This document shows positions 1 to 64,000 of a stretch of DNA of 64,000 nt, piece after piece (position 1 is the first letter of the stretch; each line of letters opens with the position of its first letter). The notes beneath the pieces were generated by a model. That model was not told the DNA's origin. It saw nothing but the letters and a program-made list of their open reading frames with translations, and did not search any database. A program made the translations under genes and the position numbers. Location: the NCBI RefSeq assembly GCF_023100685.1, contig NZ_CP090064.1, positions 1,240,001 to 1,304,000 of the forward strand, read 5' to 3'. The stretch is from Proteus vulgaris (GTDB taxonomy: Bacteria; Pseudomonadota; Gammaproteobacteria; Enterobacterales; Enterobacteriaceae).

Positions 1-606
1 CCTCGTCAATTCCACGCTATTACTGGACAAGATAAATTTAGCCAAGTGATGGAAGGTATTGATGCTGCATTTACCGCAGGGTTCGAAAAAGTCAAAGTTA
101 ACGTTGTGTTGATGCGCAATGTGAATGATAAAAATCTTCCTGATTTTCTTAATTGGATCAAATACAGGCCTATTCAGCTGCGCTTTATTGAATTAATGGA
201 AACTGGTGACGGTAGTGATATTTTCAACCGCTTTCATTTGTCTGGTGAAGTTATTCGCCAGCGCTTACTCAATGAAGGTTGGTTACAAATTCCTCGCGCC
301 CGTAGTGACGGGCCTGCTCAAGTATTTACCCATCCTGATTATCAAGGTGAAATTGGTCTGATCATGCCTTATGAGAAAGACTTTTGCCTAACCTGTAACC
401 GTTTACGTGTTTCAGCTATTGGTAATCTCCATCTTTGCCTATTTGGTGAAAATGGTATTCCGTTACGTGACCTACTTGCTGACGATAGTCAACAAGAGGC
501 ATTACAACAGCGTATTCAGGGTGGCCTTCTTCATAAACGAGAAACCCATTTTCTTCATCAAGGTGATAGCGGTATTACACCGAACTTATCTGTTATTGGT
601 GGGTAG
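1..606 (+). CDS. moaA: GTP 3',8-cyclase MoaA (5' truncated by window edge)
   Basis: Radical-SAM enzyme that starts molybdopterin synthesis by converting GTP to 3',8-cyclo-GTP. The reading frame is open from base 1, so about the last 200 residues are present and the start and N-terminal radical-SAM CxxxCxxC cluster lie outside the window. The C-terminal GTP-binding [4Fe-4S] cluster is visible as CLTC followed 13 residues later by CLF, with the RLR basic stretch between. The protein ends in Gly-Gly, the conserved C-terminal tail of MoaA. It is followed after 39 bp by moaC in the same direction, so it is part of a moa operon. No moaB lies between moaA and moaC, unlike E. coli. Identity is secure. 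Confidence 0.96.
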
Positions 607-645
607 TTTTTCGCTCTGTTATTTCGTTAATTTCAGGAGTTGTGC

Positions 646-1125
646 ATGTCTCAACTAACTCATATTAATGCTGCCGGTGAAGCTCACATGGTAGATGTTA
701 GCGCTAAAGCTGAAACAGTGCGAGAAGCGCGTGCTGAAGCCTTTGTTGAAATGTCAGCAGAAACATTAAGTATGATCACCGAAGGTAAACACCATAAAGG
801 TGATGTATTTGCGACAGCAAGAATTGCAGGTATTCAAGCAGCAAAAAGAACATGGGAATTAATCCCGTTATGTCATCCGCTGTTATTAACTAAAGTTGAA
901 GTGCGTTTAGAAGCACTCACTGAATCTAATCGTGTACGCATTGAATCTGTTTGTCGTTTAACCGGTAAAACAGGGGTTGAGATGGAAGCATTAACTGCGG
1001 CATCGGTAGCTGCGTTAACGATTTATGATATGTGTAAAGCGGTTCAAAAAGATATGGTGATAGGGCCTGTACGTTTATTAGAAAAAACAGGTGGCAAATC
1101 TGGTCACTTTAAGGTGGAAGCATGA
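646..1125 (+). CDS. moaC: Cyclic pyranopterin monophosphate synthase MoaC
   Basis: Converts 3',8-cyclo-GTP made by MoaA to cyclic pyranopterin monophosphate in the cytoplasm. The protein has 159 residues (E. coli 161) and runs from an N-terminal [16 protein letters not shown] through the conserved LIPLCHPL and [29 protein letters not shown] segments that build the active site. I start at ATG 646, which has a GGAG ribosome site about 7 bases upstream. An in-frame TTG at 640 lies too close to that site. The stop codon overlaps the moaD start (ATGA at 1122-1125), indicating translational coupling. Confidence 0.96.
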
Positions 1126-1367
1126 TTAAAGTTCTCTTTTTTGCTCAAGTCCGTGAGTTAGTCGGTGTTGATTCTCTTGAATTAGATTGTGAATACCACA
1201 CAGTAGACGATTTGCGTAAGGCATTAATTACCAAAGGTGAACGTTGGTTACTGGCGTTAGAAGATGGCAAGTTACTCTCGGCAGTAAACCAATCCTTTGT
1301 TCAAGGTTCTCACATTATTAATGATGGTGATGAAATCGCCTTTTTCCCACCTGTTACAGGAGGATAA
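1122..1367 (+). CDS. moaD: Molybdopterin synthase sulfur-carrier subunit MoaD
   Basis: Small ubiquitin-like subunit whose C-terminal Gly-Gly is adenylated by MoeB and thiocarboxylated, then donates sulfur to cyclic pyranopterin in the MoaD-MoaE complex. The 81 residues and the terminal VTGG match the family. Its activating enzyme moeB is also in this window at about 38 kb. The start overlaps the moaC stop by 4 bp, and the stop is 1 base before the moaE start, so the three genes are tightly coupled. Confidence 0.96.
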
Positions 1368-1368
1368 A

Positions 1369-1830
1369 ATGAGCGCATCAACTCGTATTTCAGTACAAAC
1401 CGAAAATTTTAGTGTTGGTGATGAATACCAATGGCTTTCTGAGTGTGACAGTGATGGCGCAGTTGTGACCTTTACAGGGAAAGTGCGTAATCACAATTTA
1501 GGGGATGAAGTAAGTACGCTCACACTTGAACATTATCCAGGTATGACTGAAAAGGCGCTTAATGACATTGTTAATGAAGCACGAGGTCGTTGGCCTTTAC
1601 AACGAGTCAGTGTTATTCACCGAGTGGGCACATTGAATATTGGTGAAGAAATAGTGTTTGTGGGTGTCACTAGTTCCCATCGTAATAGCGCGTTTGAATC
1701 TGCTGAATTTATTATGGATTTCTTAAAAACACGCGCGCCATTTTGGAAAAAAGAAGGGCTCTCTGAAAATAAAAATAGATGGGTCGATGCGCGCCAAAGT
1801 GATTATGATTCAGCGGAGCGTTGGGAATAA
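1369..1830 (+). CDS. moaE: Molybdopterin synthase catalytic subunit MoaE
   Basis: Catalytic subunit of molybdopterin synthase: it binds cyclic pyranopterin monophosphate and inserts two dithiolene sulfurs delivered by MoaD. The 153 residues are close to the E. coli length (150). Visible family blocks are GAVVTFTGKVRNHN near the N-terminus, TLEHYPGMTEKAL, HRVGTLNIGEEIVFVGV, and the C-terminal APFWKKE active-site lysine region. ATG 1369 is chosen because the AGGAGG formed by the last codons of moaD sits about 5 bases upstream. Last gene of the moa operon. Confidence 0.96.
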   Translation: MSASTRISVQTENFSVGDEYQWLSECDSDGAVVTFTGKVRNHNLGDEVSTLTLEHYPGMTEKALNDIVNEARGRWPLQRVSVIHRVGTLNIGEEIVFVGVTSSHRNSAFESAEFIMDFLKTRAPFWKKEGLSENKNRWVDARQSDYDSAERWE

Positions 1831-1945
1831 ATCATTACGCTCAATTAATCGCTACATTACTTTACCTAAATTTATTTTGTGATGACATTTCATACGGTTT
1901 ATTTCATGGAAATGTAAAATCAGTGTGATAAAATTAAATTCTAAT

Positions 1946-1970
1946 GAGTCCATAATGGGCTCTTTACTGA
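1946..1970 (+). terminator. Weak hairpin after moaE
   Basis: GAGTCC (1946-1951) pairs with GGGCTC (1957-1962), six pairs including one G-U, followed by a short TTTA. It is a possible weak terminator of the moa operon. The short stem keeps confidence low. Confidence 0.3.
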
Positions 1971-2024
1971 AATAAACGTTATCGTTAAACCTAACGTTAT
2001 CACTATGATTAAAGGGTAATCATC

Positions 2025-2735
2025 ATGGATCGATTTTCACGTTCAAATGATTCAATCGTACAGCGCACAGGTTCTGGCCTACAAACCTTTATGGCTCAGG
2101 TTTATGGTTGGATGACTGTAGGTCTGCTATTAACTGCGTTTGTTGCATTCTACGTTGCATCAAGCGAAGCATTATTATCAATGATTTTCTCAAGCAAGAT
2201 CGTCTTCTTTGGTCTGATCATTGCTCAATTAGGGTTAGTTTTCGTGTTATCAGGTATGGTCCATAAAATGAGTGGTGCAATGGCAACCTCATTATTTATG
2301 CTCTATTCCGTGCTAACGGGTGTGACTATCTCAAGTGTATTACTGCTTTATACTGCATCTTCAATTGCGAGCACATTCTTTATTTGTGCGGCAATGTTTG
2401 GTGCATTAAGCATTTACGGTTACACCACTAAGCGTAGCTTAACGGGTATGGGTAGCTTCCTGTTTATGGGGCTTATCGGTATCATTATTGCATCTATCGT
2501 TAATATCTTTATGCAAAGCTCAATGATGAGCATGGTTATCTCTTACGCAGGTGTGTTAATTTTCGCAGGTTTAACGGCTTACGACACACAAAAATTAAAA
2601 GACATGGGTAATGAGATTAACCAAGAAGATAAAGAAAATATGCGCCGTTACTCAATTATGGGTGCATTAACGCTTTATTTAGATTTCATCAATCTGTTCT
2701 TAATGTTACTGCGTATTTTAGGCGATCGTCGTTAA
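2025..2735 (+). CDS. ybhL: Bax inhibitor-1/YccA-family inner membrane protein (YbhL-like)
   Basis: Predicted seven-helix inner membrane protein of the Bax inhibitor-1 (TMBIM) superfamily, a family linked to ion or proton leak; its bacterial role is not well defined. The 236 residues contain a short polar N-terminus (MDRFSRSNDSIVQ), then alternating hydrophobic spans and the conserved AYDTQKLK element followed by GALTLYLDFINLFLMLLRILG at the C-terminus. E. coli carries ybhL right after moaE, and that order is kept here with a 194-bp gap, enough for its own promoter. A strong terminator follows at 2786. Confidence 0.93.
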   Translation: MDRFSRSNDSIVQRTGSGLQTFMAQVYGWMTVGLLLTAFVAFYVASSEALLSMIFSSKIVFFGLIIAQLGLVFVLSGMVHKMSGAMATSLFMLYSVLTGVTISSVLLLYTASSIASTFFICAAMFGALSIYGYTTKRSLTGMGSFLFMGLIGIIIASIVNIFMQSSMMSMVISYAGVLIFAGLTAYDTQKLKDMGNEINQEDKENMRRYSIMGALTLYLDFINLFLMLLRILGDRR

Positions 2736-2785
2736 TTTTAACGGTATCTGCGGATAAACGTAGTTTAAAAACAGCATAAAAAATA

Positions 2786-2820
2786 AATCCCATAACTTTA
2801 TAAGTTGTGGGATTTTTTTT
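2786..2820 (+). terminator. Intrinsic terminator after ybhL
   Basis: A 13-bp stem (2786-2798 with 2802-2814, one G-U pair) with a 3-base loop is followed by an eight-T run. It lies between ybhL (+) and the VOC gene (-). The A-rich left flank could also serve the opposite strand. Confidence 0.9.
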
Positions 2821-2873
2821 GTGTTTTTGTTAAGAGAATTTTTCTGTTGCACATAATTTAAATAGAATAAAGT

Positions 2874-3314
2874 TTAATTATCTCGCAACCAAGGTGTAAT
2901 AGTTAAACCGATTAAAGCGCCTTCAGGACTCAATAAGCGAGTAACTGTTTGTCCCCAAGGTTCAACACGATTATCAACTAACAATTGATAGCCTTTTTGT
3001 TTTAAAGTTTGAGTTGCACTATCAATATCCTCCACCTCAAATTCAACCCAGTATTGTGGCACTGGCAGAGAGTCAGCCCATTTATTTTTGCCAAAGCAAG
3101 ACATAGCTGCCTGCTCTAAAGGCCACAGTGCAAAATGTTGAACGCCTTTTAATTCACTTTCTGATATCGATAAATAATCACTGTTACCTTCCATTGGTTT
3201 TAACGGCAGATTAAGCACATCTTTATAAAATGTTTGGCTTTGTGCATTATCGCAAGTAATTGGGCCAAAACCCGCAACAAAGAGAATGTTAATACCAGAA
3301 ATAAAAGGAGTCAT
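2874..3314 (-). CDS. VOC-family (glyoxalase/dioxygenase fold) protein
   Basis: A 146-residue protein of the vicinal oxygen chelate fold. The pattern is a first half with FGPITCDN and YKDVLNLPL, and a second half with VEFEVEDIDSATQTLKQKGYQLL followed by EPWGQTVTRLLSPEGALIGLTITPW, typical of glyoxalase/bleomycin-resistance-like proteins. The substrate cannot be read from the sequence. Start ATG 3314 has a GAGGA site about 6 bases upstream. It lies 30 bp downstream of ybhR and may be read through from the ybh operon. Confidence 0.75.
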   Translation of the reverse strand: MTPFISGINILFVAGFGPITCDNAQSQTFYKDVLNLPLKPMEGNSDYLSISESELKGVQHFALWPLEQAAMSCFGKNKWADSLPVPQYWVEFEVEDIDSATQTLKQKGYQLLVDNRVEPWGQTVTRLLSPEGALIGLTITPWLRDN

Positions 3315-3344
3315 AAAAGTTCCTCTAAAGTAATTACCATTGTT

Positions 3345-4454
3345 TTAAACAATCTTCCTTTGAAAAAGATAATACGCAAAGGAGCCTGTGCCTGCTGTAA
3401 TCACTAATAAAGGCCATAAACTGTGCCATATTACTGTGATATCTGCATTTTTAAGGTAAATCTGTTTTGTAATATCGGTGAAATGACGAATTGGGTTTAT
3501 CCATGTGGCATGTTGTAGCCAAACTGGCATGTTTTCTACGGGAGAAATATAACCTGATAATAAAACGGCTGGCATCATAAACACAAAAACGCCAATAAAA
3601 GCCTGTTGTTGTGTCGAACTTAATGCTGATATTAATAATCCAAAACCCACCAGCGATAAACCATAAATTAGCATGGTAAAGTAAAACAATAATAATGAAC
3701 CTGAAAAGGGTATTTGATAACAAAATATGCCTATAATCAATACAATAGAGCCTTGAATGGCGGCAACAACCATTGCCGGAACCGCTTTACCCACAAAAAT
3801 TTGCCATGTTGATAGAGGGGAAACTAGTAGTTGATCCAAGGTACCTTGCTCTCGCTCTCTAGCAACAGAAAGTGAAGTGACTATCATCACGCCAATGGTG
3901 ATAATCAATGCTACTAATGAGGGCACAATAAACCATTTATAATTTAAATTTGGGTTATACCAATTACGAACAACAAGTTCTGTTTTATTCAGTAAAGACG
4001 GTGTATGCCCTGCTAATTCAGTTTGATAATTTTGTACGATTTGTTGTACATAACTAGCTGCAATTTGCGCACTGTTAGAATTTCGTCCATCTAAGATTAA
4101 TTGCAATTTAACAGGGATTTGGCTTTCTAAATTAGCACTAAAGTTTTGTGGAAACCGAACCAATAAAAGAGCTTTACGATTATCAATGGTCTCTTTTATT
4201 TCATGTTCATTTTTCAGTAATAATGTTTGAGAAAATGCACTCGCTTTGGCAATACGTTGGGTTAACTCAATAGATTGTTTACCATTATCCTCATCAAAAA
4301 TTGCGATAGAGGCATTGGTAACATCTAATGTTGCGGCAAAAGGAAATAAGATCATTTGAAAGATAACAGGCATTATCAAAATAATACGAGTCTGAGGCTC
4401 TTGTAATAATGACTGTAGCTCTTTCATTATTAGGGTGAGAAGACGATAAAACAT
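3345..4454 (-). CDS. ybhR: ABC exporter permease YbhR
   Basis: ABC-2 type membrane subunit of the YbhGFSR exporter, 369 residues. It has an N-terminal membrane segment (about 22-42), a periplasmic domain (about 45-170) and five further C-terminal helices. Near-identical stretches to E. coli YbhR include [17 protein letters not shown] and [18 protein letters not shown]. In E. coli this system has been linked to cefoperazone and chloramphenicol sensitivity control under CecR, and to cation export. Start ATG 4454 has a GGGAGAG site, and the gap to ybhS is 13 bp. Confidence 0.95.
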
Positions 4455-4467
4455 AAATACTCTCCCT

Positions 4468-5619
4468 TTAATCTAATCGACGTCGTGTTGTTAATGCAGT
4501 TAAGCCAATAAAAAATAGGGCAGAAACGATCAGCAACCACATATCTAATATTAATATCAATGGAATATCGCCTGCTAAAAATAGCGTTTGCAAGCTACTG
4601 ACAAAATAACGTGCAGGAATGAAATAAGTCACCACCTGAATAAAAAATGGCATGCTATCAATTTCAAACACAAAACCCGACAACATAATCGCAGGTAAAA
4701 AAGCAGCATTTAGGGCGATCATGGCGGCATTAAATTGATTGCGAGTCAGTGTTGAAATGAGTAATCCCATACCTAAGGCAGTGGCTAAAAAGAGCGAGGT
4801 GATCCCCCCTAAAATCCAAAGTGATCCTCGATAAGGTACCCCTAACACAAAGACGGTTACCACCATGCACAGTACCATGACAAAACTGCCTAAAACTTGG
4901 TAAGGAATAAGTTTTGAAAGTAAGAGCTCGGTACGTGTGATTTGGGTTGAAAGTAAGGCTTCCATTGTGCCACGTTCCCATTCACGAGCTATTACTAACG
5001 AAGTGAGAATTGCGCCGACAACGGTAATAATAATAGTAACGGCACCCGGAATAATATAGTGCTGACTAATTGCCGCAGGGTTAAACCAATAGCGCGGTTC
5101 TACTTCAATTAGTGGTGTAGTATCAATCCCCTTGCTGATAGCTTGTTGTTGTAGCCAGATTTGCCAAACCCCTTTGGTATAGGCTTGTACAAAGTTTGCA
5201 GTGTTAGGCTCACTACCATCGGTGATCACCTGAATGGGTGCTTGGGTATCTTGTCGGGTCAGTAATTCAGCAAAGTTCACAGGAATAACCACAATGCCCC
5301 GAATTTGTCCTGCTTGCATCTTATCGATCAATAATTGTCGATTATCGCTAATAGTTGCGTTGATATACTGTGAATTGGTAAAAGTGTAAACGAGCTCTTG
5401 TGCAGGTTGGCTTTGTTGATTAGTCAAAATGCCAATATTTAACTTACTCGAATCCAAGTTAATACCGTAGCCAAAAATAAACAACAAAGTGAGGGGGATC
5501 ACAAAAGCGATGAGGGCGCTACTGGGATCACGGGTGATCTGTTTTGTTTCTTTTAAACATAACGCGAACAAACGTCGCCAAGAAAAACGGGCATGAGAGG
5601 ATTGAGCTGAATTACGCAT
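4468..5619 (-). CDS. ybhS: ABC exporter permease YbhS
   Basis: Second ABC-2 permease of the YbhGFSR exporter, paralogous to YbhR, with 383 residues (E. coli 377). Features: membrane entry after [14 protein letters not shown], a periplasmic domain containing [13 protein letters not shown], the cytoplasmic element [15 protein letters not shown] and C-terminal helices ending in TRRRLD. I use ATG 5619 because GGGAG lies about 8 bases upstream; an in-frame ATG at 5652 would give 11 more residues without a good ribosome site. The start overlaps the end of ybhF by 8 bp, so translation is probably coupled. Confidence 0.94.
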
Positions 5620-7381
5620 GTTTTTCGCTCCCTTTATCATTTTCACGTTCAAGTTTTTTATCGTAATCCAACACTAAACCTATAAACGCATCTTCCATTG
5701 AAGGTGTTGGATTATCGTCGCTGGCAACCATTTTTTTGAGAGAATCTGGTTCTCCTGCAGCAATAATTTTTCCGCGATAAACTAAACCAATACGATCACA
5801 ATATTCTGCTTCGTCCATAAAGTGAGTGGTCACCATTACGGTTACTCCTTTATCAACCATGCCATTAATATGTAGCCAAAATTCTCGACGTGTTAAGGGA
5901 TCTACACCTGATGTGGGTTCATCTAAAAAGAGAATATCGGGTTCATGCATCAATGAGCATGCAAGAGCAAGGCGCTGCTTATAACCTAAAGGTAAGGTTT
6001 CAGTGATTTGATTTACCATTGGTTGTAAACCAAAGGCAGTTATCATATCGTTGATTTTATCTCGCTGTTGTTTGCCGTGTAAGCCATAAACACCAGAGAA
6101 GAATTTCAAGTTTTGTCCCACTTTAAGGTTGCCATAAAGTGAGAATTTTTGTGCCATATAACCTAAATGTTGGCGAGCTTTACCCGAGCTCTCTTTTAAG
6201 TCCATACCTAATACCAGCGCTTTACCGCTGGTGGGAACTAATAAACCACACATCATTTTAAAGGTTGTCGATTTTCCTGCACCATTAGGCCCCAATAACC
6301 CAAAAATTTCACCTCGTTTAACTTGAAAATCAACGTGATCGGTTGCCGCAAATTGACCAAACATTTTGGTTAGTTGCTGTGCTTCAATAACGGTTTCATT
6401 GGGGGTGGGAGGAATTTGAGGCATAATTTCAGCTAATTCAGATTTATGAGAAGGACCACCTCCTAATAAATCAATAAAAGCATCTTCAAAGCGCGGTGTT
6501 GCTGGAATAAGTTTAGCATCAGGTTTACCCAAGGCATTGAGTAATTCGGATTGATTACTTTGTTTTTTCAATATCAAACGAACCGATTGTCCTTGAATAA
6601 CACCATCTGTCACTTGGGGTTGAATAATAGCTTGTTGTAATACTTTTCTTCGCTGATGGCCTTCAACATCAAGTAGAAAAGAACGGCCTGCCATTTTCGC
6701 TGTTAAGTCTTGTGGAATACCACTATAAAGTAACTCTCCTTTATTAAGTAAGAGAATATTTTTACATTGTTCTGCTTCATCAAGATAAGAGGTACTCCAC
6801 AGTATCAACATACCATCACTGGCTAAGGCATGTACCATTTGCCAAAGCTCACGGCGTGCAATGGGATCAACGCCGACGCCTGGCTCATCAAGTAGCAAGA
6901 CTTTAGGGCTACCTAACAAAGTACAAGCTAGCCCCAGTTTCTGTTTCATACCTCCTGAAAGATTACCTGCAAGGCGAGAGGTAAAGCGTGTGAGATCGGT
7001 AAAAGAGAGCAATTGTTGATAAACTTTTTTGCGCTCTTCACCGATAACATTTTTTAAATCGGCATAAAGATTAAGGTTTTCTAACACCGTTAAATCTTCA
7101 TAGAGACCAAATTTTTGAGGCATATAGCCAAGAATAGCTCGGACATCCACGCTTTGTTTTTGCGGATCCATTCCTAAAATACGAATATCACCTGCATCTG
7201 GTTTTAATAGCCCAGCAAGCATACGAATTAATGTGGTTTTACCCGCACCATCTGGGCCGACTAAACCTGTGACAGAGCCACCCGTTATGGTGGCTGTTAA
7301 TGCAGAAACCGCCGGGCATTCTAGACCGGTAAAGCGTTTTTCAACGCCTTGTAGTTCGATAGTGTAATCAGTGTGTTCCAT
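5612..7381 (-). CDS. ybhF: ABC exporter ATP-binding protein YbhF (two fused ATPase domains)
   Basis: Tandem-ATPase subunit energising the YbhS/YbhR permeases, 589 residues. The N-terminal ATPase has Walker [10 protein letters not shown], signature LSGGMKQ and Walker [13 protein letters not shown]. The C-terminal ATPase has Walker [10 protein letters not shown], a degenerate signature LPLGYKQ and Walker [13 protein letters not shown]. The asymmetric signatures suggest unequal ATP sites, as also recalled for the E. coli protein. Start ATG 7381 has GGAGG five bases upstream; an in-frame GTG at 7393 would place that site inside the gene. Confidence 0.95.
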
Positions 7382-7393
7382 TTCGCCTCCCAC

Positions 7394-8380
7394 TTAATGA
7401 GTGGGTGCAAATTTTAAAGTCACGGGCATTCCTTGGCGTAATGCATCGTCAGCATCCGTCACAACAACGCGGAGTCGATAAACTAAGTCAGTTCTTAATT
7501 CCGGTGTTTCGACACTCTTTGGCGTAAATTCTGCTGTCGGTGAAATAAAACCGATAGTGCCATGATAAGGCTTATCTTTGCGCCCATCAGTGTAGAGATA
7601 GACTTCTTTATTAGGGATTGCTTCACTTAAGTGGGTTTCACTAATATACGCTCTAACCCAAACAGGGTTAGTCAAAGACACTGTAAATACGGGATTACCA
7701 GCAGATAAAATAGTGCCTGGTTCAACGGCCCTTGTTAATACTGTACCTTGTGAAGGTGAGACTAACTGTGTGTCTTGAAGGTTTAACTCTGCTTGAGCAA
7801 CGGCGGCTTTTGCCTGCATAACTTGCCCTTTAGCAGCATCAATATCTTCTTTTCGATAACCATTTTGATATTGATTTAATTTATCTTGGGCTGCTTTTAA
7901 GGCCGCGGCTGCTTGATTGCGATTATTTCTCGCGCTATCTAAATCATTGGCTGAAATTACCTTTCGGTTAGCCAAATCTTGCTGGCGTTTATAAAAGTTG
8001 TCGGCATATTGCCAAGCTGCTTGTTTTAATGACACGTCAGATTGGGCTTGTGCAATTTCTTCACTGCGATAACCGGCTTCCATTAACGCTAATGCAGCAA
8101 TAGCACTATCACGCTCACCATAAGCTTTATTTAGTGCATTACGATAGGGGGCATCATCAAGCTTTCCTAACAATTGCCCTTGTTTGACTGGGGCACCTTC
8201 ATCAACGAGTAATGAATCTAATTTCCCTGCAACACGAAAACTCAGGTTAACAGTACGTATATCGACATTACCATAGAGTACTAATTCAGACTCTTTGTTT
8301 TCTTCGTAATAATAGATACCTGCAATAACACCGATAATAATCATTAAGATGATAAAGAAACTGATTTTTTTAGTTTTCAT
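7394..8380 (-). CDS. ybhG: HlyD-family periplasmic adaptor YbhG
   Basis: Membrane-fusion (adaptor) protein of the YbhGFSR exporter, 328 residues (E. coli about 332). A single N-terminal membrane anchor (about residues 5-25) follows MKTKK. Next come a biotinyl-lipoyl-like half with [18 protein letters not shown], a long alanine- and glutamine-rich coiled coil (about 75-200), the second lipoyl half with [20 protein letters not shown] and a beta-barrel domain with [19 protein letters not shown]. It sits between cecR and ybhF with gaps of about 11 bp, in the same order as E. coli. Confidence 0.94.
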
Positions 8381-8391
8381 AATAACTCTAT

Positions 8392-9090
8392 TTATGCATG
8401 ATGTGGGTGAGTATAAATCTCTCTTAATCCATTGAGTAATAACGTAATATGTGTTTTTAAAGTATTAGAGATAATTTGATATTCATTCTTACCAATTCTA
8501 TCCCATCCTGTTTGTCTTAGAATGGTTTCTCTCACTAAACGAAATGATAGCACTTCTCCTAAAATAGCGTGAGTGTGTAGCATTGTCGTCGGAAGTGTGG
8601 GATCTAAACCAATATAGATAGCTAATAATTTATTCACACGAGTTAAAAGTGGTGATAATGCTTGCTGGTGGATAAGGGAATACGCTTCGGTAGGAACAAG
8701 CTGTTCTCTTGCCATGATACGACTAATATGAATATTGGCTTTATCAAGTACCAGTTGAGCATATTGTAAAAAGCTATCTGTGATCAGCGTTTGTAGCAAT
8801 GGTAAATGCTCTGTGGGATTGGGTTGTTCAAGAAATTCGTCAATAATGGCAACGGTTGGTTCAAAATCAAGACGGATAAGATCAGCAATATGTTGTGCAA
8901 CGGCGAGATACAACCCTTCTTTAGAACCAAAATAATAAGCGATAGCGGCAATATTTTGTTGAGCAGCTTGTGCAATTTGGCGTGTGGTGGCGACATCAGG
9001 GCCATTTTTACCAAAGATCTCACATGCCGCTTCCAATAATTGTCGTTTTGCTAGTTCACCACGAGTCGTCTTCTGATGGGTTTCTGACAT
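8392..9090 (-). CDS. cecR: TetR-family transcriptional regulator CecR
   Basis: TetR-type repressor, 232 residues. The N-terminal helix-turn-helix domain (about 10-60) contains [27 protein letters not shown] and [14 protein letters not shown]. The C-terminal ligand domain matches the CecR/YbiH type. In E. coli CecR (YbiH) controls its own ybh operon and the divergent rhlE; the same arrangement is present here, with a 386-bp divergent region. First gene of the cecR-ybhGFSR operon. Confidence 0.92.
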
Positions 9091-9103
9091 AATAGAAGAT
9101 ACC

Positions 9104-9115
9104 TTACTTAAGTAA
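9104..9115. promoter_or_regulatory. Candidate CecR operator (12-bp palindrome)
   Basis: TTACTTAAGTAA is a perfect 12-bp palindrome 14 bp upstream of the cecR start. Its position fits an autoregulatory TetR site. The assignment is from symmetry and location only. Confidence 0.35.
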
Positions 9116-9317
9116 AATGTAACAAAACCAATGATATTAAAAACAGCGATAACAAGGAGTATTATATTAGATGATATTGAACAATAGGGAAATTTTGTAA
9201 TAAATAATCAAATAAAGGTGTTTTGTAATATGTTTTGTAATAAAAAAAAACGCTATCTATTATTGAAAATTATTTTTGTATTCTGAATATAGCAAAAACT
9301 GTTAAAATAGGGGTTAT

Positions 9318-9329
9318 TAGGTTAACCTA
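9318..9329. promoter_or_regulatory. Palindrome in the cecR-rhlE divergent region
   Basis: TAGGTTAACCTA is a perfect 12-bp palindrome about 150 bp upstream of rhlE, a possible second operator. Its sequence differs from the palindrome next to cecR. The rest of this 386-bp region is AT-rich, with a 10-bp direct repeat TACCTATAGA at 9376-9385 and 9393-9402. Confidence 0.25.
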
Positions 9330-9476
9330 GCAAGGTTCATTCTCTTTCATCACTGTCTTACCGACTAAATGGTAGTACCTATAGAGTAATAATACCTATA
9401 GATTGACAGCATGAAAGCCCGTCATTTTTAATTTCAATCACCGTGTTATACGTTCTGGTTGTAGGAGACTACTGTT

Positions 9477-10892
9477 TTGACCGATTTTACATCGCTTGGT
9501 TTAAGTGAGGCGCTTCTCCGCGCTATTGATGAACAAGGGTATAAAACCCCAACCCCTATTCAACAACAGGCGATTGAGCCGATTTTGGCGGGTAAAGACG
9601 TATTAGCCAGTGCGCAAACAGGGACCGGAAAAACGGCGGCGTTTACATTGCCGATCTTGGAAAAGTTAGCTCAATCTGCAGAAAAAACTAAAGGCCGTCA
9701 ACCAGTTAAAGCGCTAATTTTAACGCCAACCCGTGAACTCGCTGCGCAGATTGCTGAGAATGTGAAAGCTTATAGCCGTTACTTGCCAATCCGTTCACTT
9801 GTGGTTTTTGGTGGTGTGAGTATTAACCCACAAATGATGAAATTGCGCGGTGGTGTTGATGTATTGATAGCAACGCCTGGACGTTTACTCGACCTTGAAC
9901 ATCAAAATGCGGTTGATCTTTCTCATGTTGAAGTCTTAGTGCTTGATGAAGCTGATCGTATGTTAGATATGGGCTTTATTCATGATATTCGCCGTGTGAT
10001 CAATAAATTACCTAAAAAACGTCAAAATTTATTGTTCTCTGCAACATTCTCTAAAGAGATCACAGGACTTGCCAACTCGCTGTTAAATAATCCTGTGAGT
10101 ATTTCTGTTGCACCAAAAAATTCAGCAGCTGAATCTGTTGATCAATATGTCCATTTAGTGGATAAAAAACGTAAAACAGAGTTGTTGTCACATTTAATTG
10201 GCTTAGAAAACTGGTCACAAGTGCTTATTTTTACACGTACAAAGCACGGTGCGAATAAACTTGCTGAACATTTAAATGCCGATGGTATTAAATCAGCCGC
10301 TATTCATGGCAATAAAAGTCAAGGTGCGAGAACTCGTGCTTTAGCTGACTTTAAAGATGGTAAATTAAAAGCATTAGTTGCAACAGATATTGCAGCTCGT
10401 GGTCTTGATATCGACCAACTGCCTTATGTCGTCAATTTTGAATTACCGCAAGTGGCAGAAGATTATGTTCACCGTATTGGTAGAACTGGTCGCGCTGCTG
10501 CAACGGGTAAGGCTATTTCACTGGTTTGTGTTGATGAGCATGGATTATTAGCTGATATCGAGCGTCTATTAAAACGTGAAATTCCACGTTTAGCGTTAGA
10601 TGGTTACGATCCTGACCCTTCAATTAAAGCCGCGCCTTTGCATAAAAAACCAAAGAATAATGCCCCGCGTAGAAGTGGTGGTCGTGCAGATATTCGTGGT
10701 AAAGACAATCGCAACAATAGTCGTAAAGACAGCGATAGTGAAGGTAAAGAGTCTGGACGCAATAAAAGTAAAGAAAACTACCGTAATAAAGATGGCTCAC
10801 GTACTGGTAAATTAGGGCCTCGTCGTTCACGTAAAAGTGATGAAGGTAGTGATAATCAAAACCCTTGGTCAAAAGCTAGAAAAGAGTTTTGA
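9477..10892 (+). CDS. rhlE: ATP-dependent RNA helicase RhlE
   Basis: DEAD-box RNA helicase involved in ribosome assembly and RNA turnover, 471 residues. Motifs in order: Q motif PTPIQQQAI, motif [21 protein letters not shown] box with SAT (LFSATF), then the helicase C half with ARGLDID and HRIGRTGRA. From about residue 380 the tail is basic and low-complexity, rich in Arg, Lys, Asn, Ser and Gly, a typical RhlE RNA-binding extension. The start is TTG 9477: AGGAG lies 9 bases upstream and alignment with E. coli RhlE begins at this point. The stop codon overlaps the ribosome site of dusC. Confidence 0.95.
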
Positions 10893-10901
10893 GGTTAAAA
10901 A

Positions 10902-11834
10902 GTGCGAGTTCTATTAGCGCCAATGGAGGGGGTTTTAGACCCCCTAGTGAGAGAGTTACTCACCTCGATTAACGATTACGATCTCTGTATTACAGAGTTT
11001 GTACGAGTTGTAGATTCATTACTGCCAACGAAAGCTTTTTATCGCTTATGTCCTGAATTGCAGACAGAAAGTCGTACTAAAAGTGGAACACTGGTGCGAG
11101 TGCAATTATTAGGACAACACCCACAATGGTTGGCTGAAAATGCTTTTAGAGCTGTTTCTTTAGGCTCTTGGGGTGTTGATTTAAACTGTGGTTGCCCTTC
11201 AAAAACGGTTAATGGTAGTGGTGGTGGTGCTTCACTTTTAAAACAGCCAGAAACTATTTATCAAGCGACAAAAGCAATGCGTAATGCAGTACCTTTAGAA
11301 TTGCCCGTATCAGTAAAAGTCAGACTTGGTTGGGATTCTTCTGCATATAGTTATGAAATTGCTGATGCCGTAGCACAAGGTGGTGCAACAGAAATCACAG
11401 TACATGGCAGAACAAAAGAAGATGGCTATAATGCTGAAAAAATCAATTGGCAGGCCATTGGTGATATTCGCCAAAGGCTCTCAATACCTGTGATTGCCAA
11501 TGGTGAAATTTGGAACCGTGAAGATGCATTGGCCTGTTTAGCCACAACAGGTTGTGATGCGATAATGATTGGCCGTGGTGCAATGAATACACCTAACTTA
11601 AGCCGTGTTGTTAAAGGCATAGAGACAAGGATGCCTTGGTCTGAGGTGATTGAATTATTAAAGCGCTATGTTCGCTTAGAAAAGCGTGGTGATACGACAA
11701 TTTATCATGCATCACGCATTAAACAGTGGTTTAGTTATTTACGCAAAGAGTATCCAGAAGCTGATGAGTTATTTAGACAAATTAGAACATTAAAAACGTC
11801 GCCAGAAATTGCAGTGGCAATAGAGGCTCTGTAG
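10902..11834 (+). CDS. dusC: tRNA-dihydrouridine(16) synthase DusC
   Basis: FMN-dependent enzyme reducing U16 of tRNA to dihydrouridine, 310 residues (E. coli 315). It starts [11 protein letters not shown] (FMN barrel strand 1). It has the catalytic Cys in [17 protein letters not shown], then [29 protein letters not shown] and the phosphate-binding [12 protein letters not shown]. The subgroup-specific [21 protein letters not shown] favours DusC over DusA or DusB. The start is GTG 10902, with GAGG overlapping the rhlE stop, so it is coupled to rhlE. In E. coli dusC is elsewhere. Confidence 0.93.
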
Positions 11835-11856
11835 TTTAAAAATAATCTTATCCAAT

Positions 11857-11891
11857 AAAAAATAGTGCTAATTAATCAGCGCTATTTTTTT
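11857..11891 (+). terminator. Intrinsic terminator after dusC
   Basis: An A-rich left arm ending in TAGTGCT pairs with AGCGCTA (one G-U), continues into AAAA/TTTT pairs, and is followed by T residues. It ends the rhlE-dusC transcript. Confidence 0.85.
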
Positions 11892-12037
11892 ATTCATTAA
11901 GAAACAATCCATCTATTTATCCTAAATATTGTGTAATTTATTTCTAATAATTGGAAAAAATCACTTTTTCGACTTACACTCAATAAGTGACATTTTTTAG
12001 GTATGTTGTTTATATCATGACTATTTTAGGGGGAAAT

Positions 12038-12286
12038 ATGGGAATTCTTGCTTGGATTATCTTTGGTTTAATCGCAGGTATTTTGGCGAAATTCTTAATG
12101 CCAGGCTCTTATGATATTGGTCTGATATGGACTTGTATTCTTGGTATTGTAGGTGCGGTTGTCGGTGGTGCAATTAGTAGCTTCTTTGGCAAAGGTAAAG
12201 TGGATGGATTTAATTTCGGTAGCTTTGTTGTCGCTGTGATTGGTGCCATTGTAGTGCTCTATCTTGCAAAAATATTTGCAAGTTAA
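12038..12286 (+). CDS. GlsB/YeaQ/YmgE-family stress-response membrane protein
   Basis: An 82-residue, three-helix membrane protein of the transglycosylase-associated/GlsB family. It opens MGILAWIIFGLIAGILAKF, followed by GLIWTCILGIVGAVVGG and a last helix FVVAVIGAIVVLYLAKIF. Family members are general stress proteins of unclear biochemical function. The start is ATG 12038 with AGGGGGA directly upstream; an in-frame ATG 51 bases earlier lacks a ribosome site. It resembles E. coli YeaQ in length, but I cannot separate YeaQ from YmgE, so no symbol is given. Confidence 0.88.
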   Translation: MGILAWIIFGLIAGILAKFLMPGSYDIGLIWTCILGIVGAVVGGAISSFFGKGKVDGFNFGSFVVAVIGAIVVLYLAKIFAS

Positions 12287-12315
12287 TGCCTTCACACCAA
12301 ATAGATATTGATAAT

Positions 12316-12345
12316 AAACCCGCGTAATGCGGGTTTACTTTTTAA
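12316..12345. terminator. Bidirectional terminator between the GlsB-like gene and sseA
   Basis: AAACCCGC and GCGGGTTT form an 8-bp stem around GTAAT, with T- and A-rich flanks on both sides, in a convergent gap. An almost identical hairpin is at 34162. Confidence 0.8.
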
Positions 12346-12362
12346 AGCGAGGATTGATTAAA

Positions 12363-13205
12363 TCAGCATTCACAGGGAAGGGCACTTTCAGCACCCCATT
12401 GCGCCCAAGAGCCGTCATAAAGTGCGATGGATTGGCAACCTAATACGGTTAATGCTAAAAATAAAATTGCTGCAGTCATACCTGAGCCACAGGTAACAAT
12501 AATGGGTTGTGATAAATCAACACCGGCCTGTTCAAATATTTGCTTTAATTCAGTTTTATCTTTTAATTGCCCATCTATAACTAATTCATTCCAAGGCACA
12601 TTTTTACTGCCGGGGATATGTCCACTGCGCAAACCTGGGCGGGGTTCTGGTGCTCTACCATAAAAGCGATCTGCAGAACGTGCATCAACCATCTGTTTTT
12701 GCTTTGTCGCTAGATTATCAAGAAGTTGTTGTTTATTGGCATAACGCTGGGCGTGACGTTCAACTACAAATGGAGATTGTGCTGGTGTCTTGATAGCATC
12801 ACCTTGTTCTATAGCAAATCCAGCATCAACCCATGCTTGCAGACCGCCAGCAAGAATGCGCACATTATGACAACCTAGAGTTGTTAATGTCCACCAACCT
12901 CTAGGTGCGGAAAATAAGTTGCCTTGATCGTAAAGAATAACAGTTGTGGTATTAGAGATACCTAATTGCGTTAGCGTTTCTGAAAAGAGCGCATCAGATG
13001 GCAACATATGTGGCAATGTTGTCGTTTTATCTGCGATTTCATCGAGATTAAAAAAATAAGCATGTGGAATATGACGTTCAAGGTAAAGTGCTTGATAGTC
13101 AATCTGTTGAGTTGGCATAGGTGCGCTGACATCAAGGATCACAACATCAGTATTATGTTGATGTTCAAATAGCCATTTGGGTGTAACAAAGTAATCGTAT
13201 TCCAC
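12363..13205 (-). CDS. sseA: 3-mercaptopyruvate sulfurtransferase SseA
   Basis: Two-domain rhodanese that transfers sulfur from 3-mercaptopyruvate to thiol acceptors or cyanide, 280 residues. The N-terminal inactive rhodanese domain has VILDVSAPMP and ILYDQGNLFSAPRGWW. The C-terminal domain has DARSADRFYGRAPEPRPGLRSGHIPGS and the active-site loop CGSGMTA (Cys about 239), which is the mercaptopyruvate-type rather than thiosulfate-type loop. The start is GTG 13205 with GAGG about 7 bases upstream. The small membrane protein gene lies 13 bp upstream and is probably cotranscribed. Confidence 0.94.
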   Translation of the reverse strand: MEYDYFVTPKWLFEHQHNTDVVILDVSAPMPTQQIDYQALYLERHIPHAYFFNLDEIADKTTTLPHMLPSDALFSETLTQLGISNTTTVILYDQGNLFSAPRGWWTLTTLGCHNVRILAGGLQAWVDAGFAIEQGDAIKTPAQSPFVVERHAQRYANKQQLLDNLATKQKQMVDARSADRFYGRAPEPRPGLRSGHIPGSKNVPWNELVIDGQLKDKTELKQIFEQAGVDLSQPIIVTCGSGMTAAILFLALTVLGCQSIALYDGSWAQWGAESALPCEC

Positions 13206-13218
13206 GGTGCGACCTCAT

Positions 13219-13404
13219 TTATTTAGCAGAAGGTGAGCTGTCTGGGATAGCTGGAAATTGCTGTGCAGGTGATGTTTCAGGTTGAGTTTGTTCTGTTTCT
13301 ATGGGGGTTGTGGAGCGTGTATAGATATTTAAGCCCGCAAGGAAAACACCACCGATAGAACCGAAGGCAAGTAGTGCGATTATAACAATAATTATTTTTT
13401 TCAT
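13219..13404 (-). CDS. Small single-pass membrane protein, hypothetical
   Basis: A 61-residue protein: MKKIIIVIIALLAFGSIGG begins one hydrophobic helix (about residues 3-25), followed by a Pro-, Thr-, Gln- and Ser-rich tail ending SAK. It resembles the small anchored proteins of the DUF2633 kind only in architecture; I do not recognise the family. ATG 13404 is the most natural start, but ATG 13413 and 13434 are in frame and no strong ribosome site decides. It lies 13 bp upstream of sseA in the same direction. Confidence 0.55.
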   Translation of the reverse strand: MKKIIIVIIALLAFGSIGGVFLAGLNIYTRSTTPIETEQTQPETSPAQQFPAIPDSSPSAK

Positions 13405-13525
13405 AATGTTCATTTGCAGATGAATGTTGCGCAAAAGTATATCTAGATATGAAGTTGAAACAAGTGCTAAGTCAGTTTAATCGACAAATGATAGTGGTTA
13501 AAAAAGAGATGAATAGATAAATAAA

Positions 13526-13554
13526 CAGGCTATTTATTTTTTATAAATAGCCTG
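13526..13554 (-). terminator. Second terminator downstream of the DcuC-like gene
   Basis: A perfect 12-bp stem CAGGCTATTTAT/ATAAATAGCCTG with a 5-base loop. Read on the minus strand it is followed by TTTATTTATC. It probably backs up the terminator at 13611-13649. Confidence 0.65.
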
Positions 13555-13610
13555 AGTAAAGTTGGTGTTGGCGTTAATTATTTCAATCAAAGGTTACAGT
13601 CAATGATAAG

Positions 13611-13649
13611 AAAAAACCCCTTAAACTCAGGAGTAAATGAGTTTAAGGG
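13611..13649 (-). terminator. Intrinsic terminator of the MetC-like/DcuC-like operon
   Basis: Read on the minus strand, CCCTTAAACTC pairs with GAGTTTAAGGG (11 bp, 10-base loop) and is followed by GTTTTTTC. Confidence 0.88.
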
Positions 13650-13669
13650 CAAGGGGTAACACAACTTAA

Positions 13670-15037
13670 TTAGGAATATAAAAACCAGAATGTCATTGCT
13701 AAGTTCACAATAGCTGCGACAGCCATAGGAATGGCAGTACGTTTAACTATTTGGAATGGTGAGACATTTGCAATACCTGCAATGGCAACAATGGCGGCGG
13801 TAATTGGTGAAACAGTACGACCAAAGCTAGTCATTATTTGCATTGGTAAAATTAAGGTAATGACATCTACTTTTAAGAAAGCGGCAATTTTTGGTGTTAA
13901 AGCTGCAAATGAAAAGAATGCTGCATTACCAGATCCCATTAAAAAGGCCGCTAATGCAAGAATGGCACTCATTACAATGATCATTGCGGCAATGCCGAAA
14001 CCTGCATCTTGAGCAGAACTAATTAGCGTATCGACGGCACCACTTTTAAGTAAACCATTAGCAAAGAACTCACCAGACACAATTAACGAGACCACTAAGA
14101 CAAATTGCTTACCCATCCCTTCAAAGAACAGCATAAAGCTATTCATCACTGCTTTTGCATCACGTAAGCGAACATATTCGAAAAGAAGTGCAATTACGGT
14201 ACTAATAATCATTGCCGTGGTAACTTCTAATTTAATATAAGGGTGTAGCAAAGGACTGAAACCGATAATCAGAATTAAAGGGATCACTGGTAATAGAGCA
14301 TAAGACAGTGGAATTTTATTACCTTCTTCTTTTACAACATCAATGGTTGTTGGGTCAAAAACAAATCCTTCACGTTTATCCCACCAGCGTTGAATAAAAA
14401 AGTGAGTGATAGCAACCGCAATAATAATAGGAATAGTAACGGGTAACTGGTGCTGAACAAAATAGACGGCAGGTTCAATATCCGCTGTTTTTGCAGCCAT
14501 AATCACATTACCAGAGCCAGGACCATGGTCGATAAACTGGCAACACCCAATAACGGCTAAAGCGGAAAGTGGACTAATACCAGAACGAATTAATATCGGA
14601 TACATAGTGACCATTAACAGCATACCTAAACCAGCATGGCTAGGAATAAAAATAACCAAGATTTGGGTGACTAGAAATGAAATCACTAATAATAAGTAAG
14701 GTGATTTTATGGCTTTTAATGGTTTTTCAAAAATCGCAAATAAAGCACGGCTTGCGCCTACGTGTTCCATATAACGAGAGAAACCCGCAATAGCCATTAA
14801 CGTTAAACCAAGGCCAGCAAGACGAGAACTCATAATATCCGTGAAAATTTGAAAGACATCAAAATACTTAAATTGAGTTGTCTTATTTTCAGGTAATAAC
14901 GGATTAAGGTCGAGAGAAGCAGTTAGGAGCAATAACAACAAGCCCCCGAGTAATAATACTGGTTGAGGTTTATAACCTCGCGCCAGTAAATAAACCACCA
15001 ACGCAGTTACCAGCGCGGCAATGATTAAACCTGTCAT
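13670..15037 (-). CDS. DcuC-family dicarboxylate transporter (paralog)
   Basis: A 455-residue inner membrane carrier of the DcuC family. It shares the family layout with the true DcuC at 55 kb: start as two helices, then LAGLGLTLMAIAGFSRYMEHVGA, SPYLLLVISFLV, CCQFIDHGPGSGNVIMAA, GSGNAAFFSFAALTPK and FGRTVSPITAAIVAIAGIA. The substrate is probably a C4-dicarboxylate or a larger dicarboxylate; it is clearly diverged from DcuC. The start ATG 15037 has GGGGAA upstream. It lies 34 bp after the MetC-like gene in the same operon, and a catabolic lyase gene is divergent, so it may import the substrate of that pathway or exchange it for a product. Confidence 0.85.
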   Translation of the reverse strand: MTGLIIAALVTALVVYLLARGYKPQPVLLLGGLLLLLLTASLDLNPLLPENKTTQFKYFDVFQIFTDIMSSRLAGLGLTLMAIAGFSRYMEHVGASRALFAIFEKPLKAIKSPYLLLVISFLVTQILVIFIPSHAGLGMLLMVTMYPILIRSGISPLSALAVIGCCQFIDHGPGSGNVIMAAKTADIEPAVYFVQHQLPVTIPIIIAVAITHFFIQRWWDKREGFVFDPTTIDVVKEEGNKIPLSYALLPVIPLILIIGFSPLLHPYIKLEVTTAMIISTVIALLFEYVRLRDAKAVMNSFMLFFEGMGKQFVLVVSLIVSGEFFANGLLKSGAVDTLISSAQDAGFGIAAMIIVMSAILALAAFLMGSGNAAFFSFAALTPKIAAFLKVDVITLILPMQIMTSFGRTVSPITAAIVAIAGIANVSPFQIVKRTAIPMAVAAIVNLAMTFWFLYS

Positions 15038-15043
15038 AGAGAA

Positions 15044-15055
15044 TTCCCCGGTAAT
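15044..15055. repeat. 12-bp repeat, copy 1 (upstream of the DcuC-like gene)
   Basis: TTCCCCGGTAAT, reading ATTACCGGGGAA on the minus strand just before the DcuC-like start, where its GGGGAA can serve as ribosome site. The identical 12-mer occurs at 16277-16288. Confidence 0.6.
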
Positions 15056-15071
15056 GATGCAATATTTTTTG

Positions 15072-16247
15072 TTATTGGTTTAATGCTGAAAAAGCTTGTG
15101 TAATATCTGCAATAAGATCATCCGTTGCTTCAAGGCCAACATGTAAACGGACAAAAGGACCATGACCTTCACGCCAATTAGATGCTGTTCTTGCGCCAAC
15201 GACATTGGCGGGTAATGCAAGGCTTTCAAATCCGCCCCAAGATGCACCAATACCAAATAGTTCAAGTGCATCAATAAATTGCTCTGATTGTTTTGCGGTA
15301 AACTCTTGTTTAAATTCAATGGTTAATAGACCATTGCTGCCTTTGCAGTCACGTTTCCATAAATCATGACGAGGGTGATTAGGTAATTCAGGGAACCATA
15401 CTTTTTCAACTTCAGGACGAGTTTCTAGCCACTGTGCGATAGTCAAAGCTGATTTACCATGAGCAGCAATACGTTGACCTAATGTTCTCATTCCGCGAAG
15501 TACGAGTGCTGCATCATCAGGGCTACTGGCTTGGCCTAATGCTTCAGGTAATGCACCAATTTTTTCCCATGCTTTTTCATTCGCAACCATAATGCCCATC
15601 ATCACATCAGAGTGACCGCACAAATATTTAGTTGCTGCAATAACAGAGACATCAGCGCCTAATTCTAGCGGGTTATAAAGCCACGCAGAGCCCCATGTAT
15701 TATCAACACCGACAGGAATATTCCTTTCATGAGCAATACGGCAGATCTCAGGTAAATCGAGCATTTCATAAAGAAGTGATCCTGGTGATTCTACAAAAAT
15801 AAGCTGTGTATTTTGTTGAATTTTTTGCTCAAAATCTGAACCATCTGTTTTAAAGAAGCTATAAGCAATGTTATTGGGTTCAAGGAAAGCCGATGCGATT
15901 TTACGCACAGGTTCATAAACAGAATCTGCAAATAAAACATGTCCACCACTGCGCGCATATCCCATGATGGTTACAGCGATAGCTGCCAATCCAGTAGGGA
16001 ATAACTGTGCACGATGGCCGCCTTCTAATTCAGTTACTAATGCTTCTAATGCAAAAGCGGTTTCGGTGCCACGAGCGCCATAACTCAATACACGTTCTGT
16101 TGCACGACGATCACGCACATCACGCCAGCTTTTTATTGAGTCAAAAACAATAGTGCTGGCTCTCATAACTGGTGGATTAATGGGGCCAGAAGTTTTAATT
16201 TCTTGACGTCCGCTGTGTATCAATTTTGTTTGTTTATTTTGTTTCAT
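15072..16247 (-). CDS. Cystathionine beta-lyase-like PLP enzyme (Cys/Met metabolism family)
   Basis: A 391-residue PLP-dependent enzyme of the trans-sulfuration family. Landmarks: RVLSYGARGTETAFALEALVTELEGG, FPTGLAAIA, VESPGS (about 161-167), VDNTW (190-194) and the PLP lysine in ATKYLCGHSD (Lys about 207). Its length and motifs match MetC, which cleaves cystathionine to homocysteine, pyruvate and ammonia. Located with a dicarboxylate carrier and a C-N lyase, it may instead act on another C-S or C-N substrate. ATG 16247 has GGAGA 9 bases upstream. First gene of a two-gene minus-strand operon. Confidence 0.85.
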   Translation of the reverse strand: MKQNKQTKLIHSGRQEIKTSGPINPPVMRASTIVFDSIKSWRDVRDRRATERVLSYGARGTETAFALEALVTELEGGHRAQLFPTGLAAIAVTIMGYARSGGHVLFADSVYEPVRKIASAFLEPNNIAYSFFKTDGSDFEQKIQQNTQLIFVESPGSLLYEMLDLPEICRIAHERNIPVGVDNTWGSAWLYNPLELGADVSVIAATKYLCGHSDVMMGIMVANEKAWEKIGALPEALGQASSPDDAALVLRGMRTLGQRIAAHGKSALTIAQWLETRPEVEKVWFPELPNHPRHDLWKRDCKGSNGLLTIEFKQEFTAKQSEQFIDALELFGIGASWGGFESLALPANVVGARTASNWREGHGPFVRLHVGLEATDDLIADITQAFSALNQ

Positions 16248-16276
16248 TATTAATATCTCCGAATATAGAAATAGAG

Positions 16277-16288
16277 TTCCCCGGTAAT
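16277..16288. repeat. 12-bp repeat, copy 2 (upstream of the MetC-like gene)
   Basis: Identical TTCCCCGGTAAT, 30 bp upstream of the MetC-like start, here separate from that gene's own GGAGA ribosome site. The remaining 403-bp divergent region (16248-16650) is very AT-rich and shows no other clear element. Confidence 0.6.
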
Positions 16289-16650
16289 TAAATAAAATGA
16301 TTAATTACTGTTCGCGCTTATTTTGTTTCTATTATTTATAACAAACTTATTTATTTTTAAAATAGCTATTTTCTAAAAATGATGATCTTCCTCTAACTTT
16401 TTAGCATTAATTATTCTAATTAAATCTTAAATGTTATTTAAGATTCAAAAGTTATAACTAATAAATAAAGAGTTATTTATAACGCATTGAATTAGTGTTA
16501 TTTTTTAATTGATAAGAAATATTTGAAATTAGATTAAAATTATCAAAGTGTTTTTTTTGAGATTATATTGCATAAATAAAATAACAATCTAACAAGTCGT
16601 TTGATTAAAAAAACGATTTTTTTATTATTTTTTTAACAGGGGAAATAATT

Positions 16651-18018
16651 ATGGGAACCAGCGTTTTTGATTCAGTTTTATTAAAGAATTTATGGTCAAC
16701 AGAAGAGATGAGAACTATTTTTTCTGATAAAACAAGAATGCAAAATTGGCTTGATTATGAAGCGGCATTAGCTATTGAACAAGCTGAATTAGGTTTGATC
16801 CCGAAAGAGGCGGCAAAAGTTATTGCAGACACCGCGAAACTTGAAAAGCTCGATATGGATTATGTATTAGAACAAGTGCGTCTTACTCGCCATCCATTAG
16901 TGCCAACAATCCGTGGTTTAGAACATGCTTGTCCAGAACATTATGGGGAATATGTTCATTTTGGTCCAACTACACAAGATGTAATTGATACTGGCCTTGT
17001 ATTACAACTAAAAGATGCTCATCATACTTTTTTACGTGATATCAAAGTATTAGGTCGTGCATTGCTTTCATTAAGTGAACAACATCGCAACACACCAATG
17101 GTTGGGCGTACATTAGCATTACAAGCTCTGCCAATTACATTTGGTCATAAAACTGCAATTTGGTTAACAGAATTAGCACGTCATTATCAACGTCTTAAAG
17201 AGATCGAGCCTCGCTTATTTGTGGGTAGTGTGGTCGGTGCTGTGGGGACAAAAGCCTCTTTAAGCGATAAAGCTGATGAATTAGAAGCCCGTGTATTACA
17301 ACGCTTAGGTTTAGGTGTACCTGAAATTTCATGGCAACCTGCGCGTGATAGATTCAGTGAATATGGCATGTTAATCGGCTTAATTAGCGGTACGCTAGGT
17401 AAAATTGCCAATGAAATCCTACTATTAGCGCATAACGAAATTGATGAATTATCTGAGCCGTTTAGTAAAGGACAGGTAGGCTCTTCGACTATGCCACATA
17501 AACGTAATCCTGCCATTGTGGAAAATGCGGCTTGTGTAAGTAATACCCTAAAAGCCAATCTGTCTGTATTAACGGATATGATGAAACATCAGCATGAGCG
17601 TGATGGCGCAATTTGGAAAATGGAATGGAAAATCATGCCAGAAATGTGCCTGATGCTGTCTGTTATCTTCGATAATATGAAAACAGTATTAGGTGGATTA
17701 AATGTGCATGTAGAAAAAATGCGCGAAAATATGGATATTTTGGGTGGCTTTATGTTGGCAGAGCGTGTGATGTTTGCACTATCTGATAAAGCAGGTAAAC
17801 AAACTGCACATGAAATTGTGTATGAAGCATCAATGTCAGGGCAAGAAGAAGGTATAACTTTTGTTGAAGCAATTAATCGTGATACCCGTATTCGTGATCA
17901 CATTACTCAAGAAGAGCTTGATGCACTTTTAGATCCAACAACTTATGTAGGAAATGCACCAGCCCAAGTTGATCGTGTTGTTGCTCAAACTAAAGCCTCT
18001 GGCTGGCTAAATGACTAA
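16651..18018 (+). CDS. Fumarase/aspartase-superfamily lyase (adenylosuccinate lyase/PcaB-like)
   Basis: A 455-residue homotetrameric-type lyase of the superfamily that includes adenylosuccinate lyase, argininosuccinate lyase, aspartase and carboxymuconate cycloisomerase. Visible: RLTRHPLVPTIRGLE, HFGPTTQD (about 103-110, substrate/base region) and the signature loop GSSTMPHKRNP (277-287), which is nearest the PcaB/adenylosuccinate-lyase type. A C-terminal ADSL-like helical domain starts around 365. It is unlikely to be PurB, which has a different signature, so a catabolic C-N lyase releasing fumarate is my inference. The start ATG has AGGGGA 8 bases upstream. A terminator-like hairpin separates it from the MmgE/PrpD gene. 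Confidence 0.85.
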   Translation: MGTSVFDSVLLKNLWSTEEMRTIFSDKTRMQNWLDYEAALAIEQAELGLIPKEAAKVIADTAKLEKLDMDYVLEQVRLTRHPLVPTIRGLEHACPEHYGEYVHFGPTTQDVIDTGLVLQLKDAHHTFLRDIKVLGRALLSLSEQHRNTPMVGRTLALQALPITFGHKTAIWLTELARHYQRLKEIEPRLFVGSVVGAVGTKASLSDKADELEARVLQRLGLGVPEISWQPARDRFSEYGMLIGLISGTLGKIANEILLLAHNEIDELSEPFSKGQVGSSTMPHKRNPAIVENAACVSNTLKANLSVLTDMMKHQHERDGAIWKMEWKIMPEMCLMLSVIFDNMKTVLGGLNVHVEKMRENMDILGGFMLAERVMFALSDKAGKQTAHEIVYEASMSGQEEGITFVEAINRDTRIRDHITQEELDALLDPTTYVGNAPAQVDRVVAQTKASGWLND

Positions 18019-18051
18019 GTGACTTAATTACATCTAACCTTCTTATTATCT

Positions 18052-18077
18052 AAAAGCCGGTGAAATGCTGGCTTTTT
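18052..18077 (+). terminator. Intrinsic terminator/attenuator between lyase and MmgE/PrpD genes
   Basis: AAAAGCCGG pairs with CTGGCTTTT (9 pairs, one G-U) around a 7-base loop, followed by T residues. Because the next gene starts only 22 bp later without an obvious promoter, partial read-through is likely. Confidence 0.7.
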
Positions 18078-18098
18078 CTTATCTATTTCGAGGTGTTT

Positions 18099-19487
18099 AT
18101 GACATTGAGTCAGCAATTAGCCCAATTTATTACCACAACAACATTTTCTGATTTACCTGCTCAAGTTGTAGAGCGCGCTAAAATTCATTTATTAGATACA
18201 TTAGGCGTTGCACTTGCGGGTAGTGCGCAACAAAGTGCGATCCAAAGTCGTCAGGGCATTACTTTTTTACCTGATAGCCAAGGCACTATTCCAATTTGGG
18301 GCAGTTCACTCACAACAAGTACAACAGTTGCTGCATTGACAAATGGTATTGCATCACATGCATTAGATTTTGATGATACACATACTGATTCTATTGCACA
18401 TGGCAGCGCGGTATTAACGCCGATTGCTTTTGCATTAGGTGAGTCTATCGGCGCATCATCACAAGATATTTTAACGGCGTGGGTGATTGGTTGGGAAGTT
18501 GCAGCAAGAGTAGGACTGGCTAGCCATAGTGGATTTCATCAGCGTGGTTTTCATGCCACCGCGATTGCTGGTATTTTTGGGGCAACAGCTTGTGCAGCCT
18601 CACTATTAAAATTAACACCTGAACAAACTGTGAATGCATTAGGATTAACAGGAAGCCAAGCAGGAGGTGTGGCGGAATACCTTGCTAACAGTTCCTCTTC
18701 TAAATGCTTTCATGCGGGATGGGCTGCGCAATCAGGTATTATTGCTGCATCATTGGCAAAAGGTGGAATGACGGGCCCTGAAACGATATTTGAAGGTCGC
18801 TATAGCCTTTATCAAACCCATGGTATTCGAGAGCAAGCACAACCCGAACAAGTAGCCTTAGGATTAGGTGAAAAATGGGAATTTTTAAATGTTTCTATTA
18901 AGCCTTATCCTGTGTGTCATTTTGCTCATGCCACTATTGATTGTGGCCGTAATTTGCTGAAAAAAGGGATCACGGCTGATGATATTGAAAGCGTGGAGTG
19001 CGTGGTTGATCCTGTCGCAGCCGCTTTAATTTGCGAGCCACTTGAAACAAAATGGGCGCCTAAAACAGCTTATGGGGCAAAATTTAGTTTGCCGTGGCTA
19101 TTTGCAGTCGGATTTTTAGACAATGCGTTAACATTATCATCGTTATCTCTAGAAAATTTACAACGTGAAGATATTCAAAGGTTAGCGAAAAAAGTGAGTT
19201 ATCGCTATCCCGAAAAAGGCGAAATTCCATTCCCTACGTATTTTCCAGGATTAATTTTCGTGGCATTAAAGAATGGTGAGATGATCACAGAGAGGTTAGA
19301 TATTCAATATGGTAACCCACAAAATCCAATGACTGACAAAGATGTTATCAGCAAATTTTACGATAATGCCTCATTAGTAATAGAGGATAAACAATCGGCT
19401 CAACTCGTTGAAAAAGTATTGAATTTTGAAAAGAACACTCTTTCTGAGATAACACAATTATTGCGTATTGAAGAAGCGGCCCATTAA
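18099..19487 (+). CDS. MmgE/PrpD-family protein
   Basis: A 462-residue member of the family that contains 2-methylcitrate dehydratase, cis-aconitate decarboxylase and iminodisuccinate epimerase. Family marks: VERAKIHLLDTLGVALAG, HALDFDDTH (about 88-96), GFHQRGFHATAIAGIFGA (about 145-162), KCFHAGWAAQSGIIAASLAKGGMTGP and SIKPYPVCHFAHATID. Paired with a fumarase-superfamily lyase and not with prpB or prpC, so methylcitrate metabolism is unlikely. The iminodisuccinate epimerase analogy is the best available guess. The start is ATG 18099, with GAGGTG just upstream; an earlier in-frame ATG at 18060 would overlap the terminator hairpin. Confidence 0.85.
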   Translation: MTLSQQLAQFITTTTFSDLPAQVVERAKIHLLDTLGVALAGSAQQSAIQSRQGITFLPDSQGTIPIWGSSLTTSTTVAALTNGIASHALDFDDTHTDSIAHGSAVLTPIAFALGESIGASSQDILTAWVIGWEVAARVGLASHSGFHQRGFHATAIAGIFGATACAASLLKLTPEQTVNALGLTGSQAGGVAEYLANSSSSKCFHAGWAAQSGIIAASLAKGGMTGPETIFEGRYSLYQTHGIREQAQPEQVALGLGEKWEFLNVSIKPYPVCHFAHATIDCGRNLLKKGITADDIESVECVVDPVAAALICEPLETKWAPKTAYGAKFSLPWLFAVGFLDNALTLSSLSLENLQREDIQRLAKKVSYRYPEKGEIPFPTYFPGLIFVALKNGEMITERLDIQYGNPQNPMTDKDVISKFYDNASLVIEDKQSAQLVEKVLNFEKNTLSEITQLLRIEEAAH

Positions 19488-19519
19488 GTTAAACATAATG
19501 TCAATAAGATGATGATATG

Positions 19520-19550
19520 AAGGATTGGTTTGAGCTACCAATCCTTTTTT
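19520..19550 (+). terminator. Intrinsic terminator after the MmgE/PrpD gene
   Basis: AAGGATTGG pairs with CCAATCCTT (9 bp), followed by TTTT. The T run overlaps the stop codon of the converging FabZ-like gene. Confidence 0.88.
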
Positions 19551-19974
19551 ATTGCCTTGCACACATAAATTCAGATGTACAAACAATCTTCTCACCAATA
19601 CGAACAACACCAGAAAAACTAACAATAGTACGGCGTTGACGACGAAATTCGATTTCAATAAGTAGTTGATCGCCTGCTTTTACTGCATCATAAAAACGTG
19701 CATTTTTTATACTGGCAAAATAACATTGCTGACCTTCTTCCATGGGAGAAAGATAGTAATGTGCAAGAACTCCAGCGGCTTGAGCCATGCTTTCAAGGAG
19801 CAGTAAGGGAGGGTAAAATTCGCCAAAAACAACTGTGTCATTGGTGGTGATATTTTTAATTGCGATTAATTTACCACTAGCAAGTTCAGCTGGTTCAGAA
19901 ATAACACCATCAATTAATAAGAATGGATAACGATGAGGTAAGATTTCCATTATTTCACTGACGGAAATGGGCAT
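19549..19974 (-). CDS. FabZ-like hotdog-fold protein lacking the catalytic histidine
   Basis: A 141-residue protein aligning with 3-hydroxyacyl-ACP dehydratase FabZ: ILPHRYPFLLID near the N-terminus, LLESMAQAAGVLA in the central helix, and a C-terminal EFMCARQ like FabZ MCARS. In FabZ the catalytic His lies in GHFPGKPIFPG, 14 residues before the catalytic Glu. Here that stretch is GEFYPP (residues 51-56), with Glu in place of His and about five residues missing; the Glu in LLES (about 61) remains. It is therefore probably not an ordinary dehydratase. The start ATG 19974 has GAGGAGA upstream. Its location in the catabolic island suggests a paralog, not the housekeeping fabZ. Confidence 0.75.
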   Translation of the reverse strand: MPISVSEIMEILPHRYPFLLIDGVISEPAELASGKLIAIKNITTNDTVVFGEFYPPLLLLESMAQAAGVLAHYYLSPMEEGQQCYFASIKNARFYDAVKAGDQLLIEIEFRRQRRTIVSFSGVVRIGEKIVCTSEFMCARQ

Positions 19975-20100
19975 ACATTCTCTCCTCGTTATGGTGATAG
20001 AGTAAACACGATTTTGCAACAATGGTGGCTATTATTTCATTCTTATTCAATGTCGTACAGTGTTGGTCTGCATTTAAGGATGAGAAACTTTAATTAAACA

Positions 20101-20142
20101 GATAACAAAGACCAGAATAGAGAAAAATCTAGTCTTTGTTAT
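20101..20142 (-). terminator. Hairpin downstream of the DapA-like gene
   Basis: ATAACAAAGACCAGA and TCTAGTCTTTGTTAT pair over 14 of 15 positions with an 11-base loop. The following bases on the minus strand are only moderately T-rich, so efficiency is uncertain. Confidence 0.5.
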
Positions 20143-20162
20143 TTCTAAATAAGAATAGCTTA

Positions 20163-21044
20163 TTAATCAAGGTGAGCAATAATTTGGCGTAGATCGTTCA
20201 TTGCAGCTTCATTTAGAGGCTCTTGCGGTAAAATAGGTGAGCCCACATCAAAACCTTGAATATTTAAAGAGGCTTTAATACATGATGCTAACGAATATTT
20301 AGTAAAGGCTTCGTTGATTTGCCACATCTCTTTTTGTTTTGCTAATGCTGTATCAAAATCACCTTTGGTGGCTAATTCATAAAGTTCGACACACTGTTTT
20401 GGTAATACGCAAGCAGGGCCTGCCATCCAACCTACACCACCAAGTTTTAATACTAACAATGGAATATGTGCAGAAGCACTGAAGATTTTAACGCGTTCAC
20501 CAAATGTATTGATCATGGTGAGTAAGCGACCTGTATTGCTTGATGCATCTTTAATATATTCAATATTCGAGATATAGCTAAGTTCATTGAATAAAGAGAT
20601 AGGAAGAACATCACCCAAAAGTCCAGGATTGGTATAAATAGTCATGGATTTTTCAGGAAATGCTTCAGCGATAGTTTGGAAATAACCTGCTTGTGCGGTT
20701 TCACTTAACGGGTACATTTTTTGTGAAATCAGCACCATGCCATCTACACCTAATTGGGCGTATTGTTCAGCTTGATGACAAGCATCTGCGGTTGAAAATC
20801 CAGCAACACCTGCAATAACAGGCACTCGCCCCGCAGTTTGATCAACCGTGATACGCACAATTTCATTACGTTGGGCTTGAGAGAGATAAGCGTATTCACC
20901 TGTGCTACCTAACGGGCTTAAACCATGAACGCCACACGAGATCAAATGTTCGATCAAACGACGTAATGAAGATTCAAGAATGGTGCCTTTAGTTTGATTA
21001 ACAGGGGAAACAAGGTAAGGAAAAATACCATGGAATTGAGTCAT
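20163..21044 (-). CDS. DapA/NanA-family (dihydrodipicolinate synthase-like) aldolase
   Basis: A 293-residue TIM-barrel class I aldolase/lyase. It has GLSPLGSTGEYAYLS (phosphate/carboxylate loop GSTGE at 46-50), VPVIAGVAG, the catalytic Tyr in IYTNPG (about 137) and the Schiff-base lysine in YIKDASSN (Lys 165). The family condenses or cleaves pyruvate adducts; the YTNP variant and gene context argue against housekeeping dapA. It lies 74 bp after the LysR gene in the same direction. A role in a downstream step of the island's pathway is inferred. Confidence 0.85.
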   Translation of the reverse strand: MTQFHGIFPYLVSPVNQTKGTILESSLRRLIEHLISCGVHGLSPLGSTGEYAYLSQAQRNEIVRITVDQTAGRVPVIAGVAGFSTADACHQAEQYAQLGVDGMVLISQKMYPLSETAQAGYFQTIAEAFPEKSMTIYTNPGLLGDVLPISLFNELSYISNIEYIKDASSNTGRLLTMINTFGERVKIFSASAHIPLLVLKLGGVGWMAGPACVLPKQCVELYELATKGDFDTALAKQKEMWQINEAFTKYSLASCIKASLNIQGFDVGSPILPQEPLNEAAMNDLRQIIAHLD

Positions 21045-21118
21045 AATCGGTGTCCTGGTTTATGGTTTTAATATTTTATTGCTTTGGTTATTAACACTGT
21101 TTAAGGGCTTTAAAATCT

Positions 21119-22027
21119 CTATTCTTGTTGAAGTGTAATATCAGCATGATTAATCACTTCATTTTGTTCATTTTTTAATGAATCAAACAGTATTTGTGCT
21201 GCTTTTCCTGGGCTATTGGCATTGAGATACAGGTTATAACTAATTGCTGGTAAAGGAGGTAAGCCTTCTTTTTCGCCTAAAATACGCAAGTCGTCACCTG
21301 AAAGCTCAATTGAACGCGCCATAATACCTAATCCCGCACGTACGGCGGCTCTTGCACCTGAAAGCGTTGTAGCAATATAAGCGATTCGCCAACGAATACC
21401 TTGTTGATCAAGGTGATTTATCATCATATCGCGGTATGTACTGGGTTCATCTAATACGACTAATGGCAAAGGTTCATCAAGATCAAATCGGAAGTGTTTT
21501 CCGCAATACCATAAGGAAGGGGAAACACGCAGTACAATTTTGGGATAACCCACATGTTCTTCGGTAGAAATGGCTAAATCAAGCTCGTTATTTTCTAACA
21601 TCGACATTAAAAACGGACTACGTTTAACAATGATTTCCATAATAAGACGGGGATACGCCCCTGAAAAACGCGCAAGTAGTTCCGGTAAAATTGTGTTTGC
21701 CGTATCATCGGGGGAGCCAATTTTTAAGATCCCATCAATTTCTTCATGCATCAATGAAAGACAAGCTTCGTCATTTAGGCGCAAAATACGGCGAGCATAA
21801 TTAAGTAGTTGTGTACCCGCTTCTGTCAGTGTTTTATTTCGACCTTGGCGAGCAAACAGATCTTTGCCTATCAACGATTCAAGGCGTTGCATTTGCTGGC
21901 TTACTGCAGATTGAGTGCGGCAAACCGATTCAGCGGCTGCGGCAAAGGTATTCCCATCGACAACAGCAACAAAGGTTCGGAGTAAATCAAGTTCTAAGTT
22001 AAAAATAGGGCGCTTTGTAGAGGTCAT
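21119..22027 (-). CDS. LysR-family transcriptional regulator
   Basis: A 302-residue LysR-type regulator. The N-terminal winged helix-turn-helix covers about 10-70 (LELDLLRTFVAVVDGNTFAAAAE, QSAVSQQMQRLE, LFARQGRNKTLTEAG), followed by a periplasmic-binding-like effector domain (GILKIGSPDDTANTILPELL, LDLAIS, GLGIMARSIEL). It is upstream of and codirectional with the DapA-like gene and is the only regulator in the island, so it is the likely sensor of the pathway substrate. Confidence 0.88.
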   Translation of the reverse strand: MTSTKRPIFNLELDLLRTFVAVVDGNTFAAAAESVCRTQSAVSQQMQRLESLIGKDLFARQGRNKTLTEAGTQLLNYARRILRLNDEACLSLMHEEIDGILKIGSPDDTANTILPELLARFSGAYPRLIMEIIVKRSPFLMSMLENNELDLAISTEEHVGYPKIVLRVSPSLWYCGKHFRFDLDEPLPLVVLDEPSTYRDMMINHLDQQGIRWRIAYIATTLSGARAAVRAGLGIMARSIELSGDDLRILGEKEGLPPLPAISYNLYLNANSPGKAAQILFDSLKNEQNEVINHADITLQQE

Positions 22028-22217
22028 TATGGTGTCTCTTAACTGGTGTTGTTGTATTTAATCAAACAAAAAATACTATTTTTTATAAGGCTATTTTTAG
22101 AAGTTACGTAATCAATACTCATACTATGAAGAGTTGGATTAATAATCTATAACAAAGCTCAATAATTTCGAGGCGTTATCCATTCTTTGATGAAAGAAGA
22201 GAGCAAATGAAGGTAAC

Positions 22218-22237
22218 TACTGATTTTTATACAGTGT
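22218..22237 (+). promoter_or_regulatory. LexA (SOS) box upstream of dinG
   Basis: TACTGATTTTTATACAGTGT matches the LexA consensus TACTGTATATATATACAGTA in both outer half-sites (TACTG and ACAGT). It is 45 bp upstream of dinG, a known SOS gene in E. coli. Confidence 0.8.
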
Positions 22238-22281
22238 TATGAGACAATAGCGCCCTTCTTAAAATCAGTCACAGAGTAGTT

Positions 22282-24390
22282 ATGTCTCTTTCTCAATCAG
22301 TCAAAAATCAAATAAGTCAGTGGTATAAAGCCCTACCAGAGCATATTGAAGGGTTTATTCCGCGTGCGCCACAGCGTGAAATGATAGCTGAAGTGGCTAA
22401 GACTTTTTCTGATGAAATGGGACGACATCTAGTGATTGAAGCTCCAACTGGGATAGGTAAAACACTTTCTTATCTTATTCCAGGTATTGCTATTAGCCGC
22501 GATGAAAAAAAACCGCTGATTATCAGTACGGCCAATGTGGCACTGCAAGATCAGATTTTTAGCAAAGATCTCCCATTACTTAAAAAAATCATCCCAGATC
22601 TCACGTTCACGGGGGCTTTTGGCCGTGGGCGCTATTTATGTCCACGTAATTTAGACGCGATTTGTGCAACAGAAGGTGAACAAATCGACTTAATGTTTTT
22701 GCTTGAGGATAAAGTGGATCTGGCGACTAGTGCAGAAAGAGAAATTTGCCAAGAGCTAAAAAATGATTTTACCAGTTTCGGTTGGGATGGTTTGCGTGAT
22801 CACCATAAACGGGCATTAACAGACAGCTTATGGCGCAAAATTAGCACCGATAAAATGAACTGTTTAGGACGTAATTGCCAATATTATCATCGCTGCCCTT
22901 TTTTTATTGCACGCCGTGAAATTGATGAAGTAGATGTGGTTATTACCAATCACGCTTTAGTGATGGCAGCAATGGAAAGTGAATCAGTATTACCTGATGC
23001 AAAAAATCTGCTATTAGTATTGGATGAAGGTCATCATATTCCTGATGTTGCGCGAGATGCGCTTGAAGTTGAAGGGGAAATAACCTTAGCTACCCTTAAT
23101 AATCAGCTGGATAATATTACTCGTCATGTTAGTCAATATTTAGCGCAATTTATTCCTGTAAGACCACCTAAATTGGCTGACCCTATTCGTTTTGATGCTC
23201 ATATTGCTAAGTTACGTGAGGCTTATCAAGAGGTTGATACATTTACGCGTGCGTTATTACCAGAACGTAGTGAACAAGATGAATATCTCTTTCCATTAGG
23301 CGAATTACCTGAACAACTTCTGTTAAGTTGCCAGACATTATTTAAGCTAACGGATGGTTTAAAAATGCTGGGTGAAGCCATGTTAAATGATTTAACAGAG
23401 CGTACAGCAAAAGAAGATGTTGTGCGTTTACATAGTGCCATTTTAACGACCAGTAGAATGGTCGGTTATTTAGAGAATATGGCAAAATTGTGGCGCTTAG
23501 CCACATTAGAGCAAACCTCAAAAGCGCCTGTATCGAAATGGCTCACTCGCCGTTACGATAAAAAGCAGTCTCATCTTTATTTTCATTGCGCAGGTATTCG
23601 AGTCAGCGAACAGCTGACACAATTGTTATGGAAAAATATCCCACATGTGGTTATCACATCTGCAACGTTACGCTCATTAAATAGCTATTCTCGCATTCAA
23701 GAGCTAACAGGATTAAGTGAGCATTTTGATGATCGCTTTATTACGTTATCTTCACCTTTTGAACATAAAGATCAAGGTAGATTAGTTATTCCTAAAATGC
23801 GCTATGAACCGACCATGAGCCATGAGCGCGAACATTTAAAAGAGATGGCGCGTTATTTTCGTCAAAGCATGGAAGAGAATAACCATCGAGGACAATTGGT
23901 TCTATTTAGTAGCCAACGGGCAATGGAAGGCTTTTTAGAAGAAGTGAAAGACTTACGTTTATGCTTATTGGTACAAGGGGATCAGCCTCGTTATAGATTG
24001 GTAGAAACACATTGTAAGCGCATTGATGCAGGTGATAATAGTGTATTGATAGGTTTGCAATCATTTGCCGAAGGACTTGACTTAAAAGGCGATTATTTAA
24101 CGCAGGTGCATATTCATAAAATTGCTTTTCCACCCGTGACTGATCCGGTGATTGTGACAGAGGGGGAATGGCTTAAATCGCTGAAACGTTATCCTTTTGA
24201 AGTGCAGAGCTTGCCAAGTGCATCGTTTAATTTAATTCAGCAAGTTGGGCGTCTTATCCGTAGCCATCATTGCCACGGTGAAATTATCATTTATGACAGA
24301 CGCTTGCTAACAAAAAATTATGGTTCGCGTTTATTAACAGCATTACCTGTTTTCCCTATTTATCAACCTGAGATGCCTAAAGAGAAATAA
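22282..24390 (+). CDS. dinG: ATP-dependent DNA helicase DinG
   Basis: SOS-induced XPD-like 5'-3' helicase that removes R-loops and D-loops, 702 residues (E. coli 716). Walker A is in EAPTGIGKT. The four Fe-S cysteines are visible in RYLCPRN, then CLGRNCQYYHRC. The DEAH-like box is LDEGHH. The C-terminal helicase half has VVITSATL, VLIGLQSFAEGLDLKG and IQQVGRLIRS. Preceded by a LexA box and followed by a long gene-free region. Confidence 0.95.
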   Translation: MSLSQSVKNQISQWYKALPEHIEGFIPRAPQREMIAEVAKTFSDEMGRHLVIEAPTGIGKTLSYLIPGIAISRDEKKPLIISTANVALQDQIFSKDLPLLKKIIPDLTFTGAFGRGRYLCPRNLDAICATEGEQIDLMFLLEDKVDLATSAEREICQELKNDFTSFGWDGLRDHHKRALTDSLWRKISTDKMNCLGRNCQYYHRCPFFIARREIDEVDVVITNHALVMAAMESESVLPDAKNLLLVLDEGHHIPDVARDALEVEGEITLATLNNQLDNITRHVSQYLAQFIPVRPPKLADPIRFDAHIAKLREAYQEVDTFTRALLPERSEQDEYLFPLGELPEQLLLSCQTLFKLTDGLKMLGEAMLNDLTERTAKEDVVRLHSAILTTSRMVGYLENMAKLWRLATLEQTSKAPVSKWLTRRYDKKQSHLYFHCAGIRVSEQLTQLLWKNIPHVVITSATLRSLNSYSRIQELTGLSEHFDDRFITLSSPFEHKDQGRLVIPKMRYEPTMSHEREHLKEMARYFRQSMEENNHRGQLVLFSSQRAMEGFLEEVKDLRLCLLVQGDQPRYRLVETHCKRIDAGDNSVLIGLQSFAEGLDLKGDYLTQVHIHKIAFPPVTDPVIVTEGEWLKSLKRYPFEVQSLPSASFNLIQQVGRLIRSHHCHGEIIIYDRRLLTKNYGSRLLTALPVFPIYQPEMPKEK

Positions 24391-24994
24391 TTTTTTATTA
24401 CTTTATAGAACTCTCATTTTTATTAGTGATTTATGCATCCATAACTTGTTTTTATCTGGTTATTAACGCGTTATCAATAAATAGAGGCTATTTACTATAA
24501 CTTTTTATTTTTAATAAAAGTGAGGTTGTATTTTTTTATTAAAAAACACATCTCACTTTATAGTTAAAATTACTTAATCATTTCCTTGTTTTTTTAGGTG
24601 TTAATGTATCTAATATTATTAACTTGTATTTTTTATGAATCTTATTAATATTTAAAAAATAAAAATACACTATGTTTAAAATATAATAATTAATTCACAT
24701 AAATTAATATAATTATAACAAAATAAATATTCATATAATAAAATGCTTATTTTTATTTATTTAGAAAAAGTGTATACTTTATTTAGATATTATTCATGTG
24801 ATATTTTTTAAATTATATATTTTTTTATTTCATTTTATGAAATGAACCTTTTTTATTTAGTTTAGATAAACGCTCAATAAATTTATAAAAAATAACAATG
24901 CATTTAATTTATTGATTTTTAATTGTTTTTTATTTTTATTTATTGGTTTTTTCATCTGTTTTTATAGATTTTTTTTTGTGCTTTTATTTTTATT
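24391..24994. other. Long AT-rich intergenic region, first part
   Basis: About 600 bases with no plausible gene. The only structure noted is an 8-bp stem (AAAGTGAG near 24517, CTCACTTT near 24552) around an AT-rich loop; read on the minus strand it is followed by T-rich sequence. No repeat family or remnant gene recognised. Confidence 0.5.
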
Positions 24995-25008
24995 TTGATA
25001 TGTGTCAA
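24995..25008 (+). promoter_or_regulatory. FNR-type site (anaerobic activator)
   Basis: TTGATATGTGTCAA matches the FNR consensus TTGAT-N4-ATCAA at nine of ten half-site positions. A -10-like TAATAA at 25029-25034 would put transcription start near 25041-25043, about 41 bases from the centre of the site, which is class II FNR activation spacing. Confidence 0.7.
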
Positions 25009-25040
25009 TAAAATTAATTATATTTAATTAATAAGGTTGA

Positions 25041-25166
25041 AAGCTGTTTTTTTTAAATCCCCTTTCAGTACAATATCTCTCATAAACACCCTATCACTTA
25101 TTGAATTAAAAAAATCTCTCCTGATTTTCTTAAATGAAACGATGATTGCTGATAGGGTGTTTTTTA
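25041..25166 (+). ncRNA. Candidate FNR-dependent small RNA or hydrogenase mRNA leader
   Basis: From the inferred start near 25041 the sequence can form a short 5' hairpin (TGAAAG with CTTTCA). Then comes a perfect 13-bp stem AAACACCCTATCA (25084-25096) with TGATAGGGTGTTT (25150-25162), ending in T residues. The 53-base loop is unstructured and contains the anti-Shine-Dalgarno-like CTCTCCT. This is an FNR-activated RNA of about 125 nt with a terminator-like end, analogous in design to E. coli FnrS but without recognisable sequence similarity. It could alternatively be an attenuator in the leader of the hydrogenase operon 165 bp downstream. Confidence 0.45.
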
Positions 25167-25330
25167 CATAAATAATTCATTTTATATTAACTCGATACTT
25201 ATTTTAAGTATTGGTTTTTATTAATTAAATAATACAAATATTTTTAACAAAAATAAAATTCAACTCTTTATATATTGTTACCTTTAATAGGTAATTTTAT
25301 TCATATATTAAAGCAGGAGCATTGTAAAAA

Positions 25331-26887
25331 ATGAAATCTCTTCTTCCTACAAAAGAAGAAAGTGACGAGAAATTATTATCTCGACGTTCTTTCTTTTCAT
25401 TTGCTGGAAAGGTAAGTCTTGCCGCTGGGGTAACCGCTGTCACAGCGGGATGTGATGGCAATATTTCTGGTGGTACAGGTTGGGTTCCTGAGCAATATAA
25501 TGCTAAAGGTACTTTCCCCGTCCAAGTAAGAGGCCGTATTCCTATTGATCCTAACAATGTCGCCATTTGCCGTGATGACAAAAAATGTATTTTATGTGGC
25601 CAATGCGTTGAAGTGTGTGAAAAAGTACAAACCGTAATGGGAAACTATGATTTACCGTTAATTGATAGTGTTCCTTGTATCGATTGTGGTCAATGTACTC
25701 TTTGGTGCCCAACGGGGGCAATAACAGAAGTTGACGACACAGATAAAGTTATTAGAGCGTTGTTAGATCCGACTTTGCATGTTGTTGTACAAACCGCGCC
25801 AGCTACAAGAGTTGCATTAGGTGAAGAGTTTGGAATGCAGCCTGGTGAGGACATTGAGTTACTTCAAGTAGCGGCACTTAGAAAGTTAGGTTTTGATAAA
25901 GTTTTTGATACTAACTTTTCTGCTGATTTAACCATTATGGAAGAAGCCACAGAATTACTGCAAAGAATTAAAAATAATGGTGTATTGCCTCAATTCACTT
26001 CTTGTTCTCCAGGTTGGGTGAAATTTTGTGAAATGTTTTATCCAGAATTAATTCCTAATCTCTCTTCTGCAAAGTCACCAATGACAATGCTTGGTTCGAT
26101 GATAAAAACATATTACGCCAAAGAGCAAGATATCGATCCTAGTAAAATTGTTTCTGTTGCCATTATGCCGTGTACTGCTAAAAAATCAGAAGCGGCTCGT
26201 CCCGAAATGAATGGTGCAAGTGTGTTATGGGAAAAGCCCGATCTTCGTGATGTTGATATCGTTCTAACAACAAGAGAGCTCGCAAGATTAATCAAAAGTC
26301 ACAATATCGATTTAACCTCACTTCAGCCCGCAAATTATGACCGTTTGATGTCTGAATATAGCGGTGCTGGCGCTATTTTTGGTGTCACTGGCGGTGTTAT
26401 GGAAGCCGCAGTGAGAACCAGTTATTACTTTATTACAGGCGAAAGACCACCAGAACCTTTATTTAATTTACAACCTGTACGCGGATTAGAAGGTATTAAA
26501 GAAGCTACTTTAAATATACCAAGTGTCGGTGAAATTCGTGTCGCAGTCTGTTCTGGTATGGGAAATGCTCGTCCCGTTTTAGAAGCCATTCAAAAAGGGG
26601 AAAAAGCGTGGCATTTCGTCGAGTTTATGGGATGCCCAGGAGGATGTATTGCTGGTGGCGGTCAACCTCGTTCTGCATTACCACCTTCTGATGAAATTCG
26701 AGCATTACGCATGAAAGCGCTGTATAGCAAAGATGAACGCGCCACCATTCGCTTAAGTTATGAAAATAGTGAAATTCAAAGCATTTATAAACAATTTTTA
26801 GGCGAGCCTTGTGGTGAACGTGCTCATCAATTGCTTCATACGCATTATCAAGATCGCAGTATTCATTTTAACAAAAAGAAAGCTTAA
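25331..26887 (+). CDS. Tat-exported [FeFe]-hydrogenase catalytic subunit
   Basis: A 518-residue group A-type iron-only hydrogenase, presumably catalysing H2 oxidation or evolution at the periplasmic face. The N-terminus has a twin-arginine motif SRRSFF (17-22), a hydrophobic stretch and a Cys at 41 (possible lipobox-like TAGC). Two [4Fe-4S] ferredoxin motifs follow: Cys 86/89/92/96 and 116/119/122/126. H-cluster motifs: TSCSPGW (223-229), MPCTAKK (Cys 281) and EFMGCPGGC (Cys 435 and 439). The residue before Pro in the first motif is Ser 226, where characterised enzymes have the ligand Cys. It is followed by HybA-like and HybB-like genes; no maturase is nearby. Very weak ribosome site, AGGAG about 13 bases upstream. 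Confidence 0.9.
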   Translation: MKSLLPTKEESDEKLLSRRSFFSFAGKVSLAAGVTAVTAGCDGNISGGTGWVPEQYNAKGTFPVQVRGRIPIDPNNVAICRDDKKCILCGQCVEVCEKVQTVMGNYDLPLIDSVPCIDCGQCTLWCPTGAITEVDDTDKVIRALLDPTLHVVVQTAPATRVALGEEFGMQPGEDIELLQVAALRKLGFDKVFDTNFSADLTIMEEATELLQRIKNNGVLPQFTSCSPGWVKFCEMFYPELIPNLSSAKSPMTMLGSMIKTYYAKEQDIDPSKIVSVAIMPCTAKKSEAARPEMNGASVLWEKPDLRDVDIVLTTRELARLIKSHNIDLTSLQPANYDRLMSEYSGAGAIFGVTGGVMEAAVRTSYYFITGERPPEPLFNLQPVRGLEGIKEATLNIPSVGEIRVAVCSGMGNARPVLEAIQKGEKAWHFVEFMGCPGGCIAGGGQPRSALPPSDEIRALRMKALYSKDERATIRLSYENSEIQSIYKQFLGEPCGERAHQLLHTHYQDRSIHFNKKKA

Positions 26888-26905
26888 AGATTGAGGAAAC
26901 ACATT

Positions 26906-27730
26906 ATGTCTAAAGGTGTATTAGTCGATCTTACTAAGTGTATCGGCTGTGGTAGTTGTACAGTTGCATGTAAAATGTACAACGAAAATAAATGGATAGA
27001 AGAAAGGCAACCTACCAGTGGCGAAAATGCAAAATTAGCAGATGAAAACTGGACGGTTATAAAAACGGTTACTGTTGAAAAAGAAGATAAAGCGGTTTGG
27101 CGTTACGTTAAAGAGCAATGTTTTCACTGTATTGATCCTGCTTGTGCTTCAGCATGTTTTGCAAAAGCATTCCAAAAAACACCCGCGGGGCCCGTGGTTT
27201 ATTATCCCGATCTCTGTGTAGGATGCCGTTATTGTATGGTGGCATGTCCATTTGATATTCCTAAATATGAATGGGAAAAATCACTTCCTTATGTCACTAA
27301 ATGCATGATGTGTTCTTCGCGTGTAGAAGAAGGGCAATCTCCGGCTTGTGTCGCAGTATGCCCAACACAGGCTTTAGTTTTTGGTGATAGGCAAACCTTA
27401 TTAGAAAAAGCGAAAGAAACCATTACGAATAACTCTAACTATGTTCAACATATTTATGGTGAAAAAGAAGTTGGAGGAACTGAATGGCTCTACATCTCTG
27501 ATGTGCCTTTTAATGAACTTGGATTTAAAACAGGCTTAACTGAAAAACCACTCTCTTCTTATACTTCTGATTTTATGAAATATACGCCAATTGCGGGGGC
27601 AACTTGGGCGGTGATCCTTGGTGGTATTGCAATGTTTAATCACCGAAAAGATAGGGTCATTCACGATGAGCAATTGCATCAAGAACCGAAGAAAAATAGT
27701 AAGGATGATGAAACAAGGAGATCAGAATGA
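26906..27730 (+). CDS. HybA-like four-cluster ferredoxin subunit with C-terminal anchor
   Basis: A 274-residue electron-transfer subunit with four [4Fe-4S] clusters of the DmsB/HybA/FdnH type: Cys 12/15/18/22, 72/75/80/84, 104/107/110/114 and 133/136/148/152. A single C-terminal membrane helix (about 227-247, TPIAGATWAVILGGIAMF) is followed by a charged tail. It has no signal peptide, so it would either travel with the Tat-bearing hydrogenase subunit by hitchhiking or face the cytoplasm. Start ATG 26906 has TGAGGAA upstream. The stop overlaps the next gene by 4 bp. Inferred to carry electrons between the hydrogenase and the membrane subunit. Confidence 0.88.
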   Translation: MSKGVLVDLTKCIGCGSCTVACKMYNENKWIEERQPTSGENAKLADENWTVIKTVTVEKEDKAVWRYVKEQCFHCIDPACASACFAKAFQKTPAGPVVYYPDLCVGCRYCMVACPFDIPKYEWEKSLPYVTKCMMCSSRVEEGQSPACVAVCPTQALVFGDRQTLLEKAKETITNNSNYVQHIYGEKEVGGTEWLYISDVPFNELGFKTGLTEKPLSSYTSDFMKYTPIAGATWAVILGGIAMFNHRKDRVIHDEQLHQEPKKNSKDDETRRSE

Positions 27731-28872
27731 GTGTTATCGATAATACGACCAGCTTTGGTAAGTGGCGTTTTCCTATGACACCTGTACGCTGGGTACTTGT
27801 TGTCATTAGCTTGATTGCAGTTGGACTTATTTTATTTCGTTTAGTCACTGGATTGGGATTAGTAACCAATCTTAACGATGAGTGGCCTTGGGGCCTTTGG
27901 ATCTCGTTTGACGTGATGTGTGGTGTAGCGCTAGCTGGTGGGGGATATGGTACTGCATTAATTGTTTATGTTTTTAAACAAGAACAATTTTCAAGTATTG
28001 CGCGTAGTGCTGCATTAACCTCATTAATTGGCTATTTATTGGTGATGGTAGGGCTTTTCCTTGATATTGGGCAATGGTGGAATTTTTGGCGGCCACTAGT
28101 TTCTCAAGGACATAGTTCAGTACTTTTTGAAGTTTTTATTTGCGTTTCCGTTTATACCAGTGTGCAATTAATTGAATTTGGCGAAGTTGCCACTGAACGG
28201 ATTGGGCGTAAATATCATAAGTTTTTCCGAAAAATATTACCTGTATTATTAGTAATCGGTATTGCTATTCCATCAATGCACCAATCATCACTCGGTGCGC
28301 TTTATTTATTAATGGTAGATAAATTACATCCATTGTGGTGGTCGCCAATTATCTTCTTTCAATTTTTAATATCGTCATTCTTTGTTGGTCCTGCAATGAT
28401 AGCTGTTGAAACTGCATTAGCAGGTAGAGCATTTAATCATAAAGTACCCATGTCTGTATTAAGTGGATTAATTCGAATTTCAGGTTATGCAATGCTTGTT
28501 TATTTGGCTCTAAAATTCGGCAGTATTATTGCTGAAGGTAAAGTGAGTTACCTTTTTGAAGGTAGTTTTGAATCTTTATTCTTTTGGATTGAAGTCGGTT
28601 TTGGCGTTATTGTCCCACTAATTATCTGTTTTTCTCCATTAATAAAACGTCGTGGTTGGGTTGCTACATTTGGTGCTTTAGTGGCTTCTGGCGTTATTTT
28701 AAATCGTTATAACGTTGTGGTGACAGGCATGGTTACATCAACAGGCGTATCCTATTGGCCATCATTACCAGAATTAACCATCACTATTGGTCTTGTTGCG
28801 ATGGGGGTTCTTGCTTATTTATTTATCTGTGAGAATTTCCGTATTATTGAACATGATGAAACCAATCATTAA
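27727..28872 (+). CDS. HybB/NrfD-family integral membrane subunit
   Basis: A 381-residue polytopic protein with nine or ten hydrophobic helices, resembling E. coli HybB (about 392). Shared landmarks: PWGLWISFDVMCGVALAGGGY, LFLDIGQWWNFW, SSVLFEVFICVSVYTSVQLIEF, PSMHQSSLGALYLL, KLHPLWWSP and LFFWIEV. NrfD/HybB proteins bind quinone and carry no haem. ATGA overlap with the Fe-S gene shows coupling. With the two upstream genes it forms a membrane hydrogenase complex that probably exchanges electrons with the quinone pool. A terminator follows immediately. Confidence 0.9.
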   Translation: MSVIDNTTSFGKWRFPMTPVRWVLVVISLIAVGLILFRLVTGLGLVTNLNDEWPWGLWISFDVMCGVALAGGGYGTALIVYVFKQEQFSSIARSAALTSLIGYLLVMVGLFLDIGQWWNFWRPLVSQGHSSVLFEVFICVSVYTSVQLIEFGEVATERIGRKYHKFFRKILPVLLVIGIAIPSMHQSSLGALYLLMVDKLHPLWWSPIIFFQFLISSFFVGPAMIAVETALAGRAFNHKVPMSVLSGLIRISGYAMLVYLALKFGSIIAEGKVSYLFEGSFESLFFWIEVGFGVIVPLIICFSPLIKRRGWVATFGALVASGVILNRYNVVVTGMVTSTGVSYWPSLPELTITIGLVAMGVLAYLFICENFRIIEHDETNH

Positions 28873-28878
28873 CAGATT

Positions 28879-28910
28879 AAATGCCCAATTCAACGTTGGG
28901 CATTTTTATT
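28879..28910 (+). terminator. Intrinsic terminator of the hydrogenase operon
   Basis: AAATGCCCAA pairs with TTGGGCATTT (10 bp, 7-base loop), followed by TTTATTT. Confidence 0.9.
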
Positions 28911-28933
28911 TAACGATAAGTAGAACTATAAAT

Positions 28934-30967
28934 ATGCCTATTTTAAAAAAAATCTTATGGTTTATTTCATCCTCTTTGCTTTCGATAACAACAATATTTA
29001 ATTATGCTCAATCGAATGAAGATAAACCTGAACGTATTATTGTGAGTGGATCAAAAGCAGAGAATATCTCTAATCATACTTATAATATTGAAACTGAAAA
29101 AATAAGTAATATTGCTGGAGGAACGAATTTAATTGCGGTAGATAAGGGAAATCGCTTATTAACACTTAATGATGCATTAAAAAACCAACCTGGCATTGTT
29201 ATACAAAGTTTATTTGGTGGATTAGATCAACCTCGTTTAAGCATTAGAGGATCGGGTGTTCAAAGTGCGCCTCTTTCCAGAGGGGTATTATTACTGCAAG
29301 ATGGTTTACCACTTAATGAAGCGGATGGCAGTTTTCATTCAAGTATGATTGACGTGCGTGACGTTCAATTTGTTAGTATTCGCCGGGGAGCTAACAGCAC
29401 TCAATTACAAAGTAATAATTTAGGTGGTGAGCTTGATTTTATTACTTACACAGGAAAAGAGAGCCATAATCAATTACGTTATGAGCAAGGCTCTTTTGGG
29501 CGTCAAGGTATGCAAATGGCGTTGGGCGGTGAAAGTGAAAATTATCCGATTGATGCCAGAATAAGCCTAAGCTATGACCATTATGATGGTTACCGTGAGC
29601 ATTCAGCTTCTCAGCGTAAAGCTATGCGTTCAACATTGGGTTATACATTAGATAATTTTGAAAACAGAACATGGATCAATTGGACAGATTTACGTTTTGA
29701 TGTTCCTGGCCCAGCAACTTCACAAATGCTTGAGGATGATCCTAAAGCGATATTACCTGCAATCAAGAAAAAAGATCCTCATAGAAATATCGAGCAATTA
29801 CGTATAGCTAATAAATCGACATGGAATAGTGGTGTTCACGATATTCAATTTGGCTGGTGGTATTCACAAACACACGATAATTTTAAAACACCTAGCCATT
29901 ATCAATTTGTAAATTATTACACTAAAGGAGCTCAATTTAATTATAAATTAGAGACAGAGATTATTAGCTATCGTACTGCATTGGCATGGGATCATTCGGT
30001 AATGAAAGATGATATCGAAAAAAATCCTCAAGGTTGGTTAGGGCGATTCGATGGTCGAGCTGAAAATATTTATGCTTCTTTAGGTGTGGGAATACATATT
30101 ACAAATAGCGTATTAGTTAACCTTGATTTAAAAGGTACTCATGCAAGAAGAGATCTGTTTTCTATCCAAAATCAGCTTGAGCAGTCATTTAATTTTTTAA
30201 CACCGAAAGTTGGGCTTATTTGGTATCCTAATTATCAAACACGTTTATTTGCTAATGTCAGTATGAGCCATGAACCTGCTTCTTTTAATGATATTATTAA
30301 TCCTAAAGCGCCATTAAATAAAGTGAACCTTTTAAAGCTATCACCTCAAAAAGCAACCAGTTTTGAGGTAGGTAGTGATATGGAATTAACTGACAACATA
30401 AGTTTGAGTGCAGTATTCTATCGTAGCTTGATTAAAGACGAATATATCACTTCACATGATGTAGATGGGAATATTGTTGATATATATAATTATCCAGCAA
30501 AAACACGCCACCAAGGTGTAGAACTAGGTTTAAATGCAATTCAACCACTTCCAATGGGCGATATTCTTTATCGAGCAACATGGACTTATAATGATTTTCG
30601 TTTTATGGGTGGGGAATATAACCGAAAATATATTGCAGGTGTTCCTAGAAATCTTATTTCAGGTGAAGTTTATTACCAAGTAAAAGGATTGAGATTTGGT
30701 CCCACAGTGTATTGGTCACCAACCAATGTTGCAGTTGATCATGGTAATCACCTTAATATTCAAAAAAGTAAGCCATACGCATTATTCGGGTTTAATGCAC
30801 ATTATCAATATGATAATCAGTGGTCGACTTACCTAAATTTGGACAATATTACAAATAAGCGCTATGCAGCAAGTACGTTAGCTAATCCAACTGTGAATAA
30901 AAACGATGCCTTACTTTTCCCTGGAAATGGTTTTAGCGTTAACGCTGGTATCGTCTATAAATTTTAA
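28934..30967 (+). CDS. TonB-dependent outer membrane receptor
   Basis: A 677-residue outer membrane receptor. The N-terminal signal peptide (about 1-26, ending NYAQS) is followed by a TonB-box-like ERIIVSG. The plug domain contains LNDALKNQPGIVIQ, RLSIRGSGVQSA and GVLLLQDGLPLNEADGS. The beta-barrel ends in GNGFSVNAGIVYKF with the terminal Phe. The ligand is unknown; iron chelates or another metal complex are usual for this type. Start ATG 28934 is chosen from the signal peptide; the ribosome site is weak. It lies 61 bp after the hydrogenase operon but behind a terminator. Confidence 0.88.
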   Translation: MPILKKILWFISSSLLSITTIFNYAQSNEDKPERIIVSGSKAENISNHTYNIETEKISNIAGGTNLIAVDKGNRLLTLNDALKNQPGIVIQSLFGGLDQPRLSIRGSGVQSAPLSRGVLLLQDGLPLNEADGSFHSSMIDVRDVQFVSIRRGANSTQLQSNNLGGELDFITYTGKESHNQLRYEQGSFGRQGMQMALGGESENYPIDARISLSYDHYDGYREHSASQRKAMRSTLGYTLDNFENRTWINWTDLRFDVPGPATSQMLEDDPKAILPAIKKKDPHRNIEQLRIANKSTWNSGVHDIQFGWWYSQTHDNFKTPSHYQFVNYYTKGAQFNYKLETEIISYRTALAWDHSVMKDDIEKNPQGWLGRFDGRAENIYASLGVGIHITNSVLVNLDLKGTHARRDLFSIQNQLEQSFNFLTPKVGLIWYPNYQTRLFANVSMSHEPASFNDIINPKAPLNKVNLLKLSPQKATSFEVGSDMELTDNISLSAVFYRSLIKDEYITSHDVDGNIVDIYNYPAKTRHQGVELGLNAIQPLPMGDILYRATWTYNDFRFMGGEYNRKYIAGVPRNLISGEVYYQVKGLRFGPTVYWSPTNVAVDHGNHLNIQKSKPYALFGFNAHYQYDNQWSTYLNLDNITNKRYAASTLANPTVNKNDALLFPGNGFSVNAGIVYKF

Positions 30968-30985
30968 TCCAAGAGTAAAATAGAC

Positions 30986-31013
30986 AAAGGCTGCCTAAAA
31001 TGACAGCCTTTTT
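30986..31013. terminator. Terminator after the TonB receptor gene
   Basis: AAAGGCTG pairs with CAGCCTTT (8 bp) around a 10-base loop, followed by TT on the plus strand. A-rich sequence on the left may serve dps on the minus strand. Confidence 0.75.
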
Positions 31014-31056
31014 CATTATTAACAATGTAATTAATAACGTATTTTTTATACGTAGA

Positions 31057-31563
31057 TTAATTCTCAATATTGGCTTCAATGAACCATAAGAATTTATCAA
31101 GATCACGTGATGCTGCAGTAAACATATCGGCGGTATCTTCGTCTTCAACTTCATCAATGGCTTTACGAATATCATTTGCAACGATAGCGTAACGATCAGC
31201 CAGTGCTTTTAAGTGGTCTTGTACATCATGAATATCCAGAGGATAAGCTTTCAATGGAGTTTTCTTGCTGACAACTTGTGCAGTGCCTAATACAGTGCCA
31301 CCTAATTGAACAATACGCTCTGCAAATTCATCAGTGTGCTCATTTATGGTGTCACGGAAGCCGTCAACCATTTCATGAACAGAAATAAAGTTTCTACCAC
31401 GCATATTCCAGTGAGCTTGTTTTGTGATGAGAGATAGGTCGATAAACTGCGTCACCATCTGTTGCAGTAACTCGATAGCGTGCAGTTTTACGCTGTCATC
31501 GAGATTATTACGGGTATAAAGCAGGGTTGAAGGTGTGGATTTGACTAATTTAGCAGTACTCAT
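31057..31563 (-). CDS. dps: DNA-binding ferritin-like protein Dps
   Basis: Starvation and stationary-phase DNA protection protein; forms a dodecamer that oxidises Fe2+ with H2O2 and compacts DNA. The 168 residues carry the ferroxidase motif: KQAHWNMRG (His/Trp), [22 protein letters not shown] (Asp/Glu) and the Lys-containing N-terminal arm MSTAKLVKS. Start ATG 31563 with GGGAGA upstream. It neighbours rhtA as in E. coli, in the same direction. The upstream region (31564-31772) holds its promoter, but I could not assign OxyR or sigma-S sites. Confidence 0.95.
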
Positions 31564-31772
31564 AATCGTTCTCCCTAAATAATTAATAACTCAATATCTT
31601 AATTTCTGTTAATCATGATAGTGAATTATTAATGGTTAGTCTTATCGATTGATACTATTAAATTGATAGGTCATCTATTAAAAAAATCTAATCTATCGAA
31701 ATAGTCTATTTAGGGTAAGACAATGAGCGCAAAATAGCAATGATAGGTCAGTAAAGTTATTATTTAATAAGT

Positions 31773-31796
31773 AAAAAGGATCATAAGATCCTTTTT
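31773..31796 (-). terminator. Terminator of rhtA
   Basis: AAAAAGGATC and GATCCTTTTT form a 10-bp stem around ATAA. The symmetric sequence gives a T run on either strand. Confidence 0.8.
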
Positions 31797-31838
31797 AAAT
31801 TAATATTTACTTCTTGCTGAGTAAAATGAGTTAAATAT

Positions 31839-32729
31839 CTATTTTACTTCTTCAATTTTAGTTTTGCTTTTCATTGTCGTTGTTGAACCAATAGAAGCTA
31901 AAACAATAAAAGCTAAGGCAACCCATTGTATTAACGTCAAATGTTCATGTAGGAAAATAATACCAATAAAGGCACCCATACACGGCTCTAAGCTCATTAA
32001 AGTACCAAATGTTTTAGCTGGCAGGCGCGTAAGTGCGATCATTTCCAAGGTATAAGGGAACGCGGTTGATAAAATCGCAATAGCTAAGGCAATAGGTAAA
32101 ATAGACCAGCTAAACATAATATCAGGGCTACTTTGTAACATACCGATAGGCACAAAAATAAAAGCTGCTACTAATGAACCAATTGATACGGTTGCCGCAC
32201 CATAGCCTTTTCCTGCACGTTGTCCGAATACGATATATAAAGCCCAACCTACACCCGCACCTAATGCATAAAGAATACCAAGTGGATCAAGACCATGGAT
32301 GTTATCACCAATAGGTAGCAATAATCCTAAGCCAGCAATGACTAAAATTATCCATAAAAAGTCGATAGCTCTGCGTGATGAAAACATTGCAACGGCTAAA
32401 GGGCCTGTAAATTCAAGGGCTACAGCAATACCTAGCGGGATAGTTTCAAGTGCAAGGTAGAAAAGGTAATTCATTGCCCCTAAAGATAAGCCATATAAAA
32501 ACAGTGGCATAATAGACTCGCGATTAAATTTGAGTCGCCATGGCTTAAAGATAAAAAATAGGATCAAAGTCCCCAATAATAGACGTAACGCCGTTACCGC
32601 AGGGGCACCAATAACTGGAAATAGGCTTTTAGCAAGGGATGCGCCGCTTTGTATCGAAAGCATAGAAAGAAGCAAAAGAAGCACAGGGTAAAACACCTGT
32701 AATTTAGCTGAGTGTCTGGCTGACAACAT
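31839..32729 (-). CDS. rhtA: Threonine/homoserine exporter RhtA
   Basis: Ten-helix DMT/EamA-family inner membrane exporter of threonine and homoserine, 296 residues (E. coli 295). Near-identical blocks: SIQSGASLAKSLFPVIGAPAVTALRL, YGLSLGAMNYLFYLAL, GIAVALEFTGPLAVA and PYTLEMIALTRLPAKTFGTLMSLEP. I start at ATG 32729, with GAGG upstream; an in-frame TTG 18 bases earlier has no ribosome site. Located upstream of dps in the same direction, as in E. coli. Confidence 0.94.
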   Translation of the reverse strand: MLSARHSAKLQVFYPVLLLLLSMLSIQSGASLAKSLFPVIGAPAVTALRLLLGTLILFFIFKPWRLKFNRESIMPLFLYGLSLGAMNYLFYLALETIPLGIAVALEFTGPLAVAMFSSRRAIDFLWIILVIAGLGLLLPIGDNIHGLDPLGILYALGAGVGWALYIVFGQRAGKGYGAATVSIGSLVAAFIFVPIGMLQSSPDIMFSWSILPIALAIAILSTAFPYTLEMIALTRLPAKTFGTLMSLEPCMGAFIGIIFLHEHLTLIQWVALAFIVLASIGSTTTMKSKTKIEEVK

Positions 32730-32965
32730 CCTATAAAACCTCGTCAATAATCAATCGTATGTGTGCTCTGTTAGCGAGATAACAAAGGATCGCATAATAT
32801 AGGATAAAATTACGTGCTTTAATATAGTTATTTATTAATAAATGTTTTTAGTTAAATTTAGTTGAATAAACTTAGCTAAAATATAAGTTTATTAATAATT
32901 AGTAAAATAAAAATCAGGATGATTTAAATATTAGATTTAATAATAATTAACAATATATGTACGAT

Positions 32966-32990
32966 AAAAAGTGCAAAAACACTTTTTTTA
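32966..32990. terminator. Hairpin with T run in the rhtA/LOG divergent region
   Basis: AAAAAGTG and CACTTTTT form an 8-bp stem around CAAAAA, followed by more T. It lies in a 329-bp divergent region that is otherwise AT-rich, apart from the palindrome ATTTATTAATAAAT at 32830-32843. No gene ends here, so it may terminate a small RNA or act in a leader. Confidence 0.45.
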
Positions 32991-33058
32991 ACCTTTTTTA
33001 TCAAAGTAAGCTTAAGTATAATTCAAAGTTCGTTTTAACTAGCTAAATGAGAATAAAA

Positions 33059-33637
33059 ATGAATAAAATAAAATCTATCGCAGTGTATTGTGGCTCTAGT
33101 TTAGGTGCTTCATCTATTTATAAAGAACAGGCCATTATTTTTGCCAAAGAGCTGGTTAAACGTAATATCACCTTAATTTATGGTGGTGCAAGTGTAGGAA
33201 TTATGGGCACACTCGCCGATACAGTATTAGCTGAAGGCGGAAAGGTGATTGGCGTTATTCCTACGCTATTAGAAGGGCGTGAAATATCTCATAAAAATCT
33301 GACTGAACTGCATATTGTTGAGACCATGCATCAGCGCAAAAGTAAAATGATAGAACTGGCAGAAGGTTTTGTCGCTTTACCTGGTGGTTTTGGTACATTA
33401 GAGGAGTTTAGTGAAGTCTTTACATGGAGCCAAATTGGTTTGCATCAAAAACCATTGGGCATACTTAATATCAATCAGTTTTATTCACCATTATTAATGA
33501 TGATTGATAAAATGGCGGACGAACAATTCTTACATGAAAAATACCGCAATATGGCAATTGTAGAACAATGTCCTATTCAATTATTAGATAAATTTGAAAC
33601 ATATATTGCACCCCCTGTAAAAACCTACAACAAATAA
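33059..33637 (+). CDS. LOG-family protein (cytokinin riboside 5'-monophosphate phosphoribohydrolase-like)
   Basis: A 192-residue Rossmann-fold protein of the LOG/TIGR00730 family, which cleaves nucleoside 5'-monophosphates to free base and ribose 5-phosphate. It has SIAVYCGSSLG at the N-terminus, LIYGGASVGIMG, and the catalytic/phosphate motifs HQRKSKM and PGGFGTLEE. Two in-frame ATGs (33047 and 33059) are possible; I prefer 33059, where a weak GAG site precedes. A GNAT gene follows after 9 bp and is probably cotranscribed. Confidence 0.88.
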   Translation: MNKIKSIAVYCGSSLGASSIYKEQAIIFAKELVKRNITLIYGGASVGIMGTLADTVLAEGGKVIGVIPTLLEGREISHKNLTELHIVETMHQRKSKMIELAEGFVALPGGFGTLEEFSEVFTWSQIGLHQKPLGILNINQFYSPLLMMIDKMADEQFLHEKYRNMAIVEQCPIQLLDKFETYIAPPVKTYNK

Positions 33638-33646
33638 AGGTAAAAA

Positions 33647-34111
33647 ATGATAATAATAAGAAAAGCAATTTTGTCTGATGTAGAAGAAATTAATGATCTT
33701 TACACCCATTTATTTAATGAAATGGCGAATTTACAACCCGATCGATTAAAACCAGGTAAACAAGACGAAGCTTTTATTATTAATGGAATAAAAAATAATA
33801 AGTTTCATCTTTTGGTCGCAGATTTAGATGGCAAGGTGATTGGATTTAGCATTGCACAAATTCAAGAAACGCCTCTGTTTAACTGCTTAGTTCAACGTAA
33901 ATATGCCTATATTTACGATATTGTTACTGATCCTACGATACGTAACCAAGGTGTCGGTCGTTTGTTACTAACTGCAATGAAAGAGTGGGCAAAATCAGAA
34001 AAAATGACGCATCTTGAGTTATCGGTATTAGCTGAAAATGGTGCAGCAAAACGTTTTTACGAACGTGAAGGATTAAAAGAAGTGAGCACAGTAATGGCTA
34101 TTGCTTTATAG
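33647..34111 (+). CDS. GNAT-family N-acetyltransferase
   Basis: A 154-residue GCN5-related acetyltransferase. Motif A (acetyl-CoA pyrophosphate loop) is visible as IYDIVTDPTIRNQGVGRLLL (about 91-110), and motif B as LELSVLAENGAAKRFYEREGLKEV. The substrate is not evident. It has an AAAGG site 7 bases before ATG 33647 and is probably cotranscribed with the LOG-family gene. Confidence 0.88.
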   Translation: MIIIRKAILSDVEEINDLYTHLFNEMANLQPDRLKPGKQDEAFIINGIKNNKFHLLVADLDGKVIGFSIAQIQETPLFNCLVQRKYAYIYDIVTDPTIRNQGVGRLLLTAMKEWAKSEKMTHLELSVLAENGAAKRFYEREGLKEVSTVMAIAL

Positions 34112-34158
34112 CAGATCCAATTTACGTTAATTCTCATAGAATTAAGTGCATAGATAAA

Positions 34159-34190
34159 AATAAACCCGCTTAATGCGGGTTTATTACTTA
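34159..34190. terminator. Bidirectional terminator between GNAT and amidohydrolase genes
   Basis: AATAAACCCGC/GCGGGTTTATT stem around TTAAT, in a convergent gap; nearly identical to the hairpin at 12316. Confidence 0.82.
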
Positions 34191-34200
34191 TATTATTCAG

Positions 34201-35901
34201 CTAAATTGTGGGTTTCCCCGCAATGATCGTACACAATACCCTGACATTTTCAACATCTTCTGCCGATATTTCAAACAGATTTCTATCTAATACAATAAAA
34301 TCGGCAAATTTTCCGACTTCTAATGATCCAATTTGAGTATCCATATCCAAAGCTTCTGCCGCATTAATGGTGGCCGCACGTAAGACTTCCACTAATGTCA
34401 GATTACGGTCGTTATCAAGACGTGGGCTTGTTGCATCTTTTTGGCGAGTCATCGCAACTTTAAAATCGTACCATTCATTAAGTGGATCAATTGGCCAGTC
34501 GCTACCAAAAGCAACAGTGACACCCGCATCAATAAATTTCCCAGCTGTCTCCAAATAGTCACAGCGAGATTTACCCAGCATTTCAATATCTTTCTCGATA
34601 TTGTTCTGATCGACAGCTGCCCATTGAAAAGAGAGAAAAGGGTAGGTTTTTAATTGTGTAAAACGAGCGTAATCTTTTTCACACATCAATTCATTATGCG
34701 CAAGCCCTGGTCTAATGTCTTTCTCAGGTAAGACTTTACGCATTTCACTAATAGCATCCAGTGCTGTACTGATTGCACCCTCAGCAACGGTATGAATATG
34801 AGGATGATAACCCGCACGAGCAATTTCTGTTATTAATGGCGTTAAGATTTCAGGTGAAAAATAGAGGTCACCAACATGGTCAGATGTTTGCCAATGCGGA
34901 GTGTCATCGGTGCCAACATTAATACGATAAGGTGCATGTAAGCGTGCTGTCATAATCGGTGCTTGTAATACACCATCAAGGAAAAGTTTAATGTGACGGA
35001 TAGCAACGCTGGGTTGAGCATTTTCGTTGATTTGATGCCATTGTGAAAAACGAGTTGCAGCATGGCGTACAGCGTTTGGAATATCATCAATAGATGGCAC
35101 ATCATCTGGTGTAATTTCAACGGCATTTTCAACACGAAGGGTCAGTTCACTGGTTTTTCTTAATGTATTAAAAGCGCGTAATTGAGGCTCACCCACACGC
35201 GCATCCATAATAGTGGTTACACCTTGTTTATTTAATAGTTTTTGAACATGACGGGCGATTTGTAGGTTTTGTGCTTCAGTGAGTGGTGGCAAACTATCAA
35301 TGGCTTGCATTGCAGGTGCATCTTCAAGAATACCAATAGGTGTTCTGTCACCATCACGTTCAATATTTCCATCTGGTGGATCGGGGGTTTCTGCTGTGAT
35401 ATTTAATAGTTCTAAAGCCCGAGAATTGGCAAGCACACTATGGCAATCGCTAGAAAAGAGCAGAATAGGACGAGCCGTATTTAAGGTATCAAGGTGATAA
35501 CGTGTCATTTGCACACCTTCTGGTTGCATGCCTTCACGATACCATGCAGAGACTTTTAACCATTCGGTATCATTATCAATAAAGTTTTCATCAAGGTATT
35601 TTTGAATCCGCGATAAAATGTCATCGATAGAGAGTGATTGATAATCAAGATGGCAACCTGCCAACGTTGCACCTCCCCAAAATGGGTGCATATGCGCATC
35701 AATAATGCCTGGCATGACCATTCTTCCCTGTAAATCAATCTGTTCAGTGTTTTCATTACAGAAAGAAAGTAACCCCTCTTTTTTACCTGAAGCAATAATT
35801 ACACCTTGGCTGATCGCGATAGCATCAACAATATTGTTATTACGATCAGCGGTATAAATAAGGCCGTTGTAATAGAGAGTGTCTGCAATTTGAAATGTCA
35901 T
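34201..35901 (-). CDS. YtcJ-like amidohydrolase (Amidohydro_3 family)
   Basis: A 566-residue metal-dependent hydrolase of the amidohydrolase superfamily. It shows the first metal site PGIIDAHMHPFWGG (about 67-80), a TIM barrel, HPHIHTVAEGA near residue 375, HNELM and the late Asp in AFGSDWPIDP (about 480), then the C-terminal beta-sandwich with LEVGKFADFIVLD. No signal peptide. Related proteins hydrolyse N-acyl or formamide-type substrates; the substrate here is unknown. Start ATG 35901 with a weak AAGG/AGAAG site. Confidence 0.87.
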   Translation of the reverse strand: MTFQIADTLYYNGLIYTADRNNNIVDAIAISQGVIIASGKKEGLLSFCNENTEQIDLQGRMVMPGIIDAHMHPFWGGATLAGCHLDYQSLSIDDILSRIQKYLDENFIDNDTEWLKVSAWYREGMQPEGVQMTRYHLDTLNTARPILLFSSDCHSVLANSRALELLNITAETPDPPDGNIERDGDRTPIGILEDAPAMQAIDSLPPLTEAQNLQIARHVQKLLNKQGVTTIMDARVGEPQLRAFNTLRKTSELTLRVENAVEITPDDVPSIDDIPNAVRHAATRFSQWHQINENAQPSVAIRHIKLFLDGVLQAPIMTARLHAPYRINVGTDDTPHWQTSDHVGDLYFSPEILTPLITEIARAGYHPHIHTVAEGAISTALDAISEMRKVLPEKDIRPGLAHNELMCEKDYARFTQLKTYPFLSFQWAAVDQNNIEKDIEMLGKSRCDYLETAGKFIDAGVTVAFGSDWPIDPLNEWYDFKVAMTRQKDATSPRLDNDRNLTLVEVLRAATINAAEALDMDTQIGSLEVGKFADFIVLDRNLFEISAEDVENVRVLCTIIAGKPTI

Positions 35902-36356
35902 TCTTCTACCTTGTATTGCTTTTTTAGCACATAAAACGCGTGCTTAAATGATTATTCTGCTTATAGGGCATCCTGTTGCGTTTTGACGCGGGCGATAATA
36001 TTTTGAAAATATGCCATAAATAATTAATCAATATAAAACAGGTATGTATAAGAGTACAACCTACTTTTATTAATGTTTCTAATTTTATTTTTTATTATTT
36101 AATTTATTTTTATAAGCTAAAATAATTTAGACTTATAAAGTAATGTTAAAAATATTTTAATTGAAATGAAATAAATACAATAATTTTATAATTAATTATG
36201 AGGTTGTTATTTATATTTTTACTTGTTTAATTAATTTGTTTGTATAGTGGGTTTCATAGGGTTTTTTATTGTGTGAATGAGATTTTTATTACCATCTAAT
36301 TATTTTAAAATTAAATAATTTAAATGTATTTAATTTTTACAAGGAAGGAGTTTGTA
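35902..36356. other. AT-rich intergenic region before the decayed sugar-gene cluster
   Basis: 455 bases without a gene. It contains a 15-bp inverted repeat ATATTTTGAAAATAT at 35998-36012, possibly an operator near the amidohydrolase promoter. A strong ribosome site AAGGAAGGAG (36341-36350) belongs to the pseudogene that follows. Confidence 0.5.
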
Positions 36357-36515
36357 ATGAAAATGGCAGTAATTGGTTGTGGGAGCATTGTATTAAAGAA
36401 CACTTACCTGTAATGGTTTTATTAGGTGTTAAAATTCATGCTTTGTGTGATATATCTTCAGATAATATTAATCAAGCTAAAGAAATCCTTAATCATGAAA
36501 TTCTAATCTATTCTT
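36357..36515 (+). pseudogene. Gfo/Idh/MocA oxidoreductase remnant (frameshifted)
   Basis: Starts at ATG 36357 behind a good AAGGAAGGAG site and reads MKMAVIGCGSIV, a Rossmann-fold NAD(P)-binding start. After 36392 the frame is broken: removing two T at 36393-36394 restores IVKEHLPVMVLLGVKIHALC and then DISSDNINQAKEI, the classical Gfo/Idh N-terminus. As it stands translation stops after 18 residues. The similarity ends near 36515, so most of the gene (usually over 300 residues) has been deleted. Confidence 0.8.
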
Positions 36516-36530
36516 ACTATATATACTTTT

Positions 36531-36668
36531 TTTGCAACTTGTGCGCCCCTTTATCAACTGGGAGCAGAATTGAAATTTGCTGATTGTGGAGATAATGGCA
36601 ATGTTGATCCTAAGGCTGTAGAAGCTTTAATTACTAGTAAGACAAAAGGTGGGGGATTCCATGTGTAG
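36531..36668 (+). pseudogene. DegT/DnrJ/EryC1 aminotransferase remnant, internal fragment
   Basis: In frame from 36531 the translation FATCAPLYQLGAELKFADC continues with GDNGNVDPKAVEALITSKTKG, matching the PLP-dependent sugar aminotransferase segment before the GNIDP...ALIT..TKA region. It runs into a TAG at 36666. No start codon precedes it and the N-terminal part is missing, apparently fused by deletion to the oxidoreductase remnant. Confidence 0.78.
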
Positions 36669-36753
36669 AGGCTGATATTCCGGGAACAACTTGCCCACTT
36701 AATAATTATTTTTTATTTCACTCTCCACAGAAGATATCTCAAAGTTATTGTAA

Positions 36754-36906
36754 AAAGTACGCATTCAAAAATGTCATTTCGAGAATGCCATTAAATTTCA
36801 TAATAGTATGTTCAAATTAGATGCTTGGTATGGTGAAGAACGCTACAATTTTATTGATAACTATTTATCCATTATTAGAACTGTTGCGGAGTTATATAAA
36901 AAATGA
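36754..36906 (+). pseudogene. DegT-type aminotransferase C-terminal remnant
   Basis: After a stop at 36751, the frame reads ENAIKFHNSMFKLDAWYGEE and then RYNFIDNYLSIIRTVAELYKK, ending with TGA at 36904-36906. This resembles the C-terminal end of DegT/StrS aminotransferases. It overlaps the Nudix ATG by the ATGA pattern, so the original operon order was oxidoreductase, aminotransferase, Nudix. The PLP-lysine region is missing. Confidence 0.7.
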
Positions 36907-37334
36907 TTGAGCCTTTAGTTCCTTATAACATATTAAATTCTTTGGATAAATATGATCGTATCGTAGTTGGTGGCATCATTAAAGTTGATGACATAAACGA
37001 TAAAGTACTTTTTCTAAAACGTTCTCAGCATGAATTTATGCCTAATGTTTGGGAAATACCTTCAGGTGGTATTGAAGAGGGAGAATCCATGCTTCAAGCA
37101 CTTAAACGTGAAATAAAAGAAGAGACAAATCTAGATATTTTATATGTTGATAAATTTGTCAGTGCCGTTGATTATCTTGCCAATGAAGCTAAATGCCTAC
37201 AAATAAACTTTAATGTACGTTGTTCTGGGAATGTGAAACTAAGTGATGAACACTCTGAATTTATCTTTTCAAGATTAGATACTTTCTTGAGTAATTTAGA
37301 TGAGTTTATGCTTAAGATAATTACATTAGAGTGA
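36903..37334 (+). CDS. Nudix hydrolase
   Basis: A 143-residue Nudix protein. The Nudix box is visible as GGIEEGE then REIKEETNL (about 59-83), conserved except Asn where the last Gly is usual. A WEIPSGG precedes it. The substrate cannot be assigned. It overlaps the end of the decayed aminotransferase by 4 bp, and no other promoter is obvious, so it may be the last intact gene of a dying operon. Its start was probably coupled to the aminotransferase; GGAG lies 12 bases upstream. Confidence 0.82.
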   Translation: MIEPLVPYNILNSLDKYDRIVVGGIIKVDDINDKVLFLKRSQHEFMPNVWEIPSGGIEEGESMLQALKREIKEETNLDILYVDKFVSAVDYLANEAKCLQINFNVRCSGNVKLSDEHSEFIFSRLDTFLSNLDEFMLKIITLE

Positions 37335-37355
37335 ATACCTCTCTCTTTGAAAGGT

Positions 37356-37392
37356 GATAAGGTAAGTTTAAAAAAGTTAGACTTACCTTATC
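37356..37392. terminator. Long symmetrical hairpin between Nudix and moeB genes
   Basis: GATAAGGTAAGT pairs with ACTTACCTTATC (12 bp) and continues inward through a T-G pair and three A-T pairs to about 16 bp. No T run follows on either strand, but its convergent position suggests bidirectional termination. Confidence 0.6.
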
Positions 37393-37407
37393 TAGGATAG
37401 AAAGTGG

Positions 37408-38175
37408 TTAGTTATCGGGTAAATTGGCAGAGCACACTTCGCAATGTGGATTTTTAGGTAACTTGAATTCACGAAACTGCATTCGCATTGCGTCAAACAT
37501 TAATACCTTGCCATGCAGATTTTCACCATAGCCAGTGAGTAATTTAATGGCTTCAACTGCTTGTAATGTGCCAATAGTACCCACAACAGGTGCCATTATG
37601 CCCGCTTCAACACAACTTAAAGCGTTATTGCCAAAAAGATGGCTCAAGCAACGATAGCAAGGCTCGTCATCTTGGTAAGTGAATACGCTGATTTGACCTT
37701 CCATCCTAATAGCTGCACCAGATACTAGTGGTTTTTTCTGATGAAAGCAGAGGCGATTAAGTTGCTCGCGTACTGCCACATTATCCGTACAGTCCATTAC
37801 GATATTATGTTGGCTAATAAGTTTAGCTAAAGCCTCATCTTCAAGTAATGCATCAACAGTTTCTATTGTGACATGAGGATTAATTGCTTCTAATGTTGTT
37901 TTTGCAGAGAGTACTTTGGGTTGGCCAATCGTAGCGTCACGATGAAGAATTTGGCGCTGAAGATTAGAAAGAGAAACAGTATCAAAATCTAATAGTGTGA
38001 GTTTTCCTACACCTGCAGCTGTAAGATATTGCGAAGCACTACATCCTAAGCCACCTGCGCCAACAATCAATACAGAGGCACTTTTCAGTGCCTCTTGACC
38101 ATCAAAATCAAAACCTCTTAATACAATCTGGCGATTGTAGCGCAGTGTTTCTTCATCGGTTAATTCGATACTCAT
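37408..38175 (-). CDS. moeB: Molybdopterin-synthase adenylyltransferase MoeB
   Basis: E1-like enzyme that adenylates the C-terminal Gly of MoaD, 255 residues (E. coli 249). ATP loop GAGGLGCSASQYL (about 40-52), FDTVSLSNLQRQ, the acidic DCTDN (about 132-136), CYRCL and C-terminal CEVC zinc cysteines are present. Gap to moeA is 5 bp; the moeA-moeB order is as in E. coli. Works with MoaD encoded at 1.1 kb. Confidence 0.95.
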   Translation of the reverse strand: MSIELTDEETLRYNRQIVLRGFDFDGQEALKSASVLIVGAGGLGCSASQYLTAAGVGKLTLLDFDTVSLSNLQRQILHRDATIGQPKVLSAKTTLEAINPHVTIETVDALLEDEALAKLISQHNIVMDCTDNVAVREQLNRLCFHQKKPLVSGAAIRMEGQISVFTYQDDEPCYRCLSHLFGNNALSCVEAGIMAPVVGTIGTLQAVEAIKLLTGYGENLHGKVLMFDAMRMQFREFKLPKNPHCEVCSANLPDN

Positions 38176-38180
38176 AAAAA

Positions 38181-39422
38181 CTATTCGCTTTTTAACAGAG
38201 AATTAAATAGCTCGATTGTGACCGTTTCGCCTGCAGCCACTTTACCGCGTTCACGTTCTAAGACGATAAAGCAGTTCGCGACACTAAAGGAGCTGTAAAC
38301 GTGTGAACCTTGGTGACCAGAAGTGTCTACTTGCCACACACCTTCCGCATTAATACTTGCGATACCACGTTGAAAATCAAGACGACCCACTGATTTTTTC
38401 AATGATGATTGTGCTACGGCTTGGAAACGTTGTGGTGCTTTCCAGTGACTAAAGCCTGATAACCGTGCGATCAAAGGCTGAACTAATTGGTAGAATGTGA
38501 CGGTTGCCGAGACAGGGTTACCCGGTAAACCGCAGAACCATGCATTGTGTAATCGACCAAATGCAAATGGTTTTCCCGGTTTAATGGCTAATTTCCAAAA
38601 ACCAATCTCCCCAATTTCATCAAGAATTTGTTTGGTGTAATCAGCTTCACCTACAGAAACACCGCCACTGCTGATCACTAAATCTGCTTCTTGATCTGCT
38701 TTTTTAAAGGTTTCACGGAGTTTTTCAGGTGAGTCAGGAATAACGCCTAAATCTAAAACTTCACAACCTAATTTTTCAAGCATTAAGCGCACAGCAAAAC
38801 GGTTAGTATCATAAATTTGACCCGCTTTTAATGGCTGGCCAATAGTTTGTAATTCATCACCTGTTGAGAAAACGGCAACTTTTAAGCGTCGATAAACTGG
38901 TACTGTGGCGATCCCTAAAGAAGCGATTAATGGCAATTGTGCAGTTGAAAGCTTAGTGCCAGCAGGTAATACAATATCGTTTTCTTTAATATCTTCACCA
39001 ATACGGCGAATATTTTGGCCTTTCTTAGCGGGCTGTGAAAAACGAACACCATGTTCAGTGACTTCAGCTTCTTCTTGCATAATGACAGTATCAACACCAG
39101 CAGGAACCATTGCCCCTGTCATAATGCGTACACATTGACCAGCAGGAAGCTCTCCCTCAAAAGGAATACCAGCGAATGATTTTCCGGCCACCGGAAGAGG
39201 AGTTTGAGTGTCTAAGTCAGCGTAACGAAGTCCGTAACCATCCATTGCAGAATTATCAAAAGGAGGAACATTGAGTGGAGATGTAATATCTGCACTTAGA
39301 ATATAATCGGCTGCATTATTTAATTGGATGTTAAAGGTATCGGTAATTGCCAGCGGTTTTTCAAGTAGTTTTTCTAGCGCTTCATCAAGAGATAATAAAC
39401 CGCTAACGTGACATTGACTCAT
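38181..39422 (-). CDS. moeA: Molybdopterin molybdotransferase MoeA
   Basis: Inserts molybdate into adenylylated molybdopterin to make Moco, 413 residues (E. coli 411). Domain III contains FSTGDEL, GQIYDTN and the [12 protein letters not shown] phosphate-binding loop; [10 protein letters not shown] and [19 protein letters not shown] mark the N-terminal half; PGKPFAFG and [13 protein letters not shown] follow. I start at ATG 39422: GGAG is 6 bases upstream. An ATG one codon earlier is also possible. Divergent from the MFS gene; the 219-bp gap holds both promoters. Confidence 0.95.
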
Positions 39423-39641
39423 CATATACTCCAAGATCTATCGAAATGTTCTGTTTTATTTCATGATACTAATCTATCACGATGAACATCATCATGTCAG
39501 AGATCATCTTGTGACTAGAAAGAAATGAAACATCTTATTGCAAAAATGTTAACTATTTGGGGTTAATGTGTTGCGTGTTCTGTTATTAATGAACAACACA
39601 TTTAAAATGTATAAAACGATAAAACAAAATAATGGATATCA

Positions 39642-40811
39642 ATGAATACTTCAAATCACCAAAGCCATTCAGCGCAAGCTTTTCATATCGCGTTTAGTGG
39701 TTTTCTTGCTTTAGTCGTTGCAATGGGGATAGGGCGCTTTACTTTTACACCACAAGTGCCATTGATGATTGCAGAATATCAATTAACGCTAACAAGTGCG
39801 GGCATTGTCGCTGCATTTAATTATCTTGGTTATCTTGCTGGTTCCTACGATGCAATGAAAGCTGTTAAAGGTGTGGGATATCGCTTGTGGGCAGGGCTTT
39901 GGGGAGCAGTGATAATCACTCTGTTGTCTGCTTTTTTAAATGATGCATTTACACACAGCATTGCTCGTTTTTTTATCGGCTGGGCAAGTGGTTGGACGTT
40001 GGTACTGGTGGCATCATGGGCCAATGAATTATTGGCTCGCCTTAATCGCCCTGCATTAAGCGTTGCTGTTTATGCTGGAACAGGAGCAGGCATATTTATT
40101 AGCGGTATGCTCGCTGTATTAATTATGAAATGGCAAATGAATGCGATGACTGGCTGGCTTATTTACGGTTCGCTTGCTTTTATTTGTGCAATATATGTGA
40201 GTTATCACCTTCCTAAACCTTGGGCGATGAATCGAGAAGAAGTTAAAGTGGCACCTTTAACACTGACACCAGCAATGAAAAAGTTAATTTGGGGTTATAC
40301 CTTTGCGGGTTTTGGTTATATTTTACCAGCTACATTTCTTTCTCAAATGGCAGCAGAGCGCTTTCCTGGGAGCTTAATCGCACAATTTGTTTGGCCCGTA
40401 TTTGGTGCATCTGCTGCATTATGTATCGGAATTGCTATTTTAACGCGTAATGTATTAAACACACAGTTACGCTTAGCTATTACACTCTGGTTACAAGCAT
40501 TAGGTATTTTGATCGCAGAGTGGTTCCCGACAATAACAGGGCTTGCGATAGGTGCCTTTTTAATTGGTGGCGGTTTGATGTGTGCGGTACAACTTGCTTT
40601 TTTACGAGGTAGAGAGTTAGCTCCTGATCATGGGCGTTATATGGCGGGGTTACTCACGACCTTTTATGCTATTGGGCAATTGGTTGGTCCTGTTGTTTCT
40701 TCGCTTTCAACGGCATTAACTGGAAAATTAGAACCTGCGCTTTATGTCGCTTTTATTGTGTTGATAATCGGTGGTTTTCTGGTGTGTTTAAAAGAGAAAA
40801 AACAGGCTTAA
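39642..40811 (+). CDS. YbfB/YjiJ-family MFS transporter
   Basis: A 389-residue major facilitator with 12 predicted helices. Family marks: MGIGRFTFTPQVPLMI at the N-terminus, GIVAAFNYLGYLAGSYDAMK, FFIGWASGWTLVLV, and the second half starting GYTFAGFGYILPATFLSQMAA. Substrate unknown; the family is broadly related to sugar and drug carriers. Not linked to a metabolic gene. Confidence 0.85.
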   Translation: MNTSNHQSHSAQAFHIAFSGFLALVVAMGIGRFTFTPQVPLMIAEYQLTLTSAGIVAAFNYLGYLAGSYDAMKAVKGVGYRLWAGLWGAVIITLLSAFLNDAFTHSIARFFIGWASGWTLVLVASWANELLARLNRPALSVAVYAGTGAGIFISGMLAVLIMKWQMNAMTGWLIYGSLAFICAIYVSYHLPKPWAMNREEVKVAPLTLTPAMKKLIWGYTFAGFGYILPATFLSQMAAERFPGSLIAQFVWPVFGASAALCIGIAILTRNVLNTQLRLAITLWLQALGILIAEWFPTITGLAIGAFLIGGGLMCAVQLAFLRGRELAPDHGRYMAGLLTTFYAIGQLVGPVVSSLSTALTGKLEPALYVAFIVLIIGGFLVCLKEKKQA

Positions 40812-40958
40812 TCTAAAAATAGTTCATACAAAAATGCAATAATTTCATAACGAAAAATGCGGTATCGCTGGATAATGTGATTCATGTCATCTAAAGTGTA
40901 GGCTGTTGTCGCTGACAGCGAAACAGATACTTCATTAATGTGTTTATCGGAGAGTCCA

Positions 40959-41618
40959 ATGTCATCATTAAGTAAAGAGGCGCAATGGGTGCATGCTGCG
41001 TTAGTTGAACGCGGTTTGGAAACGCCTCTTCGTGAATCAAAGCTATCTCCAAGTGAGAGTAAACAGCAAATTGAACATCATATGACAGAAGTGATGAAGC
41101 TGTTAAATCTAGATTTAAGCGACGATAGTTTAGCTGAAACGCCTCGTCGTATTGCTAAAATGTATGTTGATGAAATTTTCTCAGGGCTGGATTATCACAA
41201 CTTCCCAAAAATCACACTAATTGAAAATAAAATGCAAGTTGATGAAATGGTGACAGTACGAGATATCACATTAACCAGTACTTGCGAACATCACTTTGTT
41301 ACCATTGATGGCAAGGCGATTGTGGCTTATATTCCAAAAGATAAAGTGATTGGTTTATCAAAAATTAATCGTATAGTGCAATTCTTTGCTCAACGTCCTC
41401 AAGTTCAAGAACGTTTAACCCAGCAAATTCTTATTGCATTACAAACGTTACTAGGCACAAAAAATGTGGCTGTTTCTATTGATGCGGTTCATTATTGTGT
41501 TAAAGCTCGTGGTATTCGTGATGCTACTAGTGCAACCACAACAACCTCGTTAGGTGGGTTATTTAAATCAAGTCAAAATACGCGTCAGGAATTTTTACGC
41601 GCTGTTCGTCACCTTTGA
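40959..41618 (+). CDS. folE: GTP cyclohydrolase I FolE
   Basis: Converts GTP to 7,8-dihydroneopterin triphosphate, first step of folate synthesis. The 219 residues are nearly colinear with E. coli FolE (222): [21 protein letters not shown], the zinc/active site [28 protein letters not shown], and [14 protein letters not shown] 40959 is used because GGAGAG precedes it at 8 bases; an in-frame ATG 21 bases earlier has no ribosome site. The TGAGA at its end serves the next gene, yeiB, as in E. coli. Confidence 0.95.
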
Positions 41619-41630
41619 GATTTCAAATAA

Positions 41631-43519
<1,889 letters not shown>

Positions 43520-43586
43520 TTAATGACGCAAATAAAAAATGATTTTCATAATAGTTAAGGCTACTTGAGCAAAGATAGGGAAGCAA

Positions 43587-43623
43587 GAAAAAAGCGCCTC
43601 ATATTAAGTAATGATGCGCTTTT
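43587..43623 (-). terminator. Intrinsic terminator of maeA
   Basis: Read on the minus strand, AAAAGCGCATCAT pairs with ATGAGGCGCTTTT (one mismatch), followed by TTC. It lies 29 bases past the maeA stop. Confidence 0.85.
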
Positions 43624-43651
43624 CAGAATGGTACTTAGTATTTAAAACGAT

Positions 43652-45349
43652 TTAGAATGACGTTCTTTTGTAAATACGGTATTCAGGCTGCCAATAGTTG
43701 CGTTCAATGGCTTCTTCTAATGCTGAATCTGAGGTAACAGTAGCAACACCTTGAACTTGTGCTTCTTTTGCAACTTGTTTTGCTATATAACGCGAAACTT
43801 GTTGAATATCAGCCAGTAAAGGTAATAGTGAGCCATCTCCCTCTTTTGCCATTGGTGAACAATCAGCTAATGCACGACTTGCAACCATTAACATGGCATC
43901 AGTCACACGTTTAGCACCACAGGCAATAACACCTAACCCAATGCCTGGGAAGATATAAGAGTTATTACATTGTGCAATTGGATACTCTTTATCTTTGTAT
44001 TTTACAGGTGCAAATGGGCTACCCGTTGCCACTAAAGCTTGGCCATCTGTCCAATTGATAATATCTTCAGGGCGTGCTTCAACACGTGAAGTTGGGTTAG
44101 ATAATGGCATCACGATAGGGCGTTCACAGTGTTTGTGCATTTCACGAATAATTTCTTCAGTGAATAAACCTGCTTGTCCTGAAACACCAATCAAAATAGT
44201 TGGTTTTGCATTCTTCACCACTTCTAACAGCGAAATAGCATCGCTTTCTATTTCCCAATCAGCAATGGTTTCACTTTTTTGGATAAGTTTGCTTTGGAAA
44301 TCAAGTAAGTTTGGCAGTTTGTCTGTCAATAAACCAAAACGGTCAACCATGAAGATACGCTCACGCGCTTGCTCATCACTTAAGCCTTCAGATTTCATTT
44401 GGGCAATGATTTGCTCAGCAATGCCACAACCTGCAGAGCCTGCACCTAAGAAAGTGACGGTTTGGTCTTTTAATTGGCGACCCGCAGCACGGCTAGCCGC
44501 GATAAGACTACCTAAGGTAACAGACGCAGTGCCTTGAATATCATCGTTAAAGCAACATAATTCATCACGATAACGGTTTAGTAAAGGCATCGCGTTTTTT
44601 TGCGCGAAGTCTTCAAATTGCAGTAAAACATTTGGCCAGCGACGTTTAACAGCTTGAATAAATTCATCAACGAATTCGTTATATTCATCACCAGTAATAC
44701 GAGGATGGCGCCATCCCATATATAGTGGATCGTTTAAACGTTGTGGATTGTTAGTACCAACATCAAGTACAACAGGCAGTGTGTACGCCGGGCTGATACC
44801 CCCACACGCAGTATATAAAGAGAGTTTACCGATAGGAATACCCATACCGCCGATACCTTGGTCACCTAGACCAAGAATACGTTCGCCATCAGTGACAACA
44901 ATGACTTTTACGTTTTGTTTAGTGGCGTTTTGCAGCATATCGTCGATATTGGCGCGGTTAGGGTAAGAGATAAATAAACCACGAGCACGACGATAAATAT
45001 CAGAGAAATGTTCACAAGCTTCACCCACTGTTGGTGTGTAAATGATTGGCATCATTTCAGTAAGGTGAGATTCCAATAAACGGTAAAACAGAGTTTCATT
45101 GGTGTCTTGGATGTTTCTTAGGTAAATATGTTTGTCGTTATCGTTTTTGAAATCAAGATATTGGCGATAAGCGCGTTCAACCTGCTCTTCAATGGTTTCA
45201 ACTGCTTCAGGCAGTAAACCATGTAAGTTAAAGGTGCTGCGTTCTTCTTCGCTGAAAGCACTACCTTTATTTAACAGGGGAAATTCAAGCAGGATTGGGC
45301 CTGCATACGGGATGTAGAGAGGGCGTTTACTTTCGTGTTCCAGTTCCAT
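43652..45349 (-). CDS. maeA: NAD-dependent malic enzyme MaeA
   Basis: Oxidatively decarboxylates malate to pyruvate with NAD+. The 565 residues equal the E. coli length and the sequences are near-identical over [39 protein letters not shown], the metal site [20 protein letters not shown], the NAD loop [13 protein letters not shown] and [11 protein letters not shown]. Start ATG 45349 gives exactly the E. coli N-terminus; a TTG or GTG-type upstream extension (to 45379) is less likely. Confidence 0.95.
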
Positions 45350-45488
45350 GAAAAATACTCTTGTAAGGCAGTTAGTCACATGACAATAGTAGATCCTACA
45401 AAATAATAAAAATATGTACAGCTTATGTTATTTTTTTATGATTTTTATGCTTAGAAATGAGAGATAGATACAGTTGTTACAACTTTTT

Positions 45489-45528
45489 CTGGTAAGCACC
45501 AGCAAAATTTACATGCTGATGCTTTTTT
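45489..45528. terminator. Hairpin with T run between maeA and cdd
   Basis: AAGCACCAGCA (45494-45504) pairs with TGCTGATGCTT (45514-45524). On the plus strand one C-A mismatch is present and TTTT follows. On the minus strand that position becomes a G-U pair, but no T run follows. It may end cdd on the minus strand or an unannotated plus-strand RNA. Confidence 0.5.
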
Positions 45529-45562
45529 AGGAGAGATTTTTAGAGGAATAAGTTAAAACTTT

Positions 45563-46447
45563 TTACAAAGTGATGCGTTGCATCTGGCGACAACCTAAAG
45601 CCGTTAATGTGGCTTGAGTTGCATCCCATTGCGTTAAAATTGTTTCTGCTTTTTCAATTAAGACCGCAGATTCAATTTCCATCACACTCTCACCCGCCAT
45701 ATTTAATAAAATTAATGCGGCTTGTAATGGTGGTAAGCTTGGGTTAAATGCGGCATTTTCTGCGTAGCTACCTTGGAAAATTTTGCCATTTTTCATTTGA
45801 ACAGCAATTCCGCTGTGAGACTCACTATAAGGTGCATGGCTACGATTGGCGGCTTGTAGCGCCTGTTGTGCTAATTCACTAGGGTTATCAATTTTGTAAC
45901 TGTGATTAACTTTATCCATTAATAAAGAAGTGATATTGAGATCCTTCGGACCAAAGCTATCAGGTAAATAATCCCCCAATGTCGCTACTTTTCTACCAGG
46001 TAATTGGATCTGAATATGGGTGCCACTGTTGAGTTCATTCATAAACTGGCGACAATGACCACAAGGTGTATAGTTAACGGTGATTGAAATTAAGCGAGAT
46101 TCACCACGTAGCCATGCATGAGTTACCGCACTTTGTTCGGCATGGACTGTTTGTTGTAATGGTGCGCCAGCAAATTCCATATTGGCACCGAAGTAGAGAT
46201 TACCACTTTCACCACGCGCAACTGCACCTACTTTGAAGTTAGAGATAGGTGCAACAGCACAAGCTGCAGCAACCGGTAAAAGTGCGAGGGCTAAGGCATC
46301 ATCATTACATTGTAACTGTGTTTTTATGGCGTTGACCTGCTCTGCCGTAAACATTGCAGGGAATTCATCCTGCTCAAGATAAGGAGCAAGTGCGTGTTGT
46401 AACTGAGGGGATAAATCTGACCAAACTGCCTGAAAACGAGTATGCAT
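45563..46447 (-). CDS. cdd: Cytidine deaminase Cdd
   Basis: Homodimeric zinc enzyme deaminating cytidine and deoxycytidine to uridine forms, 294 residues as in E. coli. The catalytic HAE (about 102-104) and the zinc PCGHC (about 129-133) lie in the N-terminal domain; the C-terminal domain is a pseudo-copy with [21 protein letters not shown]. Start ATG 46447 has GGGAG upstream. Located after yohK as in E. coli, but separated by a terminator at 46587. Confidence 0.95.
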
Positions 46448-46586
46448 ACATGAGTCTCCCATTAATCTTTCTGTATTATAAGATTCTAGGCATCTTTACC
46501 CATTCTTATATGTGATGAAAATCATATTTTCAATGAAACAATTGCAACAAATTCATTAATTGAGAGATGTATCTCAAATTTATAGT

Positions 46587-46624
46587 AAAAATCCCCGAAA
46601 TAAATTTAATTAAATCGGGGATTT
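46587..46624 (-). terminator. Intrinsic terminator after yohK
   Basis: Read on the minus strand, AAATCCCCGA pairs with TCGGGGATTT around an AT-rich loop, followed by TT. It separates yohK from cdd. Confidence 0.85.
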
Positions 46625-46647
46625 AAGAATGGAGAGTAAGAAAGATA

Positions 46648-47349
46648 TCAACTATAAAGATGCAAAATAATAGGGAAGATAAATGGAGCAAGTAAAGAGG
46701 TAATAATCCCGCAGGTCATTAATGCTAATGAACTGTAAGCACCTTCGATATAATCCACTTCAGCAGCTCTTGCTGTTCCCACTGCATGTGAAACGGTTCC
46801 CATCGCTAGACCCCGAGAGGCGTGAGTTGGAATTCGCAATATCTTGAATAGAGTGTGACCAAAAATGGCACCTAAAATACCTACTGCAATAACACATGCA
46901 GCACTGATTGCAGGAATACCACCTATGGAGTCTGCAACTGCCATTGCGATAGGTGTTGTGACTGATTTAGGTAAGACTGATGCGGCAATTTCTGGGGTTG
47001 CGCCCGCCCATAAGGCAATCGCAGTACCACTGACCATGGCTGCAACACTACCAATAAAGCAAATGCTTATCAGTGATTTCCACTGTGCGCGAATTTGGTG
47101 TAATTGCTGATAAAGCGGGATAGCTAAAGCAACAACGGCAGGTTGTAATAAATCATTTAAAATACGACTACCGGCAAAATAGTGTTCGTAAGGAGTGTGT
47201 GTAATTAACAGGATAGGAATAATAACCGCAATACCAATAAGTAAAGGGTTCAATATAGGTAATTTATAACGAGCAGCAAGTTTACGTGATAAATAAAAGA
47301 TAATTATGGTTAAAGGAAGTGACCACCATATATTCATTAACACTAACAT
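46648..47349 (-). CDS. yohK: LrgB/CidB-family membrane protein YohK
   Basis: A 233-residue, roughly seven-helix LrgB-family protein, partner of the LrgA-like YohJ. Conserved blocks: NIWWSLPLTIIIFYLSRKLAA, RILNDLLQPAVVALAIPLY, SVLPKSVTTPIAMAV, GIPAISAACVI, and RGLAMGTVSHAVGTARAAE. LrgAB/CidAB pairs resemble holin-antiholin systems and also move pyruvate or glycolate in some species. Overlaps the yohJ end by 7 bp. An alternative start is Met5. Confidence 0.93.
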   Translation of the reverse strand: MLVLMNIWWSLPLTIIIFYLSRKLAARYKLPILNPLLIGIAVIIPILLITHTPYEHYFAGSRILNDLLQPAVVALAIPLYQQLHQIRAQWKSLISICFIGSVAAMVSGTAIALWAGATPEIAASVLPKSVTTPIAMAVADSIGGIPAISAACVIAVGILGAIFGHTLFKILRIPTHASRGLAMGTVSHAVGTARAAEVDYIEGAYSSLALMTCGIITSLLAPFIFPIILHLYS

Positions 47350-47816
47350 TTTTTCTTCTCACTTAATGCTTTATCATCATCTTTTTCTTTTGTTTCAATA
47401 ACATCTTCAACTAGATCTGGTTTTGAACCTACGATAATACGCTCACGATGGACATAATGTGAACAGTAAGCAACCAGTGCCATAACACCAAAGGTACTGA
47501 CTACACAGGCTAAAACGATAGGGAAGAGCTGCTGACTAAGTAAATCATAATAATTCATTACGGCTACCCCGATAGGGATAAACAGCAATGACATGTTTTT
47601 TAGCAGGATATTGGCGCCAGGTTTAACCCAACGTAACGGAATAAGCTGGAAAGCAAGTAAACCAAAAAGGATCAATAAGCCAACAATACTACCAGGAACC
47701 GCGAAGGGTAGAAGGGCTGAAATAAGATTACCTGCAAAAAGACAAAGATAAAGAACCAAAAAAGATCGTAGATAATGCCAAAGTGTAATCTGCAATCGTG
47801 CCCGTTTAGATTTCAT
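47343..47816 (-). CDS. yohJ: LrgA/CidA-family membrane protein YohJ
   Basis: A 157-residue holin-like membrane protein with four helices (LrgA/UPF0299). It has the family GNLISALLPFAVPGSIVGLLILF and LLFIPIGVAVMNYYDLL. It ends in a charged, Lys- and Glu-rich tail (about 120-157) longer than in E. coli YohJ (132). The start is uncertain: ATG 47816 with a GGGA 10 bases upstream is preferred over ATG 47852. Coupled to yohK by a 7-bp overlap. Confidence 0.88.
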   Translation of the reverse strand: MKSKRARLQITLWHYLRSFLVLYLCLFAGNLISALLPFAVPGSIVGLLILFGLLAFQLIPLRWVKPGANILLKNMSLLFIPIGVAVMNYYDLLSQQLFPIVLACVVSTFGVMALVAYCSHYVHRERIIVGSKPDLVEDVIETKEKDDDKALSEKKKC

Positions 47817-47885
47817 AAGTAAGTGTCCCAAATCAACTAACAGAATTATCATACACCGATTTTGAAAGTGTGCTATGGATCACAA

Positions 47886-47918
47886 TAAAAAAAGAGCGGG
47901 GCTCTAATAGAACCCCGC
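47886..47918 (-). terminator. Intrinsic terminator of metG
   Basis: Read on the minus strand, GCGGGG pairs with CCCCGC, with inner TCT/AGA pairs, followed by TCTTTTTTT. Confidence 0.88.
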
Positions 47919-47950
47919 CATTTATTTATTTGGCAAATGAATCTTGGTTG

Positions 47951-49978
47951 TTATTTCACTTGTTGACCCGGTTTTGCACCAGAATCTGGGCTGAGTAAGA
48001 AGATATCTTTATCGCCAGGGCCTGCTGCCATTACCATGCCTTCTGAAATACCAAAACGCATTTTACGAGGTGCTAAATTTGCCACCATTACCGTTAAGCG
48101 ACCTTCTAACACTTTAGGATCTGGGTATGCCGTACGAATACCTGAGAATACTTGGCGAGTTTCACCACCTAAGTCCAAAATTAATTTCAGTAGTTTGTCT
48201 GAGCCTTCAACAAAATCGGCTTGTTTAATTTCAGCAATACGCATATCGATTTTTGCAAAATCATCAAAGTTGATGGTTTCTTGGATCGGTGAATCAGCTA
48301 ATGGGCCTGTGACTTCTTTTACAGGTGCAATGGTGCTTTTTGATGCTTCAACCATTGCATTGGCTTTATCCATTTCAATGCGGTTAAACAATGCTTTGAA
48401 TTTAGTGATCTCTTGGCCTAACAGTGGTTGTTCAAGTGCATCCCATGTTAATTGGGTTTGTAAAAATGCTTCTGAACGTTCTGTCAGTGAAGGTAAAACT
48501 GGTTTCAGGTACGTCATCAGTATGCGGAATAAGTTAATTCCCATAGTACAGATTGCTTGTAACTGAGCATCTTGACCTTCTTGTTTAGCCACTACCCAAG
48601 GTGCTTTTTCGTCAATATAACGGTTAGCTTCATCAGCTAATGCCATAATTTCGCGAACAGCTTTACCAAATTCACGATTTTCGAATGACTGTGCGATAGT
48701 TTCTTGCATATCAACAAAGTGTTGATAAAGTTTAGCATCATCTAAAGAATCCGCTAATTTGCCATCAAATCGCTTGCTGATGAAACCTGCTGTACGCGAT
48801 GCAAGGTTAACGACTTTATTAACAATGTCACTGTTAACACGTTGAACAAAGTCTTCTAAGTTTAGGTCAATATCGTCAATGCGTGATGAAAGTTTTGCTG
48901 CATAGTAATAACGCAGGCAATCAGCATCAAAATGATCAAGATAAGCACGAGCTGTAATAAAGGTGCCTCGAGATTTAGACATCTTGGCGCCATTTACAGT
49001 GACATAACCGTGAACAAACAGGTTTGTCGGCTTGCGATATTCACTGCCTTCTAACATAGCTGGCCAGAATAAGCTGTGGAAATAGACGATATCTTTACCA
49101 ATAAAGTGATAAAGGTCAGCTTTGCTGTCTTTATTCCAAAACTCATCAAAACTTAAATCACCTCGTTTTTCACATAAGTTTAAGAATGAACTCATGTAGC
49201 CAATCGGTGCATCTAGCCATACATAGAAATATTTACCCGGTGCATCTGGAATTTCGAAACCGAAATAAGGCGCATCACGAGTGATATCCCATTGTTGTAA
49301 ACCACTGTCGAACCATTCTTGCATTTTATTCGCAACTTGTTCTTGCAGTGCGCCTGAGCGGATCCATGCTTGTAGCATGTTACTAAATGCAGGTAAGTCA
49401 AAGAAGTAGTGTTCTGTTTCGCGCATTACAGGTGTTGATCCTGAAACGACAGAGCGTGGATTAATTAATTCTGTTGGGCTGTATGTTGAGCCGCATACTT
49501 CACAGTTATCACCGTATTGGTCTTGTGCTTTACATTTAGGGCACGTGCCTTTTACAAAACGGTCAGGTAGGAACATGCCTTTTTCTTCATCATAAAGCTG
49601 AGAAATTGTTTTGCTTTTGATGTGACCATTTTTCTTCAGTGCTAGATAAATTTTTGTCGATAATTCGCGACTTTCTTCACTGTGTGTAGAGTGATAATTA
49701 TCATAACTGATATTGAAGCCTGCAAAATCCTGCTGATGCTCTTTGCTCATTTCTTCAATCATGGCTTCTGGAGTTATACCCAATTGTTGAGCTTTCAGCA
49801 TAATTGGGGTGCCGTGGGCATCGTCAGCGCAGATGAAATGAACTTCTTTGCCGCGCATTCGTTGATAACGGACCCAGATATCTGCCTGAATGTGCTCAAG
49901 GATATGACCGAGATGAATTGAACCGTTAGCATAAGGTAACGCGCAGGTTACCAATAATTTATTCGCGACGTGAGACAT
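47951..49978 (-). CDS. metG: Methionyl-tRNA synthetase MetG
   Basis: Class I synthetase charging tRNA-Met, 675 residues (E. coli 677). HIGH-type motif is HLGH in [12 protein letters not shown], the zinc knuckle is [17 protein letters not shown] (about 146-162), and the KMSKS loop is KMSKSRGT (about 333). The C-terminal tRNA-binding OB fold contains [10 protein letters not shown] and [16 protein letters not shown]. Divergent from mrp, as in E. coli. No T-box or other leader element seen. Confidence 0.96.
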
Positions 49979-50182
49979 AGTAAGGATCTTACTTCCATAA
50001 AATTAATAAAAGGGACTTTGATGGTAACCGATCCGTCATGATGTCGCTAGGGCAATAATGGAGTTTTTGCAAGAGAAATTTCAGTTGGCAAATTGAGGTA
50101 AGGCATTATCGTAGTCATCTACTATCTGATATGATAGATACACTCATATATTTAATAAATAATGAAAACGAGAGGAGCCGGG

Positions 50183-51295
50183 ATGAGTGATAAATCCCCC
50201 GAGCAGACCACCCCTGAGATTCTGAACGAAAAAGTTTCAGGTGTCTTGTCTACTTTTGAACACCCGACATTGAAACGTAATCTGCTTTCTCTAAAAGCAT
50301 TACATCAATGTGCGATGATTGACGATGTTCTTCATATCGAATTAGTGATGCCATTTGTTTGGAAAAAACCTTTCCAAGTGCTAATCGAAGAAAAGACAAC
50401 TGAACTTCGTGACATCACAGGCGCAAAAGCAATTGAATGGAAACTCAAGCATAATATTTCAACCTTACGTCGTGCAAATGATCTGCCTGGCGTTAATGGT
50501 GTACGTAATATTCTTGCGGTGAGTTCTGGTAAAGGTGGCGTAGGTAAATCAAGTACTGCTGTTAATCTTGCATTAGCCCTTGCACAAGAAGGCGCTAAAG
50601 TAGGTATTCTTGATGCGGATATTTATGGTCCATCTATTCCTAATATGTTAGGTACCACAATGGAGCGTCCAACGTCTCCTGATGGACAACATATGGCGCC
50701 AATTATGGCGTATGGATTAGCGTCTAACTCTATTGGTTATTTAGTGACTGATGATAATGCGATGGTATGGCGTGGTCCTATGGCGAGCAAAGCGTTAATG
50801 CAAATGCTCCAAGATACGTTGTGGCCTGACTTAGATTATCTCGTTATCGATATGCCACCAGGAACAGGTGATATTCAATTAACCTTATCCCAAAATATCC
50901 CTGTAACTGCAGCCGTTGTGGTAACAACACCTCAGGATATTGCGCTGGTGGATGCAATGAAAGGGATTGTCATGTTTAAGAAAGTCAATGTGCCTGTATT
51001 AGGTATTATTGAAAACATGAGTGCGCATATTTGTAGCAACTGTGGTCACCTTGAACCTATCTTTGGTACAGGTGGTGCGGCGAAATTGGCGGAGAAATAT
51101 CATTGCCAATTATTAGGTCAAGTTCCTCTTCATATCTCTTTACGTGAAGATTTAGATCGTGGACAGCCAACAGTGATGCGTGATCCAGAAGGTGAATTTG
51201 CTGATATTTATCGTGAAATAGCGTCAACCGTTTCTGCTCAAATGTATTGGGATGGTGATGCAATTCCAACGGAAATTTCTTTCCGCGCAGTGTAA
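50183..51295 (+). CDS. mrp: Iron-sulfur cluster carrier protein Mrp (ApbC)
   Basis: Cytoplasmic P-loop ATPase that carries and transfers [4Fe-4S] clusters, 370 residues (E. coli 369). An N-terminal DUF59-like segment precedes the deviant Walker A SSGKGGVGKSS (about 113-123). DADIYGPSIPNM, DMPPGTGD and the cluster-binding CSNCG follow. Start ATG 50183 has GAGGAG about 7 bases upstream; an in-frame ATG 21 bases earlier lies before that site. Could serve assembly of the Fe-S proteins encoded in this window, though no direct link is shown. Confidence 0.94.
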   Translation: MSDKSPEQTTPEILNEKVSGVLSTFEHPTLKRNLLSLKALHQCAMIDDVLHIELVMPFVWKKPFQVLIEEKTTELRDITGAKAIEWKLKHNISTLRRANDLPGVNGVRNILAVSSGKGGVGKSSTAVNLALALAQEGAKVGILDADIYGPSIPNMLGTTMERPTSPDGQHMAPIMAYGLASNSIGYLVTDDNAMVWRGPMASKALMQMLQDTLWPDLDYLVIDMPPGTGDIQLTLSQNIPVTAAVVVTTPQDIALVDAMKGIVMFKKVNVPVLGIIENMSAHICSNCGHLEPIFGTGGAAKLAEKYHCQLLGQVPLHISLREDLDRGQPTVMRDPEGEFADIYREIASTVSAQMYWDGDAIPTEISFRAV

Positions 51296-51331
51296 TCGCA
51301 GTAAAATAATGCCTGATATTATTTGCTGATT

Positions 51332-51363
51332 AAAATGGAGAGTCATTTGGCTTTCCATTTTTT
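51332..51363 (+). terminator. Intrinsic terminator after mrp
   Basis: AAAATGGAGAG pairs with CTTTCCATTTT (11 pairs, one G-U) around TCATTTGG, followed by TT. Confidence 0.8.
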
Positions 51364-51515
51364 ACATGTGATTTCCGGCTGTTTTTGATAAAAAACAAAT
51401 AGATTTCTGGTTTTACGCTGGAACCAGAGTGATTTCAAAACTATAATCTGCGCTAGCGTAATATTTACATATTATTACGTTATCCCTCTTTTTATTTCAA
51501 ACCAGGTTTTTGATT

Positions 51516-52157
51516 ATGGCTGACACAGCACATCAGTGCACAATTGTAGGTATCGCTGGAGCTTCTGCTTCGGGTAAAAGTCTTATTGCAAGTACGCTTT
51601 ACCGTGAATTAAGAGCACAAGTAGGTGATCATAATATCGGTGTGATACCAGAAGATTGTTATTATCGTGACCAAAGTGATTTAACGATGGAAGAACGATA
51701 TAAGGTCAATTATGACCACCCAAATTCGATGGATCATGCACTTTTATACCAGCATTTGTGTGAACTAAAAGCAGGAAATGCCATCGAACTCCCTCAGTAT
51801 GACTACGTTGCTCACACTCGCAAAACAGAATCCATCCCTTTTAAGCCTAAAAAAGTTATTATTATTGAAGGCATCTTGTTATTAACAGATAAGCGCCTGC
51901 GCGAAGAGATGGATTTCTCTATCTTTGTTGATACGCCATTAGATATTTGCTTAATGCGTAGAATTAAACGTGATGTAAATGAACGTGGACGTAGCTTAGA
52001 CTCAGTCATTGAACAATATAATAAAACTGTTCGTCCGATGTTCTTCCAGTTTATTGAACCTTCTAAACAATATGCCGATATTATTGTGCCAAGAGGGGGT
52101 AAAAACCGCGTTGCGATTGATATTCTGAAAGCAAAAATTGGGCAGTTCTGCGAATAA
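51516..52157 (+). CDS. udk: Uridine kinase Udk
   Basis: Phosphorylates uridine and cytidine with ATP or GTP in pyrimidine salvage. 213 residues, as in E. coli. P-loop GASASGKSL (about 15-23), [17 protein letters not shown] and the lid RDVNERGRS are present. The ATG at 51516 gives the standard N-terminus ([12 protein letters not shown]). The 220-bp gap after mrp carries its promoter region. First of udk-dcd-asmA. Confidence 0.95.
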
Positions 52158-52224
52158 TAGGTTCATTTATGGGCAGCTTTCATGCATGATGAAACTGCCT
52201 AATTAACTTGAAGAAGGAAATAAA

Positions 52225-52806
52225 ATGCGATTATGCGACCGTGATATTATTCAGTGGCTGGATGAAGGTAAATTAGTCATTGAGCCTCGCCCGCCTGTCG
52301 AGCGAATTAACGGCGCAACAGCAGATGTTCGCTTAGGAAACCAGTTTCGTGTTTTCCAAGGACATACTGCCGCTTATATTGATCTGAGTGGTCCAAAAGC
52401 TGAAGTGAATGCTGCATTAGAACGTGTGATGAGTGATGAGATTGTTTTACCTGAAGGTGAGGCGTTTTACTTACATCCTGGTGAATTAGCATTGGCTGTG
52501 ACACTAGAATCAGTCACATTACCTGATAATGTGGTGGGGTGGCTAGATGGACGCTCATCATTAGCACGTTTAGGCTTGATGGTGCACGTTACTGCACATC
52601 GTATTGATCCTGGTTGGCATGGGCAAATCGTATTAGAATTCTTTAATTCAGGTAAACTGCCTCTTGCATTAAGACCGGGCATGGTGATTGGTGCATTAAG
52701 TTTTGAACCTATGTCTGGCCCCGCCGATAGACCTTATAATCGTCGTCAAGATGCTAAATATAAAAATCAACAAGGTGCGGTAGGTAGTCGAATTAGTGAA
52801 GATTAA
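52225..52806 (+). CDS. dcd: dCTP deaminase Dcd
   Basis: Converts dCTP to dUTP for thymidylate synthesis. 193 residues, as in E. coli. It has the trimeric dUTPase-like fold: [59 protein letters not shown] site precedes the ATG. Between udk and asmA as in E. coli. Confidence 0.96.
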
Positions 52807-52853
52807 CTATCTTTATAATCATCATTATCAGATTTTACTAAACGGGTAATTAT

Positions 52854-54788
52854 ATGAAAAGGTTTTTGACAACACTGGCTATTTTGCTTGTGGTTATTTT
52901 GGCAGGCTTAACAGCATTAGTTTTACTCATTAACCCTAATGATTTCCGTGGATATCTTGTTGAGCGAGTTGAAAAACAAAGCGGTTATAAACTCACATTA
53001 CAAGATGATATGCGTTGGCATGTTTGGCCAAAACTGAGCATTATCAGTGGTAAAATGTCATTGACAGCACCTGGTGCTGAAATGCCTTTAATTACTGCGG
53101 ATAATATGCGTCTGGATGTTGAGTTATTACCGCTTCTTTCTCATCAACTTGAAGTAAAAGAAGTCATGCTTAAAGGTGCTGTAGTACGTCAAACACCTGA
53201 AAGTAAGGCTATCCCTAAAATAGTTTCTCCTTCTACGCCTAAAGATGTTTCTCACCCTGTGATTGAAACAAGAGCGAATAATTGGCAGTTAAATATTGCC
53301 AAAGTCAAAATTTCAGACAGCTTAATTATTTGGCAGATGAAAGATGGTGAGCAACTTAATTTGCGTGATATTAATTTATCGCTGAAAACAGATGATAAAA
53401 AACAAATTAATCTAGAGATGAGCACGAAAGTAAATCGTGATCGTCGTGAGATAACGCTAAATGTTGCCGCTAATGCTGATATGAACAGCTATCCTTACCA
53501 AATCAACGGTACGATCACACAGCTAGATTATGCATTATCCGGTGTGGAAATCCCTGAAAATGGCATAACAGGAAGTTTAACCTCAGATTTTATGATCCAA
53601 AATGAGGGTGTGAGAAAAATTTCATTTGATAATCTAAATCTAACTGCTAATGACAGTCAATTACAAGGTAGTGTTAGTGCAGAGTTTGCAAATAAAACAC
53701 GTTATCAAGTTGATTTAAAAGGTGAACAATTAAATTTAAATACGTTGTTACCAGAGTTAGCAACGGCTAAAACAACTGAAACTGCATTATTGTCCCTTAA
53801 AGATAATAAGACACTATCATCATTTTCATTATTTAATACTGCACACGCGGCTCCAGCACCTAATGCCACGATTATGGCCAAGCCAGTTATTACTTCAGTG
53901 ACTATTGAAAATAAAGAATATGATTTAACGCATTGGGGTGATATTGAATTTACGCTGAAATTGGCATTGAATAAGCTGCTTTATAAAGAGTTAGAGATTA
54001 ATAATTTTAAACTTGATGCGCTAAATAATCCTAATTCGCTAAATATTCAAACCTTGACAGGACAAGTCCTTCAAGGTGATTTCTCACTTCCAACAGTTAT
54101 CTCTACAAGCATTGTGCCAGCACATATCAGCATGGATGTCACAATGAACAATATTCCATTACAGCCACTATTGCGTGTGTTTAATCAACCTGAAAATTTC
54201 AGTGGATTAATTTCGGCAAAAGGGAATTTAGAAGGTGCAGGATATAACCGAAAAGCCTTTTATAATTATTGGCAAGGTACGCTCAATACATCTGTTAGCC
54301 AATTTAAAATGCAGGGATTAAATGTACCGCAGGTTATTCAGCAATCAGTTGCTCAAGCGACAGATAAAGTGATTTATCCTGAAGATATAGAAAGTTACAC
54401 CCAAGCAGATAATGTCATTGCCCAATTTAAATTAACACCCAAAGGACAATTGACGGTTAATTCTCTTGATGCCCAAGCGGATGCTTATCAAATTAAAGGG
54501 CAGGGTAAAGTTAACCTTCAGCGTCATGATCTTGATGTAACATTATTGGTTAATATTAAAAAAGGGTGGGGTAAAGAAAATGAATTTATTCGCCAACTGG
54601 CTAAAATTGATATTCCATTAAGGCTTTATGGAGATTGGAATGCGGTGCAATATGAACTCAATGTTGAAAAATTATTGCGCGATCAATTACAGCAAAAAGC
54701 GAAACAAGCCATCGATAATTGGCTGAATAAGCAAGATGCTGAAAGCCCAGAAGTAAAAGCACTTAATCAGCTATTGAAGAAAATTTAA
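52854..54788 (+). CDS. asmA: AsmA-family outer membrane assembly protein
   Basis: A 644-residue inner-membrane-anchored periplasmic protein (E. coli AsmA 617). One N-terminal helix (about 5-26) follows MKRF, then the AsmA N-domain with INPNDFRGYLVERVEKQSGY, and the C-terminal AsmA domain with LNTSVSQFKMQGLNV and QIKGQGKVNLQRHDLDVTLLV. The family forms repeating beta-groove structures and is thought to move phospholipids. The middle part (about 260-340) is variable. A terminator follows. Confidence 0.94.
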   Translation: MKRFLTTLAILLVVILAGLTALVLLINPNDFRGYLVERVEKQSGYKLTLQDDMRWHVWPKLSIISGKMSLTAPGAEMPLITADNMRLDVELLPLLSHQLEVKEVMLKGAVVRQTPESKAIPKIVSPSTPKDVSHPVIETRANNWQLNIAKVKISDSLIIWQMKDGEQLNLRDINLSLKTDDKKQINLEMSTKVNRDRREITLNVAANADMNSYPYQINGTITQLDYALSGVEIPENGITGSLTSDFMIQNEGVRKISFDNLNLTANDSQLQGSVSAEFANKTRYQVDLKGEQLNLNTLLPELATAKTTETALLSLKDNKTLSSFSLFNTAHAAPAPNATIMAKPVITSVTIENKEYDLTHWGDIEFTLKLALNKLLYKELEINNFKLDALNNPNSLNIQTLTGQVLQGDFSLPTVISTSIVPAHISMDVTMNNIPLQPLLRVFNQPENFSGLISAKGNLEGAGYNRKAFYNYWQGTLNTSVSQFKMQGLNVPQVIQQSVAQATDKVIYPEDIESYTQADNVIAQFKLTPKGQLTVNSLDAQADAYQIKGQGKVNLQRHDLDVTLLVNIKKGWGKENEFIRQLAKIDIPLRLYGDWNAVQYELNVEKLLRDQLQQKAKQAIDNWLNKQDAESPEVKALNQLLKKI

Positions 54789-54821
54789 TTTCACGATTTT
54801 TAACTTCATCACATTCTTAAT

Positions 54822-54855
54822 AAAAGCACACAATTTTGATAATTGTGTGCTTTTT
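54822..54855 (+). terminator. Intrinsic terminator of udk-dcd-asmA
   Basis: AAAAGCACACAATT pairs with AATTGTGTGCTTTT (14 bp), followed by T. Confidence 0.9.
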
Positions 54856-54938
54856 GCTTTATATCTATCATTTAATTTATGTTTTGAATGAAAAGTAAGC
54901 ATTCGTGCTATACCTATGCAAAAAAATAGTCGTTTTTT

Positions 54939-54952
54939 TTGATATATGTCAT
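54939..54952 (+). promoter_or_regulatory. Candidate FNR site upstream of dcuC
   Basis: TTGATATATGTCAT has one perfect TTGAT half and a partial second half. E. coli dcuC is FNR-activated, which raises plausibility. It lies 113 bp upstream of the start codon. Confidence 0.4.
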
Positions 54953-55064
54953 ACACTGCAACGTTGCCTTTGGGCAGAGTGTGTCAATCGCACTAAACGC
55001 AAAAATGATGATAAAAAATAAAAAACTTCATTTTATAAATGACTACTTTAGACAGGATAAATAA

Positions 55065-56426
55065 ATGATTGAAATTCTTATCGGCGCCTTAGTTGCTGTA
55101 GGCGTTGGACGTTATATTGTAAAAGGCTATTCACCAACCGGTGTTCTAATGACAGGTGGTCTGTTATTACTGATCATCAGCGTTATTATGGGAAGAGCTG
55201 TTTTACCTGCAAGTGCAACTGCGACAGGCTATGGCTTAATCGATATTGTTGAGTATGTGAAAAATCTACTAATGAGCCGTGGTGGCGATTTAGGTATGAT
55301 GATCATGATACTTTGTGGTTTTGCTTCTTATATGACACACATCGGTGCTAATGATGTTGTTGTTAAATTAGCATCACGCCCGCTGAAAATGATCAACTCA
55401 CCTTATCTGCTGATGGTTGCGGCTTACATTGTTGCATGTTTGATGTCACTGGCTGTTTCATCGGCAACAGGTTTAGGTGTGTTATTAATGGCAACGCTGT
55501 TCCCTGTCATGGTGAATATGGGAATTAGTCGCGGTGCTGCTGCTGCAATTTGTGCGTCTCCAGCCTCAATTATTTTAGCGCCAACATCAGGTGATGTTAT
55601 TTTAGCCGCTGAAGCGTCTCAAATGCCGCTGATTGACTTCGCATTTAAAACCACATTGCCTATCTCTATTGCTGCAATTATTGGTATGTGCATTGCGCAC
55701 TTCTTCTGGCAACGTTACCTTGACCGCAAAGAGCACATTGAAACTGAAATGTTAGACGTGAATGAAATCAAAACTCACGCACCAAGTTTCTATGCGATTT
55801 TACCTTTTACACCAATTATCGGTGTTCTCGTTTTTGATGGTAAATGGTTACCAGAGCTTCATATTGTTGCCATTATTATTATCTGTATGATTTTAGCGGC
55901 TGTGATCGAATTTATTCGTAGCTTTAGCGCAAAACAAGTTTTTGAAGGTTTAGAAGTTGCTTACCGCGGTATGGCAGATGCATTTGCTCAAGTTGTTATG
56001 TTATTAGTCGCAGCAGGGGTATTTGCTCAAGGTTTAACAACAGTTGGCTTTATTAATGCATTAATCGAAGGTGCTCAGTCATTAGGTTCAGGTGCGATTG
56101 TGATGATGATTGCACTGGTATTAATTACCATGTTAGCGGCGATGACAACAGGCTCTGGTAACGCGCCATTCTATGCTTTCGTTGAATTAATTCCTCGTTT
56201 AGCAAGCAATATGGGTGTTAACCCAGCTTATTTAACTATTCCAATGTTACAAGCTTCAAACTTAGGCCGTACATTATCACCGGTTTCTGGTGTTGTGGTT
56301 GCGGTATCAGGTATGGCGAAAATTTCACCGTTTGAAGTGATGAAACGTGTTTCTGTACCAGTATTAGTAGGACTGGTTATTGTTATTGTTGCGACTGAAA
56401 TTCTTGTACCAAGTACATTAGGTTAA
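55065..56426 (+). CDS. dcuC: Anaerobic C4-dicarboxylate transporter DcuC
   Basis: Inner membrane carrier mainly exporting succinate in fermentation, 453 residues (E. coli 461). Long near-identical blocks: LLMSRGGDLGMMIMILCGFAS, MTHIGANDVVVKLAS, SLAVSSATGLGVLLMATLFP, AAAAICASPASIILAPTSGD and GSGNAPFYAFVELIPRLASN. It is the orthologue of E. coli DcuC, whereas the protein at 13.7 kb is a diverged paralog. Confidence 0.95.
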   Translation: MIEILIGALVAVGVGRYIVKGYSPTGVLMTGGLLLLIISVIMGRAVLPASATATGYGLIDIVEYVKNLLMSRGGDLGMMIMILCGFASYMTHIGANDVVVKLASRPLKMINSPYLLMVAAYIVACLMSLAVSSATGLGVLLMATLFPVMVNMGISRGAAAAICASPASIILAPTSGDVILAAEASQMPLIDFAFKTTLPISIAAIIGMCIAHFFWQRYLDRKEHIETEMLDVNEIKTHAPSFYAILPFTPIIGVLVFDGKWLPELHIVAIIIICMILAAVIEFIRSFSAKQVFEGLEVAYRGMADAFAQVVMLLVAAGVFAQGLTTVGFINALIEGAQSLGSGAIVMMIALVLITMLAAMTTGSGNAPFYAFVELIPRLASNMGVNPAYLTIPMLQASNLGRTLSPVSGVVVAVSGMAKISPFEVMKRVSVPVLVGLVIVIVATEILVPSTLG

Positions 56427-56475
56427 TTATTAACTTATTAAATTAATCTAAATTTATTGTTTTAAATTTTATTGG

Positions 56476-56508
56476 CGGGTTTTGTAATTGAACAAAGCCC
56501 GTTTTTTA
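56476..56508 (+). terminator. Intrinsic terminator of dcuC
   Basis: CGGGTTTTGT pairs with ACAAAGCCCG (10 pairs, one G-U), followed by TTTTTTA. Confidence 0.88.
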
Positions 56509-57096
56509 TTGAATAAAATTTAAAAATTCTGCCTTATTCTTTCTCATCACACTCATAAATATATAAATAAATATAATAAATCTTATTCTACTCCTATTTG
56601 GAGTGATTAAATATTTTTATATTCAAAATTCTATATATATAATTAAATTTTATTTTAAATACTCTATTAATATCCCATGTTGTATTAAATTTGTATTGTT
56701 TTATTTGTAACTGATTGTATTTAATTGGTAACATTATTTTTTGATAAAATTTAGTAAAAAATTAACTGTAAATATATTACTAATATAAATAAGAGTAACT
56801 ACTTATTTATTCCTATTTTTTTACTGTTAAATCACATTTAAAAATAAATAGGTTTAATTTATTTTATGTATCGTGGTATGTTTGGCTTAAATCACTGGTA
56901 AGTATTATTAAATACGCTTTTTTATTGGCTAAAAATGATGCTATGGATAATGAATTGATAATCACGCCTTATGTGCTTTGGTTTACAGCAAAGGGCGGTA
57001 GCGTGTTTTATGGTGATTAATAGGGTAATTCACAGTGAATAACCACTAAAAAATACACTACTGATCAATTAAATACATAAAAAAGAGAATGTAAAA
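56509..57096. other. AT-rich intergenic region before vgrG
   Basis: About 590 bases without a convincing gene, presumably holding the vgrG promoter. A 25-codon frame (56943-57020) has no ribosome site and no recognised relative. No hcp remnant detected. Confidence 0.5.
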
Positions 57097-59481
57097 ATGG
57101 AGAATATGGCCAGGTACAATGGACAAAATCGCTATTATCTTAATGTACAAGGATGTGATGTTTTATTTGATGTAGAACACTTCACTGGACGCGAAGCAAT
57201 AAGTGATACCTACCATTATCAAATTACCTTTACTTGCCAAACTCAAGATTTACAGCCACAACAACTCTTGCGCCGTAGTGCAACGCTATCTTTTACACCG
57301 CCAATTAACAGTATTACCGATTTGGCAACGCAAGAGCCCATCACTAAGCAAGTTCATGGTGTTATCACACAATTTCGGCGTTTATCAGGTTCGGTGGATG
57401 AAGCGCGTTATCAACTCGTTATTGAGCCTGTCTTTGCATTATTACGTCATCAAATCCGCTCTCATCGATTTTTCCTCAATCAATCTGTGCCTGATGTTGT
57501 AAGCCAAATTTTACGTGAGCATAATTTTAAAGATTGGGAATTTGAATTTACACTTAAAAATGAATATCCCAAGCGTGAGCAAGTTAATCAATACAATGAG
57601 AGTGATCGTCAATTTATAGAACGACTATTAAGTGAAGTTGGTATTTTTTACTCATTCTATTTGCAAGACCAAACACAAACCGAAGTCATCCGTTTTGCCG
57701 ATCGCCAAAGTGCTTATATCTTTGATAAAACATTACCTCTCAATAGCCCTTCCGGTATGAACGATAACCACCAAGAAAGCGTATGGGGATTATCATTACA
57801 CCATCAAGTGGTCGAACAGAATGTATTCACCAAAGACTATAACCATCGTCAAGCGCAAGACACCTTGATTTCAGTAGTAACGGATATGACACGTGGTGAA
57901 GGTGATGAAATTCACTATGGTGAAGTTTATCATTACCAAGCAAGACATCTTACTCGTGGCGATAAACTCACACCTGAAGCAGAAACTGCTAACTTTTGGG
58001 CAAGACTCGATCATGAACGTTTTCTGACTCGACAAACTCGCTTAAAAGGTGAAAGCAATGCTGACTTTTTATCACCACTACAAGTGCTTTCTATCACGGA
58101 TAACGCAATACCTTCATCATTACCGTCTGTGTTTCAATCACCGATTTTAATCACTCGCTTACGCTTTAGTGGTGGTCGAGAAAAAGCACTACAAGTGCGG
58201 TTTAATGCCATTCCTTATAGTGAAACACTTTGTTGGCGTCCAGTTGTTAAACCTCGTCCAATTATTACAGGCACACTGACTGCGCGTATTACGAGTGCAA
58301 AAGATAACGATATTTACGCTCACCAAAATGAACACGGTTTTTATTGGGTAAAATTTGATGCTGACCGTGATGAAAAACCCATGGGCTATGAAAGTATGCC
58401 AGTACGCTTGGCAAAACCTTATGCCGGTGACACTTACGGGATGCATTTTCCGTTAATTCAAGGTACTGAAGTCGCTATCGCCTTTCATGAGGGCGACCCA
58501 GACCGGCCTTACATCGCCCATGTATTGCATGATTCGCGTCATCCCGATCATGTAACGGATAGAAACAACACTCGTAATGTGATTCGTACCCCTGCAAATA
58601 ATAAATTGCGAATGGAGGATAAACGTGGACAGGAGCATATTAAACTCAGCACCGAATATGGTGGTAAATCTCAGTTAAGCTTAGGTCATATTGTCGATGC
58701 CAATCGTGATAAACGTGGTGAAGGTTTTGAGTTACGCACTGATAGTTGGGGAGCAATAAGAGCAGGTAAAGGATTACTTCTTACGGCAGAAGAACAAACT
58801 AAGGCTGATGAGCAACAACTTAATATTGTTGAAATAAAACGCCAACTTTCTGATGCATTATCAACAGCAGAATCGCTGTCTATACTATTAGAAAAAGCAG
58901 AAGTTGACGCTTTAGATAACGAAACCCAAGCAACCTTTTTAGATAATAGTATTACTGAATTAAAAGAGCCTGTAATAATTGCTGGAGCTCCAGGGGGAAT
59001 TGTTGTTTCTACACCTAAGCATATTCAGCATAGCAGTAATGGTAATCAAATATATTCAGCGGTAGGAAATACCGAAATATCATCTCTTAAGCGTTTATTT
59101 TTAATAGCGAAGAAAAAAATTGTACTCTTTGCTCATGAGTTAGGAATAAAACTAGTAAGTGTAGCAGGTAAAATTGAAATTCAAGCACAAACAGATGCCC
59201 TTGATTTAATTGCCCAAAAGGCAATTAATATCACAAGTACAAATGATGAAATTATTATTAGTGCTAATAAGAAAATAACCCTCCAATCTGGGGGATCTTA
59301 TATCACAATAGAAGCAACTCAGATTGAACATGGAACTGGTGGGGACTTTAATGTAAAAAGCGCTAATCTTCAATATCTTGATGTTGCAACATTAAATACA
59401 CCTTATCCTAATTTTACTGCTTGTGAAGTAATGGCGAGTGAAGCCGCTCAAAATGGCGACGGAATTATCCCTTTAAGCTAA
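57097..59481 (+). CDS. vgrG: Type VI secretion spike protein VgrG
   Basis: A 794-residue T6SS tip protein. The N-terminal gp27-like part (about 1-380) has the usual LNVQGCDVLFDVEHFTGRE start, FFLNQSVPDVVSQILREHNF, and ESDRQFIERLLSEVGIFYSF. The gp5-like OB domain follows with RPIITGTLTARITSAKD, GFYWVKFDADRDEKP, and VAIAFHEGDPDRPYIAHVLHD. A DUF2345-like and repetitive beta-helix region (about 480-770) is followed by a short unique tail (about 770-794). No hcp is adjacent, so it is an orphan vgrG cluster that relies on a T6SS apparatus elsewhere. It is followed by adaptor, effector and immunity genes in the same direction. Confidence 0.94.
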   Translation: MENMARYNGQNRYYLNVQGCDVLFDVEHFTGREAISDTYHYQITFTCQTQDLQPQQLLRRSATLSFTPPINSITDLATQEPITKQVHGVITQFRRLSGSVDEARYQLVIEPVFALLRHQIRSHRFFLNQSVPDVVSQILREHNFKDWEFEFTLKNEYPKREQVNQYNESDRQFIERLLSEVGIFYSFYLQDQTQTEVIRFADRQSAYIFDKTLPLNSPSGMNDNHQESVWGLSLHHQVVEQNVFTKDYNHRQAQDTLISVVTDMTRGEGDEIHYGEVYHYQARHLTRGDKLTPEAETANFWARLDHERFLTRQTRLKGESNADFLSPLQVLSITDNAIPSSLPSVFQSPILITRLRFSGGREKALQVRFNAIPYSETLCWRPVVKPRPIITGTLTARITSAKDNDIYAHQNEHGFYWVKFDADRDEKPMGYESMPVRLAKPYAGDTYGMHFPLIQGTEVAIAFHEGDPDRPYIAHVLHDSRHPDHVTDRNNTRNVIRTPANNKLRMEDKRGQEHIKLSTEYGGKSQLSLGHIVDANRDKRGEGFELRTDSWGAIRAGKGLLLTAEEQTKADEQQLNIVEIKRQLSDALSTAESLSILLEKAEVDALDNETQATFLDNSITELKEPVIIAGAPGGIVVSTPKHIQHSSNGNQIYSAVGNTEISSLKRLFLIAKKKIVLFAHELGIKLVSVAGKIEIQAQTDALDLIAQKAINITSTNDEIIISANKKITLQSGGSYITIEATQIEHGTGGDFNVKSANLQYLDVATLNTPYPNFTACEVMASEAAQNGDGIIPLS

Positions 59482-59490
59482 GGAATGAAT

Positions 59491-60354
59491 ATGGAATATT
59501 ATTTATCACAAGCTAAAAGTTTTAGTGAACATCAATATGCTGTTATAGATAAAGCATTTGCAAATGAGCTGGTTGAACGTTATCCCACGCTAGATATCGT
59601 TTCTTCACATCTTAAACCGCAATCACATCTTTATCCCGCACTGATATCACTACATGAACTTTCATCATCTGAATGGCAATCTATAATATCGGAAATAATG
59701 CAACAGTCGGCAGAAATTTCATCTTCTGCAAAAATTTGTTTACTCTTAGAAAGTCAGTTATCAGCAAATGAAATAAAAAATGAGCTGGCAAGTATGTTGC
59801 TAATTAGCTATGAACAACAAAATTATGTACTACGCTATTATGATCCTAGAGTTTTATTTCATTTATCTTGGATGTTAACACCTTGGCAATTACAATTATT
59901 ATTAAAAACGCATTTAATTCAATCCTGGACTTACCTATTAGAAAATCAATGGAATACATTATATTTTCCAGAACATATTAATTATCAAAAAGGCTCACCG
60001 ACTGATTTACCATTAACACAAATTCACCAAATAGGTTTGATTAATCAAATAATAAATAAATTACCAAGAATAACAGTATTATCTGAAAGAATAAAAACCA
60101 GTAAGATAATTAATAAATTAATTACTCAAGCAAATAATTTAGGTTTGATAGCTCAAGAAGATATCATTAATTTTTCGTTTTATGGAGTAACATATCAATG
60201 TGCATTTTGGCTCCAAAATAATTTTAAAGAACTATTATATTTGTCATCTAAAAATCCTAAATATTTTTCAAGAATGATACTTAAAATAGATATTTTAAAA
60301 TGGAATGAAATAAAATCTGAGACACCCACTTTAATTGAAATTTATGGAGAATAA
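59491..60354 (+). CDS. DUF4123 T6SS adaptor (Tap/TEC-type)
   Basis: A 287-residue protein with the DUF4123 pattern: QYAVIDKAFANEL near the N-terminus, SHLYPALISLHELS, KICLLLES, and YVLRYYDPRVLFHLSWMLTPWQ (about 115-136). DUF4123 proteins chaperone a cognate effector onto VgrG. It is directly between vgrG and the effector, so it is the likely adaptor of both. I use ATG 59491, with AAGGA 6 bases upstream; ATG 59485 touches that site. Confidence 0.88.
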   Translation: MEYYLSQAKSFSEHQYAVIDKAFANELVERYPTLDIVSSHLKPQSHLYPALISLHELSSSEWQSIISEIMQQSAEISSSAKICLLLESQLSANEIKNELASMLLISYEQQNYVLRYYDPRVLFHLSWMLTPWQLQLLLKTHLIQSWTYLLENQWNTLYFPEHINYQKGSPTDLPLTQIHQIGLINQIINKLPRITVLSERIKTSKIINKLITQANNLGLIAQEDIINFSFYGVTYQCAFWLQNNFKELLYLSSKNPKYFSRMILKIDILKWNEIKSETPTLIEIYGE

Positions 60355-60355
60355 A

Positions 60356-63040
60356 ATGGACTCTTCTAGCAAACAAGAAGGCTGTAAATTTTGTACGCGA
60401 TATGGGTTTCCGATATTACCCGTTAGACCCGCAATTATGTCTCAAAATGATATACTTCCTGTTATACCGAATAATATTGAAGTACCGATTAATAATCAGG
60501 GCGAAACTGCATATACTCTTCGTTTATTACGTGCTGGCTATTTGAATATTTGGGATGAATTGGCTCAATCCTGGATAAATTATTATGTCACTAAAGATGG
60601 CTTCTATTACCCGCTTCCACAAAATGGAGAGGCTCCAGATGATGTTCTTTCTGGTGAAGTAAAACCTTGTATTGATAAACCAGAAGAATTAGCAAGAGCT
60701 TCATTTATTACTCTCCCTATTTTCCCTGCACCATTAAAAAATGGAAATTTTTGGTTTTCTTGGTCTGAAGTGAAATGGACTGATGTCGTAAGAAAAAAAC
60801 ATGAAGAACCCAGTTTTTATCAAGAAAATATGCAATTATTTAATATGGATAGATGGCTTAAGACTAATAAAGAAAAACAATCATTACGACTTGATAAACC
60901 CGATGAATATATCTCTGAATACTTTCTTAAATCAAGAGAAAGCGAATTAAAACAGTGGTCACCATCTTTTCTATTTACAGCTTCAATCTTAACTAATGCT
61001 ATTTATGGTGCAATAGCTTTAAATAAAAAATATCTTGCATCACCAAAAGCATCAGGGAAAGATATTGAAAAAATAGTTAATAGTAACTTTCATTCAAATG
61101 GTGCAATATTAGTATTACAAGATCCTGTTGGAATTTTAAAAGATTTATCCGCACTTATTCAATATGAACTTGATAAAGATGTTTATAAGAAAAAAGATAT
61201 TGAGCGTGAAACTATGCTTTATACTACCATTTCTAGTTTAAAAGAAGGAATAAAAAACAAGTTTCAGACTGATTATATAACAAAAACTATTCAAAATAAT
61301 GATCTCAGTGAAAGTGTTGACGTTGTACGTGTAGATACTAATGGTATAGTTCATAAATATCCCGAAGGTGATAATACATATAAAGTACCGATAGATGCTC
61401 CTGATAGCGATATTATAAAGCAACTTCTAGCAAAATCAGTTATAGAACAAAAAACTCAAGCTCATTGGGCTAAATATGAAAAATATTATGATACTAAAAA
61501 ATTCGATACTTTTGAGGAAGAGTTTAAAAATAGACTATCCGAATATACTCAAAGGATATTAAATCCTAGGATAGAACTCTATATTGATTGGTTTGAATCT
61601 CAGAAATTAACAGATTATTTTTTATATAATTTTGATGAAAATGATATTACAAGTGGTATGGAATACACTGCGACCGTTTGCTATGCTGTCGCAAATATGG
61701 CAAATAAAGAAAAGGTTAGAGATTTATTTAGTAAAGCTTTATTAAAAGATCTGACAGATAAAAGCAACATTGTCGCTAGAGCGCTTGCTTTTAATCATGA
61801 AACATTAATACAAAAAATTAACAAGGCAGTATTTCAATCCCCTAATCTGACATCTGTACCATGGAATGGTTTAATTGATGCTATGCAACAAATAGTGGAT
61901 AAAGTAAACAATCCTGGTTTTAATGCTGATAGTGTAATGGGGCTATATTTAGCAAATTTTTCATCTGCTATTATAAAAAGTACGAATACCATTTTAGAGT
62001 CAAAAAAAGTATTTCCATTTTTAGTCACTCTTGGTGTTATTCAAAAAAAAGCAATTATTCCACTTAGTAAATCAGGTGAGTATAAACATTTTATCAAGTA
62101 TGTTGTATCCGAATTGATGACGATTAATAATGGCGGGGTAACGCCTAATAAAGATTTATTAGAATTTCATGTCAGAGCAGAAATAAAACGTAAACAGTGT
62201 TTAGGTCTTGATGTTTATAATATAAAAAACCAAAATTATTTAATAGATATAGATATTACTGAATGGGAGAATATTAAAAATCTTCCTAAAAAAGCAAAAG
62301 AAGAAGCAATGGCTGGAATGTTATTTACCACTTCAGAATCAAAGGAAAAACTTCATATTCAGTGGAAAACTCAGCTAACAACAGGCTCAGGGAAAGCACT
62401 GACTTTAATGGGGGCAGGTGTATTATCTGGAATATTACAAACCGTAGCTGTGCTTTCCTCTGCTGATTTTGGAAATAAAAAAACATTATCGAAAGATCAA
62501 TTAGAAGAGAATAGTCGATTTTATGCCGGGGCAGCTGCGGTTCTTGGCACTGGATTCGGTGTGATTGAAACCGGAATTAAAGAATATGTTCGAGTTCATA
62601 GTCTGTTAACAACTCGCACTTTCAATGGATTAAAATCTTTAGAAACAGCATCCAAAATTATGGGACGATTTTTAGGATTAGCGGCGGGCGTTGTAACTGT
62701 TGCTTTTGATTTTTATCATATGGTTGAAGTTAGAAAAAATAATAGCGGACTAGCAGTAGCATATTTAGTTTCTGGAGTTGCAGGATTATGGTTTATCTTT
62801 CTAATCTTCACTTCTAGTTTAACCCCTATAGGATTGGTTATTACTCTAGTCGCCGTTATTCTTATGTTAGGAGCAGCTATTTATATCGCCATTGAAGGAC
62901 AGGATAATATCCAAAAATGGTTGGAACAATGCTTATGGCAAAAAATACCTAACGATAATCCCGAATATATTTTACCTCCTATTTTTCCAACTATGGAGAT
63001 GGAAATGAGTGAATTTAAACAAGCATTAGGACAACATTAA
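60356..63040 (+). CDS. VasX/BTH_I2691-like T6SS effector, probable pore-forming toxin
   Basis: An 894-residue protein. The N-terminal motif CKFCTRYGFPILPVRPA (about 10-26) and LRLLRAGYLNIWDE (about 53-66) mark the VasX/BTH_I2691 effector N-terminal region. The middle is charged and helical. The C-terminus (about 680-860) has several hydrophobic segments at roughly 680-700, 720-740, 768-790, 800-822 and 825-848, as in colicin-like pore-forming VasX proteins. It is preceded by its adaptor and followed 1 base later by a membrane immunity candidate. ATG 60356 has GGAGA 5 bases upstream. Low GC and no homology to neighbours suggest horizontal acquisition. Confidence 0.85.
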   Translation: MDSSSKQEGCKFCTRYGFPILPVRPAIMSQNDILPVIPNNIEVPINNQGETAYTLRLLRAGYLNIWDELAQSWINYYVTKDGFYYPLPQNGEAPDDVLSGEVKPCIDKPEELARASFITLPIFPAPLKNGNFWFSWSEVKWTDVVRKKHEEPSFYQENMQLFNMDRWLKTNKEKQSLRLDKPDEYISEYFLKSRESELKQWSPSFLFTASILTNAIYGAIALNKKYLASPKASGKDIEKIVNSNFHSNGAILVLQDPVGILKDLSALIQYELDKDVYKKKDIERETMLYTTISSLKEGIKNKFQTDYITKTIQNNDLSESVDVVRVDTNGIVHKYPEGDNTYKVPIDAPDSDIIKQLLAKSVIEQKTQAHWAKYEKYYDTKKFDTFEEEFKNRLSEYTQRILNPRIELYIDWFESQKLTDYFLYNFDENDITSGMEYTATVCYAVANMANKEKVRDLFSKALLKDLTDKSNIVARALAFNHETLIQKINKAVFQSPNLTSVPWNGLIDAMQQIVDKVNNPGFNADSVMGLYLANFSSAIIKSTNTILESKKVFPFLVTLGVIQKKAIIPLSKSGEYKHFIKYVVSELMTINNGGVTPNKDLLEFHVRAEIKRKQCLGLDVYNIKNQNYLIDIDITEWENIKNLPKKAKEEAMAGMLFTTSESKEKLHIQWKTQLTTGSGKALTLMGAGVLSGILQTVAVLSSADFGNKKTLSKDQLEENSRFYAGAAAVLGTGFGVIETGIKEYVRVHSLLTTRTFNGLKSLETASKIMGRFLGLAAGVVTVAFDFYHMVEVRKNNSGLAVAYLVSGVAGLWFIFLIFTSSLTPIGLVITLVAVILMLGAAIYIAIEGQDNIQKWLEQCLWQKIPNDNPEYILPPIFPTMEMEMSEFKQALGQH

Positions 63041-63041
63041 T

Positions 63042-63989
63042 ATGGACTATTACGGATTACACCCTAAGTTTAAACTTAATCGCCCATTAAATAACGAAGA
63101 AATAGCTGGTAAATTGGACCAAAATAATCGTATTGATTTAGAAAATGAAGAGTTAATTCCAGATGTAAAAGTGATCGCAATAAATTCTCATTATCTAGAA
63201 ATGGTGGATAAATATTATTCTTCAAAAGGTATTTTTAGTTTTATAGGTGCTTTTGGAACCATAATGTGTTTAGGTGGTATATTATTATTTACAACAGATC
63301 TTATTTTCTCCAATCAATTATCTAAAAAAGATTTAATATTTACTCTTTTTATGATTCTTCCACTTATTGGAATGGGATCCTTTATGTTCTATTTACTGAA
63401 AACAGAATGGTTTACATGGACACATTATCCTTTACGCTTTGATCGAAAAAATCAGATGGTTTATGCCTTTCGCACTGACGGTTCTATTATTTCAGTGCCT
63501 TGGGAAAAGGTGTTTTTTACTACAGGACTTAATTATGTGAAAAATATAAGTGCTGATTATTATATTAGTGGTCATGTACTTGCAGATGATAATAAAACGG
63601 TAATTGATACGTTTTGTCTTCCTGCCTCCACAGGTAATCCAGCATTATTGCAACATCATTGGGAATTTATTCGACGCTATATGGAAGAAGGACCTGAGAA
63701 TATTATTCAACAAGTCGAATTTTGTTTACCTATAGCTAATAAAAAAGAGAGTTATGGTTTTACCTTTTTTTATATATGTACTTTATTTAAAGGACTATTT
63801 AAGATCCTGATGTTATTAATGTTTCCACTTATCTTTATTATCAGTATCCCGCGTTATATTGCAATCTTAACCAGTCGCCGTCCTATTTGGCCAGAGGAAG
63901 TAGAAGAGCAGTGCAAAATAGACCCTAATGATCCTTATATCTTAAATGAAAAAACGAATCCTAAAGATCTCTGGAAAGCATTTTATTAA
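63042..63989 (+). CDS. DUF6708-type membrane protein, probable immunity factor
   Basis: A 315-residue protein: an N-terminal cytoplasmic part (DYYGLHPKFKLNRPL), two helices (about 65-90 and 98-122), a soluble domain with YPLRFDRKNQMVYAFRTDGSIISVPWEKVFF, and a further long hydrophobic segment (about 245-280). This matches the DUF6708 family as I recall it, found next to VasX-like effectors. Membrane localisation fits protection against a pore-forming toxin. Its start is 1 base after the effector stop. The gene ends 11 bases before the window edge, so further immunity or effector genes may follow. Confidence 0.8.
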   Translation: MDYYGLHPKFKLNRPLNNEEIAGKLDQNNRIDLENEELIPDVKVIAINSHYLEMVDKYYSSKGIFSFIGAFGTIMCLGGILLFTTDLIFSNQLSKKDLIFTLFMILPLIGMGSFMFYLLKTEWFTWTHYPLRFDRKNQMVYAFRTDGSIISVPWEKVFFTTGLNYVKNISADYYISGHVLADDNKTVIDTFCLPASTGNPALLQHHWEFIRRYMEEGPENIIQQVEFCLPIANKKESYGFTFFYICTLFKGLFKILMLLMFPLIFIISIPRYIAILTSRRPIWPEEVEEQCKIDPNDPYILNEKTNPKDLWKAFY

Positions 63990-64000
63990 AAACTATTTTA

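Follow-up and report, generated by a model that had tools for sequence, protein, structure and literature searches.

A twin-arginine [FeFe]-hydrogenase module with HybA- and HybB-like partners in Proteus vulgaris, encoded in a genome without recognisable HydE, HydF or HydG

Related hydrogenase modules

According to its genome paper, Desulfotomaculum gibsoniae possesses six [FeFe]-hydrogenases, and a membrane-associated extracellular [FeFe]-hydrogenase with a Tat motif is described for Desgi_0926–0928 (PMC4148979). The module of Proteus shares with this system the Tat motif on the catalytic subunit and the organisation as a three-gene, membrane-associated unit, but comprises the single HydA of its genome and lacks recognisable maturases. 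A homologue listed from Desulfoscipio gibsoniae (P0055), which presumably corresponds to Desgi_0926, is 62% identical to Proteus HydA. With this precedent published, the kind of module is not new. The first-pass annotation had regarded the combination of an iron-only catalytic subunit with partners typical of [NiFe] hydrogenase-2 as unusual, a view that is not supported given the D. gibsoniae enzyme and the RRxF motif found near the N-terminus in 119 of the 120 best-listed HydA homologues.

HybA- and HybB-like partners are also common to hydrogenase-2 (HybOABC; [NiFe] group 1c) of E. coli and Proteus. However, the catalytic subunit of hydrogenase-2 is of the [NiFe] type, whereas that of the module is [FeFe], and the partner subunits score under the HybA and HybB cut-offs. 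Likewise, HmcB and HmcC of the Hmc complex of sulfate respiration resemble the Proteus partners with scores below cut-off, but Hmc has a cytochrome, while the named neighbours of the Proteus module are dinG and a TonB receptor. HydABC of A. woodii is an electron-bifurcating, NAD-linked, cytoplasmic enzyme; its HydA1 (7q4v) is the second-best PDB sequence match of Proteus HydA. HydA without maturases has already been reported from a few species and from eukaryotes, among them Entamoeba and some fornicates (PMC4967309, PMC9161772). In contrast to Proteus, these eukaryotic enzymes do not belong to a Tat-exported membrane module.

The Proteus module and its subunits

The analysed window spans 64,000 nucleotides of the P. 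vulgaris contig NZ_CP090064.1 (positions 1,240,001 to 1,304,000). Three open reading frames, encoding HydA, a HybA/HmcB-like and a HybB/NrfD-like protein, fill positions 25331–28872, where the first-pass annotation had placed them (Table 1). A gap of 18 bp separates hydA from the iron-sulfur gene, which overlaps the membrane subunit gene by 4 bp and whose start is best read as ATG at 26906 versus the listed TTG at 26891. The terminator-like hairpin behind the module is one of nine such sites in the scanned stretch, compared to 4.0 expected.

Table 1. Features of the hydA cassette and its flanks (positions within the window).
Feature	Position	Strand	Basis or remark
dinG, left flank of the cassette	22282..24390	+	profile search; carriers and 9 fetched non-carriers
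AT-rich upstream region of the cassette	24391..25330	+	not in empty site of non-carriers
FNR-like palindrome TTGATATGTGTCAA	24995..25008	+	carrier alignment
TACAAT, -10-like	25069..25074	+	by-eye alignment, 7/7 carriers
RNA-type hairpin followed by T-run	25086..25165	+	conserved in carrier alignment
hydA (518 aa), catalytic subunit of a group A [FeFe]-hydrogenase	25331..26887	+	translation, profiles, structure match
HybA/HmcB-like iron-sulfur subunit, 274 aa	26906..27730	+	profile scores, four [4Fe-4S] motifs
HybB/HmcC/NrfD-like integral membrane subunit, 381 aa	27727..28872	+	profile scores, hydrophobicity scan
terminator-like hairpin, 11 pairs, then T-rich tail	28879..28905	+	terminator scan
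TonB-dependent outer membrane receptor, 677 aa	28934..30967	+	profile searches, carrier comparison
gene taken to be dps-like, right flank of the cassette	31057..31563	-	translation

HydA passes the group A [FeFe]-hydrogenase profile TIGR02512 (491.6 bits, cut-off 405.95) and contains two Pfam hydrogenase domains over cut-off (Fe_hyd_lg_C, 319.5 bits; Fe_hyd_SSU, 81.1 bits); the profile of the NADH-dependent group A6 (NF040763) stays below its cut-off (595.4 versus 765). The translation displays the H-cluster motifs L1 (TSCSPGW), L2 (MPCTAKKSE) and L3 (FMGCPGGCIAGGGQP), two ferredoxin motifs (CILCGQCVEVC and CIDCGQCTLWC) and, at the N-terminus, the Tat motif SRRSFFSF. The [FeFe] catalytic subunit proposed from the sequence is thus confirmed in all its motifs, and classification by TIGR02512 and both Pfam domains returns a hydrogenase. 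An AlphaFold model of moderate confidence (mean pLDDT 72.6, low for residues 1–71 and 88–114) matches chains of HydABC, DdHydAB and CpI (best E 6.9e-44, TM 0.73 on query). Among 21 plasmid records with a match to HydA, 15 align to 80% or more of the protein, with identities of 36.7–50.6%, and several are annotated as [FeFe] hydrogenase. Formate dehydrogenase-N and Hmc are examples of Tat-exported oxidoreductases that have HybA/HybB-like partners without being hydrogenases, but in view of the profile scores, the plasmid matches and the structural match, it is hardly credible that HydA is a misnamed iron-sulfur protein and no hydrogenase.

Comparison of 20 selected active-site and proton-path positions of CpI revealed 17 identical residues in Proteus HydA. 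The three differences, S232A, C300S and Q325M, are common to 71, 64 and 53 of the 120 best-listed homologues, respectively. In the L1 cysteine pair the second residue is Ser (versus TSCCPxW), and in CpI the residue at this position ligates the cubane. A dead enzyme due to this serine was set aside, as it is found in 64 of the 120 best-listed homologues and in HydA1 of A. woodii, whose L1 is the same TSCSPGW variant in the PDB sequence match; a literature search on cubane binding by the L1 serine found nothing. CpI residues E279, S319, E282 and R286 serve in the proton path. Together with C299 they correspond to E205, S245, E208, R212 and C225 of HydA, and each of the five is invariant across the 120 best-listed homologues. 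In the same homologues, 135 family columns are near-invariant, none of which is changed in HydA. The first cysteine of the path is described as the proton donor in PMC3485046.

Following the Tat motif, residues 39–41 of HydA read AGC, with Cys41 preceding Asp42 and Thr at position -3. A cysteine occupies this candidate lipid site in 116 of the 120 best-listed homologues, but in view of the Thr at -3 HydA is at most a probable lipoprotein, anchored via Cys41.

The iron-sulfur subunit contains 16 cysteines in four four-cysteine motifs; neither a signal peptide was seen nor, in a simple hydrophobicity scan, a membrane segment. Its best NCBIfam score is obtained with HmcB (290.1, cut-off 420), and HybA (NF008134) gives 217.8 (cut-off 263). 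The membrane subunit passes the NrfD profile (58.8 bits, cut-off 25.8), scores 279.2 with HybB (NF008133, cut-off 450) and, second, 249.7 with HmcC (cut-off 550), and comprises 8 hydrophobic segments in a simple Kyte-Doolittle scan. None of the HybA, HybB, HmcB and HmcC cut-offs is passed by either partner, so that their designation as HybA- and HybB-like holds as a profile resemblance under the equivalog cut-offs. Due to this resemblance to HybA (217.8 bits) and HybB (279.2 bits), the same menaquinone route is likely. Adjacent genes for an iron-sulfur and a membrane subunit are likewise found at a Telmatospirillum locus (L036).

Distribution, selection and upstream region of the cassette

A search at E 0.001 matched HydA in 8 of 20 Proteus genomes; in G017 the match is a 20-bit ferredoxin-like stretch and was not counted, leaving seven carriers. 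The cassette, composed of HydA, its two electron-transfer partners and the TonB receptor, is located between dinG and dps and is intact in all seven (G015 represented by record L034). Each of the nine fetched non-carriers, out of 13, displays the empty site (G001, G005, G008 and G013 were outside this sample). The mean dN/dS of hydA is 0.024 (21 pairs of the seven carriers, mean dS 0.615), compared to 0.021 for dinG and 0.026 for rhtA. Hence hydA is under purifying selection and no relic, and a decayed HydA is ruled out by the intact frames in combination with this ratio.

In a tree of the flanks, carriers are interleaved with non-carriers, and G002 and G003 have near-identical hydA genes (dS 0.009) at a dS of 0.236 for dinG. 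The cassette has probably moved between species. Such a patchy, mobile distribution would also suit a HydA that is mostly inactive and becomes active only with maturases supplied in trans, by a plasmid or another strain, while the cassette spreads without regular benefit. This alternative appears improbable, since hydA, with a dN/dS of about 0.02 at a dS of about 0.6, does not evolve like an idle gene, and no HydG match passes the cut-off in any of the 20 Proteus genomes, several of which consist of more than one contig. A search of viral contigs gave nothing to suggest a phage origin, a plasmid origin was rejected because all 21 matching plasmid records are below 60% identity, and no PADLOC defence family was assigned to the four cassette proteins.

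The TonB receptor was found in all seven carriers, and the last 968 bp of its gene find no counterpart at the DNA level in the 13 non-carriers. It is not HydA-specific, as the listed homologues include proteins of Xenorhabdus, Providencia, Yersinia and Gilliamella. HydA was found in none of 391 other genomes of the family sample. Each of the 20 Proteus genomes has two matches to [NiFe] large subunits, of which one spans the full length and the other the first 68 positions. By analogy with P. mirabilis they probably represent Hyb- and Hyf-type enzymes; a further hydrogenase is therefore not needed for H2 cycling. A literature search for FeFe hydrogenase in Proteus or Providencia, in an unbracketed spelling that misses '[FeFe] hydrogenase', gave no relevant entry.

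Upstream of hydA, the GC content falls to 14% (24500–24999). The FNR-like palindrome differs at one position from the FNR consensus TTGATNNNNATCAA; its half-sites show at most one change across the seven carriers and its 4-bp spacer is variable. The promoter scan, which found 18 sites versus 30.9 in shuffles, did not list TACAAT. The conserved hairpin is a candidate small RNA or leader. Its core is an invariant run of 50 bp (25110–25159) with CUCCUG (25118–25123) complementary to CAGGAG in the ribosome-binding region of hydA (25314–25319). A known RNA family was not assigned, the single Rfam match (E 0.23) being under the gathering score. Within Proteus the comparison covered the window and the fetched loci; a search of plasmids gave three weak matches (E 0.3), and one of E. 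coli gave none.

Maturation and possible function of HydA

Three dedicated maturases are held necessary for an active [FeFe]-hydrogenase. Profile searches, carried out for HydE and HydF in the own genome and for HydG in the 20 Proteus genomes as well, recovered none of the three over cut-off in the whole genome, which is 100% complete on one contig. Judged from the matched stretches, the top match of the HydG profile corresponds to ThiH, with 492.6 bits over a cut-off of 380, ThiH and BioB lead the matches of the HydE profile, and the top match of the HydF profile scores best as MnmE. The first-pass annotation had noted that the maturases are not in the window; this is borne out and extends to the whole genome and, for HydG, to all 20 Proteus genomes. 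It had also named what would speak against a hydrogenase, either absence of all maturases combined with a lack of H2 activity or classification as a non-hydrogenase homologue; of the former, the absence of maturases was found, and the latter is not indicated by the sequence. That diverged or unassembled HydE, HydF and HydG were overlooked is conceivable for profile searches of this scope, but highly improbable: the genome is complete on one contig, the top matches resolve to other proteins, and HydG is present in 6 of the 8 other HydA-bearing genomes of the order sample, where the model reaches 523–548 bits.

With the helper maturases not found, HydA may be finished in another way, have another job, or stay inactive. 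HydA of Shewanella oneidensis is reported to be inactive if its maturases are missing from the E. coli or Anabaena cells that produce it (PMC7460606). The claims of maturase-free activity cited in the sources consulted come from protists and from heterologous or cell-free systems.

The favoured reading, tentative and somewhat short of an even chance, is a periplasmic quinone-linked [FeFe]-hydrogenase kept by selection and matured without HydEFG. HydA would be exported in a folded state via Tat, probably with the signal-less iron-sulfur subunit riding along, with an N-terminal lipid (Cys41, Asp at +2) and the HybB-like subunit anchoring it to the inner membrane. Periplasmic H2 oxidation, or proton reduction, would take place at HydA. 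Electrons leaving its ferredoxin clusters would cross the four-cluster subunit and reach menaquinone at the NrfD-like protein. The module would probably be expressed anaerobically, through FNR. In an organism without HydEFG the diiron part of the H-cluster would have to come from a HydEFG-independent route. Counted against this reading were the missing maturases, the inactive Shewanella precedent, the redundancy with [NiFe] enzymes, the L1 serine and an iron-sulfur subunit in which the simple scan places no membrane segment.

The main rival envisages HydA with cubane and ferredoxin clusters in place and the diiron unit missing, a protein that would carry electrons or act as a reductase in the periplasm and feed or drain the quinone pool via the HybA/HybB-like pair. 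The eukaryotic Nar1/NARF proteins use the hydrogenase fold without H2 chemistry, and the lack of recognisable maturases, the strong selection on hydA and the likely redundancy with two [NiFe] hydrogenases would agree with such a role. It is nevertheless rather unlikely, as a new use should have relaxed at least part of these constraints, whereas HydA retains every listed proton-path residue and is unaltered at all 135 near-invariant positions.

A further-reaching reading, rather unlikely overall, is that a natural bacterial [FeFe]-hydrogenase gains its diiron centre independently of HydE, HydF and HydG. As the cassette holds only HydA, its partners and the TonB receptor, the unit would be derived from core Proteus enzymes or from uptake. 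In its boldest version a ready-made iron complex would be imported through the TonB receptor and, once in the periplasm, inserted into exported apo-HydA. Homologues of the receptor in enterobacteria such as Xenorhabdus and Providencia, genera not known to have HydA, weaken this import version; the other genomes of the family sample likewise have no HydA.

Proteus is a culturable enterobacterial genus, and its one intact, strongly selected HydA without recognisable maturases makes the question of maturase-free activity testable. H2 turnover would mean a new maturation route, of use to biotechnology, and its absence would mean that the hydrogenase fold has taken on a new role within a quinone-linked chain.

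A three-gene hydrogenase module and its predicted location

The first-pass annotation had described a Tat-exported [FeFe]-hydrogenase with HybA- and HybB-like partners, and gene positions, domains and motifs confirm the three-gene module. In profile searches, the catalytic protein HydA scores 491.6 bits against the group A [FeFe]-hydrogenase model (cut-off 405.95) and contains both Pfam hydrogenase domains; all three H-cluster motifs and two ferredoxin motifs are present. The iron-sulfur subunit harbors 16 cysteines arranged in four motifs, the membrane subunit is NrfD-like by Pfam match and a terminator-like hairpin is situated downstream of the third gene. The likeness of the partners to HybA and HybB holds, but they are near relatives rather than HybA and HybB proper, as both stay under the cut-offs of the respective models (217.8 bits, cut-off 263, and 279.2 bits, cut-off 450). 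The HmcB model gives the iron-sulfur subunit a higher score than HybA (290.1 bits), likewise under its cut-off of 420.

Features of the hydA cassette and its upstream region (window positions)
Feature	Position	Remark
Intergenic region	24391-25100	unusually AT-rich, GC falling to 14%
FNR-like palindrome	24995-25008	
Hairpin and T-run	25086-25165	upstream of hydA, downstream of FNR-like and -10-like sites
hydA	25331-26887	catalytic subunit, 518 aa
Iron-sulfur subunit gene	26906-27730	ATG 26906 is the best reading of the start
Membrane subunit gene	27727-28872	
TonB-dependent receptor gene	28934-30967	

Among the best 120 of 7999 scored proteins, the Tat motif of HydA is kept in 119 homologs and the cysteine at position 41 in 116, and Asp directly follows Cys41 in all seven Proteus genomes that possess the cassette (carriers). 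In E. coli lipoproteins, Asp after the lipoprotein Cys favours retention in the inner membrane. No membrane segment was found in the iron-sulfur subunit by simple scan. This subunit also has no recognisable signal peptide, so it would be exported together with HydA, and the HybA/HybB-like partners suggest that electrons may pass to menaquinone.

Modules of this kind are known, but the host is unexpected. For D. gibsoniae, PMC4148979 describes an [FeFe]-hydrogenase that is membrane-associated and bears a Tat motif. For P. mirabilis, the text of PMC10745698 reports two [NiFe] hydrogenases, Hyb and Hyf, does not contain the term 'FeFe', and states that viologen reduction disappeared from a hybC hyfE double mutant in either of the two media tested, a result that speaks neither for nor against the cassette. 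A literature search pairing FeFe hydrogenase with either Providencia or Proteus gave nothing relevant, although it misses papers that use the bracketed spelling '[FeFe]'.

Elements upstream of hydA

Each of the seven carriers keeps the half-sites of the FNR-like palindrome with no more than one change; the spacer is variable. Throughout the AT-rich window this pattern is common, with 112 matches against 79.7 expected when two mismatches are allowed. The hairpin (-21.6 kcal/mol, raw fold energy) includes a run of 50 bp that is invariant in 7/7 carriers, compared with a longest invariant run of 37 in seven genes; when the columns of this region were shuffled, 0/10000 shuffles produced a run that long, the largest being 21. 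Its loop CUCCUG is complementary to CAGGAG ahead of the hydA start. The hairpin core is absent from nine empty-site loci and no Rfam family exceeded its gathering score. The hairpin may represent a small RNA or a leader controlling hydA.

Distribution and history of the cassette

HydA is present in 7/20 Proteus genomes. All seven matches in a sample of 60 relatives fall within Proteus (1 of 41 genera), and the own genome is the sole match in a family sample of 392 genomes, which included at least four other Proteus, every one a non-carrier. Named records of Proteus alimentorum, P. columbae and P. faecis contain HydA with 96-98% identity. HydA of this kind extends beyond Proteus, the closest other relatives among the matches listed being 83% and 81% identical, followed by Telmatospirillum with 68%. 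At the Telmatospirillum locus (L036:11533-19930), the module relative directly adjoins [NiFe] hydrogenase genes, among them one for a small subunit of hydrogenase-2 type that is accompanied by a separate HybA and HybB. Plasmids of Cetobacterium and Paraclostridium encode HydA relatives annotated as rubrerythrin; a fusion of hydrogenase and rubrerythrin is known from Clostridium perfringens, and these are probably the same protein.

Between dinG and dps, the seven carriers have the three-gene module with its upstream region, together with the receptor gene, and the gap measures 60-70 bp in all nine non-carriers fetched (of 13). A DNA search of all 13 non-carriers gave no match to the final 968 bp of the receptor gene; the receptor comes and goes with the cassette in Proteus, yet other enterobacteria have listed homologs. 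In a 16-genome tree built from dinG, dps and rhtA, carriers intermingle with non-carriers, and support is weak at several splits. Between carriers G002 and G003, dS is 0.009 for hydA and 0.023 for the HybB-like gene versus 0.236 for dinG; because their iron-sulfur gene (0.167) and receptor (0.149) diverged about as much as dps (0.164), the exchange has a mosaic pattern. The own genome differs from both by 0.38 in hydA, below 0.56 in dinG, whereas many other carrier pairs show the reverse, with the greater divergence in hydA. The interleaving and these dS contrasts suggest that the cassette probably moved or recombined between species; repeated loss is a conceivable alternative.

Selection on HydA and the lack of maturases

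Averaged over the 21 pairs among the seven carriers, dN/dS is 0.024 for hydA (range 0.014-0.096); the partner genes reach 0.036 and 0.042 and the receptor gene 0.085, compared with 0.021 for dinG, 0.014 for dps and 0.026 for rhtA. From residue 60 onward, HydA departs at none of 135 columns conserved to at least 97% in 117 homologs (the 120 listed minus P0001-P0003), while homologs P0005-P0120 show 0.9 departures on average. At 20 positions of the active site and proton path of the reference [FeFe]-hydrogenase CpI, 17 residues are identical. The three differences, S232A, C300S and Q325M, are common to 71, 64 and 53 of the best 120 homologs, respectively. Residue numbers C299, E279, E282, S319 and R286 occur in PDB variant titles. 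Whatever makes HydA useful to each host resides in the cassette, the Proteus core or the cell's surroundings.

The doubt raised earlier over the H-cluster maturases, which are missing from the window, is borne out: profile searches of the whole genome (4.39 Mb, one contig in which the window spans 1240001-1304000, scored 100% complete) found no HydE, HydF or HydG at cut-off, and HydG exceeded it in 0/20 Proteus genomes. Three hits were checked for identity over the matched stretches only; the best HydG-model match is ThiH (492.6 bits on the ThiH model, cut-off 380), the best HydE-model matches are ThiH and BioB, and the best HydF-model match scores best as MnmE.

HydA exceeds its cut-off in 9/394 genomes of the order sample, including the own genome. 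Of the eight others, six possess HydG (523-548 bits) and two do not; in these two (L040 in G280, L048 in G344), HydA is of other types with intact L1 and L2 motifs. Among four genomes reached through named loci, HydG was detected in a Planctomycetaceae MAG (459.4 bits) and found over cut-off neither in the Telmatospirillum MAG nor in two 0.9-Mb MAGs, giving 7/12 genomes with HydG.

Entamoeba is devoid of HydE, HydF and HydG (PMC4967309), claims of activity without maturases are cited in PMC9161772, and HydA of S. oneidensis is reported to be inactive without maturases (PMC7460606). That the Proteus protein serves a use other than H2 metabolism is a less favoured explanation; a HydEFG-independent hydrogenase is the favoured mechanism. 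The novelty of the Proteus module is that maturases are lacking, yet selection is strong.
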